DNA of 64,000 nucleotides, taken from assembly GCA_016285515.1 (NCBI GenBank), contig JAEEQW010000001.1, forward strand, positions 248,001-312,000. The letters are read 5' to 3'. The translations under genes and the position numbers were made by a program. Below are positions 1 through 64,000 of this stretch, piece after piece. The notes under the pieces were generated by a model, which was not told the DNA's origin, searched no databases, and saw only the letters and a list, made by a program, of their open reading frames with translations. Origin of the DNA: Bacteroidales bacterium. Its GTDB lineage: Bacteria > Bacteroidota > Bacteroidia > Bacteroidales > BM520. Within the stretch, counting starts at the first letter, position 1. Every line of letters starts with the position of its first letter.

Positions 1-212
1 CCTCTGTAATGATTGAAAGAGACGTCACAGGCAGTGGCTCCACGACAGCAGAATTTGTTGTCACCAGCATTACGGGTCAAGTAGTTTACAGAATTGCAAC
101 GAATGGCAATTTTGTCTGGACACCTGTAAATGTTAACAGTGGTGTATATTTCATCAATGTTTATGTTGACGGTGTAATGGTTCGTTCAGATAAGGTTATT
201 TATAAACACTAA
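1..212 (+). CDS. C-terminal end of a T9SS-sorted secreted protein (partial)
   Basis: Only the last 70 or so codons are inside the window; the frame is open to the left edge. The residues form a typical type A T9SS sorting domain: a beta-rich stretch with ITGQVVYR, then a GVYFINVYVDG segment and a short basic tail ending in KVIYKH. In this family the domain directs export through the type IX system and is cleaved at the surface. The function of the missing N-terminal part cannot be told. A strong hairpin follows seven bases after the stop. Confidence 0.8.
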   Translation, partial: SVMIERDVTGSGSTTAEFVVTSITGQVVYRIATNGNFVWTPVNVNSGVYFINVYVDGVMVRSDKVIYKH

Positions 213-218
213 TATCTT

Positions 219-255
219 AAGATGTGAAAATCAGGTTATCTGATTTTCACATCTT
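219..255. terminator. 16-bp perfect hairpin between converging genes
   Basis: AAGATGTGAAAATCAG at 219-234 is answered by its exact reverse complement at 240-255 with a 5-base loop. It lies between a plus-strand stop and the minus-strand end of a gene remnant, so it would work as a bidirectional terminator. The right arm also encodes the last residues of the DUF721 reading frame. The same hairpin recurs at 3593-3630. Confidence 0.8.
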
Positions 256-421
256 TCACTATCTCATTACCGATTACTTCGTTAAGATATCTGATGAGGT
301 TGCTGCGTGCGAACATCAGTTCGTTGCGTAAAGCTGCCGAATCAAGATAGACGGTGAGTATCCCGTTTGCGAAATATGTTTTGGCAGTGTGACTGCTGAT
401 ATATTCTCCTACGACTTTTGA
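236..421 (-). pseudogene. Truncated 3' copy of the DUF721 gene
   Basis: The minus strand from about 421 to 236 is almost identical to the 3' end of the intact gene at 3611-4018 (matching stretch about 3593-3796), with few base changes. It encodes the C-terminal VVGEYISSHTAKTYF...IVKDVKIR part. Similarity stops abruptly at 421, inside a codon stretch after ACTTTTGA on the plus strand, and the 5' half of the gene is missing. An open frame continues to an ATG at 490, but those extra residues are unrelated and overlap the promoter of the next gene, so it is read as a remnant. Confidence 0.8.
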
Positions 422-433
422 ATGGAGGAGTTT

Positions 434-467
434 TTTGATAGAGTTTGACAGATTTTCACTAATTTTG
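434..467 (+). promoter_or_regulatory. Bacteroidetes-type promoter
   Basis: TTTG at 434-437 and TAATTTTG at 460-467 (fits TAnnTTTG) are 22 bp apart. The expected start of transcription is at about 473, which coincides with the ATG of the next gene, so that mRNA may be leaderless or use a downstream start. Confidence 0.5.
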
Positions 468-472
468 CAGGC

Positions 473-2455
473 ATGAAATGCTTGCATCACATATTAGTAT
501 TGGGACTTCTGCTTGCAGTGATGGTGAAGTGTGGAGATTCTCCTGGCTCCTCCGCCCGGACGGGCACCCCCTCTCAGAGTGGGACTGCCGCGCTCGAGGC
601 TTTAGAGGAGATTGACTCGCTGATGTGGAAGCAGCCGGATAGTGCTTTGACGGTGATGTTGAAGTTTGCGGCAAGCCCCGAGGCGGACAGCTTGGATGAT
701 TTTGAGGAACATTATTGCCAGATGCTGATTTCGGAATTACTGTATAAAAACGACTACGAACAGAGCAACCGAGAGGAACTGCTGAATGCGGTGGATTATT
801 TTGATTCTATTGTGGCAGCAGATGGATATAAGACGGACAGCCGTAGGGACGACGCACCGCGTGCGTCCGCCAAAAATGTCCAAAACACTGCGTTTTTGGA
901 TGCACGGGCACATTATATTAATGGTGTAGGGTTTTATGAGCGTGGCGACGTAGTTAATGCCTGTGCAGAATACCTAAAGACGTTGGAGGTAATGGAAGCG
1001 AATTTTGAGGAGAAAGAATTGGTGGGTCATAAGGCGCGATTCATGGCATATACCTATAACCGGCTTGGAGACTTGTTTGAAGAACTATTATTGGCGGAAT
1101 CTGCCATTAGTTGCTACAAACAAGCGTTGTTTTTTTGCCGAAGAGAGACAACATCCAAATATGGAATACCTGTTCTGTTATATAGATTGGGAATCCAGTA
1201 TGACATTATTGGCCAAAAAGACAGTGCAGCTTTCTTTTATGATGAAGCATTGGCATACATGCCTGATTTCAACAATCTTCATTATAGGGATTTAATGGCG
1301 AATAAAGCCTTATTTGACTATTATAATTCAAATTATAACTCCGATTCCATTATTAATGGATTAAAACAATTGGTTGCATTATCTATAGATGAGGGAGAAA
1401 AAACGACCAGATCATTGACCCTTGGCAATTTGTTATTTGAAGAAAAGCAGTATGACTCTTCGCGGGTGTATTTGGAAACCGTATTTGAACAAAAAGAAGA
1501 CATTACATCTAAAATTATTGCTGCGCAGAACTTGTGTAACATATATCAAATGGAAGGAGATTCCATAAAAGCCCAAAAATACGCTTCGTTTCTCGTGGGC
1601 CTTACGATGTCGGAAATGGTGAAGAAAAAGGATGTTTCAAAAATTATTGAAATGTTCAAAAGCTATTTGACCAATAAACAGGAAAAGAGTGCTGAAATAG
1701 AGCGTCAAAAAGCTGTGAAAAAAAACACGAATACCATTATCCCTATTGCTACCATGATTGCGTTTGCTATTTTCTGTATATTGATATTGAGGAGCAAGAA
1801 GTTGCTGAAGAAGCAGCAAGAAGAAGCTGACAAGGTGATAGGAGAGGCTGAGCAAGAACATGAGAAGGAATTGAGACTGTGGCAAGCTGAGGCTGACAAT
1901 ACATTGGAAGAAACAAAAAAGAAATATGAGGAAGAGCTAGAAACAGAGCGCAATGCATACCAGAAAGAACGGGAAAAGCTGCAGCTGAGTTTGCAGCTGA
2001 GCAAACGGAATATGGACACTTTACAGGAGGAGCTTGGCCGTAAGCGTACGGATGCAGAAGGGCATTACGAAGCGTTTTTGAGGGAGCCTGTGTGCGTCAA
2101 AATCATTGATGCGGTACGTGATTTGCAAATCACCACGAGGAAACCATATACGAGCTACTGTGTCAATTTTGATGACGAGACGCTTGCGCAATTCGGCTTG
2201 GTTGTTTCGGCCTATTATGGCGAGGTGAAGCCTGCATTGCTGTGTCTCTATCCGAGCATTGCCCAGGAGGATCTGCTGCTGTGCTATTTGTATCTGCTTG
2301 GGATGGAAAACAAGCAGATTGCAGTTGTGCGGCAAAGGGAATATTCCACGGTGCGGAAACAGGCAGGCGAGCTGAAGAGGCGGCTGGGAATTGATGAAAG
2401 TGTTCGGGATTATGTTTTGAATGTGGCTGGAGTGAAGGAATTTGTTGAGAAATAA
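473..2455 (+). CDS. TPR lipoprotein/membrane regulator with C-terminal HTH-like domain
   Basis: 660 residues. The N-terminus is a hydrophobic signal with a lipobox-like end (LLAVMVKC), followed by a helical TPR-like region (about 50-400), one transmembrane helix (about residues 422-440, NTIIPIATMIAFAIF), a long charged coiled coil (about 445-525), and a C-terminal 100-residue domain with a helix-turn-helix look (LLCYLYLLGMENKQIAVV...). This architecture is common in Bacteroidales, where the proteins are thought to act as membrane-tethered transcription regulators; the target is not shown here. Two GC-rich stretches near codons 24-40 and 122-135 look unlike the rest of the gene; the second is a palindromic insertion that keeps the frame. 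It lies inside the segment bounded by the duplicated DUF721 end, next to a T9SS cargo gene. Confidence 0.7.
   Translation: MKCLHHILVLGLLLAVMVKCGDSPGSSARTGTPSQSGTAALEALEEIDSLMWKQPDSALTVMLKFAASPEADSLDDFEEHYCQMLISELLYKNDYEQSNREELLNAVDYFDSIVAADGYKTDSRRDDAPRASAKNVQNTAFLDARAHYINGVGFYERGDVVNACAEYLKTLEVMEANFEEKELVGHKARFMAYTYNRLGDLFEELLLAESAISCYKQALFFCRRETTSKYGIPVLLYRLGIQYDIIGQKDSAAFFYDEALAYMPDFNNLHYRDLMANKALFDYYNSNYNSDSIINGLKQLVALSIDEGEKTTRSLTLGNLLFEEKQYDSSRVYLETVFEQKEDITSKIIAAQNLCNIYQMEGDSIKAQKYASFLVGLTMSEMVKKKDVSKIIEMFKSYLTNKQEKSAEIERQKAVKKNTNTIIPIATMIAFAIFCILILRSKKLLKKQQEEADKVIGEAEQEHEKELRLWQAEADNTLEETKKKYEEELETERNAYQKEREKLQLSLQLSKRNMDTLQEELGRKRTDAEGHYEAFLREPVCVKIIDAVRDLQITTRKPYTSYCVNFDDETLAQFGLVVSAYYGEVKPALLCLYPSIAQEDLLLCYLYLLGMENKQIAVVRQREYSTVRKQAGELKRRLGIDESVRDYVLNVAGVKEFVEK
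838..876 (+). repeat. In-frame palindromic repeat inside the TPR regulator gene
   Basis: GACGCAC-CGC-GTGCGTC at about 850-866 is a perfect 7-bp inverted repeat within a GC-rich stretch (GTAGGGAC...GTCCGCC) in an otherwise AT-rich gene. It adds residues RRDDAPRASAK without shifting the frame. Short palindromes of this look are scattered between genes in many Bacteroidales genomes; inside a coding region it is uncommon. Confidence 0.5.
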
Positions 2456-2495
2456 CTCATCCTGTAAAATTCCCGCAAAATTCCCGCGCTTTTAC

Positions 2496-2527
2496 TTGGA
2501 GGGTAATATCGGAAAGGACTACTTTTG
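2496..2527 (+). promoter_or_regulatory. Bacteroidetes-type promoter
   Basis: TTG at 2496-2498 and TACTTTTG at 2520-2527, 21 bp apart. The predicted transcript starts near 2533, which excludes the GTG at 2527 as start of the next gene and supports the ATG at 2593. Confidence 0.6.
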
Positions 2528-2592
2528 TGGCAGAATATATTTTCAACTATTTCAAAATCCATTTAAAATTTAAAAATAAATACCAAGTGAAA

Positions 2593-3555
2593 ATGAAAAA
2601 ATTACTTTTATCCTTGGCGATAGTTTTACTGTCAGCCAGCGGATTTGCTCAGCCATACAGGTCTTATTTCGGCAATGAATACACTAAATGGTCAGTCCTT
2701 GCTGAAATTATTGATGCTGTTTATACCATAGAGTGTGCGTCACGTCCTGATGCAACCATAGTGATAGATGATGTGACTTATTATAAATTTGCGATAATAG
2801 ATATGTGGCCAGACACCTGGTCAATAAATGTCAATGACAGCTATTTTGATCGATATTTCCTTGCGAGCAAATGTTATCTAAGAGAAGATCAGACCACCGG
2901 AAGACTGTATGTCAGAACTTCATCGGATATGGAAGAGTTTATAGTTTCTGACATGAGCCTCCAAGTGGGAGATTCCATACGGCTTTATGTCTATGAAGAC
3001 ATGCCATTCCTGGCATTTAATTTGGGGACTGTGGTTTACAATGATGGTATTCCGTATGCCGTGGTGGACAGCGTGTATTATGCCGATGGATTGAAACATA
3101 TACATACATCCGCAATGTTTAGGGCCAGTGGTGAGTTTTTGAATCTTGAATTTATCGAGGGAATTGGATCAAACCTAACACCAATTCTGAATTATCGTTA
3201 TTACTCGGAATCGGCGTGGTGGGGAATGTATAATAATATACTCTGTTATGAAAATGAAACGTACTGGAAACATTATCCACTTGATGGGGATGATACATGC
3301 TTCATAGTACTCACCGGAATAAACGAAATAAAGCAGGCAGAAATCAAGGTTTATCCGTCACCGGCCGAAAAATACATATATGTGGATTTCGATAGCCGGA
3401 ATGGATCTGATATCATAATAACCAATATATTAGGACAAGTCGTGAAAGATATCTCATTTGAAGGCACACGTACATCGATTGACGTCGCTGATCTTAAATC
3501 TGGTATTTATTTTGTGAAATCAGGAGATTCAGTGGTTAAATTTGTGAAGTTGTAA
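2593..3555 (+). CDS. Secreted protein with T9SS type A sorting domain
   Basis: 320 residues from the ATG at 2593, chosen because it opens a clean signal peptide (MKKLLLSLAIVLLSASGFAQ) and because the upstream GTG lies within the promoter. The middle part, about 220 residues rich in Tyr, Trp and Asp, matches no family I recognise. The last 75 residues form a T9SS sorting domain (IKVYPSPAEKYIYVDF, ILGQVVKD, LKSGIYFVKSGD). The protein is expected at the cell surface or outside. It shares its 3' hairpin context with the partial gene at the left edge, suggesting both were T9SS genes standing next to a DUF721 copy. Confidence 0.75.
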   Translation: MKKLLLSLAIVLLSASGFAQPYRSYFGNEYTKWSVLAEIIDAVYTIECASRPDATIVIDDVTYYKFAIIDMWPDTWSINVNDSYFDRYFLASKCYLREDQTTGRLYVRTSSDMEEFIVSDMSLQVGDSIRLYVYEDMPFLAFNLGTVVYNDGIPYAVVDSVYYADGLKHIHTSAMFRASGEFLNLEFIEGIGSNLTPILNYRYYSESAWWGMYNNILCYENETYWKHYPLDGDDTCFIVLTGINEIKQAEIKVYPSPAEKYIYVDFDSRNGSDIIITNILGQVVKDISFEGTRTSIDVADLKSGIYFVKSGDSVVKFVKL

Positions 3556-3592
3556 GCCTCTGTCTTAATTTGGAGTACGCAATGACGAAGTC

Positions 3593-3630
3593 AAGATGTG
3601 AAAATCAGGATTATCTGATTTTCACATCTT
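3593..3630. terminator. Hairpin between convergent genes (second copy)
   Basis: AAGATGTGAAAATCAG at 3593-3608 pairs perfectly with 3615-3630. It is the same element as at 219-255 apart from one extra loop base. It serves the plus-strand T9SS gene and the minus-strand DUF721 gene, whose final codons and stop lie in it. Confidence 0.8.
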
Positions 3631-4018
3631 TCACTATCTCATTACCGATTTCTTCGTTAAGATATCTGATGAGGTTGCTGCGTGCGAACATCAGTTCGTT
3701 GCGTAAAACTGCCGAATCAAGATAGACGGTGAGTATCCCGTTTGCGAAATATGTTTTGGCAGTGTGACTGCTGATATATTCTCCTACGACTTTTGACCAG
3801 GCCGCTTCGACGCTGGCTTTGGTGTATTTAGGACCCAACTTGTAAACTTCCAGAAAATCTTTTATCACGTCTTCCAATGGACGTGTTGATTCTGCCTGAG
3901 TGTTTGAATCGTAGATAATGGCTTTGCCTGTCGCACGCATCTTGCGAATGTCAGCGGCGGAAATCTTGCCTTTGTCGGCTGTGCGCAAAGAACCTTTGTC
4001 TCTCTTATATTCCGTCAT
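3611..4018 (-). CDS. DUF721 (DciA-like) protein
   Basis: 135 residues. The C-terminal two thirds carry the DUF721 pattern (SVEAAWSKVVGEYISSHTAKTYFANGILTVYLDSAVLRNELMF, interrupted here for length at the conserved VVG and LRNEL motifs). Family members related to DciA assist loading of the replicative helicase, and they commonly stand beside recF. Its start overlaps the recF stop by 4 bases, so translation is coupled. The N-terminal 45 residues are basic and probably disordered. A truncated copy of the 3' end lies at 236-421. Confidence 0.75.
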   Translation of the reverse strand: MTEYKRDKGSLRTADKGKISAADIRKMRATGKAIIYDSNTQAESTRPLEDVIKDFLEVYKLGPKYTKASVEAAWSKVVGEYISSHTAKTYFANGILTVYLDSAVLRNELMFARSNLIRYLNEEIGNEIVKDVKIR

Positions 4019-5094
4019 TTCCTGAAGTGTTTGCCGTCCTTGCTTGTGTTGGATAGTAAAGTGCTGATTCTGTCGGCATTAGTGTCAGTGATAAAAACCT
4101 GGCCAAAACGTTCGTCACTGACTAATTTGATGATATTGGACACACGCATGTCGTCAAGTTTGTCGAAGATGTCATCAAGAAGCAGTATTGGTTTCACATT
4201 CTTGTGAGAGCGAATGTAGTCAAACTGGGCAAGTTTTAAAGCTGCCACGTAGGATTTCTGCTGTCCCTGGGAACCATAGTTTTTGACTGGCAAATCGTTG
4301 ATATACAATAAAATGTCATCTTTATGAATGCCTGCTGTCGTGTATCTCAAGATCCGGTCTTTCTCTCTTGATTGTATAAGAAGGTCATGGATTGGGGCGT
4401 TTTCAAGCTGTGACGAATATTTAAGCGACACTTTTTCCTTTGAGCCTGATATTATGTCGAAGTATTCCTGAAAGATAGGTGCTGTCTCGGTGAAGAATTT
4501 GTTTCGTTCGTTGAAGATATAATCACTGCGCGATTCCAATTGCTCATCCCACATGGAAAGCATTGTCTCATCGAAATGTCCGCTGTCATCGAATTGTTTC
4601 AGCAGATTGTTGCGCTGAAGCAATGCTTTGTTGTATGCCACGAGGGTATCAAGATATTCAGGCTGAAACTGTGAGATGACCATATCGGCAAAACGTCTGC
4701 GGACATCGCTTCCGTCATTGATGAGATCATGGTCATAGGGCGAAATCATTATCAGCGGGAACTTGCCTATGTGCTCGGAAAATCGCTTGTATGCCTTGTC
4801 GTTGATGAGGAACTGCTTTTTCTGGTTCTGTTTCTGTATGCAGCTTATCTTATTGCTTGTGTCATCTGAGACGTATTGCCCGTGGATGGCAAAAAAGTCT
4901 TCACCGTGGCGTATGTTTTTGGTGTCAAGAGTGTTGAAATAGCTTTTTGTGAAAGACAGATAGTGTATTGCATCAAGGATGTTGGTTTTGCCGACCCCGT
5001 TGGGACCGGTGAAACAATTGATGCCTGGAGAAAACTCTTCATCGAAATCAGCAATGTTTTTAAAGTTATATATTTTTAATGAGCTGAGTATCAT
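4015..5094 (-). CDS. recF: DNA replication and repair protein RecF
   Basis: 359 residues, normal length for RecF. The N-terminus has the SMC-like ATPase start (LKIYNFKNIADFDEEFSPGI) with Walker A GPNGVGKTN at about residue 32; a QQKSYVAALKLAQ signature and Walker B ILLLDDIFDKLD lie near the C-terminus. RecF helps load RecA at single-strand gaps. Its ATG overlaps the stop of the upstream GH3 gene by one base, and its stop overlaps the DUF721 start. Confidence 0.95.
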   Translation of the reverse strand: MILSSLKIYNFKNIADFDEEFSPGINCFTGPNGVGKTNILDAIHYLSFTKSYFNTLDTKNIRHGEDFFAIHGQYVSDDTSNKISCIQKQNQKKQFLINDKAYKRFSEHIGKFPLIMISPYDHDLINDGSDVRRRFADMVISQFQPEYLDTLVAYNKALLQRNNLLKQFDDSGHFDETMLSMWDEQLESRSDYIFNERNKFFTETAPIFQEYFDIISGSKEKVSLKYSSQLENAPIHDLLIQSREKDRILRYTTAGIHKDDILLYINDLPVKNYGSQGQQKSYVAALKLAQFDYIRSHKNVKPILLLDDIFDKLDDMRVSNIIKLVSDERFGQVFITDTNADRISTLLSNTSKDGKHFRK

Positions 5095-8060
5095 TATTCT
5101 GGTTTTGCTGAATTGACGATTTTATATAGTGCGCTGTGAATTTTGCTCCTGAAACTGTATTTTGAAATCTTGTTGTTGGAGACGTCGGGGTAAATTCTGT
5201 TGGAGAGAAACACATACACGAGTTCGTTTTGAGGGTCTGCCCATGTGAAGCATCCGGTGAAACCGCTATGACCGAAACTCTTTGAACTTGCCTCTTCGCA
5301 GACAGGACCGTTATTGCCACCTTCAATCAGAGGTTTGTCGAAACCTAAAGCACGACGGTTGTCGATTTCTGGAAACTGGGTTGTGGTGAAGTCCTTGATG
5401 TAAACATCCTTTATGTATTGTCTGCCGCCGTAGTATCCGCCTTGCAGGAGCATCTGCATCAGCGTGCCAATACCTATGGCATTTGAGAAAAGACCTGCAT
5501 TTCCGGCTACTCCGCCAAGCAGAGCAGCCTTCTCATCATGTACGTAACCTCTTACTACTTGTCTGCGAAATGTTTTGTCATTTTCCGTAGGTGCAATTTC
5601 CTTTTTGCTGAATTTTTCAAGCGGTAGGAATGTTGTGCGTGACAATCCCATAGGCGAATAGTAATACTGTTCAACATATTCATTAAGGGGCATATTGATG
5701 GAGTTTTCTATTCCTTTCGCCAAGAGAATGAACCCCATGCAACTATATACGTAATGGTTTTTTGGAAGTTTCTTGCCCGACAATAATTTGCATTGTGCAG
5801 TGGTATCGTATATGTGGAAAGGTACTGACCTTTTAACGTACATTTTGTCGGCGACTTTAACGGAGAATTCCGTTGTCATGGTCTCTCTTACGTTATCTTC
5901 TCTGTAGCTGTCGTCAGTGAAGTCGCTGAAAACTTGAATTGATGCCGGAAACCTTGCCTGATGTGCCATAATGTCTCTGATGATGATATTCTTTTTGTCG
6001 CTGTAGTCAAGAAAAGGCAGGTATCGTGACAATGGCTTGTCAATATCAAACTTCTGGTATTCCTGAAGACTTAGTACGGCGAGTGTGGTTGCCATTATTT
6101 TGGTGATTGACGCGACATCGTAAAGTGTTTCAGTTGTGACAGGGTCATTGTTTTCGTAGGTCATGTTTCCGTATGCTTTATTCAGAATGACATTTCCTTT
6201 GTGTATGGCAACAACCTGACATCCCGGATAGGCTTTTATATTAATGCCGGCTAATGCCAAAGAGTCAATTACGTGAAATGACCCGTACATGGCATCTATT
6301 TCGTCCTGTGACGGGTATGAAATCACACCTTTGTTCTTGATTTGGACGTCAACGCCTGCACCGGCCTTGTATTGTTCGTTGATTGAAACAGGCAGTCGTC
6401 CTTTGATGGGATATGCGCCAAAAAGACATTGGGGCAGCAGATCGAAAACATCGTCAACGGGTTCGTAGCCGAAGATAACAGCATTGAAGTTGTCAATATT
6501 CTTGATGTTGCCTGCAAGATATGGATTGGCAATAATACACAAAGTTGAATTTGGATGGAATGAAAGCATGTCAATCATGTCATAGACATCGGAGGAAATG
6601 TTGAATTTTGTTTTCGTAGAGTTTGATGACGAGGCGATGATGACAATGACTCTATCGTATTTGTCTGTTTTGTTTATAATGCTGTCACACAGTGACTTGC
6701 CGCTTTTGTATTTTGCATATATGAAATTGCCTTCTGTATATCTTCCAAATGAATTTTCCAACACCGGTCTTTTGTCATCGGAAACGACTACACATACGGT
6801 TTTTAGTGATGTGCTCAAGTCAAGTGGCAGGGTATTGTTGTTGTTTTTGATGGCTGTAAACGCGTTTCTGTATAGTGTTCGAATGAGAGCCTTGTCTTTT
6901 GGCGAGTTGAGGTCAGCTATGATGTTTGTAGTGTCGATAACTCTGTTCTTCAACGATTTGGCCCCGAGCATGAATTTTTCCCTGAGGACGTTTTTACAGG
7001 CATCGTCAAGTCTTTGACGGGTGATTTTGCCTTGATTGAGCCATGACTGTATGGTTGTCACTGCTTTATCCACATCGGCTGGGAGAAGCAACACATCATT
7101 ACCAGCCTGAAGAGCGTATGCTTCGATTTCACCTGATTGGGCATATTTGAATAAGGCTTTCATATTCAGTCCGTCAGTGATGGCAAGACCGCTGAAATTA
7201 AGACTGTCTCTAAGAATGCCGGTAACTATAGGCTTTGATAAGGATGAGGTTATGTTCTTTGTGCTGTCAATCTGAGGGAAGTAGATATGAGCCACCATAA
7301 TCCCGTGAACCCCGTTGTTAACCAGCTGTTTGAATGGATACAGTTCTATGTCGCTGATATGCTTGTATGAATGATTTATGACCGGCAAATCGCTGTGCGA
7401 ATCCGTGTTGGTGTCGCCATGTCCCGGAAAATGCTTTGCCACAGCAGCAACTTTGTTGTCCTGCATACCCTTCATGTACATGATGCCTTTGGCTGCGACA
7501 TTGTATTTGTCCTCACCGAACGACCTGACGTTGATTACTGGATTGGCAGGGTTGTTGTTGACATCTACAACAGGTGCGAAGTTGACATGAACGCCGAGAC
7601 GCAGCAATTGCGTTGCAACGGCTTTGCCCATCTGATATATCAGGCTGTCATCGGTAATGGCACCTAAGGTCATTTGTTTCGGGAAGGCTGTGCAATCATC
7701 CTTGAGACGCATCTGAGGCCCCCATTCTGCATCCTGGCTTATCAGAAGAGGGATTCTTGATTCGGATTGAAACTTGTTGGTGAGTTTTGCTTGTGTGACA
7801 GGATTGCCCTGCATGAAAATAACACCGCCTATACCGTACGATTTTATGTAATCGGACACCTGCTGGTAGAAATCTTCATTATTGGAAGAACAATAAATCA
7901 TCATGGTTTGCCCGATCTTTTCGGTTTCCGACAGAGTGCTGAATACCGAATCCACCCAATGCTCCATCTCTTCCCTTGTGTATGTGGGTTTTTGGGCAAA
8001 TGAAGCAATTATGGTTGCAAATACTGCAACAGATACAATTAATCTTTTTAATCTTTCCAT
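5094..8060 (-). CDS. GH3 beta-N-acetylglucosaminidase (NagZ-like) fused to a beta-lactamase-like serine hydrolase
   Basis: 988 residues with an N-terminal signal peptide (MERLKRLIVSVAVFATIIASFAQ). Residues about 30-370 are a GH3 catalytic domain with the NagZ-type KHFPGHGDTNTDSH motif (the His/Asp acid-base pair) and a nucleophile region AITDGLNMKAL; about 380-580 resemble the GH3 second domain. From about 590 to the end comes a class C beta-lactamase/penicillin-binding-like domain with SITK (SxxK), a YSCMG site and HSGFTG near the end. The fusion would cut GlcNAc-MurNAc linkages and may act on peptide or ester bonds of cell-wall fragments in the periplasm. It overlaps the upstream mpl gene by 13 bases, which supports a peptidoglycan-recycling role; the serine hydrolase substrate is not known. 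Confidence 0.85.
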   Translation of the reverse strand: MERLKRLIVSVAVFATIIASFAQKPTYTREEMEHWVDSVFSTLSETEKIGQTMMIYCSSNNEDFYQQVSDYIKSYGIGGVIFMQGNPVTQAKLTNKFQSESRIPLLISQDAEWGPQMRLKDDCTAFPKQMTLGAITDDSLIYQMGKAVATQLLRLGVHVNFAPVVDVNNNPANPVINVRSFGEDKYNVAAKGIMYMKGMQDNKVAAVAKHFPGHGDTNTDSHSDLPVINHSYKHISDIELYPFKQLVNNGVHGIMVAHIYFPQIDSTKNITSSLSKPIVTGILRDSLNFSGLAITDGLNMKALFKYAQSGEIEAYALQAGNDVLLLPADVDKAVTTIQSWLNQGKITRQRLDDACKNVLREKFMLGAKSLKNRVIDTTNIIADLNSPKDKALIRTLYRNAFTAIKNNNNTLPLDLSTSLKTVCVVVSDDKRPVLENSFGRYTEGNFIYAKYKSGKSLCDSIINKTDKYDRVIVIIASSSNSTKTKFNISSDVYDMIDMLSFHPNSTLCIIANPYLAGNIKNIDNFNAVIFGYEPVDDVFDLLPQCLFGAYPIKGRLPVSINEQYKAGAGVDVQIKNKGVISYPSQDEIDAMYGSFHVIDSLALAGINIKAYPGCQVVAIHKGNVILNKAYGNMTYENNDPVTTETLYDVASITKIMATTLAVLSLQEYQKFDIDKPLSRYLPFLDYSDKKNIIIRDIMAHQARFPASIQVFSDFTDDSYREDNVRETMTTEFSVKVADKMYVKRSVPFHIYDTTAQCKLLSGKKLPKNHYVYSCMGFILLAKGIENSINMPLNEYVEQYYYSPMGLSRTTFLPLEKFSKKEIAPTENDKTFRRQVVRGYVHDEKAALLGGVAGNAGLFSNAIGIGTLMQMLLQGGYYGGRQYIKDVYIKDFTTTQFPEIDNRRALGFDKPLIEGGNNGPVCEEASSKSFGHSGFTGCFTWADPQNELVYVFLSNRIYPDVSNNKISKYSFRSKIHSALYKIVNSAKPE

Positions 8061-9382
8061 TTCAAACCTCCCAGGTCACCACTGCTCATCAGCAATAAAA
8101 CACAATTGTCACTTAAGTTGTTGTCAATAAGGGTTTTAAGAGTATTGATGTCGTTACATACGTCAACATTGTCATTGAAAGCATTTTTTATGTCATCGCA
8201 GTTGAGCATCGGCAGGTTTTTTAGCTGTATGGCGTGTGGGTCAAAGAAAACTATTTTCGCATCGGCATTTTTCAAAGTGCCTTGATATTGGTCTATGAAG
8301 TTGATATTAAGACTGCTGTAGGTGTGCAACTCGAAAACGGCTACAATCTTTTTGTCGGGATACTGCTCTCTTACGGCATCAACTGTTGCCTTAACTTTTG
8401 ACGGAGCATGGGCAAAATCTCTATAGACGAGTCTGTTGCCTTTATCTGAGATAAGTTCGAGTCGTTTGGCTGCACCTACGAAAGTCGTAAGCGCATTCAA
8501 GAAATCTTCTTCCTTTACACCAAGCAGCCGGCACACGTTCATCGCTCCGAGGAGGTTTTGCATGTTATGGCGACCTGCTATTTTCATAGTATAGTTTTTG
8601 CCATTGTAATGTACGGTGAACGTTCCGTTCTCAACGGAATAATCCGGCGTGAAATAAGGTATCGTTGTTATGTCCTTGCGGGCGTTGGATGCAATGTTCT
8701 GCAATTCTTTGTCTTCACCGAAATACACGAAACTGCCGTCGGGTTCAATGAGGTCCACAAACTTCCTGAACTGCTCAGTATAGAAGGAAAAAGTCGGAAA
8801 CACATTGAAGTGGTCCCAGGCTATTCCTGTTGTAAGTGCAATATTGGGGTGATAGAGATGGAACTTGGGCTTTGGGTCAAGCGTGGAAGTCAGGTATTCA
8901 TCGCCTTCCACAACCAATAACCTGGCCTCATTGGTGATTTTCACCATCACGTCGAAGCCCGGAATTTTTGCTCCCACCAAGTAATCGGTGTCAATTCCCA
9001 AAGTTTTCAGGACATGGAGGACCATAGATGTGATGGTTGTTTTGCCATGACTTCCGCTGATGACCACTCTGGTTTTGTCTTTGGAGTTTTCGTAGATGAA
9101 TTCTGGAAACGAAACTATCTTCAGGTTGAGCCTTTGGGCTTCTTTGAGTTCCGGGTTATCGGCTTTTGCATGCATTCCGAGGATGACCATGTCAAGGTCT
9201 TTGGTGATGCGTTCCGGATGCCAACCTACACTTTCGGGAAGCAGACCGTACTTGGCAAGGTTTGACTTGGCGGGTTCGAAAATTTCATCATCGGAACCGG
9301 TGACATGATTGCCCTTGAGATGCATGGCAATAGCCAAATTGTGCATTATGCTGCCGCCGATTGAAATAAAATGATAATTCAT
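8048..9382 (-). CDS. mpl: UDP-N-acetylmuramate:L-Ala-gamma-D-Glu-meso-DAP ligase (Mpl)
   Basis: 444 residues, a Mur ligase. The N-terminus reads HFISIGGSIMHNLAIAMHLKG, with the shortened glycine motif of Mpl rather than the GIGGxGMS of MurC. The ATP loop SGSHGKTTITSM lies at about 108 and the Mur central signature (EGDEYLTS, WDHFNVFPT) follows. Mpl joins recycled murein tripeptide to UDP-MurNAc in the cytoplasm. MurC is the alternative, but the N-terminal motif and the neighbour GH3 hydrolase favour Mpl. Confidence 0.85.
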   Translation of the reverse strand: MNYHFISIGGSIMHNLAIAMHLKGNHVTGSDDEIFEPAKSNLAKYGLLPESVGWHPERITKDLDMVILGMHAKADNPELKEAQRLNLKIVSFPEFIYENSKDKTRVVISGSHGKTTITSMVLHVLKTLGIDTDYLVGAKIPGFDVMVKITNEARLLVVEGDEYLTSTLDPKPKFHLYHPNIALTTGIAWDHFNVFPTFSFYTEQFRKFVDLIEPDGSFVYFGEDKELQNIASNARKDITTIPYFTPDYSVENGTFTVHYNGKNYTMKIAGRHNMQNLLGAMNVCRLLGVKEEDFLNALTTFVGAAKRLELISDKGNRLVYRDFAHAPSKVKATVDAVREQYPDKKIVAVFELHTYSSLNINFIDQYQGTLKNADAKIVFFDPHAIQLKNLPMLNCDDIKNAFNDNVDVCNDINTLKTLIDNNLSDNCVLLLMSSGDLGGLKWKD

Positions 9383-9400
9383 TGATTTTAAATGAGTTGA

Positions 9401-10306
9401 TTAAAACAAGCGGTTTGGATATATCCCGTCATCGACCAATTGCTGAAGTTTGTCAACAACTGTAGGACGGTCTTCTATGTAAGTAACGCCGAACCATTTT
9501 GCGTTTGTATGTAAAACGCTGACATTGCTGATTTTATTTTTAATCAAATCGAATACAACTGTAGGAATGTAAAGTTCACTCTTCTCCTCATTGATGTGGA
9601 GTCTGAGAAATTCGTCGAGACTTTTTTCAATATGGTTGAAGAAGGCAGACGTGAAGCCCCAGAAATTCATAGATACTGTTTCATTGCCTGTAAGTACGAC
9701 TTTGTTTCCATTGTCTTCCATGTCGAAGAGTTCATTTCCATCGAAAGAAATCTTCTTTCTTTCGAGGATGCTTGTAAGTTTGTCGTTATCATCGACCTGA
9801 CACACTCCGCGACTGACACTTCCGGATTCTGACAGTGTTGACATTATCTGATAGCCAACCATTGCATAGTCATTGCTTTCGTTATCGCATTCCGAAAGGA
9901 ATTTTCCCATTACATTGAAGGCTTCCCTTCCATAGAAATCATCGGAGTTGATTGCTGCAAAAGGTTCGTGGATGAGGTCTTTGGCCATCAGGATGGCATG
10001 TGCGGTTCCCCATGGTTTCTTGCGTTCAGGAGGAAGAGCGAATCCTTTTGGAAGCATGTCGAGCTCTTGGAATACATATTCGCATTCTATGCCATTGGCT
10101 CTGACTTTGTCGATGATGTTTTCGCAGAATTCCTTTTCAAAGGCTTTGCGGATTACGAAGACGACTTTGCCGAATCCTGCCATTTGAGCGTCATAAATTG
10201 AATAGTCAAGGAGTGGTTCGCCGCTCGGGCCTACTCCATCGAGTTGTTTGAGTTTTCCATAGCGGCTGCCTACGCCGGCAGCCATGATTAATAGTGTAGG
10301 TTTCAT
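9401..10306 (-). CDS. Sugar-phosphate nucleotidyltransferase family protein
   Basis: 301 residues. The N-terminus is the NTP-transferase signature in a variant form (LLIMAAGVGSRYGKLKQLDGVGPSGEPLLDYSIYDA), and an INSDDFYGR metal-binding motif lies at about 120. Proteins of this kind attach a nucleotide to a sugar 1-phosphate. Standing between mpl and cutC in a cell-wall recycling operon, it could use MurNAc-1-phosphate (a MurU-like step), but no kinase partner is visible, so the substrate is open. It starts 1 base into the cutC stop. Confidence 0.7.
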   Translation of the reverse strand: MKPTLLIMAAGVGSRYGKLKQLDGVGPSGEPLLDYSIYDAQMAGFGKVVFVIRKAFEKEFCENIIDKVRANGIECEYVFQELDMLPKGFALPPERKKPWGTAHAILMAKDLIHEPFAAINSDDFYGREAFNVMGKFLSECDNESNDYAMVGYQIMSTLSESGSVSRGVCQVDDNDKLTSILERKKISFDGNELFDMEDNGNKVVLTGNETVSMNFWGFTSAFFNHIEKSLDEFLRLHINEEKSELYIPTVVFDLIKNKISNVSVLHTNAKWFGVTYIEDRPTVVDKLQQLVDDGIYPNRLF

Positions 10307-11043
10307 TATTTTGCTGATAGTAATTGTTTCTTAATATTAATAATGGTATCTGTGTCGGAGTAAGTCAAGGTGTAGTCATCCTCAGCTTTACCTAATATGT
10401 TTTCTCTTCTGAAAGTCATTTTTGATTCTGTCACCTTCGAGGCTGAGAAATGAAATTCCGTGGCATGGGTGGCTTTGGCAAGTGCCTTGATGTTGCTTTC
10501 GTTAATTCCTCCACCTGGGAGGATGGTTATCTTGTCACCGGCAGCTTTGACAAGTTCAGCAATGAGTTTGCGCCCTTCGTATGCTGTCTTGGCCATTCCG
10601 GAAGTCAGAATATGGTCAGCACCGGTTTCGATGATATCCTTAAGACTATGCATCGGGTCACGTGAAAGGTCAAAGGCTCTGTGAAATGTAAACTTCATTG
10701 GATGTGCAAGTTCCACAAGCTCCTTGGTCCTTTTGACGTCAATGTTGCCATCGGAAGTAAGTATTCCGCATACAATGCCGTTTACATGGAATATTTTGCA
10801 TTTTTGGATTTCCTGTTTGATTTCTTCAAATTCGTCTTCGGAATAGAGAAAATCCCCGCCTCTTGGTCTTATCAGCACGTTTATAGGGGTACTGATACGC
10901 TGACAACAAAGTTTCAGGAGACCGAAAGTCGGTGTGGTGCCTCCGTTTTGCAGATTAGAACAAAGCTCTATTCTGTCGGCTCCCGCATCTTCGGCATTGG
11001 ATGCGGAAAGAAATGAGTTACAACATACTTCAAATTTTGCCAT
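10306..11043 (-). CDS. cutC: CutC family protein
   Basis: 245 residues from the ATG at 11043 (MAKFEVCCNS), the usual start of the family; an upstream ATG at 11067 would overlap the GH20 gene. Conserved parts include EVCCNS, AGADRIELCSNLQNGGTTPT, VLIRPRGGDF, FHRAFD and ILTSG, ending in a TIM-barrel ILPGGGIN. The family was linked to copper handling in E. coli, but its biochemical role is unsettled. In Bacteroidetes it is often near glycan-degrading enzymes, as here. Confidence 0.88.
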   Translation of the reverse strand: MAKFEVCCNSFLSASNAEDAGADRIELCSNLQNGGTTPTFGLLKLCCQRISTPINVLIRPRGGDFLYSEDEFEEIKQEIQKCKIFHVNGIVCGILTSDGNIDVKRTKELVELAHPMKFTFHRAFDLSRDPMHSLKDIIETGADHILTSGMAKTAYEGRKLIAELVKAAGDKITILPGGGINESNIKALAKATHATEFHFSASKVTESKMTFRRENILGKAEDDYTLTYSDTDTIINIKKQLLSAK

Positions 11044-11054
11044 ATTATTGTCTT

Positions 11055-13382
11055 TTATTCTGTCCATATCTCGTCAATGAAAAGCCATGGAACGCCGCCT
11101 GCAGCAGAATGCCACTCAGGTAGTTTGTCCATTGCTTTGACAACAACCTTGAAATATTTTGGACTTATTGTGTTATTAAATTGATATTCAATGCGTTGGC
11201 ATTTGTTTTCTGTTTGTTCTTCGCTGTTGGGGTTCACGCGTGACACCTTTTCGTAGTCAGTGCCATTTTCGGAGGTTGAGATTTCAACGTAGTCTGGTCC
11301 CATAATCCAGTCGGGTTGTGCTACGAGAACATCAACAAATAGTTTGGATGCAGGTGTGCCATTATTTTCGATGATGAATGTCACATCACCGCCTCTGAAT
11401 CCGAGCCATTTGCCATTGTTGTATGAAATGCCTCCAAATTCACCGTCATTAACGGTTTGAACTCCTTTGCCGGCATATTTTGCATCAGCTTCCGGAGTCA
11501 TCGTGATTTTCTTTCCCACTAACTTTGATATGACCAAATCTACAGAAATAATGTTAGGTCTCATTTTGCCTTCATCTTCCATTGCAGCTTTAACTGTTGT
11601 GGATTTGCTGATGTTAAATGGTGATGAATATACAGGAGACTCCAATGTAGGATTGGTGCCATCAGTGGTATAGTGGATTACGGCATTCTTTTTTTCCGAA
11701 TCGATGCTTACCGTCAAGGACCCGTCAGGATTTGAGGTGGTTGAAAGAGAAGGCTTGAACTCACCTTTGCAGTATTTGTAGCCTAACGATTCGTATCTCT
11801 TTGTTATTGATTCAACTTTATCCTGAAACTTTGGCCAGTCTTTGTTTTCCTTGGATGACCATACCGATTCGGCGATGGCTGCCAATCGTGGCAGAAGCAT
11901 GTATTCAACATGGTCGGAAGTGTTTATGAATTCAGTCCATACGTTGCATTGACCGCCTTTAATGAATTTTGCTTCATCGGCATTGAGAGCCTTTGGTATT
12001 GGTTCAAACCCGTAAGCCGTTTTAAGGGTCACATACCCGCCTATGGCTATCGGTTCTGTAAGCGGATCTGCCTGATAATAATCAAGATAGCAGTGGTTAT
12101 TTGGAACCATTATCACGCTGTTGCCTTTTTTTGCGGCGGCAATACCGCCGTCTTCACCCCGCCATGACATTACAGTGGCAGTTGGGCTTACGCCGCCTTC
12201 AAGTATCTCATCCCAGCCAATCATCTTCCTGCCGTGTGCGATAATGTGTTTTTCAATTTCCTGCATAAACCAGCTCTGAAGTTCTTCCTCATTTTGAAGT
12301 CCAAGTTTTTTTATGCGTTTCTGGCAGAGAGGGCATTTTATCCAGTTGGTCTTATATGCTTCATCGCCGCCGACATGAATGTATTCGTATGGGAATATTT
12401 CCATGACTTCATCGAGGATGTCCTTCATCATTTGCAGTGACTGGTCTTTTCCGGCACATAGAATTGCAACGGGTGGCCAATAGGGGCCCACTTGTACAAA
12501 ATAATCCTCATCGTTGTCGTTTTCGCAGGAAATTTCCGGATATGCCGCAAGGATGGCAGAAGTGTGTCCGGGCATTTCTATTTCAGGAACGACATCGATG
12601 TTTCTTGCCTTTGCGTATGCCACAACGTCCTTCATCTGTTCCTTTGTATAGTATCCGCCGTAAGTGCATTTCTCACCACGTTTTGGAGGATTGTCGTTTG
12701 ACCATGGAACGTCACTGCGGTCAACTCTCCATGCACCTACCGATGTAAGCAGAGGGTATTTGTCAATTTGAACCCTCCATCCGTGGTCATCTGTGAGATG
12801 CCAGTGGAACTTGTTGATTTTGTGCATAGCAAGGATGTCGATGTATTTTTTGACGAAATCAACATCGAAGAAATGGCGGCAAACATCCAGATGTGTGCCG
12901 CGCCATTCAAATCTCGGGCAATCAGTGATTTGCAGACATGGTATTTCAAAACCGTCATTGCCTTCAGAGTAAATATCTTCCGGTGCAAGCTGAAGAAGTG
13001 TCTGATAACCGTAGAACAGTCCGGCGGAAGTGTTGGCGTTTATCGTTATACCTTTTTTATTAATGTTTAACTTATAGCCTTCTTTCCCGATAGACGGGTC
13101 CTGAGTATCGTTGATAATGAAAAATATCTTACAGTCACCCGAGGATGATTCCGGTAATGCCTTGAAAATGTCATACATTCCATCAGAAATGGTTTTGATT
13201 ATCGGGTCATCCTCCCGGACGTTTTCGAACTTGAAAATGAAGTTGGAGTTGAATGTAAAGCTTCCATTTCCGACAGTTGTTGAAAGCGGTTCGGGGATAA
13301 TATTCAACGTGTTGGGCTTGTTATCGTTACAACTGCATAAAGCTATAATGATAATCAGTAAAGATAATGATATCCGTTTCAT
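11055..13382 (-). CDS. GH20 beta-N-acetylhexosaminidase, lipoprotein
   Basis: 775 residues with a lipoprotein signal (SLLIIIIALCSC). An N-terminal GH20b-like domain (about 25-150) is followed by the catalytic GH20 barrel (about 155-510) with RGTHLDVCRHFF, HWHLTDDHGWRVQI and the catalytic Asp-Glu pair in HVGGDEAYKT. A chitobiase/beta-hexosaminidase C-terminal type domain (TTDGTNPTLESPVYS) and a discoidin-like end follow. It removes terminal GlcNAc or GalNAc from glycans or peptidoglycan fragments outside the inner membrane. It is the first gene of the minus operon reaching recF. Confidence 0.92.
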   Translation of the reverse strand: MKRISLSLLIIIIALCSCNDNKPNTLNIIPEPLSTTVGNGSFTFNSNFIFKFENVREDDPIIKTISDGMYDIFKALPESSSGDCKIFFIINDTQDPSIGKEGYKLNINKKGITINANTSAGLFYGYQTLLQLAPEDIYSEGNDGFEIPCLQITDCPRFEWRGTHLDVCRHFFDVDFVKKYIDILAMHKINKFHWHLTDDHGWRVQIDKYPLLTSVGAWRVDRSDVPWSNDNPPKRGEKCTYGGYYTKEQMKDVVAYAKARNIDVVPEIEMPGHTSAILAAYPEISCENDNDEDYFVQVGPYWPPVAILCAGKDQSLQMMKDILDEVMEIFPYEYIHVGGDEAYKTNWIKCPLCQKRIKKLGLQNEEELQSWFMQEIEKHIIAHGRKMIGWDEILEGGVSPTATVMSWRGEDGGIAAAKKGNSVIMVPNNHCYLDYYQADPLTEPIAIGGYVTLKTAYGFEPIPKALNADEAKFIKGGQCNVWTEFINTSDHVEYMLLPRLAAIAESVWSSKENKDWPKFQDKVESITKRYESLGYKYCKGEFKPSLSTTSNPDGSLTVSIDSEKKNAVIHYTTDGTNPTLESPVYSSPFNISKSTTVKAAMEDEGKMRPNIISVDLVISKLVGKKITMTPEADAKYAGKGVQTVNDGEFGGISYNNGKWLGFRGGDVTFIIENNGTPASKLFVDVLVAQPDWIMGPDYVEISTSENGTDYEKVSRVNPNSEEQTENKCQRIEYQFNNTISPKYFKVVVKAMDKLPEWHSAAGGVPWLFIDEIWTE

Positions 13383-13407
13383 AGGAATGAATTTAATTGA
13401 TAAAATG

Positions 13408-13438
13408 CAAAATTAGATATATTTATTATTTTTACAAA
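13408..13438 (-). promoter_or_regulatory. Promoter of the GH20-to-recF operon
   Basis: On the minus strand TTTG (complement of 13435-13438) and TAATTTTG (complement of 13408-13415) are 19 bp apart, a good Bacteroidetes promoter, with the GH20 ATG about 20 bases beyond the expected transcription start. Confidence 0.65.
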
Positions 13439-13516
13439 TAACTTTGTTCAATTACGTAATAAATTGTGGCATAATAAAATATTTTAAAAAAGTAGCAAAG
13501 ATTGAAAAAAAAGAAT

Positions 13517-13524
13517 TATCTTTG
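13517..13524 (+). promoter_or_regulatory. -7 box of the rpsF operon
   Basis: TATCTTTG fits TAnnTTTG. A clear -33 box is not visible. The 5' leader to the rpsF ATG is about 50 bases and AT-rich; I could not identify an S6:S18-binding structure in it with confidence. Confidence 0.6.
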
Positions 13525-13578
13525 CAGCCACGAAAATTTTATACGTAATTTTAAAGTAATTAATTAATTATCAGTATC

Positions 13579-13974
13579 ATGCAGAAACAGTACGAAACCG
13601 TTTTCATTATGACTCCCGTTTTGTCTGAAGATCAGATGAAGGAAACGGTTGAAAAGTTCAGAAGATTTCTGACGGAAAGGGGAGCAGAGTTTGTACATGA
13701 AGAGAATTGGGGCCTGCGTAAGCTTGCATATCCGATTCAGAAGAAGAGTACAGGTTTTTATCAGTTATTCGAATTCAAGGCAGAACCGGATGTAATCCGT
13801 CCTTATGAAACAGAATTCAAACGTGATGAGCGCATAATGCGTTATCTTACAGTATCTCTTGACAAATATGCAGTCGCATATAACGAGAAGAAGCGTGCTA
13901 AAAAGGCAAGTGCATCAGCTGAAGATGATAAGCACGAGCCAGAGGAGATCATTCCATCAGCACCTATCGAGTAA
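13579..13974 (+). CDS. rpsF: 30S ribosomal protein S6
   Basis: 131 residues. The start [27 protein letters not shown] (motif shown up to the conserved YETVFI region) and [20 protein letters not shown] are typical of bS6. The C-terminal 25 residues are charged and extended relative to the core, as in many Bacteroidetes. It forms the S6:S18 pair on the 30S platform, and rpsR follows in the same operon. Confidence 0.97.
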
Positions 13975-14020
13975 GTTAGTGGTTTTTAAGTAGTTTATTA
14001 ACATTAAAAAGAAAGTTATC

Positions 14021-14284
14021 ATGCAAAATACAGATGTTAAATACTTAACCCCAATCGCGGTTGAAGTAAACAAGAAGAAATATTGTCGTTTCAAAAAATT
14101 AGGTATCAAGTACATCGATTACAAGGATGCCAATTTCCTTTTGAAGTTCGTGAACGAACAGGGCAAGATATTGCCGAGAAGAATAACCGGTACTTCAAAC
14201 AAATACCAGAAGAAGGTTGCTCAGGCTGTTAAGAGAGCCCGTCACCTTGCATTATTGCCATACGTAACAGACTGTCTTAAATAA
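14021..14284 (+). CDS. rpsR: 30S ribosomal protein S18
   Basis: 87 residues, with the bS18 core [32 protein letters not shown] and [17 protein letters not shown]. It binds S6 on the small subunit. It lies between rpsF and rplI in the classic order. Confidence 0.97.
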
Positions 14285-14298
14285 TAGGAGGATTTGAT

Positions 14299-14856
14299 AT
14301 GCAAGTAATATTGAAAAAAGAAGTCAACGGACTCGGTTACCAATATGATGTTGTTAACGTTAAACCAGGTTATGCAAGAAATTATCTGATTCCTAACGGG
14401 ATAGCTGAAATCGCATCACCTTCTGCATTGAAGGTTCGCGATGAAATCGTAAAGCAGAAAGCCCATAAGGAAGAAAAAATCATCAAGGATGCAAACGAAC
14501 TGGCTGCCGCTCTCGAAAAAGTCGTCCTCAACTTTAAGATGAAAACCCAGGATGCAGGCAAAACTTACGGTTCAGTAAATGCTGCCATGATTGCTGATGC
14601 AATTAAGGAAAGATTCTCTTACGATATTGACAAGAACGACATCCTTCTCAAAGAGAACATCAAGGAAATAGGTGAAACTTTAGTCAAGGTCAAAGTTTTC
14701 AAGAACATCCAGCCTCAGGTGAAGGTCATTGTGGAGAAAGAATTAACCGAAGAGGAAATTGCTGCAAAGAAGGCAGAGGCACATGCTAAGGCTGAAAAGG
14801 CAGCTGCTGAGGCCGCTGAAAAAGCAAACGAAAAAGTTGAAGAAGTAAAGGAATAA
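14299..14856 (+). CDS. rplI: 50S ribosomal protein L9
   Basis: 185 residues. The N-terminal domain (MQVILKKEVNGLGYQYDVVNVKPGYARNYL, conserved GLG and GYARNYL) and the C-terminal rRNA-binding domain are joined by a long helix. An Ala/Glu/Lys-rich tail of about 35 residues extends beyond the usual 150-residue length. An AGGAGG-like ribosome binding site stands before the ATG, unusually strong for this genome. Confidence 0.97.
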   Translation: MQVILKKEVNGLGYQYDVVNVKPGYARNYLIPNGIAEIASPSALKVRDEIVKQKAHKEEKIIKDANELAAALEKVVLNFKMKTQDAGKTYGSVNAAMIADAIKERFSYDIDKNDILLKENIKEIGETLVKVKVFKNIQPQVKVIVEKELTEEEIAAKKAEAHAKAEKAAAEAAEKANEKVEEVKE

Positions 14857-14875
14857 AAATTGAAGAAAAAAAATA

Positions 14876-14905
14876 TTTGCATTATTGAAAAATGTTGTAT
14901 CTTTG
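14876..14905 (+). promoter_or_regulatory. Promoter of the rpsL-rpsG-fusA cluster
   Basis: TTTG at 14876-14879 and TATCTTTG at 14898-14905, 18 bp apart. Transcription would start near 14911, leaving a leader of about 200 bases before rpsL. Confidence 0.7.
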
Positions 14906-14968
14906 CAGCCTGATTTTCGGAAGTAAGGAAACGACTGTTTTTCAGTATGTTTCAGTTTTTAAGAAACC

Positions 14969-15050
14969 TGACAAGATAAGGCAAATATAGGTTTCGAACC
15001 ATAAACGGTTATGGCTGGTGTGCCTTTATAGTCTTATCTGTCTGTTTTTT
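14969..15050 (+). promoter_or_regulatory. Structured 5' leader of the rpsL operon
   Basis: Nested helices can be drawn: GACA(A)GAT near 14970-14977 with ATCTGTC at 15036-15042, AAGGCA near 14978-14983 with TGCCTT at 15020-15025, and an inner hairpin CCATAA-ACGG-TTATGG near 14999-15014. Six T residues follow the outer stem, so it could end transcription. The position fits an autoregulatory leader bound by a product of the operon such as S7 or S12; that ligand is inferred. Confidence 0.5.
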
Positions 15051-15111
15051 AACCTCTGAAAAACAATATTTTATGTTTAAAAATTGTTTATAAAAAAATA
15101 AAAAACAGAAT

Positions 15112-15501
15112 ATGCCAACAATACAACAATTAGTTAGAAAAGGTCGTCAGAAATTTACTGAGAAGAGTAAATGTCCTGCACTTGACTCATGTCCTCAGCG
15201 CCGCGGCGTCTGCGTGAGAGTTTACACAACTACACCTAAAAAGCCTAATTCAGCAATGAGAAAAGTTGCCAGAGTTCGCTTGACAAATCAGAAAGAAGTT
15301 AATGCTTATATCCCTGGCGAAGGCCACAACTTACAGGAACACTCCATCGTCCTTATCAGAGGCGGTCGTGTCAAGGACCTTCCAGGCGTTCGTTATCATA
15401 TAGTAAGAGGTACACTTGACACATCCGGTGTCAACGGCCGTACCCAAAGACGTTCCAAATATGGTGCTAAACGTCCTAAAGCTGCAGCTTCCAAGAAGTA
15501 A
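15112..15501 (+). CDS. rpsL: 30S ribosomal protein S12
   Basis: 129 residues, uS12. The decoding-centre loops [15 protein letters not shown] and [28 protein letters not shown] are intact; the Lys in the TPKKPNS loop, where streptomycin resistance changes occur, is the usual residue. First gene of the str cluster, following a long structured leader. Confidence 0.98.
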
Positions 15502-15526
15502 TTAATGTTTAGATATATATTGAAAA

Positions 15527-15994
15527 ATGAGAAAAGCTAAACCAAAAAAACGTATTATACTTCCGGATCCCAAGTACAATAATCCGAAGGTTACCAAGTT
15601 CGTTAACAATATTATGTTGCGCGGTAAGAAGAACCTTGCTTTCAGCCTTTTCTATGATGCCATTGACATCGTGTCTGAGAAGACAGGCGAGCCTGGCATT
15701 CAGGTTTGGGAAGCAGCTCTGACCAACGTAACCCCTAATGTTGAAGTGAAAAGCCAGCGTATTGGTGGTGCCACATTCCAAATTCCTACAGAAATCCGTC
15801 CTTCACGTAAGGAATCTGTCGGTATGAAGAACTTGATTGGCTTCGCACGCAAACGTCACGAGAAATCCTTCAGCCTCAAGCTCGCAAGTGAAATCATGCA
15901 GGCTTACAAAAATGAAGGTGCCGCTTATAAACGTAAAGAAGATATCCACAAGATGGCTGATGCCAACAAGGCATTTGCACATTACAGATCGTAA
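15527..15994 (+). CDS. rpsG: 30S ribosomal protein S7
   Basis: 155 residues, uS7. Conserved [17 protein letters not shown], the MLRGKK loop and ARKRHEKSF are seen. It nucleates assembly of the 30S head and in other bacteria can repress its own operon. It lies 25 bases after rpsL. Confidence 0.98.
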
Positions 15995-16015
15995 ACCTTA
16001 TTATAATAATACGCT

Positions 16016-18118
16016 ATGTCGGAGAGACTCCAAAATCTTAGAAATATCGGCATTATGGCCCATATCGATGCAGGTAAAACTACAACGACAGAGCGTATAT
16101 TGTATTATACCGGCGTTAACTACCGTATCGGCGAAGTCCATGAGGGTACTGCAACCATGGACTGGATGCCTCAGGAACAGGAACGCGGAATCACTATAAC
16201 CTCAGCCGCAACCACCATTTATTGGAACAGAAACAACGAGAAGTATAAGATTAACATTATCGATACTCCAGGCCATGTTGACTTCACCGTTGAAGTTGAG
16301 AGGTCTCTCAGAATACTTGACGGTGGAGTGGTCGTTTTCTGCGCAGTGGGCGGTGTCCAGCCTCAGTCTGAAACAGTTTGGAGACAAGCCAACAAATATA
16401 GTGTGCCTCGCATCTGCTATGTGAACAAAATGGATCGCAGCGGCGCCGATTTCCTCGGTGTTGTTGAACAGATCCATGACAAGCTTGATGCCACTCCGTT
16501 AGTCCTCCAGCTCCCAATAGGGATGGAAGACTCTTTTGTCGGTATAGTCGATCTGCTTACAGAGACAGGTTATATTTGGGACAGTGAATCTTTGGGCGAG
16601 AAATACAACGCCGTTCCTGTACCCGATGATATGAAGGATGCTGTGGCCACTTACAGAACCAAACTTATCGAGACTGTCGCTGAAAACGATGAGGCCATCC
16701 TCGACAAATATGTTGCCGACCCGTCATCAATTTCTGTGGATGAACTCCGCTCATCCATTCGCAAGGCGGTCCTCGACATGAAGTTGTTTCCTGTCATCTG
16801 TGGCTCATCCTTCAAAGACAAGGCTGTCCAACCTATCCTTGATGCCGTTGTTGACTACCTGCCTTGTCCGCTTGACACCAAACCGATTTACGGAACAGAC
16901 AGAAACAACGAAAAGGTTCCTGTCATTCCGAGTGATGATGCTCCATTCAGCGCTCTCGCATTCAAGATCCAGACTGATCCGTTCGTCGGACGTCTTGTGT
17001 TTTTCAGAGTCTATTCCGGCAAATTCGAAACAGGCTCCCAGTTCCTTAATGTAAATACAGGCAAAAAGGAAAGAATGTCAAAAATAATGCAGATGAATGC
17101 CAACAAACATACCGTCCTTAACGAGGTCTGTGCCGGTGATATAGCGGCTGGCGTCGGATTTAAGGATATCCGTACCGGTGATTCTCTGTGCAACCCAGAC
17201 AAACCTATACTTCTCGAAAACATAACATTTCCTGAGCCTGTTGTCCAAATAGCCGTCGAAGCCAAAAAGCAGGAAGATGTTGAGAAACTTAACATAGCCC
17301 TTGCCAAAATGGCTGAGGAAGATCCGACATTCTCTTACCATTTCAGCAATGAAACGGGCCAGACAATCATCTGCGGTATGGGTGAACTTCACCTTGACAT
17401 CATTCTTGACCGTCTGACGAGAGAGCAGAACGTCGAATGTTCGAAGGGACGTCCTCAGGTTGCTTACAAGGAGGCTCTAACAAAGACCGTGACTTATCAC
17501 GAAATTTATAAGAAACAGACCGGCGGCCGCGGCAAATTCGCTGACATAGAGTTTGAAATCGGTCCTGCCGACGAAGGAGTTACCGGTCTTCAGTTCATCA
17601 ACGACACAAGAGAGGGTGTTATTCCAAAAGAGTATGTGCCATCAATTGAAAAAGGTTTCAAGAGTGCAATGCAGAATGGCATACTTCTTGGTTATCCTAT
17701 ACTCGGCATGAAAGTACGCGTGTTCAACGGCTCCGCTCATCCTGTTGACAGTGATGAACTTGCCTTTGAGACTGCTGCCAACATAGCTTTCCGTGAAGCC
17801 TCCAAGACGGCCGGTCCTGTATTGCTCGAACCGGTTATGAAGGTTGAGGCTGTGGCTCCGGCTGAATATGTGGGAGAAATATCAAGTGACCTGACTCACA
17901 GGAGAGGCCAGGTGCTTACTCTCGATTCCCAGGGCGGTCTTCAGATTGTGGTAGCCGAAGCTCCGCTTGCTGAAATGTTCGGCTATATCAATTCCCTGAG
18001 AAACATCACCTCGGGCAGAGGCACTTTCTCAATGGAGTTTGAGAGATATTCAATCCCTCCAAAGGAAATAATGGATGAGGTGATTTTTAAAACTAAAGGA
18101 TATATAGTTAATTATTAA
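16016..18118 (+). CDS. fusA: Elongation factor G
   Basis: 700 residues, full length. The G domain has [19 protein letters not shown], the DTPGHVDF switch and NKMDRSGAD; domains II-V follow, with domain [18 protein letters not shown] and a C-terminal [11 protein letters not shown]. It moves tRNA and mRNA after peptide transfer and acts in ribosome recycling. Codon use is more GC-rich than in the flanking genes, typical of a highly expressed gene. Confidence 0.98.
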
Positions 18119-18129
18119 ATATTGATAAA

Positions 18130-18435
18130 GTGAACCAAAGGATTAGAATTAAATTAAAATCGTATGATCACAACTTAGTTGACAAGTCAGCTGAGAAGAT
18201 CGTCAAGACAGTGAAGACAACAGGCGCTGTCGTAAGCGGTCCTATCCCATTGCCAACTAACAAGCAGATTTTCACAGTTAACCGTTCCACGTTTGTTAAC
18301 AAGAAATCTCGTGAGCAATTCCAGCTCTCCACATATAAGAGACTGCTGGACATCTACAGTACAACTTCAAAGACCATCGATGCTTTAATGAAGCTCGAGT
18401 TGCCAAGTGGCGTTGAAGTAGAAATCAAAGTTTAA
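18130..18435 (+). CDS. rpsJ: 30S ribosomal protein S10
   Basis: 101 residues, uS10, from a GTG start at 18130 ([18 protein letters not shown]). The [21 protein letters not shown] stretch and the final GVEVEIKV are family-typical. It sits directly after fusA, so the str and S10 clusters are continuous; no separate promoter is seen. Confidence 0.97.
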
Positions 18436-18459
18436 AGAAACAAAAAACATTAGAAGAAA

Positions 18460-19089
18460 ATGTCAGGATTAATTGGAAAGAAACTTGGAATGACAAGTAT
18501 TTACGACGAGAAGGGTAGAAATATTCCGTGTACCGTTCTTGAAGCAGGTCCTTGTTATGTAACCCAAGTTAAGACATTGGAAAAAGATGGTTATGAAGCT
18601 ATTCAGTTAGCTTTCGATGACGCAAAAGAAAAGAATACTCCTAATGCCATGAAGAAGCATTTCGAAAAGGCAGGAGTAACCCCTAAACGCATTGTTCATG
18701 AATTCACCAGATTCGAAGCGGGTTCGAGAAAATCTTATGGTGAAGAACTTCGCGTGGACATCTTCCAGGAAGGCGAATTTGTTGATGTGGTTGGTTACAC
18801 AAAAGGCAAGGGCTTCCAGGGTGTTGTTAAAAGACACGGTTTCAGCGGTGTCGGTGATCAAACCCACGGTCAGCACAATCGTCTGAGAGCACCAGGTAGT
18901 ATCGGCGCAAGTTCATATCCTTCAAGGGTATTCAAGGGTATGAGAATGGCCGGCAGAACTGGCAATCAGAGAGTGAAGATGATTAACCTCCAGATAATGA
19001 AGATCATATTGGAGAAGAATTTAGTATTAGTAAAAGGAGCCGTTCCAGGTTCTAAAGGTTCTTATGTATTTATTGAGAGATGGAGTTAG
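18460..19089 (+). CDS. rplC: 50S ribosomal protein L3
   Basis: 209 residues, uL3. Starts [19 protein letters not shown] and has the central [24 protein letters not shown] loop (the conserved Gln methylated in E. coli lies in GQ). Binds 23S rRNA near the peptidyl-transferase centre. Its 3' end overlaps rplD by 10 bases. Confidence 0.98.
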
Positions 19090-19712
19090 TAGTATATAAC
19101 ATAAAGGGTGAAGAAACTTCTAGGAAAGTTCAACTCAATGATGACGTCTTTGCAATCGAGAAACCTAGCGACAATGCTATCTATTATGATGCAAAGCAGT
19201 ATATGGCTGATCAACGTCAGGGAACTCATAAGTCAAAAGAAAGAAGCGAGATTTCAGGTAGTACCAGAAAGCTCAAAAAACAGAAGGGTTCTGGTGCAGC
19301 ACGTTTCGGTGACATCCACAACCCGTTGTTCAGAGGCGGAGGCAGAGTGTTCGGTCCTCGTCCTCGTGACTATAGCTTCAAACTTAATAAAAAGGTAAAA
19401 GCTCTGGCACGCAAGTCAGCCCTCACTTACAAGGCTGCAGACCAGAGAATAACTATTATTGAGGATTTTGCATTTGATGCCCCTAAGACTAAACAGTTTG
19501 TAGAATTGTTAAATAAATTCAATTATTCAGGCTACAGGACACTGTTTGTAGTTCCACAGTGCGACAGAAACGTATTGCTTTCGGCAAGAAACTTGAAGGA
19601 TGTTGAGATAACACGCGCCGACAGTATCAATACATACGGCTTGATGAAGGCTCACCACTTGTTTATCAGTGAGAATGCATTACCTGAAATTGAAAAAGTT
19701 TGTTTAAAGTAA
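19080..19712 (+). CDS. rplD: 50S ribosomal protein L4
   Basis: 210 residues, uL4. The extended loop [35 protein letters not shown] (key residues GSGAARFG and GGGRVFGP) reaches into the exit tunnel. Start overlaps rplC, which implies coupling. Confidence 0.97.
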
Positions 19713-19725
19713 AAATTAGTTGAAA

Positions 19726-20016
19726 ATGGGAATCATTATTAAACCTTTGGTAACTGAAAAAATGACGGCAATGAGCGAGAAGTTCAACCGTTATGCTTTT
19801 ATTGTTGATCCTAAGGCAAATAAAATAGAAATTAAGGACGCTGTGAAGAAGTTATACGGCGTTGATGTCGTTTCTGTAAACACCATGTATTACAGCGGCA
19901 AGTACAAATCCAGATTCACAAAACGTGGATATATCCAAGGAAGGACAAATGCTTTCAAGAAAGCAATTGTCACGTTAGCATCAGGTCAAGTTATTGATTT
20001 TTATAGCAATATTTAA
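19726..20016 (+). CDS. rplW: 50S ribosomal protein L23
   Basis: 96 residues from the ATG at 19726 ([13 protein letters not shown]); a TTG two codons upstream is less likely. The segment [19 protein letters not shown] and a basic loop [15 protein letters not shown] are typical. L23 lies at the tunnel exit and docks trigger factor and SRP. Confidence 0.95.
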
Positions 20017-20020
20017 AGTA

Positions 20021-20845
20021 ATGGCTCTAAAGAAATTTAAACCGACAACTGCAGGTCAGCGTTTTAAAGTATTAAGCGCATTTGACGAGATTACCACTAA
20101 TAAGCCGGAAAAGAGTTTGCTCGTTCCGAAGAAGAGTACTGGTGGTAGGAATAGTGCAGGTAGAATGACCATCCGCTATATTGGCGGCGGTCATAAGCAA
20201 AAATATAGAATTGTAGATTTCAAACGCGATAAGGAAGGTGTTCCAGCAACCGTCAAATCAGTGGAATATGATCCAAACAGAACAGCTCGTATTGCTCTGT
20301 TGTATTATGCTGATGGTGAGAAGCGTTATATAATTGCCCCTCAAGGTATAAAGGTTGGGCAGCAGGTAAACTCCGGGAAGGGTGTAAGTCCTGAAGTTGG
20401 TAACGCCATGTATTTGAGCGAGATACCTTTCGGTACGATTATCCATAATATTGAACTCCGTCCGGGCCAGGGTGCCAAGATGGCGCGCAGTGCAGGTTCC
20501 TACGCACAGCTCGTGTCAAGAGACGGCAAGTTCGCTATTATCAAACTCCCTTCAGGAGAGACAAGAATGATTCTTCAGACTTGTAAGGCAACCATAGGAA
20601 TGGTCAGCAATTCAGACCACAACCTCGAAAGTTCAGGAAAAGCCGGCCGTTCAAGATGGCTTGGCCGTCGTCCTCGCAACCGTGGTGTTGTCATGAACCC
20701 TGTTGATCACCCAATGGGCGGTGGTGAAGGTAGAGCATCAGGCGGTATCCCACGTTCAAGAAAGGGTGTTGCTGCCAAAGGTTATAAGACTCGTTCTCCT
20801 AAGAAGGCATCCGATAAATATATTATTGAAAAACGTAAAAAATAA
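20021..20845 (+). CDS. rplB: 50S ribosomal protein L2
   Basis: 274 residues from ATG at 20021 ([15 protein letters not shown]). The active-site-proximal [17 protein letters not shown] loop includes the conserved His. An upstream open extension to 19994 overlaps rplW and is not used in the family. Confidence 0.97.
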
Positions 20846-20850
20846 TAACT

Positions 20851-21114
20851 ATGAGTCGTTCATTGAAAAAAGGACCATATATCTATTGGAAATTAGAAAA
20901 GAAAGTCTTAGAACAAGCTGGTCCGGCAAAGAAAAGCGTTATCAAGACTTGGTCAAGAGCCTCTATGATTTCCCCGGATTTCGTTGGCTTGACCATAGCT
21001 GTGCATAACGGTAACAAGTTCATTCCTGTATATATAACAGAGAATATGGTAGGTCATAAGTTAGGCGAATTTGCACCGACGAGAATTTTCAGAGGTCATG
21101 CCGGTAATAGATAG
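20851..21114 (+). CDS. rpsS: 30S ribosomal protein S19
   Basis: 87 residues, uS19: [19 protein letters not shown], then [20 protein letters not shown]. It forms a complex with S13 in the 30S head. Five bases after rplB. Confidence 0.97.
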
Positions 21115-21140
21115 TCCTAATAAAAAAAACAGAATTAATA

Positions 21141-21572
21141 ATGGGATCAAGAAAACATAAAAGAGCAGAAATGCTTAAGGAAGCAAAGCGAACACAGTAT
21201 TTTGCTTCATTGAATGATTGTCCGAGCTCCCCTCAGAAAATGCGTCTCGTCGCTAATATGGTCAGAGGAGTTGACGTTGATAAAGCCCTGTATATCCTCA
21301 AATATTCCTCCAAGGAAGCATCCAAGAAGGTTTACAAGCTTTTACGCAGCGCCATCGCCAACTGGCAGTTCAAGAATGAGGGAGCAAGAATTGATGATGC
21401 TCACTTGTATATCAAGGAGATCATAGTTAATGAAGGACGTACTTTAAAACGTATTCAACCGGCACCTCAGGGACGTGCTCATAGAATTTTGAAACGTTCA
21501 AATCACGTGACAGTTATACTGGACTCAAGGTCCGCTCAACCTGTCGCTGAGAAAACAGATGAAAATAATTAA
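21141..21572 (+). CDS. rplV: 50S ribosomal protein L22
   Basis: 143 residues, uL22, with SPQKMRLVANMVRGVDVDKAL and the tunnel loop IQPAPQGRAHRILKRSNH. The N-terminus is about 20 residues longer than in E. coli, as in other Bacteroidetes. Confidence 0.96.
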   Translation: MGSRKHKRAEMLKEAKRTQYFASLNDCPSSPQKMRLVANMVRGVDVDKALYILKYSSKEASKKVYKLLRSAIANWQFKNEGARIDDAHLYIKEIIVNEGRTLKRIQPAPQGRAHRILKRSNHVTVILDSRSAQPVAEKTDENN

Positions 21573-21599
21573 TAAACGGTACTTAAATAATTAAAGCGA

Positions 21600-22340
21600 A
21601 TGGGACAAAAAACTAATCCAATCGGCAACAGGCTGGGCATCATCAGAGGATGGGACTCCAACTGGTATGGCGGAAAAAACTTCGATGAAAAATTAGTTGA
21701 AGACAATAAGATCCGCAAATATTTGAATACCCGTTTATCAAAAGCCGGTATTTCAAAAATATTCATTGAAAGAACTCTCAAGATAGTTACAGTAACCATC
21801 TTCACAGCCCGTCCGGGTCTTATCATAGGCAAAGGCGGCCAGGAAGTTGACAAGCTTAAGGAAGAGCTTAAGAAGGTTACAGGTAAGGAAATACAGATCA
21901 ATATCTCAGAAATCAAGCGTCCGGAACTTGATGCAGTGCTGGTGGCTTCAACAATTGCTCGTCAGATAGAAGGCAGAATCTCCTACCGCAGAGCCATAAA
22001 GACCAACATCAGCTTCGCAATGCGTATGGGCGCAGAAGGTATTAAGGTTTTGATTTCAGGTCGTATTGGCGGTGCTGAAATAGCAAGAAGCGAACAGTAT
22101 AAGGACGGCAGAATACCATTGCACACTCTCCGTGCTGATATCGACTATGCACACGATGAGGCTCACACTTCATACGGCAGAATAGGCATCAAGGTATGGA
22201 TATGCAAGGGCATGATCTATGGAAGACCTGATCTGTTTGTTCAGAACACCAACCTCAAGGGCGGCAAACCTGGTCCACAGGGTGGCGGCAGAGGCGGTGA
22301 CAGACCAAGAAGACCGAGAAAACCACAACAACAGCAATAA
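21600..22340 (+). CDS. rpsC: 30S ribosomal protein S3
   Basis: 246 residues, uS3: [22 protein letters not shown] domain motif [17 protein letters not shown], and C-terminal [15 protein letters not shown]. It lines the mRNA entry site. The end is a Gly/Arg/Pro/Gln-rich tail. Confidence 0.97.
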
Positions 22341-22359
22341 ATATTAAATTTAAGATAAA

Positions 22360-22782
22360 ATGTTACAACCAAGGAAAACTAAGTACAGAAAAGTACAGAA
22401 GGCCAGAATGAAAGGCAACGCCCAGAGAGGTAATCAGTTAGCCTTTGGTTCATTTGGTATCAAAACTTTGGAACAGTGCTGGCTTACAGGAAGACAGATC
22501 GAAGCAGCTCGTCAGGCCGTTACCCGTAAGATGAGACGTGAAGGTCAGATTTGGATAAGAGTCTTCCCGGACAAACCAATCACTAAGAAACCAGCCGAAG
22601 TACGTATGGGTAAAGGTAAAGGTGCGCTCGACCAATATGTTGCTCCCATTACACCAGGCAGAATTTTATTCGAAGTCGATGGTGTACCTTTGGCTATTGC
22701 GAAGGAAGGTCTGCGCTTGGCAGCACAGAAACTCCCTGTTGACACAAAATTTGTTGTTAGACGTGACTACGTAGAAGAATAA
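22360..22782 (+). CDS. rplP: 50S ribosomal protein L16
   Basis: 140 residues, uL16: [24 protein letters not shown] start, [23 protein letters not shown] near the middle (conserved Arg and GKGKG), and [12 protein letters not shown] at the end. Binds at the A-site side of the large subunit. Confidence 0.97.
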
Positions 22783-22791
22783 TTAAATATC

Positions 22792-22986
22792 ATGAAGCAG
22801 CAAGAAATTAAAGAATTAAGTACTAATGATCTTAAAGATAAATTAGACGAATGGCAGAATCAGCTTGTAAAGCTGAAACTTAATCACTCAATATCTCCAC
22901 TGGATAATCCCGGTAAAATAAAGGTTTACCGCAGGACGATTGCTCGCATGAAATCTGAATTACAACGTAGAGATGTCAGAGCTTAA
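22792..22986 (+). CDS. rpmC: 50S ribosomal protein L29
   Basis: 64 residues, uL29: [18 protein letters not shown]..., [16 protein letters not shown] and [11 protein letters not shown]. It sits beside L23 at the exit tunnel. Confidence 0.95.
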
Positions 22987-22999
22987 AATCTATCAGACA

Positions 23000-23254
23000 A
23001 TGGAAAGACATTTAAGAAAAGAAAGAATAGGCCTCGTTGTAAGCAACAAGATGGACAAGTCTATCGTTGTTAGCGTAGAAAGGCGCGTTAAACACCCTAT
23101 TTACGGTAAATTCGTAAAGAAAACCACAAAGCTGATGGCTCATGATGAAAATAATGAATGCAATATCGGTGATACTGTAAGAATTATGGAAACAAGGCCA
23201 TTAAGTAAAAATAAGTGTTGGAGACTAGTGAATATAATCGAAAAGGCTAAGTAA
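23000..23254 (+). CDS. rpsQ: 30S ribosomal protein S17
   Basis: 84 residues from ATG at 23000 ([21 protein letters not shown]); an upstream ATG at 22973 would overlap rpmC and add nine residues not seen in the family. The core [22 protein letters not shown] is typical of uS17. Confidence 0.95.
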
Positions 23255-23255
23255 A

Positions 23256-23624
23256 ATGATACAACAAGAAACAAGATTAACAGTAGCTGATAACAGCGGC
23301 GCTAAGGAAGTCCTCTGTATTCGCGTGTTAGGCGGTACCAAGAAGAGATATGCTACCGTCGGCGACAATATAGTCGTGGCCGTCAAAAACGCTCTGCCTT
23401 CCGGCAACGTCAAGAAAGGCACTGTGGCCAAGGCTGTCGTAGTTCGTACTCATAAGGAAATCCGCCGTGCTGACGGTTCCTATATTCGTTTCGATGATAA
23501 TGCTTGCGTCCTCATCAATAATGCTGGTGATCTGGTAGGCACACGTATTTTCGGCCCTGTTGCCCGTGAGCTCAGAGACAAGCAATACACAAAAATAGTC
23601 TCTTTAGCACCCGAAGTTTTATAA
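23256..23624 (+). CDS. rplN: 50S ribosomal protein L14
   Basis: 122 residues, uL14: [30 protein letters not shown], and [15 protein letters not shown]. It sits at the subunit interface. Starts one base after the rpsQ stop. Confidence 0.97.
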
Positions 23625-23647
23625 TTAATTGAATAGTAGTAAGTATT

Positions 23648-23968
23648 ATGAATAAGAAATTTCGTTTGAAAAAAGGTGACAATGTTGTTGTTCTATCCGG
23701 CGAATCCAAAGGCCTTCGCGGCAGAATCCTCGAAATGGATTATAAGAATGATACCGCGATTGTCGAAGGCGTCAACCTGATGTCAAAACATACACGCCCT
23801 AATGCTAAAGACCCTAAAGGTGGCATTATTAAAAAAGAAGCCGCTATCAGAATCTGCAAACTCATGTATGTCGGCAGCAACAATGTTCCGACCCGCATCG
23901 GTAGAAGAGTCAATGAAAACGGCAAGATTATTCGTTTTTCTAAAAAAACCGGAGAGGAGATTAAATAA
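23648..23968 (+). CDS. rplX: 50S ribosomal protein L24
   Basis: 106 residues, uL24, with a KOW motif ([21 protein letters not shown]) and [22 protein letters not shown]. Early assembly protein of the large subunit. Its stop overlaps the rplE start by one base. Confidence 0.96.
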
Positions 23969-24525
23969 TGGAATACGTACCAACATTAAAAACAAAATAT
24001 AAAAATGAGATTGTAAAGAATCTCACCGAGAAGTTTGGCTATAAGACTGTCATGCAGGTGCCAAAACTCCAGAAGATATGTCTCAATGAAGGTATCGGTG
24101 AGGCTATTACCGATAAGAAGCTTATCGACAATGCCATTGAAGAGATGACCCTTATCTCCGGACAGAGAGCTGTCGCTACCAAAAGTAGAAAGGATATTTC
24201 TAACTTCAAGTTGCGTAAGAAAATGCCTATCGGCGTCAGAGTTACGCTCCGTGGTGACAGGATGTATGAGTTCCTCGAACGTCTCATCAGTGTCTCCATC
24301 CCTCGTATCCGCGACTTCAGAGGCATAAATGACAAGGGTTTCGATGGAAGGGGCAACTTCTCCATGGGTATTACCGAACAGATAATATTCCCTGAAATCG
24401 TTATCGACAAGGTAACTAAAATCAATGGCATGGACATTACCTTTGTAACAACTGCGAAGACTGATGTCGAATGTCTCGAATTATTGAAACAATTTGGCTT
24501 CCCGTTTAAAAATCAAAACAGTTAA
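23968..24525 (+). CDS. rplE: 50S ribosomal protein L5
   Basis: 185 residues, uL5: [23 protein letters not shown], then [19 protein letters not shown] and [15 protein letters not shown]. Part of the 5S rRNA particle. Confidence 0.97.
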
Positions 24526-24530
24526 CCGTT

Positions 24531-24830
24531 ATGGCAAAAGAATCAATGAAGGCGAGAGAAGTTAAAAGAGCAAAACTCGTCGCAAAGTATGCTGATAAGC
24601 GTGCAGCCCTCAAGAAAATCGTTATTAACGGCACTCCTGAAGAGGCAGCTGCAGCAAACAAGGCTCTCCAAAGATTACCAAAGAATTCTTCACCTGTCCG
24701 CATCCACAACAGATGTCAGCTTACAGGACGCCCTAAGGGTTATATCAGAAAATTTGGTATATCAAGAATCAACCTCAGAGAAATGGCTTTGAAAGGCCTG
24801 ATTCCTGGCGTAAAGAAAGCCAGCTGGTAA
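24531..24830 (+). CDS. rpsN: 30S ribosomal protein S14
   Basis: 99 residues, the longer zinc-free form of uS14: no CxxC pairs, with [20 protein letters not shown] and the end [11 protein letters not shown]. Located in the 30S head. Confidence 0.96.
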
Positions 24831-24858
24831 ATTATTGTAAATTTAAAATAGTATTAAA

Positions 24859-25254
24859 ATGATTACTGATCCAATAGCAGATTATTTAACACGTATCAGA
24901 AATGCCTTCTCGGCTCGGAAAGATATGGTCGAAATCCCTTCGTCTAAGATGAAGAAAGCTATTACCGAGATTTTATATAACAAAGGTTATATCTTGGATT
25001 ATAAATTCGAAGACGGATTACCTGGAAATATTAAAATAGCTCTTAAGTATCATCCTGTTTCCAAACAGTCAGCTATTTCAACTATTACTAGAATTAGTAA
25101 ACCTGGTCTCAGAAAATACGTAAGCGCAGAAGAAATGCCGCGCGTTAAAAATGGTTTGGGAATCGCTATCGTTTCAACTTCCAAGGGTCTTATGACCGAT
25201 AAGGAAGCTCGCGCAAAACATGTCGGTGGCGAAGTTATTTGTTACGTCAGTTAA
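24859..25254 (+). CDS. rpsH: 30S ribosomal protein S8
   Basis: 131 residues, uS8: [29 protein letters not shown] and C-terminal [20 protein letters not shown]. In other bacteria S8 represses the spc operon. Its region is less GC-rich than its neighbours. Confidence 0.97.
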
Positions 25255-25271
25255 TTAGAAAGGAGTTTAAC

Positions 25272-25832
25272 ATGTCAAGAATAGGTAAATTACCGATTAC
25301 AATCCCTGCAAACGTTAACGTTTCAATATCTGATGATAACATCATTACCGTAAAGGGACCAAAGGGAGAATTAAAACAACCGGTCGACAAGAGCATCACA
25401 GTAAAGGTGGAAGATGGCCAAGTTCATGTCACACGTCCTAACGATCAAAAACAGGAACGCAGCTACCACGGTTTATATCGTGCACTCATCAACAACATGA
25501 TTCACGGCGTAAGTGAAGGATTCAAAACAGTTCAGGAAGTTGTTGGTGTAGGTTATAAGGCTGAGGCAAAGGGTGAACATACGCTCGAACTCGGTCTCGG
25601 TTATTCACACAGCATCATAATGCAACTCGCACCTGAAATCAAAGTTCAGACTGTCAATGAAAGAGGTAAAAACCCTATGATTATCCTCACATCATGTGAC
25701 AAGCAACTGCTGGGACAAGTTGCAGCAAAAATCAGATCATTCAGAAAACCTGAACCTTATAAGGGCAAGGGTATCAAGTTTGAAAATGAAATATTACGTA
25801 AGAAAGCCGGAAAATCGGCATCAGCAAAGTAA
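25272..25832 (+). CDS. rplF: 50S ribosomal protein L6
   Basis: 186 residues from ATG at 25272 (MSRIGKLPITIPANV), preceded by an AAGGAG site at about 25260. An open frame upstream overlaps rpsH and is rejected. The C-terminal PEPYKGKGIKFENE motif is typical of uL6. Confidence 0.97.
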   Translation: MSRIGKLPITIPANVNVSISDDNIITVKGPKGELKQPVDKSITVKVEDGQVHVTRPNDQKQERSYHGLYRALINNMIHGVSEGFKTVQEVVGVGYKAEAKGEHTLELGLGYSHSIIMQLAPEIKVQTVNERGKNPMIILTSCDKQLLGQVAAKIRSFRKPEPYKGKGIKFENEILRKKAGKSASAK

Positions 25833-25849
25833 TTAAATCTTAAGAAGCT

Positions 25850-26206
25850 ATGAAAAACAAAAAGGAATTAAGAAGAATTCAGATAAAAAAACGTGTCAGG
25901 GGCAGTATCAGCAGAGGTACGGCCGCAAGACCTCGTATGTCTGTCTTCAGAAGCAATAAGGAAATTTATGTTCAGCTTATCGATGACATCAATGGAAGAA
26001 CCCTTGCATCCGCTTCTTCAAGATCAATAGAAGGCGCAGGTTCCGTTCCAAAAATCGAACAAGCCAAGATGGTGGGCAAAAAGGCAGCCGAAGTTGCTCT
26101 TGCCGCCGGCATTCAGACAGTTACTTTCGACAGAAACGGTTATTTATATCACGGTAGAGTCAAAGCTTTAGCTGATGCAGCTAGAGAAGGTGGCCTTAAA
26201 TTTTAA
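25850..26206 (+). CDS. rplR: 50S ribosomal protein L18
   Basis: 118 residues, uL18: [37 protein letters not shown] with the RPRMSVFRS core, and [23 protein letters not shown]. Binds 5S rRNA. Confidence 0.97.
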
Positions 26207-26212
26207 TTAATT

Positions 26213-26740
26213 ATGTCAAACAACGCAAATAATAATACAGAAAGAGTTAATGCTCCCGAGTCAGAATTCGTAGACAGACTGGTAAGCATTGGAAGAGTAA
26301 CAAAAGTTACCAAGGGTGGTCGTACATTCAGTTTTTCAGCTATTGTCGTCATCGGCGATAAGAAGGGCAAGGTAGGCTATGGACTGGGTAAAGCCAGTGA
26401 AGTCACCGCAGCTATTCAGAAAGGCACTGATGATGCCAAGAAGAACATGATCACTGTTCCTGTACTCCACGGCACTCTTCCTCACGAAGAAGAAGGCAAG
26501 TATAGCGGTGCAAAGGTGTTTCTGAAACCTGCTGCTCCAGGTACCGGTGTCCTCGCCGGCGGTGCTATGCGTGCTGTTCTTGAAAGCGTTGGCGTAACCG
26601 ACGTCATTGCTAAATGTAAAGGCTCATCAAATCCTCATTCAGTTGTAAAAGCTACTTTCAACGCCCTCAGCAAAATGCATGACGCTTATCAGATAGCTCA
26701 ACTTAGAGGTATCAAACTGGAAAATGTGTTTAACGGCTAA
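26213..26740 (+). CDS. rpsE: 30S ribosomal protein S5
   Basis: 175 residues, uS5: [36 protein letters not shown] and [15 protein letters not shown]. Involved in decoding fidelity. Seven bases after rplR. Confidence 0.97.
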
Positions 26741-26751
26741 AATTTTGCAAA

Positions 26752-26931
26752 ATGGAAAAAATTAAAATAACCCAGATACAAAGTATCATTGACAGACCTA
26801 AAAATCAGAGACTCGTCATGAAGGCTCTCGGTCTGACAAGAATGCACAAAACTGTTGAGCATAACGCTACTCCTCAAATCTTAGGTATGGTAGAAAAGGT
26901 GAAACACCTTGTCAAAGTCGAAAATGTTTAA
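26752..26931 (+). CDS. rpmD: 50S ribosomal protein L30
   Basis: 59 residues from ATG at 26752: MEKIKITQIQSIIDRPKNQR, then ALGLTRMHKTVEHNATPQILGMV. Size, sequence and place between rpsE and rplO identify uL30. Confidence 0.95.
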   Translation: MEKIKITQIQSIIDRPKNQRLVMKALGLTRMHKTVEHNATPQILGMVEKVKHLVKVENV

Positions 26932-26956
26932 TCCAATCTCTTAAATATTAATTAAC

Positions 26957-27403
26957 ATGGATTTAAGTAATCTTAAACCTGCTAAAGGTTCTGTAAAAAA
27001 CAAAACAAGATTAGGTCGTGGCCAGGGCTCTGGCAAAGGCGGCACAGCCACAAGAGGTACCAAAGGTGCAAAGTCACGTTCCGGTTACCATCAGAAAATA
27101 GGTTTTGAAGGTGGTCAGATGCCTCTCGCACGTCTTTTACCTAAATTTGGTTTCAAGAATATTAACCGTAAGGAATATGCCGGTATCAACATTGATACAA
27201 TCAATGAATTGGCTGCAAAGACCAATGTTACCGAAATGGATCCTGAATTCTTCGTTAAAAATGGTATCTGCTCAAAGCATGATATGATTAAGATACTCGG
27301 AAGAGGCGAAATTAAGACTAAGGTTAATGTTAAAGCTCATGCCTTCTCAGCTTCTGCTGTAAAGGCCATCGAATCATTAGGCGGTACAGCTACAAAAATT
27401 TAA
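26957..27403 (+). CDS. rplO: 50S ribosomal protein L15
   Basis: 148 residues, uL15: the Gly-rich basic N-terminus (RLGRGQGSGKGGTATRGTKG, SRSGYHQKIGFEGGQMPLARLLPKFGF) and a globular C-terminus. Late assembly protein beside secY. Confidence 0.97.
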   Translation: MDLSNLKPAKGSVKNKTRLGRGQGSGKGGTATRGTKGAKSRSGYHQKIGFEGGQMPLARLLPKFGFKNINRKEYAGINIDTINELAAKTNVTEMDPEFFVKNGICSKHDMIKILGRGEIKTKVNVKAHAFSASAVKAIESLGGTATKI

Positions 27404-27410
27404 TTAAGTT

Positions 27411-28754
27411 ATGGGTAAGTTTATAACTACATTAAAAAATATCAATAAGATAGATGAGCTCAGAAAAAGATTGCTCTACACCCTTGGAATGATTGCCATT
27501 TACCGTTTTGGCTCTTATGTTGTCCTCCCAGGTGTTGACCCTTCTTATCTGTCAGCATTGCAAAGCCAAGGAAGTTCCGGTCTTCTCGGCCTGCTGAACA
27601 TGTTCTCCGGCGGTGCATTCTCCAATGCATCTATCTTTGCATTAGGTATCATGCCTTACATCTCGGCTTCCATCGTAGTCCAGTTGCTGGGTATGGCTGT
27701 ACCTTATTTTCAGAAGCTCCAAAAGGAAGGCGAAAGCGGTCGTAATAAGTTGAATCAGATTACCCGTTATCTCACAATCCTCGTTGTTGCCATCCAGGCT
27801 CCTGCCTATATGGCAAACATCATCCGTCAGGTACCGGCCGCCGGCCTGTTCCCGTTCGATCCTAATGTCACAACCCCTCCGTTCTTCTTCACTTTGTCAT
27901 CAATCATAATCCTCATCGCAGGCACTATGTTTGTAATGTGGCTTGGTGAACGTATCACAGACAAGGGTATTGGCAATGGTATTTCAATCCTCATCACTAT
28001 AGGTATTATAGCACGTCTTCCTTTCGCTCTCGTCGGTGAATTTGTCGCAAGAACAAGCGCAGGCGGTGGCGGTCTCGTTGCTTTCCTGATAGAAATTGTC
28101 GTACTCCTGGTAATCGTTATCCTCTGTATCCTCCTCGTTCAGGGTACCCGCAGAATACCTGTACAGTATGCTAAGAGAATCCAGGGAAATCGTCAGTATG
28201 GCGGCGTCCGTCAGTATATCCCTCTGAAGATCAATGCTGCCGGTGTTATGCCTATCATCTTTGCTCAGGCCATCATGTTCCTCCCTATGACCATTGCCGG
28301 TTTCGGAAGTGAAAACATGGGCAGGTTTGCAGCAACATTTTCAAATATGAATGGTTTCTGGTATAATTTCGTATTCTTTATCCTCATAGTGCTGTTCACT
28401 TACTTCTATACAGCCATCACGATCAACTCCAATCAGATTGCCGAGGATATGAAGAAGAACGGCGGTTTCATCCCTGGCGTAAAACCTGGAAAGAAGACTG
28501 CTGAATATATCGATACCATTATGTCACGTATTACTCTTCCGGGCTCCTTATTCCTCGGTATCATAGCAATTTTGCCTGCTATCGTGCGTCTGTTCGGAGT
28601 AAATACTCAGTTTGCTCAGTTCTTCGGCGGTACTTCATTGCTGATTCTTGTCGGTGTGGTACTCGATACATTGAGTCAGATAGAAAGTTATTTGTTGATG
28701 CGTCACTATGACGGTCTTACAAAGTCAGGAAGAATAAAAGGTCGTACTTCGTAA
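27411..28754 (+). CDS. secY: Protein translocase subunit SecY
   Basis: 447 residues with about ten transmembrane helices. GLLNMFSGGAFSNASIFALGIMPYISASIV (key GLL..FSGG and ALGIMPYI) is the helix 2 region; RRIPVQYAKR and the C-terminal loop KNGGFIPGVKPGKKT are diagnostic. Channel of the Sec pathway in the inner membrane. Follows rplO as in most spc clusters. Confidence 0.98.
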   Translation: MGKFITTLKNINKIDELRKRLLYTLGMIAIYRFGSYVVLPGVDPSYLSALQSQGSSGLLGLLNMFSGGAFSNASIFALGIMPYISASIVVQLLGMAVPYFQKLQKEGESGRNKLNQITRYLTILVVAIQAPAYMANIIRQVPAAGLFPFDPNVTTPPFFFTLSSIIILIAGTMFVMWLGERITDKGIGNGISILITIGIIARLPFALVGEFVARTSAGGGGLVAFLIEIVVLLVIVILCILLVQGTRRIPVQYAKRIQGNRQYGGVRQYIPLKINAAGVMPIIFAQAIMFLPMTIAGFGSENMGRFAATFSNMNGFWYNFVFFILIVLFTYFYTAITINSNQIAEDMKKNGGFIPGVKPGKKTAEYIDTIMSRITLPGSLFLGIIAILPAIVRLFGVNTQFAQFFGGTSLLILVGVVLDTLSQIESYLLMRHYDGLTKSGRIKGRTS

Positions 28755-28776
28755 TCATCAGAACTTTGACAAGATT

Positions 28777-29556
28777 ATGTATTTGAAGTCTGATCAGGAA
28801 ATAGAATTGATGAGAGCAAGTGCTCTCCTTGTAAGCAAGACTCTTGCCACAGTAGGGCAGGAGATACGTCCCGGTGTTTCAACCAAATATCTGGACAAAA
28901 TAGGAGAGACATTCATCAGAGATAACGGAGCTGTGCCGAGTTTCCTCAATTTCTGCGGATACCCGGCAAGCCTCTGCATCTCTGTTAATGAGACTGTCGT
29001 TCATGGAATTCCTGATGAGAAAATAATAATCAAGGAAGGTGACATTGTTTCAGTGGATTGTGGTGTGATATTGAACGGATGGCATGGCGATTCAGCCTAC
29101 ACTTTTGCATGCGGGGAAGTTTCTCCGGAGGTTCAGCATCTGCTTGATGTTACACGCCAATCCCTTGAACTCGGAATCGAAAAGGCAGTTGCAGGGAACA
29201 GAGTCGGCGATATCGGATACGCTATCCAGTCTTATTGTGAGGCTGAAGGTTTAGGCGTGGTCAGAGATCTTGTCGGTCACGGAATAGGCCGTGACATGCA
29301 CGAGGAGCCGGAAATTCCCAACTACGGTCGCCGCGGTACGGGTCATCTGCTTAAGGAAGGTATGGTGATTTGCATCGAACCTATGATAAACATGGGGACC
29401 TATCGTGTGACTATTTCCGAGAAAGACGGGTGGACAGTTAAAACTGCCGACCATCTCCCGTCAGCACATTTCGAGAAACAACTCGCTGTCAGAAAAAATC
29501 ATGCGGATGTTCTGACAAGTTATGATGAAATTAATAAAATATTAAAGAAACAGTAA
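28777..29556 (+). CDS. map: Type I methionine aminopeptidase
   Basis: 259 residues. Metal ligands are visible in [19 protein letters not shown] (two Asp), [16 protein letters not shown] (His), VICIEPMIN (Glu) and the last AHFEKQLAV (Glu). Removes initiator Met from new proteins. Its place between secY and infA is common. Confidence 0.97.
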
Positions 29557-29561
29557 AACGT

Positions 29562-29780
29562 ATGGCTAAACAACTGTCAATAGAACAAGATGGCACTGTG
29601 ATAGAATCTCTTGGCAATGCAATGTTCAGAGTTGAACTTGAAAACGGGCATAAGATTATTGCCCATATCTCAGGCAAAATGAGGATGCATTACATAAGAA
29701 TACTTCCCGGTGACAAGGTGAAGCTTGAAATGTCGCCTTACGATTTATCTAAAGGAAGAATAATTTTAAGATATAAGTAA
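29562..29780 (+). CDS. infA: Translation initiation factor IF-1
   Basis: 72 residues, S1/OB fold: [24 protein letters not shown], then [33 protein letters not shown]. Binds the ribosomal A site during initiation. Confidence 0.97.
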
Positions 29781-29781
29781 T

Positions 29782-29898
29782 ATGAAAGTAAGAACCTCAG
29801 TAAAAAAACGTAATGACGATTGTAAACTCGTTCGCAGAAAAGGACGTTTGTATATGATTTGTAAAAAGAATCCTAAATTAAAATCAAGACAACATTAA
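29782..29898 (+). CDS. rpmJ: 50S ribosomal protein L36
   Basis: 38 residues from ATG at 29782: [38 protein letters not shown]. The first Cys of the zinc-type protein is replaced (NDDC), so the zinc site is incomplete. Too short for automated detection. Confidence 0.95.
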
Positions 29899-29917
29899 AG
29901 ACAAAATTAATTAATAT

Positions 29918-30298
29918 ATGGCAAGAATTGCAGGTATTGACATACCAAAAAACAAACAGGGTCAAATAAGTCTGACCTACATATTCGGTATCGGCAGGAA
30001 TCGTTCACGCGAAATCCTTGACAAGGCCGGTGTACCATATGAAAAGAAGGTTGAAGACTGGACCGATGACGAGATAACAAAGATTCGTACCATCATCGGT
30101 GAAAACTACCGCGTAGAAGGTGAACTTCGTACAGAAATCTCTATGAACATCAAACGACTGATGGATATCGGTTGCTATAGAGGTATCAGACATCGTATTG
30201 GCTTGCCTGTCCGTGGACAGAGCACGAAGAACAACGCACGTACTCGTAAGGGTCGTAAGAAAACCGTTGCTAATAAGAAAAAAGCTCCTAAAGGATAA
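29918..30298 (+). CDS. rpsM: 30S ribosomal protein S13
   Basis: 126 residues, uS13: [26 protein letters not shown] and [27 protein letters not shown] with the conserved RG(I/L)RHR and RTRKG. In the 30S head, contacting the large subunit. Confidence 0.97.
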
Positions 30299-30331
30299 AA
30301 TTAGAATTAACACAACAGTAATAGTTATATT

Positions 30332-30724
30332 ATGGCTAAAGCAAAAAGTAAAGTTACAAAAAAGAGAGTTGTTAAGATCGAACCGACAGGAAATGCTTAT
30401 GTTACGGCTTCTTTCAACAACATAATAATATCTCTGACAAATACTGCAGGACAGGTTATTGCATGGTCATCAGCCGGAAAGATGGGCTTCAAGGGCTCAA
30501 AGAAGAACACCCCTTACGCTGGTCAGAGAGCTGCAGAGGACTGCTCAAAAGCCGCTTACGACCTTGGACTTAGAAAAGTCAAGGTATATGTCAAGGGACC
30601 CGGCTCAGGCAGAGAATCAGCCATCCGTCAGATCCATACAAGCGGCATCGAAGTAACTGAAATCATCGATGTCACCCCATTACCACACAACGGTTGCCGT
30701 CCTCCAAAAAGAAGAAGAGTTTAA
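30332..30724 (+). CDS. rpsK: 30S ribosomal protein S11
   Basis: 130 residues, uS11: [41 protein letters not shown] and the final [13 protein letters not shown]. Lies on the 30S platform. Confidence 0.97.
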
Positions 30725-30756
30725 TTTATAGTAATCTAATTTAAAAAACAATTTTT

Positions 30757-31362
30757 ATGGCAAGATATATTGGCCCAAAATCTAGAATAGCTCGTAAATT
30801 CAATGAGCCTATTTATGGTCCTGATAAGTATTTCGAAAAGAAAAAGTACGCCCCAGGTATGCATGGCGCTAACAAAAGAAGAAAGAAACTTTCGGAATAT
30901 GGTATGCAGCTTCAAGAAAAACAAAAAGCTAAATATACTTACGGGATCCTTGAACGTCAATTCAGAAACACTTTCGAAAAAGCTTCCCGCAAGGGCGGCG
31001 TTACCGGTACATGGCTTCTGAGATTGATTGAAGCAAGATTGGATAATACTGTATACCGTCTGGGAATTGCCCCGACTCGTGCCGCTGCTCGACAGTTAGT
31101 ATCTCATCGCCACATAGTTGTTAACGACAAAGTCGTCAACATACCTTCATATCAATTAAAACCTGGTGATATCGTAAGCGTTAGAGAAAGATCCAAGTCG
31201 CTGGAAGTTATTACTAACTCCCTCGCTGGCTGCAGCCACCAATACCCATGGCTTGAATGGGACGAAAACCTCAAGAGCGGTAAGTTTATGAACTACCCTG
31301 AAAGAGAACAAATCCCAGAAACAATACAAGAACAACTCATCGTTGAATTGTATTCTAAGTAA
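30757..31362 (+). CDS. rpsD: 30S ribosomal protein S4
   Basis: 201 residues, uS4: [33 protein letters not shown], and an S4 RNA-binding domain [27 protein letters not shown]. Nucleates 30S assembly; in other phyla it represses the alpha operon. Confidence 0.97.
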
Positions 31363-31385
31363 TAATCAATTTTAAACTGTTACAA

Positions 31386-32378
31386 ATGTCAATTTTAGCA
31401 TTCCAAAAACCTGATAAGGTAATAATGGTCGAATCGACCGATTTCCACGGCTCTTTCGAGTTCCGACCACTTGAACCTGGCTTCGGCATTACTATCGGGA
31501 ACGCCCTCAGAAGAATTCTCCTCTCCTCGTTGGAAGGCTTCGCCATCACCTCAATCAGAATTGATGGAGTCGAACATGAATTCGCTTCTATTAAAGGCGT
31601 GATAGAAGACGTTACTGATATTATCCTTAACTTCAAACAGGTACGCTTCCGCCAACAAGTTGAAGGCGAAAACACTGAAAAAGTTAGAGTGGTTATCGGT
31701 GACCAGTCTGTCTTTAAAGCTGGTGACATCAACAAGTTCCTCAATAACTTCCAAGTTCTTAACCCGGACCTTGAAATTTGTCACATGGAACCTAATATCA
31801 AGCTTAATATCGAATTGACTATCCAAAAGGGTAGAGGCTATGTGTCGGCTGACGAAAACAAACAGCCTAACCAACCTTACGGCGTTATCGCTATCGACTC
31901 TATTTACACTCCTATCAGAAACGTCCAGTTCAAAGTGGAAAATTACCGCGTCGAACAGAAAACCGACTACGAAAAGCTGATTATAAATATCGATACTGAT
32001 GGCTCTATCCACCCGGAAGATGCTCTTAAAGATGCAGCTAAAATATTAATCCAACACTTCCTCCTCTTCTCGGATGAAAACATCTCCATCGAAGTCGAAG
32101 AAAAATCTGTAACAGAAGAATTCGACGAAAGTACCCTGCACATGCGTCAACTCCTGAAAACCAAACTTACCGACCTCGACTTGTCAGTAAGAGCTCTTAA
32201 CTGCCTCAAACAGGCTGAAGTTGAAACATTGGGTCAACTCGTAACTTACAACAAAGCTGATCTCCTCAAGTTCAGAAACTTCGGTAGAAAATCTCTTACC
32301 GAACTCGAAAAACTTGTGAAATCGAAAAATTTGGATTTTGGTATGAATACCGCAAAATATAAACTAGATAAGGATTAA
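31386..32378 (+). CDS. rpoA: RNA polymerase subunit alpha
   Basis: 330 residues. The N-terminal domain has the dimer motif [26 protein letters not shown]; the C-terminal domain has [35 protein letters not shown] linker near 230-250 joins them. Assembles the polymerase core and contacts activators. Confidence 0.98.
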
Positions 32379-32383
32379 TTGAT

Positions 32384-34164
<1,781 letters not shown>

Positions 34165-34186
34165 GATTCGGATTTTAGTTAAGAAA

Positions 34187-34231
34187 ATAAAAGCCGCCTG
34201 TTCGTTTTAATGAATGGACGGCTTTTTTATT
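34187..34231 (+). terminator. Rho-independent terminator of the ribosomal supercluster
   Basis: AAAAGCCG..CTGTTC at about 34189-34203 pairs with GAATGG..CGGCTTTT at about 34212-34226, followed by a T-rich run. It ends the long plus-strand unit after eno and sits just before the convergent SDR gene. Confidence 0.85.
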
Positions 34232-34249
34232 TTGTCACTCAACCTGCAA

Positions 34250-35050
34250 CTACAGTTTGTAGTATGCTCCCAGGATTTTGGCGTACCATGACGGAGGTAG
34301 GATTTTCTTAACGAACACTGAGAGCTTCTGAACCGGCGAAGCTATCGTATATCCATACTTCGGCCTTTTTGCATTTACAATCTTATTTATTTTTTTTGCT
34401 AAAACAATGGGCTTTAGTCCGCCGTTTTCATCATGTTCGATACTGTCCATCGATTTGGCGTAGGACTTATATACGTTCAACGCTTCCGGATCGTCTGTTT
34501 TTCTGCGATTTGACGTGAATCCGGTACTGAAATCTCCTGGACGAATTACAACCACTTTTATCCCGAAATTGCGTGTTTCGAGACGCAGAGCTTCGCAATA
34601 GCCTTCAATAGCGTATTTGCTCGCTGAATAGAAACCTTGAAACGGAAGCCCCATCAGGCCGCCAATTGAACTGATGGCAATGATTTTGCCTGAACCTTGT
34701 TTGCGCATTATCGGAAGAACAGCCTTCACACATCTTACAAGTCCCATGAAATTGGTGTCAACCTGTGCTTTTACATCTTCTTCGGTTGAAAATTCTATCG
34801 GACCGCCTATTCCCATACCGGCGTTGTTGATGAGTATGTCAATTCTTCCTTCTTTGTCAAAAATGGTTTTAACGGCATTGTTGACCTCATCAGAATTGCG
34901 TACGTCAAGTTTAATGTATTGGATACCCGGAATAAGTTCGGTGTCATGTCTGATGGTGCCATATACTTTATGCCCCTTGGCAGCCAATAGTTTTGCTGTC
35001 TCTAAACCGAATCCCGAAGATATCCCTGTGATGAAAATGACCATTTTCAA
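34250..35050 (-). CDS. Short-chain dehydrogenase/reductase
   Basis: 266 residues. The cofactor motif is ITGISSGFGLETAKLL (TGxxxGxG), then NNAGMGIGG and the catalytic YSASK after ISSIGG. The C-terminal 40 residues form an extension (SPVQKLSVFVKKILPPSWYAK) with a hydrophobic helix. It lies 90 bases downstream of the palmitoyltransferase-like gene on the same strand. This suggests it could reduce the 3-keto product of that enzyme (3-ketosphinganine), but the assignment is by neighbourhood only. Confidence 0.8.
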   Translation of the reverse strand: MKMVIFITGISSGFGLETAKLLAAKGHKVYGTIRHDTELIPGIQYIKLDVRNSDEVNNAVKTIFDKEGRIDILINNAGMGIGGPIEFSTEEDVKAQVDTNFMGLVRCVKAVLPIMRKQGSGKIIAISSIGGLMGLPFQGFYSASKYAIEGYCEALRLETRNFGIKVVVIRPGDFSTGFTSNRRKTDDPEALNVYKSYAKSMDSIEHDENGGLKPIVLAKKINKIVNAKRPKYGYTIASPVQKLSVFVKKILPPSWYAKILGAYYKL

Positions 35051-35140
35051 TATTGTTGTTATTGTAATGACGAATGAGGCATATTATATGCAAATATACG
35101 CAGGAGCAAGTTGTTTGCCACTACGTGTATTATCATTCAT

Positions 35141-36328
35141 CTATGAAATTATGCCGAATTTCTTGAAAATTTTTGTGATCTTGTCGATTGCTATGTCAAC
35201 TTGCTCGAAAGTATGCGTTGCCATCAGCGAGAAACGAATCATGGTGTCGTTGTTTGGCACTGCCGGTGCAACAATTGGATTTGCGAAAATACCCTCTTCC
35301 AAAAGTTCATTGCTAATATACAGGGATTTTTCGGTATCACGGACAAATAGAGGTATGATTGGAGTTTCCGTGTGACCGATGTCGAAACCTCTGTCCTTGA
35401 ATTGTTTTGCTGAGTAATTTGTAAGATCCCAAAGATGTTGGATTCTTTCCGGTTCACTGAGCATGATGTCAATGGCTTTGCTTACCGAGGCAACGTTTGC
35501 CGGTGCCATACTTGCGCTGAAAATAAGAGAGCGAGATGTATGTTTCAAATAATCTATGACGATATTGTCGGATGCGATAAAGCCGCCGAGTGAGCCGAAT
35601 GACTTTGAAAAAGTTCCCATTATCAGGTCTGTCTTGTCGGTCAGTCCGAAATGTGAAGCAGTCCCTCTGCCGTGGTCACCGAGGACGCCTATTGAGTGGG
35701 CATCATCGACCATTATGTTTGCATGATATTTTTCAGCGAGTTCAACGATTGCCGGGAGTTTTGCAATGTCGCCTTCCATTGAGAAGATACCGTCAACAAC
35801 AATAACTTTCACGCTTGAAGGTCTGCAAAGTTTCAGCTTTGCTTCCAAGTCAGCCATGTCGTTGTGGGCAAATTTGAATACCTTGCCGAATGACAGGCGG
35901 CTGCCTTCAATAATTGATGCGTGGTCAAGCCTGTCAAGAAGAAGATAATCCTCACGACCGCAAAGATCTGAAACAACACCCAAGTTAACTTGGAAACCGG
36001 TGCTGAAACACACTGCCTGTTCTTTGCCAACTAATTTGGCAAGCTTGTCTTCAAGTTCTACATGAATGTCAAGGGTTCCATTGAGAAAACGTGATCCGGA
36101 ACAACTTGTCCCATATTTTTTTGTGGCTGCGATTGCTGCTTCTTTTAATCTCGGATCATTTGATAATCCTAAGTAACTGTTAGAGCCGAACATCAGAATG
36201 TCTTTCCCATTAATCTTTACCACCGTGCCCTGTTCCGACTCAATTGCTCTGTAGTAGGGATACATCCCCTTATCTATTGCTTCCTTATATGCTGTGAATT
36301 TAGCACACGATTGTTGAAGTAAATTCAT
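35141..36328 (-). CDS. spt: Serine palmitoyltransferase-like alpha-oxoamine synthase
   Basis: 395 residues, PLP fold type I. Features: NSYLGLSNDPRLKEAA, GTSCSGSRFLNGTLDIHVELE, DRLDHASIIEGSRLS, VDGIFSMEGD, VDDAHSIGVLG and the PLP-lysine motif GTFSKSFGSLGG. The family condenses an acyl-CoA with an amino acid; in Bacteroides this step makes sphingolipid precursors. 8-amino-7-oxononanoate synthase and KBL are close relatives, but the N-terminal region and the SDR neighbour favour serine palmitoyltransferase. Confidence 0.8.
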   Translation of the reverse strand: MNLLQQSCAKFTAYKEAIDKGMYPYYRAIESEQGTVVKINGKDILMFGSNSYLGLSNDPRLKEAAIAATKKYGTSCSGSRFLNGTLDIHVELEDKLAKLVGKEQAVCFSTGFQVNLGVVSDLCGREDYLLLDRLDHASIIEGSRLSFGKVFKFAHNDMADLEAKLKLCRPSSVKVIVVDGIFSMEGDIAKLPAIVELAEKYHANIMVDDAHSIGVLGDHGRGTASHFGLTDKTDLIMGTFSKSFGSLGGFIASDNIVIDYLKHTSRSLIFSASMAPANVASVSKAIDIMLSEPERIQHLWDLTNYSAKQFKDRGFDIGHTETPIIPLFVRDTEKSLYISNELLEEGIFANPIVAPAVPNNDTMIRFSLMATHTFEQVDIAIDKITKIFKKFGIIS

Positions 36329-36356
36329 ACTATAAGAATTTAGTTATTAAAACTTG

Positions 36357-36364
36357 CAAAATTA
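36357..36364 (-). promoter_or_regulatory. -7 box of the spt-SDR pair
   Basis: The minus strand reads TAATTTTG (complement of 36357-36364), about 29 bases before the spt ATG. A CAA 15 bp beyond it on the plus strand gives only a weak -33 box. The remainder of the 312-base gap holds this and the divergent promoter; nothing else is seen. Confidence 0.5.
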
Positions 36365-36502
36365 ATCTTTTTTATCTTACAATTAAAAAAACACTTGATT
36401 TTTTCAATGCAGAATCTGAAAATGTATTTTGATTTGGTGTGAAATAAATCATAATTCGTTGGGAATCAGCATTTAGGCAGATGAAGAAAAATAACCTGTT
36501 TC

Positions 36503-36536
36503 TTTGTGTAAAATTTTGCAATTATGCGTATTTTTG
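36503..36536 (+). promoter_or_regulatory. Promoter of the beta-barrel gene and possibly the rha operon
   Basis: TTTG at 36503-36506 and TATTTTTG at 36529-36536, 22 bp apart. The roughly 100-base leader contains a short ATG frame (36561-36635, 24 codons) that ends five bases before the gene start; I see no evidence that it is a regulated leader peptide. Confidence 0.55.
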
Positions 36537-36640
36537 CAATTTAACTTGTTATAATAAAATATGTCTGCTATGAAAAACGTTGCAAAAATAAATGGATTGC
36601 ATAGCCGGCTGTCAAGTTGGATAATTAATAATTAATCGAA

Positions 36641-37441
36641 ATGAAAAAGATAAGTTTATTTATAATAATTGCTGTCGCATTGTCATTGCTTCCTTTTGAC
36701 ACTATTGCTCAGCAGAAAGCTTTGAAAAAAGGTTATAGTACAACAAACTGGTGTGTTAGTGGCGTCAGTAAAAAAGGAAAAAAGTCCGGTTCTTCTTCAA
36801 CAGTTGGTTCTTCCAACATGTTTTTTGGAATAAAAGGCGGTGTTAATTTGGCAAGTATGTCGTATGTCGGTTTAAACCCTGATTATACTTATACGGTCAA
36901 GAGATTGCCGCTGCCATTTGGTGGTATATTCTTTGAATATGACAATCCAAGCGGACTTTCGATAATTCCAACTCTTCTTTTCAAAGAGGATGGTACAGGC
37001 TTAATAGTTAAAGATAGTACAAATCTGACCGAATATCAGTTGGTGACTAAAAATATTGATTTCACCCTGCCTATCGCATACGACATCTATATAACTGAAA
37101 ATTTTGCTCCTTTCATCTATATTGCACCTGATATAAGTTTTAGAATACTTGGGGATGAAATAACTTATGACAAGGGGAATAAAGGTTCAAGTTGTTATAG
37201 TTCGTTTAATTATGGAGCCAAAGCCGGTCTTGGTTTAAAATATATTCTGAATCTGGGTTCGTTGAAATGGCTTATCAGACTTGATGGGGCATATAATTTT
37301 GGACTCTCAAACACATTTGACGAATCGGAACTTGACAAATTAGAAGATTATCCTATTAAAGGTATGTGGAAAACTGAGGGAAATCACATGCGTAAAAACC
37401 GAGGCATTGAAGTGGGACTGTCTTTGGGTATAGGATTATAA
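36641..37441 (+). CDS. Outer-membrane beta-barrel (PorT-like) protein
   Basis: 266 residues with a signal peptide (ISLFIIIAVALSLLPFDTIAQ). A low-complexity Ser/Lys linker (about 40-60) precedes a barrel-like part with alternating hydrophobic strands: FFGIKGGVNLASMSYVG, GIFFEYDNPSGLSIIPTLLF, YGAKAGLGLKYIL, and a final GIEVGLSLGIGL. The pattern fits the PorT/outer membrane beta-barrel superfamily. No specific function is evident. It may share a transcript with the HerA-like gene 32 bases downstream. Confidence 0.65.
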   Translation: MKKISLFIIIAVALSLLPFDTIAQQKALKKGYSTTNWCVSGVSKKGKKSGSSSTVGSSNMFFGIKGGVNLASMSYVGLNPDYTYTVKRLPLPFGGIFFEYDNPSGLSIIPTLLFKEDGTGLIVKDSTNLTEYQLVTKNIDFTLPIAYDIYITENFAPFIYIAPDISFRILGDEITYDKGNKGSSCYSSFNYGAKAGLGLKYILNLGSLKWLIRLDGAYNFGLSNTFDESELDKLEDYPIKGMWKTEGNHMRKNRGIEVGLSLGIGL

Positions 37442-37473
37442 GAGACTTTATGGTTAGGAATAAGTGATAGAAT

Positions 37474-39003
37474 ATGTATATAGACAATAAAATCTTAATG
37501 GGCAGAGGTACGGAGTATGTGTATCTTTTGCCGAAAATGGCCAATCGCCACGGCCTCATTGCAGGTGCTACCGGAACTGGTAAGACAGTAACGTTGAAAG
37601 TGATGGCGGAATCGTTCAGTGAAATGGGTGTGCCGGTGTTTCTTGCTGATATAAAGGGCGATGTGTCGGGAATGTGCAAGAGCGGTTCAACCACTGAAAG
37701 CCTTGAGAAGCGTCTTGCAAAACTCGGCATCGAGAATTTTGAATACCATTCTTTCCCGACCGAGTTCTGGGATGTCTTCGGAGAATATGGCATTCCTGTT
37801 CGTACAACCATTTCAGAGATGGGTCCGGAACTTTTGGGCAGACTTATGGAACTTTCTGAGGTCCAGTGCGGTGTGCTTAACATCGTTTTCAGAGTGGCCG
37901 ATGATAATGGAATGTACCTCATCGACATCAAGGACTTGCGTTCCATGCTTGCTTATGTCGGGAAGCACAACAAGGAATATACCACTACATACGGCACTGT
38001 CTCGCCGCAGAGTATAGGGGCCATACAGCGTGCGCTGTTGCGTCTTGAAGATCAGGGCGCAGAGAAGTTCTTCGGTGAACCGGACCTCGAAATCAACGAC
38101 TGGCTTCGTCGTGATGACCACGGCAGAGGTTATATCAATATTCTTCACTGCGTGGAACTGTTCCAGAAACCGATGCTTTACTCAACGTTCATGCTTTGGA
38201 TGCTGACGAAGCTTTATGAAACTTTGCCTGAGGTTGGTGACCTTGACAAACCGAAGGTTGTTTTTTTCTTCGATGAGGCTCATCTGCTCTTCGCTGACTC
38301 GAGAAAAGCACTTCTTGACAAGATTGTCCAGGTTGTGAAATTAATCCGTTCAAAAGGCGTAGGCGTGTATTTCATCACTCAAAACCCTACCGATATTCCG
38401 GATCCGGTGCTTGCCCAGCTCGGCAATAAGGTTCAACATGCGCTGCGTGCCTATACTCCTTCCGAACTGAAGGTGGTAAAGGCTGCCGCACAGTCATTCC
38501 GCACCAATCCTGATTTTGATACCGAAACAGTGCTTACCGAACTCGGTACAGGTGAGGCACTTGTTTCATTCCTTGACGCTGACGGCAGACCTTCCATTGC
38601 ACAACGTGCAAAAATTCTTCCGCCTCAGAGCTATATGTCAACAATTGATGATGACCGCCGTAATGTTATAATCGAAAGCAGCGACCTGTATCCACGTTAT
38701 TATAAGTCTGTCGATCGCAGATCGGCATACGAAATCATCACTGAAGAGACGGAGAAGGAAAATTATCAGATTGAAGTCGCTAAAAAGAAGGAACTCGAGA
38801 GGAAGGAGAAACTTGAAGCTGAAAAGGAAGCCGAACGCAAGGCCAAGGCTAAAAAAACGTCATCTTCAAGCTCTAAAAAGACCACTACCCGCAAGAAAAA
38901 ATCATCGTTTGAGAAAGCTATTGACAGCGGCATGAACACTATAGGTCGCGAACTTGGCAAAAGTATCGTCAGAACTATACTTGGCGTTCTTAAGAACAAA
39001 TGA
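37474..39003 (+). CDS. HerA-like/DUF853 ATPase
   Basis: 509 residues. Walker A GATGTGKTVTL lies at about residue 31, Walker B VVFFFDEAHLLFAD at about 265, and VYFITQNPTDIPDPVLAQLGNKVQHALRAYTP (key ITQ and ALRAYTP) is the helicase-like part. The C-terminus is a Lys/Glu coiled coil and a basic Ser/Lys stretch, ending in a hydrophobic helix. The family is a hexameric DNA-pumping type ATPase of unknown role. Its stop overlaps the rhaB start by 4 bases, an unusual partnership. Confidence 0.85.
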   Translation: MYIDNKILMGRGTEYVYLLPKMANRHGLIAGATGTGKTVTLKVMAESFSEMGVPVFLADIKGDVSGMCKSGSTTESLEKRLAKLGIENFEYHSFPTEFWDVFGEYGIPVRTTISEMGPELLGRLMELSEVQCGVLNIVFRVADDNGMYLIDIKDLRSMLAYVGKHNKEYTTTYGTVSPQSIGAIQRALLRLEDQGAEKFFGEPDLEINDWLRRDDHGRGYINILHCVELFQKPMLYSTFMLWMLTKLYETLPEVGDLDKPKVVFFFDEAHLLFADSRKALLDKIVQVVKLIRSKGVGVYFITQNPTDIPDPVLAQLGNKVQHALRAYTPSELKVVKAAAQSFRTNPDFDTETVLTELGTGEALVSFLDADGRPSIAQRAKILPPQSYMSTIDDDRRNVIIESSDLYPRYYKSVDRRSAYEIITEETEKENYQIEVAKKKELERKEKLEAEKEAERKAKAKKTSSSSSKKTTTRKKKSSFEKAIDSGMNTIGRELGKSIVRTILGVLKNK

Positions 39004-40466
39004 TGGCACGCCACTTTTTCTCTGTTGACCTGGGTGCTACGAGCGGGCGTACTATCCTTGGAACTTTTTCGGACGAAAAGATACGGATGGAGGAAATCAA
39101 CCGTTTTCCAAACCATCTGATACATTGTAACGGGCACTATTACTGGGATATATACGAACTTTACCGCAATATTGTCGAAGGACTGAAAATTGTCGGACAA
39201 CGGAAGGACATCCAGTTGACATCCATAGGTATTGACACGTGGGGCTGTGATTTCACGCTTGTGGGCAAGGACGGTGGATTTCTGAGACTTCCTTATGCAT
39301 ATCGCGACACACATATTGCCGGTGCTGCTGAGAAATATTTCCGGCATTTCGACAGAGATAAATGCTATGAGAAAACCGGTATTCAGGTGATGGACTTCAA
39401 TTCTCTGTTTCAGTTTTATATTCTCAGACAAAACAACGATTCTGCTCTGGCTGCTGCCGACAAGATTCTATTTACACCGAATGCCATCAGCTATCTTCTG
39501 ACGGGCAACATGACTACTGAATATACCGTGGCTACCACAGGCCAGATTGTCAATGCAAGAACCAAACGGTTTGATGCTGAAATATTGCGGTCTGTCGGAC
39601 TGACTGAAGACAATTTCGGAAAGTTTGTCTATCCGGGCGAAACTATAGGGTATCTTACACCTGAAGTGCAGCAGCAGACCGGACTTGGTAATATTCCTGT
39701 GATTGCCGTGGGGACCCACGATACTGCATCGGCTGTGGCCGCAGTTCCTGCTGTCGAACCTGATTTCGCTTATCTGAGCAGTGGCACCTGGTCGTTGATG
39801 GGTATTGAAACTAAGGAACCTGTCATAAATAAGAGAGCTTGCGAGCTGAATTTCACCAATGAAGGTGGAGTGGAAGGCACTATCCGCGTGCTGAAGAACA
39901 TTTGCGGCATGTGGCTTTTGGAACGTTGCCGTGAAAACTGGCAGAAATACGATTATGATGAACTGATAAGTCAGGCACAATCGGCTGAGCCGTTCAGAAG
40001 TTTAATCAATCCTGATGACCCAATGTTCGCCATTCCTCAAAATATGGAAAATGCCATCAGACAGTATTGCCATCAGACTTCACAGCCCGTACCCTGCACT
40101 GTCGGAACTGTTGTCCGCTGTATTTTTGAAAGTCTTGCCCTGCGTTATCGTCAGGTGCTGGAAGCCCTCGATGAACTGTCAGGCAGACGCTCCACAGTGT
40201 TGCATATCATCGGTGGAGGCAGTTGCAACAATCTTCTCAACCAATGGACCGCCGACAGCATCGGACGTACCGTAATTGCTGGCCCATCCGAAGCTACAAC
40301 CCTCGGCAATATTATGATGCAGATACGCGCTGCTGAACCTGACACTAACATTTATCAGCTCCGTAGTATGATGACTAAAGGTCTGACACTTAATACTTTC
40401 GTTCCAAATCAGACACCTGCATGGAATCAGGCTTATAAGAAATTTATACAAATTACAACCATATGA
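39000..40466 (+). CDS. rhaB: Rhamnulokinase
   Basis: 488 residues, FGGY kinase family: FFSVDLGATSGRTILG at the start, IGIDTWGCDFTLVG, HDTASAVAAVP, SSGTWSLMGIE, and GGGSCNNLLNQWTADS. Phosphorylates L-rhamnulose. Two adjacent ATGs (39000, 39003) are possible starts; the first overlaps the upstream stop. The rhaA ATG overlaps its stop by 4 bases. Confidence 0.93.
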   Translation: MMARHFFSVDLGATSGRTILGTFSDEKIRMEEINRFPNHLIHCNGHYYWDIYELYRNIVEGLKIVGQRKDIQLTSIGIDTWGCDFTLVGKDGGFLRLPYAYRDTHIAGAAEKYFRHFDRDKCYEKTGIQVMDFNSLFQFYILRQNNDSALAAADKILFTPNAISYLLTGNMTTEYTVATTGQIVNARTKRFDAEILRSVGLTEDNFGKFVYPGETIGYLTPEVQQQTGLGNIPVIAVGTHDTASAVAAVPAVEPDFAYLSSGTWSLMGIETKEPVINKRACELNFTNEGGVEGTIRVLKNICGMWLLERCRENWQKYDYDELISQAQSAEPFRSLINPDDPMFAIPQNMENAIRQYCHQTSQPVPCTVGTVVRCIFESLALRYRQVLEALDELSGRRSTVLHIIGGGSCNNLLNQWTADSIGRTVIAGPSEATTLGNIMMQIRAAEPDTNIYQLRSMMTKGLTLNTFVPNQTPAWNQAYKKFIQITTI

Positions 40467-41713
40467 ATGAAAATAATATCCGTAAAGCTTACGAAATAGC
40501 CAAAGAACGTTATGCTGCCATTGGCGTGAACACCGATGAGGTGCTTGATACTTTGAAAAAAACTCCAATTTCGCTTCACTGCTGGCAGACTGATGATGTT
40601 GTGGGATTTGAACGCAACGAGGCTCTATCGGGTGGAATACAGACCACAGGCAATTATCCTGGAAGGGCTCGCAATATTGATGAAGTCCGCGCTGACTTGG
40701 AGGAGGTGCATAAACTTCTTGCCGGAACATTCCGTGTTAACCTTCATGAAACTTACGGCGATTTTGGCGGTAAATTCGTTGACCGCGATGAAGTGGAGCC
40801 ATGCCATTTCCAAAGTTGGATAGACTGGGCCAAGGAAAATAACTTTAAACTGGATTTCAATTCCACATCGTTCTCGCATCCGAAAAGCGGTTATCTCAGC
40901 CTTTCCAATCCGGATAAGGAAATCCGCGATTTCTGGATTGAACATACCAAACGCTGTCGTCGCATTGCCGATTTTATGGGAAAAGCACAGAATGATGCAT
41001 GTATCATGAATATATGGGTACATGACGGTATAAAGGACCTTACCGTTGAACGTTATCGTTATCGCAGGATACTCATGGAAAGTCTTGATGACATTCTTTC
41101 CGAGAAACTGCCAAACATGAAGACCTGCCTTGAGGCAAAACTCTTTGGCATCGGCATGGAAAGCTATACCGTTGGTTCTCATGATTTTTATGCTGGCTAT
41201 TGTGCGAGCCGCAAGGTAATATACACGCTTGACACTGGTCATTATGAACCGACTGAAAACGTATCGGATGCTATCCCGTCACTGTTGCTTTACGTTCCTG
41301 AACTTATGCTGCATGTGAGCCGTCCTATACGCTGGGATTCCGATCATGTCACTATCATGAACGACCAAGTCCTCGACCTCTTTAAGGAAATTGTCCGTGC
41401 TGATGCACTGAAACGTGCTCACATAGGACTCGACTATTTCGATGCATCCATAAATCGTATAGGTGCATATATTATCGGCACACGTGCTACGCAGAAGAGC
41501 CTTCTCTCTGCTTTGTTGGAACCTAAATGCATGCTTCGTGAATTTGAAGATAAAGATAAGGGATTCCAACGCCTTGCCATGCAGGAGGAGGCAAAGACAC
41601 TGCCTATGGGCGCCGTTTATGATTATTTCAACCTTATCAACGGTGTTCCGGTAGGCGAAGATTACATTGCCAAAGTTGAACAGTACGAAAAGGATGTCAC
41701 TTCAAAAAGATAA
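40463..41713 (+). CDS. rhaA: L-rhamnose isomerase
   Basis: 416 residues, full length. Conserved ISLHCWQTDDVVGFE, GGIQTTGNYPGRARN, FNSTSFSHPKSG, and KLFGIGMESYTVGSHDFY; metal-binding HESP-like residues appear in CLEAKLFGIG and DTGHYEPTE. Converts L-rhamnose to L-rhamnulose. Second gene of the tight rha block. Confidence 0.95.
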   Translation: MNENNIRKAYEIAKERYAAIGVNTDEVLDTLKKTPISLHCWQTDDVVGFERNEALSGGIQTTGNYPGRARNIDEVRADLEEVHKLLAGTFRVNLHETYGDFGGKFVDRDEVEPCHFQSWIDWAKENNFKLDFNSTSFSHPKSGYLSLSNPDKEIRDFWIEHTKRCRRIADFMGKAQNDACIMNIWVHDGIKDLTVERYRYRRILMESLDDILSEKLPNMKTCLEAKLFGIGMESYTVGSHDFYAGYCASRKVIYTLDTGHYEPTENVSDAIPSLLLYVPELMLHVSRPIRWDSDHVTIMNDQVLDLFKEIVRADALKRAHIGLDYFDASINRIGAYIIGTRATQKSLLSALLEPKCMLREFEDKDKGFQRLAMQEEAKTLPMGAVYDYFNLINGVPVGEDYIAKVEQYEKDVTSKR

Positions 41714-41719
41714 TCCATC

Positions 41720-42712
41720 ATGCAGATTTTTATAGGCCTTCTTGTAATTGCTATCGGAGCTTTCTGTCAATCAAGCAGTTATGTCCCAATTAAACGCATC
41801 AAAAAATGGAGTTGGGAATCGTACTGGATTGTTCAGGGTATCTTTGCATGGCTGATATTTCCTCTGTTGGGAGCTTTGCTTGCCGTGCCGTCAGGACATT
41901 GTCTGACAGAACTTTATACTGCTGATCCCAAAGCCACATGGCTTACTATGCTTTTTGGCGTATTGTGGGGTGTGGGTGGACTGACTTTCGGACTTTCAAT
42001 GCGCTACCTCGGCGTATCATTGGGGCAGTCCATTGCTCTGGGAACATGTGCCGGTTTGGGTACAGTTTTAACTCCTCTTTTCACCGGTCATCCTGAAGAA
42101 TTAACATGGCCTGTAATTGTTGGCGTGGTCGTCACTTTATTAGGCATCGCTATAATCGGTATTGCCGGAAGTCGGAAGGAAAGTGGGGGAGAAACTGTTA
42201 AGGAATTCAATTTTACCAAAGGCATCATCGTAGCGTTGCTGGCAGGTTTCATGAGCGCTTGTTTCGGTATTGGTCTCGGTTTCGGAAGAGATTTGTTTTT
42301 CCCTGAGACGAAGGAGATATTCCATTCATTGCCCGCAACTCTGTTAGTGACCATTGGTGGTTTTGTCACGAATGCTGTATATTGTTTCTATCAAAATAGT
42401 AAAAACAAGACATGGAGTGATTACAAGAAAGTCGGTGTATGGGGTAACAACCTGCTGTTCTGTGTGTTGGCCGGATTGTTATGGTATAGTCAATTCTTCG
42501 GTTTAAGTCTTGGCAAGGGCTTCCTTGTCGGAGCACCGGTTCTGATTGCCTTCTCGTGGTGCATTCTTCAGTCGCTTAATGTTGTTTTCTCCAATGTTTG
42601 GGGCATTATTCTGAAGGAATGGAAAGGGGCGTCAAAGAAGACAATTGCCATTTTGGTTTTAGGTTTGGCAGTGCTGATAATTTCATCGTTTTTACCTCAA
42701 TTGTTGAAATAA
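41720..42712 (+). CDS. rhaT: L-rhamnose/proton symporter RhaT
   Basis: 330 residues, ten hydrophobic segments. Start MQIFIGLLVIAIGAFCQSSSYVPIKRIKKWSWESYW matches RhaT (key SSYVPIK and WSWE), with GVLWGVGGLTFGLSMRYLGVSLG and GKGFLVGAPVL. Imports L-rhamnose across the inner membrane. Gap to rhaA 6 bases. Confidence 0.92.
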   Translation: MQIFIGLLVIAIGAFCQSSSYVPIKRIKKWSWESYWIVQGIFAWLIFPLLGALLAVPSGHCLTELYTADPKATWLTMLFGVLWGVGGLTFGLSMRYLGVSLGQSIALGTCAGLGTVLTPLFTGHPEELTWPVIVGVVVTLLGIAIIGIAGSRKESGGETVKEFNFTKGIIVALLAGFMSACFGIGLGFGRDLFFPETKEIFHSLPATLLVTIGGFVTNAVYCFYQNSKNKTWSDYKKVGVWGNNLLFCVLAGLLWYSQFFGLSLGKGFLVGAPVLIAFSWCILQSLNVVFSNVWGIILKEWKGASKKTIAILVLGLAVLIISSFLPQLLK

Positions 42713-42713
42713 T

Positions 42714-43526
42714 ATGCAATCAATTTTAGACAACAGTCATGCTCTTAAAGCTGCCGTTGGCGATATGGCAGAGGTGGCAGGTTATCTTTGGGAAAAAGGC
42801 TGGGCTGAACGCAATGGCGGCAATATCGTCATTAATGTCACTGAATTTGTCAATGATGATATCCGACAGATGCATGCTATTTCTGCACCATTGTCAACCT
42901 CCGGATATATGCCGCATCTGAAAGGGTGTTATTTTTTCTGTAAGGGCACCAACCGCCGTATGCGTGACTTGGCTCGCTGGCCTATGGAAAACGGTTCCGT
43001 CATACGTATTCTCGATGACTGCGAACATTATGAAATCATCGCCGACAAGGTGGTTATGCCTACTTCGGAATTGCCGTCACATTTGGCGGTGCACGATTAT
43101 CTTATAGGTAAAGGTTCGACATATAAGGCTTCGCTGCACACTCATCCTACAGAGTTGGTGGCTATGAGTCATACAAGTAAATTTTTGAAGAAGGATGTGC
43201 TTACAAAGCTGTTGTGGAGCATGATTCCCGAGACGAAGGCATTCTGCCCTCGTGGTTTGGGCATAGTGCCGTATATGCTGCCCGGTTCAGTTGAACTTGC
43301 AAATGCCACGATAAAGACATTGGCCGAAAACTATGATGTGGTGTTGTGGGAGAAACATGGTGTTTTTGCGATAGGAGAGGATGTCATGCAAGCTTTCGAC
43401 ATGGTTGACACGTTATGCAAGAGTGCTTGTATTTACATGGATGCGCGAATGATGGGCTTTGAGCCTGACGGCATGACGGCGGAACAGATGGCTGAATTGT
43501 CTGAAATGTTCCACCTGCCGAAATGA
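42714..43526 (+). CDS. rhaD: Rhamnulose-1-phosphate aldolase
   Basis: 270 residues, class II aldolase family. GWAERNGGNIVINVTE, HTHPTELVAMSH (metal-binding His pair) and VVLWEKHGVFAIG are diagnostic. Splits rhamnulose 1-phosphate to DHAP and L-lactaldehyde. One base after rhaT; completes a four-gene catabolic set. No AraC-type rhamnose regulator is in the window. Confidence 0.93.
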   Translation: MQSILDNSHALKAAVGDMAEVAGYLWEKGWAERNGGNIVINVTEFVNDDIRQMHAISAPLSTSGYMPHLKGCYFFCKGTNRRMRDLARWPMENGSVIRILDDCEHYEIIADKVVMPTSELPSHLAVHDYLIGKGSTYKASLHTHPTELVAMSHTSKFLKKDVLTKLLWSMIPETKAFCPRGLGIVPYMLPGSVELANATIKTLAENYDVVLWEKHGVFAIGEDVMQAFDMVDTLCKSACIYMDARMMGFEPDGMTAEQMAELSEMFHLPK

Positions 43527-43588
43527 TAGTAAATGATGGCCTTCACAGTCATCAGATAATTTAAAAGGATGTTTAATAATTAGTTCAA

Positions 43589-43933
43589 ATGGAAGGATAC
43601 GATTGGGCAAAGGAATTGCCATGTGCCGTAACAGTCTGTGATGACAAAGGCACGATAATATACATGAACGACAAATCTGTTGAAGTCAACGTGAAAAACG
43701 GTGGTTCCATCATAGGGAAAAACCTGAAAGACTGTCACAACCCTCATTCATGGGAAATAATACAGAATCTCTTGGCAACGGGAGGGACGAATGTCTATAC
43801 CATCTACAAACAGGCCAAGAACATCAAGAAGCTGATATACCAGACTGCCTGGAAAAAGGACGGCAAGGTCGGAGGATTGGTGGAAATATCCATCGAACTG
43901 CCGGATGAAATCCCGCATTTCATCAGACCTTAG
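43589..43933 (+). CDS. Stand-alone PAS-domain protein
   Basis: 114 residues, essentially one PAS fold: AVTVCDDKGTIIYMNDKSVEV, GKNLKDCHNPHSWEIIQNLL (with a His at HNPHSW that could bind a ligand such as haem), and IYQTAWKKDGKVGGLVEISIEL. There is no output domain, so it may signal through a partner or sense metabolites. 62 bases after rhaD, it may be co-transcribed. Confidence 0.7.
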   Translation: MEGYDWAKELPCAVTVCDDKGTIIYMNDKSVEVNVKNGGSIIGKNLKDCHNPHSWEIIQNLLATGGTNVYTIYKQAKNIKKLIYQTAWKKDGKVGGLVEISIELPDEIPHFIRP

Positions 43934-44033
43934 ATGGTTGTGCCTCAGTTACCTCCGCGCCCCGCGCACAGCACCAAGAAATTCGCAATAGTTCATGTTT
44001 TTATTTCTTGTTATACATGCTGTTATATAATAG

Positions 44034-44070
44034 TTGGACAAAATTAAAGTTGCACTTTAAATTTGTCCAA
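44034..44070. repeat. 17-bp near-perfect palindrome
   Basis: TTGGACAAAATTAAAGT at 44034-44050 and ACTTTAAATTTGTCCAA at 44054-44070 pair with one mismatch and a 3-base loop. No T-run follows. It could be an operator or a small mobile repeat. The rest of the 255-base gap between the PAS gene and the lipoprotein gene is otherwise plain, apart from a GC-rich stretch at 43955-43970. Confidence 0.6.
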
Positions 44071-44150
44071 TTATACAAATTATTTCTGAAACACAGTTCC
44101 TCAATCCAATAGATTGGAAGGAAGAGGAAGATACATAATTGAAAAATTGC

Positions 44151-44158
44151 TACCTTTG
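44151..44158 (+). promoter_or_regulatory. -7 box of the variable lipoprotein gene
   Basis: TACCTTTG fits TAnnTTTG, about 30 bases before the ATG. A -33 box is not evident. Confidence 0.55.
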
Positions 44159-44188
44159 TAGCATGAAATCATCAAAATATCAATAATA

Positions 44189-44839
44189 ATGCAAAAATTA
44201 ACGAAGGCTATAGCAGCCATAATGCTAATGACAGCGTTGCTTACCGTTGGATGTGCACCTGAAGAATACAAAGACCACGACTACGTTGACCTTGACCTGC
44301 CGAGCGGTACGCTGTGGGCTACCTGCAATGTGGGTGCGAACAAGCCCGAGGATTATGGCGACTACTTTGCGTGGGGTGAGACGCAGCCGAAAGATGTTTA
44401 CAACTGGAGCACCTACCAGTACTATGAAGGCTGGAATATGACCAAATACACTTGGAATGAACGTTTAACCTTCCTGTTACCCGAGGACGATGCTGCCACT
44501 GCCAATTGTGGCAATGGCTGGCGCATGCCTACCGAGGAAGAATGGCATGAACTCTACAGCAACACGACTGTAACATGGACACAGCAGAATGGTGTGAACG
44601 GCAGACTCTTCACTGCGAGCAACGGTAACAGTCTCTTCCTGCCCACTGCTGGCTACCGTTGGGACAGCGGTCTCGACGACGTTGGGTCGAACGGCGGCTA
44701 CTGGTCGAGTTCGCTCTACACAGGCTACCCGTACGACGCGTGGGGCTTCGGCTTCAGTTCGGACGGCTACGGCGTGGGCGTTAGCGTTCGCTACTTCGGT
44801 CGATCTGTCCGCGCCGTGCGTTCCGCGCGTCAGAAGTAA
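44189..44839 (+). CDS. FISUMP-type lipoprotein with a DGR-like variable C-terminus
   Basis: 216 residues; lipoprotein signal (ALLTVGCAPEE). The body is a FISUMP/C-type-lectin-like domain: VDLDLPSGTLWATCNVGANKPEDYG, FAWGETQPKD, NCGNGWRMPTEEEWHEL, FLPTAGYRWD, NGGYWSSSLY, and a final GRSVRAVRSARQK. DNA is GC-richer than the neighbours. In the stretch 44726-44799 codons read like NNC variants around fixed TTC, TCG, TAC and CGC codons, as in retroelement-diversified ligand-binding surfaces. A second copy of the 3' end lies downstream, differing mainly in codon positions 1 and 2. No reverse transcriptase or template repeat is in the window, so a remote DGR would be needed. Surface exposure is inferred. 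Confidence 0.7.
   Translation: MQKLTKAIAAIMLMTALLTVGCAPEEYKDHDYVDLDLPSGTLWATCNVGANKPEDYGDYFAWGETQPKDVYNWSTYQYYEGWNMTKYTWNERLTFLLPEDDAATANCGNGWRMPTEEEWHELYSNTTVTWTQQNGVNGRLFTASNGNSLFLPTAGYRWDSGLDDVGSNGGYWSSSLYTGYPYDAWGFGFSSDGYGVGVSVRYFGRSVRAVRSARQK
44726..44799 (+). other. Candidate DGR variable region
   Basis: Codons such as GGC, TAC, GAC, AGC and GTT fill the positions where a template repeat would have AAC or AAT, between constant TTC, TCG, TAC, CGC codons. Compared with the fragment ending at 45161, 11 of 17 codons differ at base 1, seven at base 2 and four at base 3; in the constant tail just behind, all four differences are at base 3. Confidence 0.6.
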
Positions 44840-44855
44840 GCTTTATTCCGTGAGG

Positions 44856-44883
44856 GTAGAGACGCAAAATTTTGCATCTCTAC
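44856..44883. repeat. 28-bp palindromic repeat
   Basis: GTAGAGACGCAAAA followed at once by TTTTGCATCTCTAC, one mismatch. It follows the lipoprotein stop by 17 bases and could form a cruciform or RNA hairpin. Repeats of this form occur between genes in many Bacteroidetes. Confidence 0.65.
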
Positions 44884-44889
44884 TTGTTC

Positions 44890-44969
44890 GGCTGCCGTAA
44901 TACGACAGCCCTACAAACCAACGGGATTGTTTCACCCCAAGACTGTAGGGCTGTCACATCGTGGCAGCC
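44890..44969. repeat. 80-bp inverted-repeat element
   Basis: GGCTGCC at 44890-44896 and GACAGCCCTACA at about 44904-44915 are answered by TGTAGGGCTGTC at about 44944-44955 and GGCAGCC at 44963-44969. The ends and the inner arms pair, with a loop of about 28 bases. A MITE-like or REP-like element is likely. Confidence 0.6.
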
Positions 44970-45041
44970 GCTGTAGCGAGTCAAAGATAAATAGAACTGG
45001 TGGAAATTAATTACGAAAAATTGACGATTTTTTATTTGCCA

Positions 45042-45161
45042 TTTACATCGGACGACCCGCGCCTCGCGTTCTACTTCGATTCGCACTGCTACCAAATGAT
45101 CGACCACCACCGCCACGTTGGTCGATCCGTCCGAGCAGTGCGTTCTGCGCGTCAGAAGTAA
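45042..45161 (+). pseudogene. Remnant of a second FISUMP variable 3' end
   Basis: The frame DDPRLAFYFDSHCYQMIDHH...VGRSVRAVRSARQK-stop aligns without gaps to the last 40 codons of the lipoprotein gene. The last 14 codons match with silent changes only, while the stretch before has different residues at most surface positions. The similarity continues for about 15 bases past the stop. Upstream of 45042 it is lost; a GTG at 45000 keeps the frame open but gives no signal peptide, so this is a gene fragment, not an intact gene. Confidence 0.65.
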
Positions 45162-45297
45162 GCTTTGTTCCGTTCGCACACAGGCTGAACGGGCAGGGTG
45201 AAATAGTTGGCGGATTATTTTATTGCGGATTGTTGAGCCATTGGAATTTTCAACCATAAATACATACGCACCAGACTAAAAATAATGGCAGAAGTGA

Positions 45298-45327
45298 TTG
45301 TCATAATGACAAAAACACGTATCTTTG
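45298..45327 (+). promoter_or_regulatory. Promoter of the M13 peptidase gene
   Basis: TTG at 45298-45300 and TATCTTTG at 45320-45327, 19 bp apart. Confidence 0.65.
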
Positions 45328-45424
45328 CAGCGGGTTTGGAGGGACAGCCTGAATGGGACTTCGGCATTCTGACAACCCAAAATCAGGAAAATCAAGTATA
45401 ATTAGAAGCCCCCTTAAAATATTT

Positions 45425-47461
45425 ATGAATAAATCATCAATTATCATTATGAGTTTGATACTCTTGACCGCTTGTGGTCAGAAAAAAGCAAATCTTACTT
45501 CGGGTATAAATCTTGACAATCTCGACAAAACTGCCAATCCTGTGGAAGACTTCTACCAATATTCCTGCGGTGGCTGGATGGCTAATCATCCTTTAGATGC
45601 CGAACATGCACGTTATGGCACTTTTGACAAGCTCTTTGAAGACAATCAGGAACAGATGAAGTCTCTCATCGACAGTCTTGCTGCTGCACAAAACGAAAAA
45701 GGCAGCATCGCTGACAAAATTGCCACACTCTACAATGTTGGTATGGACACCGCTACCATTGAAAAGCAAGGTGCGGAGCCTATCAAGCCTTTTATGCAGG
45801 AAATTGCCGGCTTCAAGACACGTGATGAACTGATTAAAGCGCTGCCTGTACTGCATCACCAGGGTGCTTATCCTTTTTTCGTCCTTTTTAGCGAAGCTGA
45901 TATGAGCAATGCCGCAATGCAGATCGGATGGATATATCAGAGTGGTCTCGGAATTGGCGATCGCGACTATTATTTGAAAGCCGAAAACGAAGACATTCGC
46001 AAAGCTTACGTTGAAATGATGGACAAGCAGTTTTCAAACAGCGGCTATCCTGAACTCGTGAATATTCCTTCCAATGTTCTTGCCGAAATGGTAATGTCAA
46101 CGGAAACCAAAATCGCCAAGGAGCAGATTGACAAGTTGTTGCTTCGTAATCCTATGGAGACGTTCCACAAGATGTCACTCGCTGATGCCGAAAAAGACGC
46201 TCCTAACATCCATTATGGCGATTATTTCAAATCTTTTGGTTTGGAAATTGACACTTTCAACAATGCTATGCCGACATATATGAAAAAAGTGTCTGACTTG
46301 TTGTCAACAGAGAATATTGAGAACTTGAAAGCTTACTATGCATGGCAGGTGATAAACGGTTCTGCGGCATATCTCAGTAAGGATTTCGTGGATGCCAGCT
46401 TTGCTTTCTACAGTACAACCATGAGCGGTGTCACCCAGCAGCGTCCTCGCTGGAAACGTGTCCAGAATGCTGTCAACGGTGCTATGGGTGAGGCAGTGGG
46501 ACAGATGTATGTGGCCAAATATTTTCCACAGACAGCCAAAGACCGTATGATAACGCTTGTGAACAACCTCAAGGAAGCTTTCGCACAGCGTATTTCAGAC
46601 GCCACTTGGATGGAACAGCAGACTAAAGACCTCGCTCACGAAAAACTTAATGCTATCCTTGTCAAAGTCGGTTATCCGGACAAATGGCGTGACTATAGCA
46701 ATTTGGAAATCAAGAATGACAGCTATTTGGCAAATATCATACGTAGCAACATGTTCGACATGGATTATATGCTTTCCAAGATTAACAAGCCTACCGACAA
46801 GAGTGAATGGGGTATGACACCGCAGACGGTTAATGCTTATTATAACCCGACTACTAATGAAATTTGTTTTCCTGCCGGTATCCTGCAGCCTCCATTTTTC
46901 GACATGAATGCTGATGACGCAGCCAATTATGGCGCTATAGGCGTTGTCATAGGCCACGAGATGACTCACGGTTTCGATGATCAGGGCAGACAATATGACA
47001 AAGACGGTAATCTCAACAACTGGTGGTTGGAAAGCGATGCCGATAATTTCAAGGCCAATGCACAGATTCTTGTTGACTGGTTCAATGGTATCAAGGTATT
47101 GGATGACCCTGAAACATACGCTAATGGCGCATACACTCTTGGGGAAAATATTGCCGACAACGGTGGACTGCATATCAGTTACAAAGCCATGCAGATTGCC
47201 AAGGATAACGGTCAGATTAATAAGGGTAAGATGGACGGTTTCACTCCGGAACAGCGTTTCTTCCTTGCATACGCGAATGTGTGGGCAAGCAATATCACCA
47301 AGGAACAAATCATAAATCTTACCAATAACGATGTGCATTCACTTGGCAAATGGCGTGTCAACGGTACTTTGCCTCACATCACTGAATTTATCGATGCCTT
47401 CAATGTCCAGGAAGACAATGCCATGTGGTTGGCACCTGAAAAGCGTGCAAAACTGTGGTAA
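45425..47461 (+). CDS. M13-family metallopeptidase, lipoprotein
   Basis: 678 residues from ATG at 45425, chosen because it begins a lipoprotein signal (MNKSSIIIMSLILLTACG); an upstream ATG at 45353 adds a non-signal extension. Zinc motif VIGHEMTHGFDDQG (HExxH) with the third ligand in ENIADNGGL, and the C-terminal VNGTLPHITEFIDAFN typical of the neprilysin/PepO family. It would degrade oligopeptides in the periplasm or at the surface. A terminator follows. Confidence 0.93.
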   Translation: MNKSSIIIMSLILLTACGQKKANLTSGINLDNLDKTANPVEDFYQYSCGGWMANHPLDAEHARYGTFDKLFEDNQEQMKSLIDSLAAAQNEKGSIADKIATLYNVGMDTATIEKQGAEPIKPFMQEIAGFKTRDELIKALPVLHHQGAYPFFVLFSEADMSNAAMQIGWIYQSGLGIGDRDYYLKAENEDIRKAYVEMMDKQFSNSGYPELVNIPSNVLAEMVMSTETKIAKEQIDKLLLRNPMETFHKMSLADAEKDAPNIHYGDYFKSFGLEIDTFNNAMPTYMKKVSDLLSTENIENLKAYYAWQVINGSAAYLSKDFVDASFAFYSTTMSGVTQQRPRWKRVQNAVNGAMGEAVGQMYVAKYFPQTAKDRMITLVNNLKEAFAQRISDATWMEQQTKDLAHEKLNAILVKVGYPDKWRDYSNLEIKNDSYLANIIRSNMFDMDYMLSKINKPTDKSEWGMTPQTVNAYYNPTTNEICFPAGILQPPFFDMNADDAANYGAIGVVIGHEMTHGFDDQGRQYDKDGNLNNWWLESDADNFKANAQILVDWFNGIKVLDDPETYANGAYTLGENIADNGGLHISYKAMQIAKDNGQINKGKMDGFTPEQRFFLAYANVWASNITKEQIINLTNNDVHSLGKWRVNGTLPHITEFIDAFNVQEDNAMWLAPEKRAKLW

Positions 47462-47493
47462 TAATCCTTCTCGGGATTTTCGAGGTAACGATT

Positions 47494-47532
47494 AAGGCTG
47501 AACTCCCCTCGGGGAATTCAGCCTATTTTTTT
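47494..47532 (+). terminator. Rho-independent terminator after the M13 peptidase
   Basis: AGGCTGAA-CTCCCC pairs with GGGGAA-TTCAGCCT around 47495-47524, followed by a run of T. It separates the peptidase from the repeat array. Confidence 0.85.
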
Positions 47533-47558
47533 ACTCTCAAAAATTATTTAGCGGACAG

Positions 47559-47593
47559 CAATAAATTATTTATCATTATAGGGGCTCTAAAAC
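47559..47593 (-). repeat. Terminal degenerate repeat (R1)
   Basis: Six differences from the other three copies: four within the first five plus-strand bases, which are the 3' end in transcription direction, and one each at positions 19 and 27. Its last plus-strand base completes the stop codon of the cassette 1 gene. Confidence 0.75.
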
Positions 47594-47985
47594 TACATAA
47601 GTGCGATATTCCTGTCATATCTTATTCCTTTGTAGTTTCTTGCACGTAACCAATCCAACATAGTACCTTTCATAGATGTAATGCCCACTTCCAAAAGATT
47701 TGTATTGAGCATATCGGCCAATGAACAGACATAGAGGGCAGTTGCGTTACCATACTCCCCACTGCCAAATTCATATTCACATTCGCTACATCTAATGATA
47801 TCCACTTTTTCTTCATTTTCTTCTCTTAATATAAGTTCCTCATTAGAGTAAGCAGGTTCATACATTTCTTTATAACGCATAGTTTCAAAGAACATTTGTT
47901 CTTCTTTTGATTGGTAATGCCCTTCCATTTGTTTAAAAAGCAGGTCATCTTCTGCGCATAATTCGAATAGTGGTTCTTTCTTCAT
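47593..47985 (-). CDS. Cassette 1 gene, small acidic protein of unknown function
   Basis: 130 residues filling the interval between repeats: the ATG is 17 bases from R2 and the TAG stop uses the last base of R1. The N-terminal half is rich in Glu (MKKEPLFELCAEDDLLFKQM), a CSEC pair at about residue 66 could hold a metal, and the end (MKGTMLDWLRARNYKGIRYD) is basic. I do not recognise the family. There is no signal peptide or transmembrane helix. It runs in the direction of the leader promoter. Its base composition is like its surroundings. Confidence 0.65.
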   Translation of the reverse strand: MKKEPLFELCAEDDLLFKQMEGHYQSKEEQMFFETMRYKEMYEPAYSNEELILREENEEKVDIIRCSECEYEFGSGEYGNATALYVCSLADMLNTNLLEVGITSMKGTMLDWLRARNYKGIRYDRNIALM

Positions 47986-48002
47986 ATTATCGAAATTTAG
48001 CT

Positions 48003-48037
48003 GTTTTAATTATTTATCATAATAGGGGTTCTAAAAC
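48003..48037 (-). repeat. CRISPR-like repeat (R2)
   Basis: Identical to R3 and R4. The minus strand holds TAAATAATTAA near its end, which puts a TAA in all three forward frames. Confidence 0.85.
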
Positions 48038-48062
48038 TCTTAACACTATTAAGAAAATGTAT

Positions 48063-48070
48063 TATATTTG
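48063..48070 (+). promoter_or_regulatory. -7 box inside cassette 2
   Basis: TATATTTG fits TAnnTTTG, 24 bases before the ATG of the small membrane peptide; a weak -33 candidate lies at about 48040. Confidence 0.45.
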
Positions 48071-48094
48071 CAATGAAATTCAAAGGAGAAAAAT

Positions 48095-48211
48095 ATGCTT
48101 ATTGATGTAATTATAGGTATAATTTGGATTATTGGAGTAATTAGAATTATTAAAGATGCCAAAAATGGTTCATTACCTCACCATGGATACGGACCTTGGA
48201 ACATCAATTAA
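48095..48211 (+). CDS. Cassette 2 gene, 38-residue membrane peptide
   Basis: MLIDVIIGIIWIIGVIRII is a single strongly hydrophobic helix, followed by a short polar end DAKNGSLPHHGYGPWNIN. An AAAGGAGA ribosome site stands 6-13 bases before the ATG and a promoter box precedes it, so the unit is a self-contained gene. It runs opposite to the leader promoter. Toxin-like single-helix peptides look similar, but no antitoxin is recognised. Confidence 0.55.
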   Translation: MLIDVIIGIIWIIGVIRIIKDAKNGSLPHHGYGPWNIN

Positions 48212-48269
48212 CTAATAATCCTTTATTGTAGTAGTCCCGACACACTCATATTATTAGACTACCTTTGCC

Positions 48270-48304
48270 GTTTTAATTATTTATCATAATAGGGGTTCTA
48301 AAAC
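48270..48304 (-). repeat. CRISPR-like repeat (R3)
   Basis: Identical to R2 and R4. On the plus strand a TACCTTTG box ends three bases before it (48260-48267), so a transcript could also start inside this repeat toward cas1. Confidence 0.85.
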
Positions 48305-48653
48305 TATTGTAGTCTTCGTCAATCTTTAGAAGGTTGGTGTTGTGCTCAGCAACCATATTCTGGTAAGCCTTAAGCCTGTCACCTTCCAGCTTGCTGACAT
48401 CAGCATTAAACAATCCGGCACTTTTCAGCACATTTTCATATCTTCTGTTTTCAGCATCGACTTCAATCTTCCGGACATTGGTATAGTATTCCTTTTCGAT
48501 GGTTTCAAGCCTCTCAAACTGTTCTTTGGTGAGTTCCTCACGGCTGACATTGTACAGGCCTTCGTATTTCAGACGCTCTTCGTAAATTTCCTTCTCCCGG
48601 TTAATCAGATTCGTGTAGTTGTTAACATACTGTTCGATAACCTTCGGTTTTAA
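48273..48653 (-). pseudogene. Cassette 3, start-less internal coding fragment
   Basis: The minus strand is open for 126 codons across the whole cassette, and stops at both ends lie in the flanking repeats. The frame reads VIEQYVNNYTNLINREKEI...YENVLKSAGLFNADVSKLEGD...LLKIDEDYN, a charged coiled coil, with no ATG or ribosome site near its left end. It looks like an internal piece cut from a larger gene; long coiled coils of this type occur in phage tape-measure and conjugation proteins, but the source is not identified. An antisense open frame at 48342-48653 is taken as a shadow. Confidence 0.6.
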
Positions 48654-48681
48654 TTATTTATCATAATAGGGGTTCTAAAAC
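48647..48681 (-). repeat. Leader-proximal CRISPR-like repeat (R4)
   Basis: Identical to R2 and R3; the one closest to cas1 and to the leader promoter. Confidence 0.85.
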
Positions 48682-48797
48682 CTCTATTGTATAATTTTCT
48701 GATGCAAAGTTAGTTAAAATACTTTTAGTTGAAAAAAAAGAATGTTTTTTTGCAAAAGAAAAATATTTACTTCATTTTTTTGTAACTTAGCAGAAAA
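48682..48797 (-). promoter_or_regulatory. CRISPR leader with promoter toward the array
   Basis: AT-rich stretch between R4 and cas1. On the minus strand TAACTTTG (complement of 48705-48712) fits the -7 consensus, with transcription starting about 17 bases before R4 and running through the array. In the other direction TAACTTAG at about 48783-48790 could serve cas1. Confidence 0.6.
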
Positions 48798-49658
48798 ATG
48801 TCAAAACAAACTTTAGTTATTGAAACGGCAAAGGAATTGTCGTTGAACAATGGAATGATAGTCATAACGGACAAAGAAACGGGCGAGATGAACCTTAGAC
48901 CGCTTGAAGACGTGCAGATGATAATGATAGACCATCACTCCGCAAGAATGACTACGCCACTGATAACAAAACTGGCAAAAACCAATGTCAGTATAGTATT
49001 CTGCGATGAGACACACATGCCAGCATCAATGACGATGGATTTGGAGTCGAACAGTCTGCAGTCGAAGCGTTTCCAATGTCAGTTGTCGGCAACTGTGCCA
49101 ATGAAGAAACAACTGTGGAAGCAGATTGTAGAGGCGAAAATAATGAACCAGTCTCTACTGCTTGAGAAACTCGAAAAGGGAAAAAAACTGTTAGCCTCAT
49201 ATTATTCTAATGTGAAAAGCGGCGACTCATCTAATAGAGAAGGTGTTGCGGCAAAGGTATATTGGAGAACTCTACTTGGAAAGGACTTTATTAGAGATCG
49301 CTACGGTGAACCTCCGAACTCACTTTTGAACTATGGTTATGCCATACTTCGTTCTATAACGGCAAGATATCTGATGAATGCTGGATTATTGCCCACAGTT
49401 GGAATATTTCATCGCAACTGCTACAATGCCTTTCCGTTGGCTGATGATATGATGGAACCTTACCGACCGTACATTGATGGCAAAGTGATGGAACTTTACA
49501 ATAATGGGCAGACTGAGATATGTCAGAAAACAAAGAAGACCATACTGGACTTGTTTTATTCAGAGATACCAGCAAATGCTATGATGCTTTCTGCATCCAC
49601 GCTTGCAGGGGTATATGATGGAACAGGAAAGATTGTAGTATTTCCTAAATTGTTGTAA
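48798..49658 (+). CDS. cas1: CRISPR-associated integrase Cas1, type II
   Basis: 286 residues. Similar to type II Cas1: IDHHSARMTTPLITKLAKTNVSIVFCDETHMP, the catalytic Glu in SNREGVAAKVYW, RYGEPPNSLLNYGYAILRSITARYL, the catalytic His in VGIFHRNCYNAF and the acidic residue in LADDMMEPYRP. All active-site residues are in place. Cas1 with Cas2 inserts new DNA at the leader end of an array. It stands next to the leader and reads away from the array; cas2 follows after 4 bases. No cas9, csn2, cas4 or other effector lies in the window. Confidence 0.93.
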   Translation: MSKQTLVIETAKELSLNNGMIVITDKETGEMNLRPLEDVQMIMIDHHSARMTTPLITKLAKTNVSIVFCDETHMPASMTMDLESNSLQSKRFQCQLSATVPMKKQLWKQIVEAKIMNQSLLLEKLEKGKKLLASYYSNVKSGDSSNREGVAAKVYWRTLLGKDFIRDRYGEPPNSLLNYGYAILRSITARYLMNAGLLPTVGIFHRNCYNAFPLADDMMEPYRPYIDGKVMELYNNGQTEICQKTKKTILDLFYSEIPANAMMLSASTLAGVYDGTGKIVVFPKLL

Positions 49659-49662
49659 TACT

Positions 49663-49977
49663 ATGTGGATATATGTTGTTACAAGTTTCACAAGGTACAG
49701 TAAGGTGGGGCGCATGGCACAAAAACAGTTTGAGAAATCCATGCAGAAAGATGGCTTTCACCATTTGCATGCGAACCTGTTTGTAAGATATTGCACCACA
49801 AGCAGCAATGCAACCGTCCACAAAGAGAGGGTGAAAAAACTCATTCCGCCATGCGGTTGCGACATAAGCATAATCATGTCTTCTGACGGTCAGGAGCATA
49901 ACACATACCACAGCCTTAACCGCAAGCGTACGCGGAAATATTCATACGACAAGCCGCAGATGGTGGAGTTTTTCTAA
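49663..49977 (+). CDS. cas2: Cas2-like protein lacking the usual catalytic Asp
   Basis: 104 residues. The N-terminal MW(I/V)xV strand, the KDGF motif, NLFVRYCTTSSNATVHKERVKKLIPPCG and a C-terminal PQMVEFF tail match type II Cas2 (compare the usual MWV..FDLP start, DGF, RHC, NAEVHIKRVK and the ELF end). Where the family has FDLP, this protein has TSFT, so the conserved Asp is Ser. Cas2 nuclease activity is not needed for spacer uptake in E. coli, so a structural role with Cas1 remains possible. Confidence 0.85.
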   Translation: MWIYVVTSFTRYSKVGRMAQKQFEKSMQKDGFHHLHANLFVRYCTTSSNATVHKERVKKLIPPCGCDISIIMSSDGQEHNTYHSLNRKRTRKYSYDKPQMVEFF

Positions 49978-50078
49978 TCTCAATAAGCAACAAAGTAATG
50001 TCTTGGTCATAATAGTCCTTGTCCAATAGTCATAATCGCCTGAAACGTATTCCAAACGTGAATCTGGTACAGATTATC

Positions 50079-51557
50079 TTATTCTACTATCGCATCAAAC
50101 TCTGAGCTCAGTTTCTGCTTCTTCTCGAAGTCATACAGTGTCAGCTTTCTGATTTCGAAGTAGTTGACCCAATAGTTCTGCAATGCACTTATGTATCCCT
50201 TTCGTTTGCTGTCCTTGTCGGCTGCGGCACTGTTCAGTTCGGTGATGTCGATGGTGCCTATCAGATAACGCGCCTTCGTGAAATCATAGCGTTTCTGTGC
50301 CACTGTGTCGCTTTTGGCGGCTATCATCAGTTGGCTCTGCTGGATATTGAATTCCTTCGCTTTAATGTATATTTCCTGGTTGAAGTCTATTTCTTCCTGC
50401 TCAATTGTTGTCCGTGTCAATTCCAAAGACGATTCTGCCATCTTGATTTGTCCCTTTGCTTTTCCCCAGTCGAGAATTGGCACGTTTATCCCCAGCATTA
50501 TGACTTCCTTGTTCTGCGGGTCATGATAAACGTCACCGATGCTGTGGCTTGATTTGTCAAGACCGAACGTCATCGCTATGTTGGCGGAGAAGCGGTTTTT
50601 CTTTGCTGCGTCGAGGTTCTGTTCCGCTTCCATTATCTGACGTTGGTATGAAATAATGTCTGCCCTGTTGGCATTGGCTTCAGCTACGGCTTCATTGGCG
50701 TCTATGACAAGGTTTGGAATGTTGGTCGGTGGAATTAGCTCGATGTCATATTCATCCTTGATTCGAAGATATGATTTGAGATAAAACATTTGGTTTTCCA
50801 GTTCAAGTTTTGCGGTTTCAAGTTGCGACAACGAGTTGAGATAGTTCAGCTCCATGTTCAACACTTCGTTTTCGGCGATGGTACCCATGTTGTAGCGCCC
50901 CTGAGCTATCTGGTGAAGCGTGTCATTGTTGGCAAGATTCGATTCCTGCATCTCCTTGTTAATCTGTGCGAGCAGACAACTGAAAAAATATCTCGTGGCT
51001 GTTATAGCCACGTCTTCCATTGTCTCAATGTAATTCTGTTTTGCCTCTTGATATCTCAACGGCTCTATTTTCCTTTCCCACTTGTAGGAGTTGTATCCGA
51101 AGATGGGCTGCACAAGACTGATGTTGATAGGGGAGGCTGAGAAGAACATTGTGTCGTCAACGAAATTCTTTGTGTATCCGATGTCTGTGAAGACTGAAAT
51201 AGTACCCCCTGTGAAGCCTATTTCCTGCTGCAGTCCGAGACTGAGGTCGGAATATAGCTGTTTGTATTTGCTGTAGTATGAACCGTCAATAGTTTCGATG
51301 AGTTTCTGCTGATTTTGGAACTGAAACGGATTACCCGAAAGTGTCAGTTGCGGAAGATATTCGGCTTTGTAATAACGATATTGCCAGTAGCTGTTCCTGA
51401 AGCGGTGTTTTGCCATCATAGCATCAGGTGACTGCAGGGTGGCTATCTGTATTGCATCTTCAAGAGTCAGTTTTACCACGTTGTTGCTGGTATTCTGGGC
51501 TGGTATGTTAAAACAGATGACTGTCAGCAGCGCTATAAGTGATAATTTCTTTTTCAT
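50079..51557 (-). CDS. TolC-family outer-membrane efflux protein
   Basis: 492 residues from ATG at 51557, which starts the signal peptide (KKKLSLIALLTVICFNIPAQ); an ATG at 51662 overlaps the upstream permease. Two repeats of the outer-membrane efflux family are visible: LTLEDAIQIATLQSPDAMMAKH in the first half, and ANRADIISYQRQIMEAEQNLDAAKKNRF in the second. It forms the outer channel for the adaptor and permease upstream. Confidence 0.88.
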   Translation of the reverse strand: MKKKLSLIALLTVICFNIPAQNTSNNVVKLTLEDAIQIATLQSPDAMMAKHRFRNSYWQYRYYKAEYLPQLTLSGNPFQFQNQQKLIETIDGSYYSKYKQLYSDLSLGLQQEIGFTGGTISVFTDIGYTKNFVDDTMFFSASPINISLVQPIFGYNSYKWERKIEPLRYQEAKQNYIETMEDVAITATRYFFSCLLAQINKEMQESNLANNDTLHQIAQGRYNMGTIAENEVLNMELNYLNSLSQLETAKLELENQMFYLKSYLRIKDEYDIELIPPTNIPNLVIDANEAVAEANANRADIISYQRQIMEAEQNLDAAKKNRFSANIAMTFGLDKSSHSIGDVYHDPQNKEVIMLGINVPILDWGKAKGQIKMAESSLELTRTTIEQEEIDFNQEIYIKAKEFNIQQSQLMIAAKSDTVAQKRYDFTKARYLIGTIDITELNSAAADKDSKRKGYISALQNYWVNYFEIRKLTLYDFEKKQKLSSEFDAIVE

Positions 51558-51567
51558 GGCAGCATGG

Positions 51568-52920
51568 TTATTCATAACGCAGGGATTCAACAGGATTCTG
51601 GTATGCGGCCTTTTTTGCCGGCATATATCCGAAGAGGATTCCGATAGTGACTGACACTCCAAAAGATATGAGAATAGAGCCGATTGACACTATCGTCAGA
51701 ATACCTGTAAATGATGTTATTAGTTTTGAAATGATGATACCGAGGATGATACCGATGAACCCGCCAATCAGACTGATGACAGTGGCTTCCGACAGAAACT
51801 GGAAGATGATGTCTTTTTTCTTTGCTCCGATGGCGAGTCGGGTGCCGATTTCCTTAGTTCTTTCAGTGACGGATGCGAGCATGATGTTCATAATGCCTAT
51901 TCCGCCGACTATCAGCGAGATGCTGGCTATGGCTCCCAGTACGATGTTGAAGATGTCCTTTGTCCTCTGCTCTTGCTTGAGGAGTAGTTCCGGTACAGTT
52001 ATTTCGAAATCGTCAATGTCGCTGTGACGGCGTTTCATCATGCGATTAAGCAGTTCACTGGTCTTTTCGATATCATCGGTATTTTCGACATTTACCACTA
52101 TTTTGTCGAGTTGGTTGGTTTCAAGTTCATCGCCTTTAGTGGAATAAAAGCTTATTCCGTTGTTCCCGACTCTTTGAGTTTCTTCACGACTGAAGGAAGA
52201 CGAAGTTATTGCCGTCCTGTCTTTGTATCGCAGCAGTATTGTCAACAGGGGTGCGTATATGCCTTCGTTGTAGTTTGAAATGCCGTAATCCTGTCCAGAG
52301 CTTGAACTGGCTATCTTCTCTATGACTCCTATGACTTTAAGGTTAATGCCGCCGCATTTGATGGTCATTCCTATTGGTTCGCTGTCAGGAAACAGTTTGG
52401 CTTTGACATTCGAACCGATAATGCAAACCGGCGTGCTCTCAATCATCTGATTGTCACTGAAGTTTGTTCCTTCAATTATTTTCAGATTGAAGATATCGAA
52501 GAATTCCTTCCTAATGCCGCAGAGCTTGAAATTTCCTGATTTGTCTTTATAAACAACAGGTACATCGTAATCCACTTCGGGACTGACTTGTTTTACTGTC
52601 GGTATGATGTCAAGGATGGCATCGGCATCGGCTATTGTTAGTCCGCGCGAAAATTTCTTGGTCATGGTCTTGTCGCCTTCCGTCTGGCTTGCGTCAATAT
52701 CGGTTTTGGGTGTGATAATGATGTTGTTGACACCGACATATTTCATCTGGTCAACGATTTCCTTCTTTGCACCTTTGCCTATCGAAAGCATGGCTATCAC
52801 GGCACCTACGCCGAAGATTATGCCCAATGCCGTAAGAAATGACCTGAACCTGTTTGCGATAACGGCATCTATCGCCATCGAAAAATTGTAGATGTATCTC
52901 TGTGTGTTTATCTTTTTCAT
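51568..52920 (-). CDS. MacB-like ABC transporter permease
   Basis: 450 residues. A first membrane helix (FRSFLTALGIIFGVGAVIAMLSIG, key residues near 24-48) precedes a periplasmic MacB domain and three C-terminal helices of FtsX type (LIVGGIGIMNIMLASVTERTKEIG). There is no ATPase domain, and no ATP-binding gene in the operon; it must be encoded elsewhere. It uses the tripartite pump with the adaptor and TolC-like genes on either side. Confidence 0.9.
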   Translation of the reverse strand: MKKINTQRYIYNFSMAIDAVIANRFRSFLTALGIIFGVGAVIAMLSIGKGAKKEIVDQMKYVGVNNIIITPKTDIDASQTEGDKTMTKKFSRGLTIADADAILDIIPTVKQVSPEVDYDVPVVYKDKSGNFKLCGIRKEFFDIFNLKIIEGTNFSDNQMIESTPVCIIGSNVKAKLFPDSEPIGMTIKCGGINLKVIGVIEKIASSSSGQDYGISNYNEGIYAPLLTILLRYKDRTAITSSSFSREETQRVGNNGISFYSTKGDELETNQLDKIVVNVENTDDIEKTSELLNRMMKRRHSDIDDFEITVPELLLKQEQRTKDIFNIVLGAIASISLIVGGIGIMNIMLASVTERTKEIGTRLAIGAKKKDIIFQFLSEATVISLIGGFIGIILGIIISKLITSFTGILTIVSIGSILISFGVSVTIGILFGYMPAKKAAYQNPVESLRYE

Positions 52921-52921
52921 T

Positions 52922-54157
52922 TTACAGAGTCGTTATCGAAATCTTGTCGGCGTTTTCCGGTGGAACTAAGTATATTTTGTCGCCTTTCGAAAGTCCTTCG
53001 GTGATTATTATTTCATTATCATTTGATTTGCCCACCTTTACTTCCTGTTTTGTGCCGTGTGACGTATAGACAAATGAGGTGCCGCTTTCGAAGAATACGC
53101 CTTCTATCGGTACAAACAGCGATTCGGCTATACGTTCGGTGTTGATGTTGTTGACCGTGGTCATAGCAGGCCTCAGAATGGAATCGTATTCGTTGACGTT
53201 GATAATCACTTCATATACTTTGGCATTGGAACCTGAAATCTGTTCACCTATGTTTGCAACTGACTCAACTATGCCGGTGTATTCCTTGTTGGGGAATGCC
53301 TCAATACTGATAGTTACTGGCTGTCCCACCTTGATTTTGCTTACATCCACTTCGTTGACGTATGTTTTGCTGATCATCTTCGACAAATCAGGAAGTTCGG
53401 CAACGATAGGCTCCCATGCGTTAATCGAAGAACCTATCCCGATTTTCGAACCGTCCCAGTCTTTGTGATAAACTACCATTCCTGATTTCGGCGAGTAGAT
53501 TGTGAATTGGTCCATGACTTCTCTTGCCTCCTTGAGCTTTCGTGCGTTTTTGTTCTTCTCGGTTGCTACGGCTTGCATGTCAGCCTCAGCAGTTCTCAGT
53601 TTGATTTTATAATTGTCAAGCGATTGGGCAAGAGTTCTTTCAGCCTTTTCGAGACTTATTTGATACTGACGGATTGTAGCAGGTGGTTCGTAGATTGACT
53701 GGTCAAGAAGTATCTTCGCTTCTTCCACGGCGAATTTTTGGTTGATGATTTCATCGCGTAGGGCTCGCAGGGTGATAGCTGTGTCGAGAGCCGTTTTAGT
53801 GTAATTGGTGACACTCGTTTCGTAATTGTCCTCCAAATCCTTGATGGTGTTGCTGATTTCTGAACGGTTCAGATTTGCAATCCATTCTCCCGAATCCACT
53901 AAAGTACCGTCAGGAACCATATCCTGAATCGTCAGATCCCATACCCTGAAATTCCTGGCTTTAGCTGGTCCCATTATCTTTTCTGAGTTTTTGGCTTCAA
54001 GCTCTCCGGTTGTCACTACGTTGATGTCGAAATTGCCTGATTTCACTTCAACCAAATAATTCCCGCTGTTGCTTCCTTTGTCACGGGTCGTGAACCAAAT
54101 TATTCCGGCTATTATGATGCCCAACGCTACTAATAGGATTATATTTTTCTTCTTCAT
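52922..54157 (-). CDS. HlyD/MacA-type periplasmic adaptor
   Basis: 411 residues: N-terminal membrane anchor (IILLVALGIIIAGIIWF), a barrel/lipoyl part, a helical hairpin (about 110-215, coiled coil with LEDNYETSV...ALRDEIINQKF), and KSGMVVYHKD. It joins the permease to the outer channel. Its start overlaps the pssA stop by 4 bases. Confidence 0.88.
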   Translation of the reverse strand: MKKKNIILLVALGIIIAGIIWFTTRDKGSNSGNYLVEVKSGNFDINVVTTGELEAKNSEKIMGPAKARNFRVWDLTIQDMVPDGTLVDSGEWIANLNRSEISNTIKDLEDNYETSVTNYTKTALDTAITLRALRDEIINQKFAVEEAKILLDQSIYEPPATIRQYQISLEKAERTLAQSLDNYKIKLRTAEADMQAVATEKNKNARKLKEAREVMDQFTIYSPKSGMVVYHKDWDGSKIGIGSSINAWEPIVAELPDLSKMISKTYVNEVDVSKIKVGQPVTISIEAFPNKEYTGIVESVANIGEQISGSNAKVYEVIINVNEYDSILRPAMTTVNNINTERIAESLFVPIEGVFFESGTSFVYTSHGTKQEVKVGKSNDNEIIITEGLSKGDKIYLVPPENADKISITTL

Positions 54158-54876
54158 GACTGTCTGTTTGCAAATATTAATGAAAAGATTATGTAAAGTG
54201 TTAAACCATAGAGTATTGCATCATATCCGAATACTATCAGCAATATAGTGGCTGTAACTGCAAAAATATATGTTAAGTTGTTCTCTTTCCACGAAAACGT
54301 CTTGAATTTCATAGTGAGAAATCTGACTTTCGAAATCATGAGGAAACAAAGCAACAGTATCAGGGCTGTAATTATGCATATTGCCCATGTGGGAGACATG
54401 GACTGTAGTATTGGCATGGTATGTGAATTCAGGACTATCGCCGCAAAAATGGATGCAGCAATTGGGCATGACAGCCCGTTGAAGGTCTTCAGCGACTGTT
54501 CGTTTGTGTTGAAGATGGCAAGCCGTAATGCTGTAAATGCAGGTATTAACAGTGAAATGAACGGAATGAATCTTCCTATGCCTGTGAATCCTGACGTGAA
54601 ATTGCATAGAAAATCGAACATCAGTGTGCCCGGAAGCACTCCAAAGGAAACTATATCACACAAAGAATCCAATTCTTTGCCTATATCCGATGTGGCCTTC
54701 AGTAATCTTGCCGATAATCCGTCAATAAGGTCGAAAAATGCTGCGATGAACATGAATAGGATGCCCATCCCCGGTTGGTTGAACCGCAAAATGAAGATTA
54801 TTCCGATGAAACCTGAAACGATGTTCAGCGCAGTGAGGAGATTCGGTATGCTATTTCGAATCGAGTGCTTCATCAA
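54154..54876 (-). CDS. pssA: CDP-diacylglycerol-serine O-phosphatidyltransferase
   Basis: 240 residues, several membrane helices. The CDP-alcohol phosphotransferase motif is present in DLIDGLSARLLKATSDIGKELDSLCD (DG..AR, G...D...D). Makes phosphatidylserine. It overlaps ddl by 26 bases. Confidence 0.88.
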   Translation of the reverse strand: MMKHSIRNSIPNLLTALNIVSGFIGIIFILRFNQPGMGILFMFIAAFFDLIDGLSARLLKATSDIGKELDSLCDIVSFGVLPGTLMFDFLCNFTSGFTGIGRFIPFISLLIPAFTALRLAIFNTNEQSLKTFNGLSCPIAASIFAAIVLNSHTMPILQSMSPTWAICIITALILLLCFLMISKVRFLTMKFKTFSWKENNLTYIFAVTATILLIVFGYDAILYGLTLYIIFSLIFANRQS

Positions 54877-55831
54877 GGAGTAAATTGACTAATTCTTCCA
54901 TCTTTATGCCGTAGCATCCGAGCTGCTTGGGGATGATACTGGCTGCAGACATGCCCGGTATTGCGTTGAGTTCGAGGAAGGTGACTTCCTCGTCAGTGGC
55001 AATGAAATCAACTCTTACAAGTCCTTTGCAATGCAGAGTCTCGTACATGAGGTTAGTATATGCGGAAATTGTGGCAGCCGTTTCTTCGTCAATGTCAGCA
55101 GGCGTCACCTCATCCGATTTGCCGCTCGTGTATTTTGCCTCGTAGTCGAAAAAGTCGTTCTTTGCTATGATTTCGGTGACAGGCAGCACTATGTTGGTCC
55201 CGTTTCTTTTGAATATTCCACAGGCGAATTCACGTCCTTTGACGAAATTTTCAATAAGAACTTCGTTGTCTGCTGCAAATGCATTGTCTATGGCTTCACC
55301 GAGTCTGTCCTTTTCATAAACCTTTGTGATTCCGACACTTGAACCGTTTTTGTTTGGTTTTACGAAACATGGAAGACCGATTTTTTCTATAATCGCATCC
55401 ACATCATATTCGTCTTTTGTGAGAAAATATGATTTTGAAGTCGGAATCCCTACCGAAGCGGCGATTGACTTGCAATAATATTTGTTGAATGTGACCGCTG
55501 ATGCATACATGTCGCAGCCAGTGTAAGGAATACCCATCAAATCAAGATATCCTTGCAACTGTCCGTTTTCTCCTGGAACTCCATGAATTATCATGTAAGC
55601 CACATCGAAATTGATTTTCTTTCCTTTTATGGTCAGTGAAAAATCGTTTTTGTCAATCTCATATTTGTTGTTTTCTTCATCAGTATAATACCAATTGTCT
55701 TTTGTCACAATGATAAGGTAAGTGACAAAACGTTCATTGTCAATGTGTTTGGCTATCTGCTGACCACTCATTATTGAGATTTCATATTCACCGGAATAGC
55801 CGCCGGCTATTAGTGCCACGTTCTTTTTCAT
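54851..55831 (-). CDS. ddl: D-alanine-D-alanine ligase
   Basis: 326 residues, ATP-grasp. NVALIAGGYSGEYEISIMSG start, IHGVPGENGQLQGYLDLMGIPYTG, FVKPNKNGSSVGITKV, and RVDFIATDEEVTFLELNAIPGM. Makes the D-Ala-D-Ala end of the cell-wall precursor in the cytoplasm. One base after the transglycosylase gene. Confidence 0.95.
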   Translation of the reverse strand: MKKNVALIAGGYSGEYEISIMSGQQIAKHIDNERFVTYLIIVTKDNWYYTDEENNKYEIDKNDFSLTIKGKKINFDVAYMIIHGVPGENGQLQGYLDLMGIPYTGCDMYASAVTFNKYYCKSIAASVGIPTSKSYFLTKDEYDVDAIIEKIGLPCFVKPNKNGSSVGITKVYEKDRLGEAIDNAFAADNEVLIENFVKGREFACGIFKRNGTNIVLPVTEIIAKNDFFDYEAKYTSGKSDEVTPADIDEETAATISAYTNLMYETLHCKGLVRVDFIATDEEVTFLELNAIPGMSAASIIPKQLGCYGIKMEELVNLLLDEALDSK

Positions 55832-55832
55832 A

Positions 55833-57206
55833 TTATCTGAGCTTTAATTTTTGGCCAATCTTCAGCTTGTCGCTTTTCAGATTGCTGGCCTCCATTATCT
55901 TTTTTACTGTTGTATGATTCTTTTTCGCTATTGTGCTAAGATTGTCACCCTTCTTTACTATATAAATCTGCTCTCCAGCATTATCTGTTGATGAACTGTC
56001 AGACTGCACATTTGCCGTTGAATTGTTTTCCTGTTTCTTTTTAGGCTCATTTTTTTGATGTTTTACGGCAAATGCTACGGCATCGTTTGCTGGAAGAACT
56101 ATTCTGCAAGGATGGTCTTTTGAACCTGGAACGACGTCTTGGATGTATTCGGGATTTAGAAGTTCCAAATCGTTGACTGATGTCCCGATTTCTTTGCTTA
56201 TTTGATTGAAAGATATGACTTTATTGACAATCACAGTATCTACATCGAAAAATGTGAACTGAGGTATCTGCGGTCTCAGGTTGTGCTCCGAATGATAAGT
56301 GCAGACATAACTCAATGCTGAGAAAGCTGGAACGTAGTTGCGAGTCTCATCGGGTAAATACGTGTAAATTTGCCAATAATTTCTCTTCCCGCCTGAGCGG
56401 TTAATTGCCTTATTTACATTTCCGACTCCGGAATTGTACGCAGCCAATGCCAATATCCAGTCACCGTATATCTCGTACAAATCTTTTAAATGAAGACATG
56501 CGGCCTCGGTCGATTTTATTATATCGAGTCTGTCGTCAATGTAGGATGTACATTGCAGTCCGTATAATTTTCCCGTACTCGGCATAAATTGCCACAATCC
56601 CTTGGCACCCATTGACGATGTTACGTTAGGATTTAGTCCTGATTCTATTATCGACAAATATTTCAGCTCTAACGGAAGATTGTATTTTATCAGGATTTCC
56701 TCAATTATCGGAAAATAATAAGTTGTCAGTCCCAATAGTTTTTCGGTGTAAGTTTTCCCATTTACGGCGTAGCGGTCTATGTATTTCCTGACTATATTGT
56801 TGTATTCCAGTTTAATGGGCGTGGAAGCATCAAGTTCTTCGAAACGATGTCTATAGACTGATTCATCAAATTTGGGTATCGTGTTTTTTGAATAATTGTA
56901 AGTTGTGATGTAAGGTGAGTCGGCAATGAACTCCATCCTCGAACGAAACAATTCCGTGTTCAGTGTTTCTATTCTTTTAAAAAACACTGAATCTGACAGA
57001 TTGAATTCCAAGTTAGGGGACACATATCTTATAGAATCAATTTTGACGTATTTTGACAAATCGATTGAATCGTATTTGGTTGAATCTATGGATAATACGT
57101 GTAATCTTGATGAGTCGGATGCATTTTGTGCCACACATTGTGTATGCGCCGTCAGGAATATTATTGACGTAAGGCAGATGAGTAATATGATATTTTTGTG
57201 TTCCAT
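55833..57206 (-). CDS. Membrane-bound lytic transglycosylase with LysM (MltD-like)
   Basis: 457 residues from ATG at 57206 (MEHKNIILLICLTSIIFLTAHTQCVAQ, a signal peptide; key IILLICL). ATGs at 57233 and 57212 lie at or before the expected transcript start. The GH23 core has catalytic Glu in SIIESGLNPNVTSSMGAKGLWQFMPSTGKLYG and ALAAYNSGVGNV. A LysM ends the protein (IYIVKKGDNLSTIAKKNHTTVKKI), with a degenerate one before it. It cuts peptidoglycan glycan strands; first gene of a six-gene minus operon. Confidence 0.9.
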   Translation of the reverse strand: MEHKNIILLICLTSIIFLTAHTQCVAQNASDSSRLHVLSIDSTKYDSIDLSKYVKIDSIRYVSPNLEFNLSDSVFFKRIETLNTELFRSRMEFIADSPYITTYNYSKNTIPKFDESVYRHRFEELDASTPIKLEYNNIVRKYIDRYAVNGKTYTEKLLGLTTYYFPIIEEILIKYNLPLELKYLSIIESGLNPNVTSSMGAKGLWQFMPSTGKLYGLQCTSYIDDRLDIIKSTEAACLHLKDLYEIYGDWILALAAYNSGVGNVNKAINRSGGKRNYWQIYTYLPDETRNYVPAFSALSYVCTYHSEHNLRPQIPQFTFFDVDTVIVNKVISFNQISKEIGTSVNDLELLNPEYIQDVVPGSKDHPCRIVLPANDAVAFAVKHQKNEPKKKQENNSTANVQSDSSSTDNAGEQIYIVKKGDNLSTIAKKNHTTVKKIMEASNLKSDKLKIGQKLKLR

Positions 57207-57220
57207 TGACATTGAAATTA

Positions 57221-57228
57221 CAAATGTA
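57221..57228 (-). promoter_or_regulatory. -7 box of the mltD-to-tolC operon
   Basis: The minus strand reads TACATTTG. The transcript would start near 57215 and serves mltD, ddl, pssA and the pump genes, which are all spaced by less than 12 bases. Confidence 0.5.
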
Positions 57229-57252
57229 GGCATTTATTTTAATTAAAAAATG

Positions 57253-57260
57253 TACCTTTG
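57253..57260 (+). promoter_or_regulatory. -7 box of the DUF4837 gene
   Basis: TACCTTTG, 30 bases before the ATG, back to back with the divergent box at 57221-57228. Confidence 0.55.
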
Positions 57261-57289
57261 CATACAATTTTATAACTGATTAATTAACG

Positions 57290-58303
57290 ATGAAAATGAG
57301 AAAATATTTGATTGTCATGTTATTACTTTCGACTCTTCTTGCAACTTCCTGCAAAGAGACGAGTGGACCGGCAGTGCCTGGCTCAATGGGTAATACCTAC
57401 GAACTTGTTGTTGTATGTACCGATAAAGTCTGGGATGGACCGGTCGGTGACACAATCCGTAGTTTTTTCGGTCAGAGTGATTCCACCATGCTGATGATAG
57501 AACCGCTGTATAAACTTCTACATATCAACAGGGCGACTCTTGACCAGAACAGAATGTTCAATTTCTCAAAGAGTATTCTCATAGTTGAGGTGAATCCCGG
57601 TTCCGAAGCTAAAGGTGGTACACAGAGAGACTTGTGGGCTAAGCCTCAGCGCGTGTTTACGCTGACTGGACCTACAACTGAATCAGTCGTTGACCTCTTC
57701 GGTAAATATAAGGATCAGATGCTGAAATCCTATTACGAAATTGAGAAGGAAAAGCTCAATGTTTATTATATGTCAGCTTTGAACAGGGATGTTATAAAAA
57801 AAGTAGGGGAGAAATTCGGTTACACTTTCAACATCACCACAGGTTTCAGAATAGCAAAGAACTATGATGACTTTATGTGGCTGCGCAGCGAAACTGACAA
57901 AACAAGTACTGATTTCCTTATTTATAATGAGGATTATATCTCTGAGAATCAGCTGTCTCCAGGATATATCGTTTTGAAGCGCAATCTGATGACTCAGCAG
58001 TATGTTCCCGCAAGTATCGAGGGTTCGTATGCCAAGGTTTCCGATGAGTTCCCTGTTTCATCCAAGGAAGTCAGTCTCAACGGTCTTTATGCTATCGAAT
58101 CGCGTGGAGCCTGGGATTGCGAAGGCGATTACATGGGTGGAACATTTCTCAATTATACCATCGTTGATACTGTCAACAACAAAATCCTCACAATTGATTC
58201 TTTCGTTTATGCTCCAAGCAAAGAGAAACGTGTGTTCATGATGCAGCTCGAGGCCATGATTTCCTCAATCCGCCGATGGGTGTCTGATGAGGCCAAACTT
58301 TAG
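57290..58303 (+). CDS. DUF4837 family lipoprotein
   Basis: 337 residues, lipoprotein signal (LLLSTLLATSCKE). Family-like stretches: ELVVVCTDKVWDGPVGDTIRSFF, FTLTGPTTESVVDLF, and ESRGAWDCEGDYMGGTFLNYTIVD. The family is restricted to Bacteroidetes and has no known function; its membrane location suggests an envelope role. Confidence 0.8.
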   Translation: MKMRKYLIVMLLLSTLLATSCKETSGPAVPGSMGNTYELVVVCTDKVWDGPVGDTIRSFFGQSDSTMLMIEPLYKLLHINRATLDQNRMFNFSKSILIVEVNPGSEAKGGTQRDLWAKPQRVFTLTGPTTESVVDLFGKYKDQMLKSYYEIEKEKLNVYYMSALNRDVIKKVGEKFGYTFNITTGFRIAKNYDDFMWLRSETDKTSTDFLIYNEDYISENQLSPGYIVLKRNLMTQQYVPASIEGSYAKVSDEFPVSSKEVSLNGLYAIESRGAWDCEGDYMGGTFLNYTIVDTVNNKILTIDSFVYAPSKEKRVFMMQLEAMISSIRRWVSDEAKL

Positions 58304-58314
58304 GAGAAAAAAAA

Positions 58315-58338
58315 GAGGACTGTCTCACGACAGTCCTC
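58315..58338 (-). terminator. Hairpin terminator of rpmB
   Basis: GAGGACTGTC-TCAC-GACAGTCCTC is a perfect 10-bp hairpin. The eight A residues before it become a T-run on the minus strand, so it ends the rpmB transcript and may also face the plus-strand DUF4837 gene. Confidence 0.85.
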
Positions 58339-58400
58339 CCAAAAATCAACTATTACAACACACACTTAAAGTTATGAAGTTTATTTCTTATTGTGTATCT

Positions 58401-58643
58401 TTAATCTATAATGATAAGACCTTTTTGCTCTGCTTCTTTCAAAACCTTTGATAAACCTTTCTTGTTTATGTCCTTCATAGCAGAAGTTGAAAGTCTCAAT
58501 TGGATCCAACAATCTTCCTCAGGAAGATAATATTTCTTGTATTGAAGGTTGGGATAAAATTTCCTTCTTGTTTTTATATTTGAATGGGAAACCCTGTTTC
58601 CGCTCATTACCCTTTTACCTGTAAGTTGACAAATCTTTGACAT
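58401..58643 (-). CDS. rpmB: 50S ribosomal protein L28
   Basis: 80 residues from ATG at 58643 (MSKICQLTGKRVMSGNRVSHS); an upstream ATG at 58691 adds an unlikely extension. RKFYPNLQYKKYYLP and STSAMKDINKKGLSKVL are family-typical of bL28. In many Bacteroidetes it stands next to rpmG; here 2.8 kb separate them. Confidence 0.93.
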   Translation of the reverse strand: MSKICQLTGKRVMSGNRVSHSNIKTRRKFYPNLQYKKYYLPEEDCWIQLRLSTSAMKDINKKGLSKVLKEAEQKGLIIID

Positions 58644-58747
58644 TTTAATTCTCCCTTTTTTACTATTTAAAAAACGGTGCAAATTTCGCACTTTTTTTTC
58701 TAATTTTTCAATTTTTTGCTTAAAAAATTTTTTGCTCTGTTTTGCTG

Positions 58748-60010
58748 CTATAACTTTTTGTCTCTTAGATAGTTATAAACCATCTTCAAGGCGTTGTATG
58801 TTGTCCTTTTAATATTAATTTCTCTGTTTGTTCCGAAATGGAACACCTCACTCGTCACGAAATTTCGTCCTGCAACTGAAATCCATACGGTTCCGACCTG
58901 ACTTGTTTCGTCTCCTCCTCCCGGTCCTGCATAACCTGTCGTGGCTATTGCCACATCAGTATTCATTAACTTCCTTGCACATTGAGACATCTCTTCCGCT
59001 GTTTCTTTGCTTACCACTCCATATTTGCTTATGGTCTCCTTCCTGACTCCGAGGACATCATTTTTTATGTTTTCGGAATATGCGACAATAGAACCCTTGA
59101 AATAATCGGAACTGCCGGGGACGAGAGTCAGATGGTGTGCTATGTTACCTCCTGTGCAGCTTTCAGCCGTTGCTATAGTAAGGTTATTCTTTTTCAGAAG
59201 CACGCCTACGACATGTTCTATGGTGTCATCATCATAGCCGTAAATCCATTCGGGAAGAAGTTTTGCAAGTTTCTCAAGTTCTTTGTTGACGATGGCTTTA
59301 TTCTTCTCCAAGTTGCTGCCGTATGCGGTGATTCTTAATCTTACGCTTCCGTATTGCGGAAGATATGCAAGCTTGACATTCTCTGGCAGATTGGCTTCCC
59401 AGTCTTTGATGATCTCGGCGATGAATGATTCGCCTTTCCCTTGTGTCAGAACAGTTCTGTAATATAAACCATTGTTCTGATATGTGTCTTTAAGGATATC
59501 AAGAACATAGTCTTCAATCAGGCCTTTCATTTCCAAAGGGACACCGGGAAGAAATACCATTATTTTGGTTTTGCCGTCAACATTTTCTTTGAAAAGCATA
59601 CCCGGTGCAGTTCCGTTATGGTTCTGCAGCGGAATGCATTTCTCCGGAACCATTGCCTGCATCCTGTTGCTCTCGGTGATTTCATATCCAAGTGTCTTGA
59701 ATCTGTTGACCACATTCTGGAACGCCTCTTCGTTGAATGTCAATCCGCAGTTGAACAATTTGCATGCACAGCCTTTGGTGATGTCATCTTTCGTCGGGCC
59801 CAAGCCTCCGGTGACGACTACCACATCACATTCGGAGTAGCATTCCTTTAAAGTCCTGAGTATTTCATCTTCGTCATCACCGATAGTCACGTCACGTATT
59901 ATGTCGATTCCAAGAGCACTGAGCTGTTGCGCGATCCACGCCACGTTGGTGTTGAGAACCTGACCTATAAGCAATTCGTCACCTATAGTTATTATTTCGC
60001 TTGTGGTCAT
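58748..60010 (-). CDS. cinA: CinA-family nicotinamide-nucleotide amidase
   Basis: 420 residues, full-length two-domain form. N-terminal MoCF-like domain: SEIITIGDELLIGQVLNTN, VVVTGGLGPTKDDITKG. C-terminal domain: ATAESCTGGNIAHHLT, VSKETAEEMSQCAR, ATTGYAGPGGGDE. The family deamidates NMN and cleaves ADP-ribose. It overlaps rimM by 4 bases. Confidence 0.93.
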   Translation of the reverse strand: MTTSEIITIGDELLIGQVLNTNVAWIAQQLSALGIDIIRDVTIGDDEDEILRTLKECYSECDVVVVTGGLGPTKDDITKGCACKLFNCGLTFNEEAFQNVVNRFKTLGYEITESNRMQAMVPEKCIPLQNHNGTAPGMLFKENVDGKTKIMVFLPGVPLEMKGLIEDYVLDILKDTYQNNGLYYRTVLTQGKGESFIAEIIKDWEANLPENVKLAYLPQYGSVRLRITAYGSNLEKNKAIVNKELEKLAKLLPEWIYGYDDDTIEHVVGVLLKKNNLTIATAESCTGGNIAHHLTLVPGSSDYFKGSIVAYSENIKNDVLGVRKETISKYGVVSKETAEEMSQCARKLMNTDVAIATTGYAGPGGGDETSQVGTVWISVAGRNFVTSEVFHFGTNREINIKRTTYNALKMVYNYLRDKKL

Positions 60011-60552
60011 ATTGTTTCGTATTTTGAATCGTTGATGTCAAGAAGTCCGTCGGGCAGATTGAAAGTAATGGATTTTTCTTCAGCATTTGAATTTTCAATC
60101 AAATCTTCATGGAGTGGAATCATGATTTCATCGGTGACCTCTTTCGAGCGGCTGACGATTAACACTGCCTGTTGCGAAGATACAATGGTGTCAACGATTT
60201 TGCCGATGTATCCCGCTTTCGTGTCATAGACATTCCAGCCAATCAGATCCATGTCTGTAACTTGGACTTCCAAGCCGTCGAGGAGTTCTTTCGGCACATA
60301 AACGTCTTTGTTGAGATATGTGCCGTTGTTGTTCATGTCGTTGAATCTGATTTTTATGTTTCTTGGTGATTGTTCGGAGTACAATTCCGGAAAGACAGGA
60401 AGCAGGTCGCAGCCGTTTATATCGACAAAGAGAGTGTCATCGAGAACGGAGAATATGTCGAGGTTTGTTGAGAGAGTCATGACATATTCATTTCCCTTAC
60501 CGACTTTTTTCTTTATTTTGCCGATTTTCACGAAGTTATCTTTCTGGAGCAT
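60007..60552 (-). CDS. rimM: Ribosome maturation factor RimM
   Basis: 181 residues. KIGKIKKKVGKGNEYVMTLSTNLDIF (conserved KIG start) and a PRC-barrel C-terminus (LIGWNVYDTKAGYIGKIVD). It assists 16S/30S maturation and is commonly near rpsP, here 75 bases away across a terminator. Confidence 0.85.
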   Translation of the reverse strand: MLQKDNFVKIGKIKKKVGKGNEYVMTLSTNLDIFSVLDDTLFVDINGCDLLPVFPELYSEQSPRNIKIRFNDMNNNGTYLNKDVYVPKELLDGLEVQVTDMDLIGWNVYDTKAGYIGKIVDTIVSSQQAVLIVSRSKEVTDEIMIPLHEDLIENSNAEEKSITFNLPDGLLDINDSKYETI

Positions 60553-60575
60553 ATTCAGGTGTTTATGTGATAACG

Positions 60576-60607
60576 AAAAAAAAAGTCGTCGGGTAAGGAC
60601 GACTTTT
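60576..60607 (-). terminator. Terminator of the rpmG-rpsP operon
   Basis: AAAAGTCGTC at 60581-60590 pairs with GACGACTTTT at 60598-60607; on the minus strand a T-run follows the stem, so it ends the transcript after rpsP. Confidence 0.85.
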
Positions 60608-60626
60608 CATTATGTTTAAAGATAGA

Positions 60627-61226
60627 TTAAGCGTTAGCTTCAGCTGGAGTTTCAGCTACTGGTTCAGCTGGAGTTTCAGCAGTTGCAACTTCAGCGGCAG
60701 CAGCCTCAGCAGCAGCTTCCTGTTCAGCCTGAGCGGCAGCGAGTTCAGCGGCTTTCTTTGCTGCTTCCTCTGCAGCCTTCTTTGCGAGGACTTCTGCACG
60801 AGCTTCGTTAACTTTCTTTTCTTCTTCTAATCTTGTTTTCTGGACATTGCGATCTGATGCCTCTTTTTTCTTTGCTATAGCAGCTATCTTGGCTTCCTTA
60901 GCCTGGAGCCATTCATTATATCTGTTATCGGCAACGGCTTGAGTAATAGCACCTTTCTTAACACCTATCTGAAGGTGGTTCTTAAGAAGAACGCCCTTGT
61001 AGGATAAGATGTTTCTTACTGTGTCGGTAGGCTGGGCACCTGCCTGGAGCCAATAAATGGCGCGTTCGTCATCTATAGTTATTTCTGCTGGTATTGTCAG
61101 GGGATTATACGTGCCAATTCTCTCGATATATTTTCCGTCTCGTGGTGCACGACCATCCGCAATAACTATCTGATAAAAAGGTTGTCCCTTTTTACCTTTT
61201 CTCTGTAATCTGATTCTTGCTGGCAT
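60627..61226 (-). CDS. rpsP: 30S ribosomal protein S16 with long Ala/Glu tail
   Basis: 199 residues: core [44 protein letters not shown] (key RIRLQRKG and [10 protein letters not shown]), [19 protein letters not shown]. From about 120 a helical Lys/Glu region and an Ala-rich end (over 60 residues) double the usual length, as in other Bacteroidetes. Confidence 0.95.
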
Positions 61227-61248
61227 AATTTGTTAAAATAATGATTAA

Positions 61249-61407
61249 TTAATTTTTTTCTTTCAGATATTCCTCAACTTTTTCCTGTGGAACCATCTTC
61301 TCATCAAAATAGTAAGCACCTGTCTTCGGTGATCTCACCATCTTAAAGACCTTAGCAAAATTTTTGTTAGATCCTGTTCTCAATGTTGCAACGGTTTTCT
61401 TTGCCAT
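61249..61407 (-). CDS. DUF4295 family small protein
   Basis: 52 residues from ATG at 61407: MAKKTVATLRTGSNKNFAKV, VRSPKTGAYYFDEKMVP, ending in KEKN. Too short for automated detection. In Bacteroidetes the family follows rpmG and is probably ribosome-associated; function is unknown. Confidence 0.88.
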   Translation of the reverse strand: MAKKTVATLRTGSNKNFAKVFKMVRSPKTGAYYFDEKMVPQEKVEEYLKEKN

Positions 61408-61415
61408 AATTCAAC

Positions 61416-61604
61416 TTATTTGATTTCTTTGTGTATTGTAACTCTCTTCAAGTACGGGTTGTACTTTTTCAATTCAAGACGTTCCGGTGTGTTCTTCTTG
61501 TTCTTGGTGGTGATATACCTTGATATTCCAGGAACTCCGGAGGCCTTTTGTTCTGTGCATTCAAGTATTACCTGAATACGCGCGTCTTTGTTCTTTTTTG
61601 CCAT
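61416..61604 (-). CDS. rpmG: 50S ribosomal protein L33
   Basis: 62 residues, bL33 of zinc-free type (one Cys, no CxxC pairs): [52 protein letters not shown] (key [15 protein letters not shown]). Confidence 0.95.
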
Positions 61605-61631
61605 GATATAATCTCCTTAAATTTTGGGCTG

Positions 61632-61639
61632 CAAAGATA
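61632..61639 (-). promoter_or_regulatory. -7 box of rpmG-DUF4295-rpsP
   Basis: The minus strand reads TATCTTTG (complement of CAAAGATA), 28 bases before the rpmG ATG. Confidence 0.6.
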
Positions 61640-61690
61640 TAAATTTTTCTTTTATAAGAAGTTGTTTTGAAAAAATATTTTCTTCATGAC

Positions 61691-62605
61691 TTATTTTACC
61701 AAATCAATGAACACTTCCTCAAGTTTCTTTTCAGGAATATTCATCGACAGTAGAGTGTATCCTTTCTGAATGATATAGCTGAACATTTTGTCACGCATGT
61801 CTTCGTCAGTCTTGAACTGTATATTCAGTTTGAGGGAATTGCTGTCATCGTGTAACACCTTTACCCTGCTTATTTTTTCAAAATATTCAAAAGGATTTTT
61901 CGGACATGGTTTCTTAAGTTCCACATCAAGGGAGAACCCTTTTTGTGATGACAATATGTTATCTGTTGAGTCATCAGCAATGATTATACCTTTATTAATA
62001 ATGGTGACCCTGTTACAAATTGCTTCGACCTCCTGCATGATGTGTGTGGAGAGGATAACGGTCTTGTCTTTCCCGATTGATTTTATCAGCGAACGGATTT
62101 CGGTCAGTTGATTCGGGTCCAATCCTGTTGTGGGCTCATCGAGTATGAGCACCTGCGGGTCGTGTATCAAAGCCTGTGCAAGTCCGACCCTTTGTCTGTA
62201 GCCTTTCGACAGCTGGCTGATGTGTTTTCTCTTTTCTGGATTGAGACCTGTCACCTCCATAACCTCATCAATGCGTTTCTGCCGGTCAGATACCTTATAT
62301 ATATTGGCAACATATTCGAGATATTCCCTTATGTACATGTCGGGATATAGAGGGTTGCTTTCGGGGAGGTAGCCGATGAGACGCTTGATTTCCAAGGGAT
62401 TTGCGGAAATATTGTAGCCGCAGACGTCAGCTGTGCCTTCAGTTGGTTCAATATAACAGCACAAAATTTTCATAAGAGTTGATTTGCCGGCACCATTGGG
62501 CCCTAAAAGTCCGACTATCTCACCTTTTTCAATATTTATGCATACGTTGTTGAGGGCTTTCTGCTCGCCATATACCTTGGTTATATTTCTGATGCTGATA
62601 GACAT
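61691..62605 (-). CDS. gldA: ABC transporter ATPase, GldA-like
   Basis: 304 residues from ATG at 62605 (MSISIRNITKVYGEQKALNN); an ATG at 62659 lies upstream of the promoter. Walker A GLLGPNGAGKSTLMKIL, the LSKGYRQRVGLAQAL signature and Walker B VLILDEPTTGLDPNQL are all intact. The last 80 residues match the GldA type. GldA was found as a gliding-motility ABC ATPase; in non-motile Bacteroidetes the partner genes are often separate, as here. Confidence 0.85.
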   Translation of the reverse strand: MSISIRNITKVYGEQKALNNVCINIEKGEIVGLLGPNGAGKSTLMKILCCYIEPTEGTADVCGYNISANPLEIKRLIGYLPESNPLYPDMYIREYLEYVANIYKVSDRQKRIDEVMEVTGLNPEKRKHISQLSKGYRQRVGLAQALIHDPQVLILDEPTTGLDPNQLTEIRSLIKSIGKDKTVILSTHIMQEVEAICNRVTIINKGIIIADDSTDNILSSQKGFSLDVELKKPCPKNPFEYFEKISRVKVLHDDSNSLKLNIQFKTDEDMRDKMFSYIIQKGYTLLSMNIPEKKLEEVFIDLVK

Positions 62606-62625
62606 TGTTTTTTCGAATAATTCTG

Positions 62626-62633
62626 CAAAGATA
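62626..62633 (-). promoter_or_regulatory. -7 box of gldA
   Basis: The minus strand reads TATCTTTG (complement of 62626-62633), which places transcription start near 62619 and fixes the ATG at 62605. Confidence 0.6.
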
Positions 62634-62675
62634 AAAAAATTTTCAAAATTCATATACAATATAAAAAATTGTTGT

Positions 62676-62683
62676 ACCTTTGC
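62676..62683 (+). promoter_or_regulatory. -7 box of rplM-rpsI(-rpsB)
   Basis: TACCTTTG, about 45 bases before the rplM ATG. No clear -33 box. Confidence 0.6.
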
Positions 62684-62727
62684 AGTCCGATTTTTAGAGA
62701 GTTAGTATAGTTAGAAATCAATTAAAG

Positions 62728-63186
62728 ATGGACTCAATAAGTTATAAGACATTATCGGTAACGAAAGATACCGCGAACAAGGAATGGTTAGTAGTGGATG
62801 CAGAGGGACAGGTTTTAGGCCGTCTTGCGACACGAGTTGCATTCTTGCTGAGAGGCAAGCACAAACCATGTTACACACCACACGTAGATTGTGGAGACAA
62901 CGTAATAGTGATTAACGCCGAGAAGGTGAAATTGACAGGCCAGAAGTATAATCTCAAGGAATATATGCGTCATTCCGGCTATCCTGGCTCACAAAGAACA
63001 AGAACTGTAAGTGAAGTTATGAAGATGGATCCTACTTTTGTGGTAAGACATGCTGTTAAAGGCATGCTCCCAAAGAACAGATTAGGAGCAGCTCTTCTTA
63101 GAAATTTGAAGGTTTATGCAGGGAGCGAACACAAGAACGAAGCTCAGAAACCTCGTAGCATTGATATCAATACAATTATTAAATAA
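62728..63186 (+). CDS. rplM: 50S ribosomal protein L13
   Basis: 152 residues, uL13: EWLVVDAEGQVLGRLATRVAFLLRGKHKP, HSGYPGSQRTRTV, and AVKGMLPKNRLG. Early-assembly protein, paired with rpsI 6 bases on. Confidence 0.97.
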   Translation: MDSISYKTLSVTKDTANKEWLVVDAEGQVLGRLATRVAFLLRGKHKPCYTPHVDCGDNVIVINAEKVKLTGQKYNLKEYMRHSGYPGSQRTRTVSEVMKMDPTFVVRHAVKGMLPKNRLGAALLRNLKVYAGSEHKNEAQKPRSIDINTIIK

Positions 63187-63191
63187 TAGAA

Positions 63192-63581
63192 ATGGAAGTT
63201 GTTCATACAATAGGCAGAAGAAAAGCTGCTGTTGCCCGCCTTTATATGAATGAAGGTAGTGGTAAGATCGTTATCAACAAGAAGGATTTGGAAAACTATT
63301 TTCCATTGCCAACACTTCGCTATATCGTAAATCAGCCTTTAGCTGTGACCAACACCGAAGGTCAGTTTGACATGTATGTTCATCTTGACGGCGGCGGCTT
63401 CAAAGGTCAGGCTGAAGCATTGCGTCTTGCTATTGCAAGAGCTCTCTGCGAAGTTAATAAGGAAGAATACCGTCCAGTACTCAAATCAAACGGTTTCCTC
63501 CATCGTGATCCTCGTGTTGTTGAACGTAAAAAACCGGGTCAGCCTAAGGCTCGTAAGAGATTTCAATTTAGTAAACGTTAG
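63192..63581 (+). CDS. rpsI: 30S ribosomal protein S9
   Basis: 129 residues, uS9: GRRKAAVARLYMNEGSGKIVIN, GGGFKGQAEALRLAIARAL, and the end KKPGQPKARKRFQFSKR, whose last Arg reaches the P-site tRNA. Confidence 0.97.
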   Translation: MEVVHTIGRRKAAVARLYMNEGSGKIVINKKDLENYFPLPTLRYIVNQPLAVTNTEGQFDMYVHLDGGGFKGQAEALRLAIARALCEVNKEEYRPVLKSNGFLHRDPRVVERKKPGQPKARKRFQFSKR

Positions 63582-63608
63582 GATAATAGATAATAATAGT
63601 TTAGTATC

Positions 63609-63652
63609 TAAATCACAGAGACCATCCTTCCCGGATGCTACTCTGTGGTTGC
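63609..63652 (+). promoter_or_regulatory. Hairpin in the rpsB leader
   Basis: ATCACAGAG pairs with CTCTGTGGT, enclosing a second stem CATCC-TTCCC-GGATG at about 63623-63637. It lies between rpsI and rpsB, without a T-run directly behind it. An S2-binding leader is possible; the function is inferred from position. Confidence 0.5.
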
Positions 63653-63688
63653 GTTTAATTATTAACCAATTAAAGAAAGTAAACTAAA

Positions 63689-64000
63689 ATGCCAAGAACA
63701 AATTTTGACGATCTTCTTAAGGCAGGTGTGCACTTCGGCCACCTTAAGAGAAAATGGAATCCTCACATGGCTCCTTATATTTTCATGGAGCGCAATGGTA
63801 TCCACATTATTGATTTATACAAAACACAAGCCAAAATAGACGAGGCTGCTGCTGCTCTCAAACAGATAGCTCACTCAGGTAAGAAAGTCCTCTTCGTGGC
63901 TACTAAAAAACAGGCTAAAGATGTCGTTTCTGAAGTAGTTAAGAACGTCAGTATGCCTTATGTCACTGAACGTTGGCCGGGCGGTATGCTTACCAACTTC
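63689..64000 (+). CDS. rpsB: 30S ribosomal protein S2 (partial)
   Basis: First 104 codons, cut by the right edge: MPRTNFDDLLKAGVHFGHLKR, WNPHMAPYIFMERNGIHIIDL, LFVATKKQAKDVV and ERWPGGMLTNF are all uS2 signatures. tsf usually follows. Confidence 0.97.
   Translation, partial: MPRTNFDDLLKAGVHFGHLKRKWNPHMAPYIFMERNGIHIIDLYKTQAKIDEAAAALKQIAHSGKKVLFVATKKQAKDVVSEVVKNVSMPYVTERWPGGMLTNF

Follow-up and report, generated by a model that had tools for sequence, protein, structure and literature searches.

A CRISPR-like array with intervals of gene scale lies beside cas1 and cas2 in the window, the stretch of 64,000 nucleotides of Bacteroidales DNA that was analysed, and the long-interval form is found beside related cas1-cas2 pairs in four genomes of different genera. 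The locus is probably a stand-alone type II-C adaptation module without Cas9, which would insert long pieces of phage or self DNA next to its leader. CRISPR adaptation is usually seen as tied to spacers of about 30 bp and to an effector by which they are read. The present case appears to be a natural lineage that has kept integration, dropped the effector, and captured gene-length DNA.

The array in the window and its decayed counterparts

The features of the locus are listed below by window coordinates.

47559..47593, minus strand: degenerate leader-distal (trailer) repeat, with 6/35 mismatches to the other copies
47594..48002, minus strand: interval 1 (409 bp), with a frame open from repeat to repeat (135 aa)
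48003..48037, minus strand: repeat copy (35 bp), identical to the copies at 48270 and 48647 (35/35)
48038..48269, plus strand: interval 2 (232 bp), with a complete 38-aa membrane-peptide gene (48095-48211) and a TAnnTTTG promoter-like element before the gene
48270..48304, minus strand: repeat copy (35 bp), identical
48305..48646, minus strand: interval 3 (342 bp), an internal coding fragment open end to end (113 aa)
48647..48681, minus strand: leader-proximal repeat (35 bp), identical copy
48682..48797, minus strand: A+T-rich leader, with a TAACTTTG promoter-like element at 48705-48712 reading into the array; this leader is conserved also on C7 and in G002
48798..49658, plus strand: type II cas1 (286 aa), with E148, H205 and E220 intact (Pfam, PADLOC)
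49663..49977, plus strand: divergent cas2 (104 aa; Pfam), with the FDLP motif lost

The sequence-only reading had described three identical 35-bp repeats and one degenerate copy, separated by 409, 232 and 342 bp, and these coordinates were reproduced exactly. Its placing of the array next to cas1-cas2 was confirmed, both genes being recognized by Pfam and the best PADLOC match of cas1 being Cas1_II (8e-98). The order of leader, identical repeats, and degenerate trailer repeat was upheld by the copy at 47559 with its 6 mismatches, and these traits of a CRISPR array are all present in the window. As to the contents, the 232-bp interval does hold a self-contained peptide gene, complete and preceded by a promoter-like element, and the 342-bp interval is the start-less coding fragment that it was taken for. 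The 409-bp interval had been regarded as a complete gene; its frame runs open between the two repeats and takes the last base of its stop codon from the start of the repeat, so that the interval may be a fragment. No source of the three intervals, interval 1 included, was found in the same or related genomes, IMG/VR, INPHARED, or PLSDB, and interval 3 had no database match.

A scan of the whole genome (2.58 Mb, 54 contigs) at up to 3 mismatches found the repeat only in the window array and, as a variant, on contig C7. Being limited to two loci, the repeat is neither a dispersed element nor a product of chance. A generic repeat dispersed over the genome, which would have told against the sequence-only reading, was thus not seen and is ruled out.

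Contig C7 carries four copies of the repeat variant, separated by 246, 176, and 585 bp. The leader is the same as that of the window, and cas1-cas2 has collapsed by an internal deletion. The 585-bp interval contains a whole gene related to CAAX proteases (Pfam Rce1-like), followed by a hairpin that was read by eye as terminator-like, and the 176-bp interval encodes a peptide homologous to the 38-aa peptide of the window. In another species of the same genus (G002), what is left of a locus of the window type is about 27 codons from the start of cas1, together with two repeats at a distance of 368 bp; two further repeats, 279 bp apart, lie on a separate contig.

The -7 consensus of Bacteroidetes promoters is TAnnTTTG, which the TAACTTTG element of the leader fits. 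This element is found in the leaders of the window, of C7, of G002, and of the related locus L046, where it is directed into the array and lies about 20-30 bases before the first repeat. The array may therefore be transcribed from this promoter-like element.

Long-interval relatives and the origin of their intervals

The three nearest Cas1 relatives in the genome collection, at loci L046, L045, and L044 (69%, 55%, and 54% identity), all stand beside long-interval arrays, each with its own repeat. The L046 array has 7 intervals of 278-1668 bp, the L045 array (genome G024) has 7 of 412-2350 bp, and the L044 array (genome G395) has 8 of 226-388 bp and then 12 of 198-1167 bp on another contig. The repeat differs in each of the four genomes, no cassettes are in common between them, and inspection of open reading frames in the flanks of the four loci indicated that only cas1-cas2 is common beside the array. 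The short, near-constant spacers of a CRISPR array were not found: all 42 intervals measure 176-2350 bp (median 378, none below 176 bp), compared to a period of 65-78 bp in 64/64 measurable arrays among 77 other Cas1 relatives. The sequence-only reading had proposed to look for ordinary spacers in strains with the same cas1-cas2; the closest relatives lack them and share the long-interval form.

In a tree of 80 Cas1 proteins, the four long-interval Cas1s form one clade with 100/100 support, and this clade is nested inside Cas9-bearing type II-C systems. Cas9 homology was detected at 73/77 comparator loci and at none of the long-interval loci themselves. The long-interval family is rare. Only two of 393 Bacteroidales genomes scored above 500 bits for Cas1, the next best reaching 340, and further genome samples yielded at that score level only members already known. 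Among viral contigs, no Cas1 relatives were found with the window protein as query; an alignment of the clade's Cas1 retrieved four distant relatives (34-44%).

Captured phage and self DNA forms intervals in G395 and G024. Three leader-proximal L044 intervals of G395 are copies of the genome's own chromosomal DNA, from an aminotransferase (98.6%), a peptidase S46 (335/335), and an asparaginase (226/226), and a fourth interval, cut by the contig end, matches contig C43 over its available bases. According to their domain coverage, these self-derived intervals of G395 are internal gene fragments. In G024, the 412-bp interval of L045 is identical (412/412) to a site on another contig. The self matches span from repeat edge to repeat edge, except that the aminotransferase match ends two bases before the edge, and no repeat is present at the source sites. 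These findings imply insertion of a copy of the DNA along with the addition of a repeat, as happens when spacers are acquired. No PAM was evident from four source sites.

Phage DNA was recognized in several further intervals. A 1021-bp interval matches an IMG/VR contig with 98.9% over its first 956 bases, and four others, which come from related phages, span the same phage region; their ends differ and both orientations occur. For the newest L044 interval, the match falls within a gene of 401 aa on a viral contig. The 2350-bp interval of L045 and the intervals of L196 had no phage or other match in INPHARED. Relative to the leader, the captured genes of three arrays face either way. The repeats farthest from the leader are degenerate, implying that the array grows at the leader end. 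The earlier proposal that Cas1-Cas2 takes up long DNA thus gains support from three other genomes, from end-to-end self copies, and from near-exact phage DNA between repeats.

All five intervals from the one phage region contain an intact, diverged allele of a single phage accessory gene of 133-139 aa (the 'MKRLFLIL' gene), which has a signal-peptide-like start and its own TATATTTGC promoter-like element. These intervals sit in the old part of one array, and the probability that 5/5 would be intact by chance, with uniform ends, is roughly 6e-4. The recurrent pieces in L046 (3/7 intervals) and L045 (2/7) are mostly gene ends, not whole genes; considering both observations, selective retention and a capture hotspot are each still compatible with the data. 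The oldest L045 interval (17095-18968) encodes an intact 448-aa AAA_14/DUF4143 ATPase that matches the PADLOC candidate defence family PDC-S01 (E 2e-171). Additionally, two more families of related sequence recur within one array, the first at L196 381-848, 3702-3899, and 5806-6014, and the second at L044 12452-12715 and L196 90-346 and 3934-4387; one of them shares about 120 bp at 98-100%.

Cas1, Cas2, and the control of spacer length

The catalytic residues E148, H205, and E220 of Cas1 are kept in all four genomes, and only two columns of the protein are specific to the clade compared to near relatives. For Cas2, identity between the clade and the Cas9-type proteins is 28.9%, against 61.0% among the Cas9-type proteins themselves; the same comparison for Cas1 gives 44.5% and 51.7%. 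In the FDLP motif of Cas2, Asp is present in 53/53 relatives and is replaced by S/S/N/S in the four long-interval members. The predicted fold is still that of Cas2 (pLDDT 81; TM approximately 0.66-0.68 to type II-A Cas2). AlphaFold modelled Cas1 poorly from an alignment of four rows (pLDDT 54), and no result rests on that model. Synonymous sites of cas1 and cas2 are saturated while nonsynonymous change is low, which indicates purifying selection on both genes.

The Cas9 profile TIGR01865 found no match in the window genome (G000) or in G002, G024, G395, and G396, these being incomplete assemblies and the profile lacking a known-Cas9 Bacteroidales control. The genome's HNH_4 protein was ruled out as Cas9, since it is a protein of 352 aa. 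No convincing anti-repeat was found within 9 kb of the array, the rest of the genome having been scanned at up to 3 mismatches only.

In type II-A systems, Cas1-Cas2 alone integrates unprocessed substrates in vitro, prespacers are cut down to about 30 bp in vitro by a supercomplex of Cas9 and the integrase, and the nuclease activity of Cas9 is dispensable for spacer length in cells (PMC8034620). In the Cas1-Cas2/DEDDh complex, the integrase itself is the ruler against which prespacers are trimmed (PMC10284694). Two Treponema loci (L123 and L064) contain cas1-cas2 and a 66-bp-period array with no Cas9 in the stretch examined, although Cas9 may be encoded elsewhere in the genome; their spacers are ordinary and their Cas2 motif is normal. 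Taken with the dispensable type II-A nuclease, these loci suggest that loss of Cas9 alone may not explain the interval length, and the pairing of ordinary spacers with a normal Cas2 motif points to Cas2. Loss of Cas9 combined with the change in Cas2 is the likeliest reason for the missing ruler.

Proposed mechanism, alternatives, and known systems

The module would have descended from a type II-C CRISPR-Cas system after the loss of Cas9. Cas1-Cas2, in its presumed inserting role, would place fragments of approximately 0.2-2.4 kb from phage or from the cell's own chromosome next to the leader, joining them unprocessed to the leader repeat. Every insertion would duplicate the 35-bp repeat, and the array would therefore grow in CRISPR manner with gene-scale spacers. 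The limit of about 30 bp may have disappeared because Cas9-dependent trimming was lost and Cas2 was changed.

Any benefit to the cell would perhaps come from captured phage genes. It is conceivable, and proposed tentatively, that useless captures are lost while phage genes giving resistance are kept and expressed from their own promoter or that of the leader. More tentative still is the idea of a heritable gene bank, in which a CRISPR-derived integrase would store and express phage genes, so that immunity would be acquired by gene capture and not by RNA guides. Against this idea, the pieces that recur in L046 and L045 are ends of genes, and many of the intervals are simple fragments.

Capture of long DNA could also bring no benefit at all, the locus being a runaway or selfish CRISPR remnant that, with no effector to punish self capture, goes on adding unprocessed fragments. 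Several captures are internal pieces of the cell's own housekeeping genes and look useless, decayed copies exist on C7 and in G002, and the family is rare and patchy, as would be expected of such a remnant. Nevertheless, this explanation is considered rather unlikely, given the purifying selection on both genes, the Cas1 catalytic residues intact in all four genomes, the conserved leader promoter element, and the phage gene of which one array holds five intact alleles in its old part.

An action of the intervals as RNA is improbable. Long transcripts started at the leader would then act on phage genes as silencing antisense or guide RNA, the effector being encoded at another site, and the promoter-like element reading into the array and the phage origin of many intervals would agree with this. 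However, the genomes tested yielded no Cas9 and the vicinity of the array no anti-repeat, captured genes occur in both orientations relative to the leader in three arrays, and self-derived intervals would silence the cell's own genes.

The sequence-only reading had compared the locus to an integron with an array of gene cassettes. As a general rule this did not stand, since domain coverage and the exact self copies rule out complete gene cassettes as the usual content, the sources lack the repeat, and the repeats fold weakly (-2.1 to 0 kcal/mol) with no attC-like folding. The part that survives is that some intervals carry whole phage or candidate defence genes, and an integron-like benefit is possible. 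A true integron analogue, in which pre-formed cassettes with the repeat as recombination site are exchanged between cells, would account for the complete genes in some intervals (the CAAX-protease-like gene of C7, the phage accessory gene, and the candidate defence ATPase). It is very improbable, because the repeat is missing from the sources, the captured pieces begin or end within genes, attC-like folding is lacking, and every genome has its own repeat with no cassettes in common. Least credible of all is an artefact of assembly, or the decay of an ordinary array whose short spacers received insertions: the key genomes are all assembled in fragments, three relatives being MAGs and the G395 array being split over contigs, but the same architecture appears in four genomes with different repeats and contents, 0/42 intervals are under 176 bp, and self copies are bounded exactly by repeats.

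The preferred reading, a Cas9-less type II-C adaptation module, can be compared to several known systems. With the cas9-cas1-cas2-array modules of type II-C in Bacteroidales it shares the nested position of its Cas1, the catalytic residues, repeats of about 35 bp, growth at the leader end, and degenerate trailer repeats; it differs in that no Cas9 or anti-repeat was found, Cas2 lacks FDLP, and the spacers are 176-2350 bp instead of about 30. Type II-A Cas1-Cas2 without Cas9 likewise integrates unprocessed, longer DNA in vitro (PMC8034620), whereas here this would be the natural state of a lineage and the DNA is far longer. The Cas1-Cas2/DEDDh trimmer-integrase (PMC10284694) is also an altered adaptation integrase, but length control appears absent in the present family. 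The likeness to integrons is partial, consisting of gene-scale captured DNA arrayed beside an integrase with a promoter reading in; the integrase, however, is Cas1-Cas2, no tyrosine integrase IntI was read among the open reading frames of the flanking genes, and the captured pieces are mostly not gene cassettes. In casposons a Cas1-type integrase also acts on long DNA (PMC6977970), yet a casposon encloses Cas1 and PolB in a unit with terminal inverted repeats, whereas here the array does not include cas1, and what has been captured consists of mutually unrelated pieces that differ at their ends and come from elsewhere.

In content, size, and lack of an effector taken together, the array matches no known kind. 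The sequence-only reading knew of no described system of this form, and none was found in the literature searched, from which preprints and most subscription papers were excluded; the portions of the 2025 CRISPR classification reached by a term search contain no such arrays (PMC12669027). On a conservative reading, the locus could be a variant of the CRISPR adaptation module. The family makes the control of spacer length, by Cas9 trimming, Cas2 geometry, or both, directly testable against close relatives, and hints at how a CRISPR module could turn into a gene-capture system. It might also become a tool by which long DNA is inserted at a defined site.

Other observations were made in the same genomes. 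In the genome of the window, ordinary CRISPR arrays lie near their own distant cas1 homologues: one at L012 5345-7472 (G000:C40) has 29 repeats spaced at about 73 bp, and the other, at L013 13-245 (G000:C52), has 4 copies spaced at about 66 bp and is located where the contig ends. Two decayed arrays have toxin-antitoxin-like genes at their trailer end, namely HicB and likely HicA for C7 (L011 4900-5525), and AbiEi and likely AbiEii for G002 (L126 10349-12006). The decayed G002 interval L126 9856-10223, perhaps another self capture, contains short palindromic elements (GAGACGCGAT..ATCGCGTCTC and CTGTCGTAGCACGGCAGCCG) similar to repeat elements of chromosomes, and one type of these also occurs in the window at 44889-44970. 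In the window, a 63-bp stretch that takes in the end of a 216-aa open reading frame (44789-44851) is repeated 322 bp downstream (45111-45173; 87%) as a short remnant.
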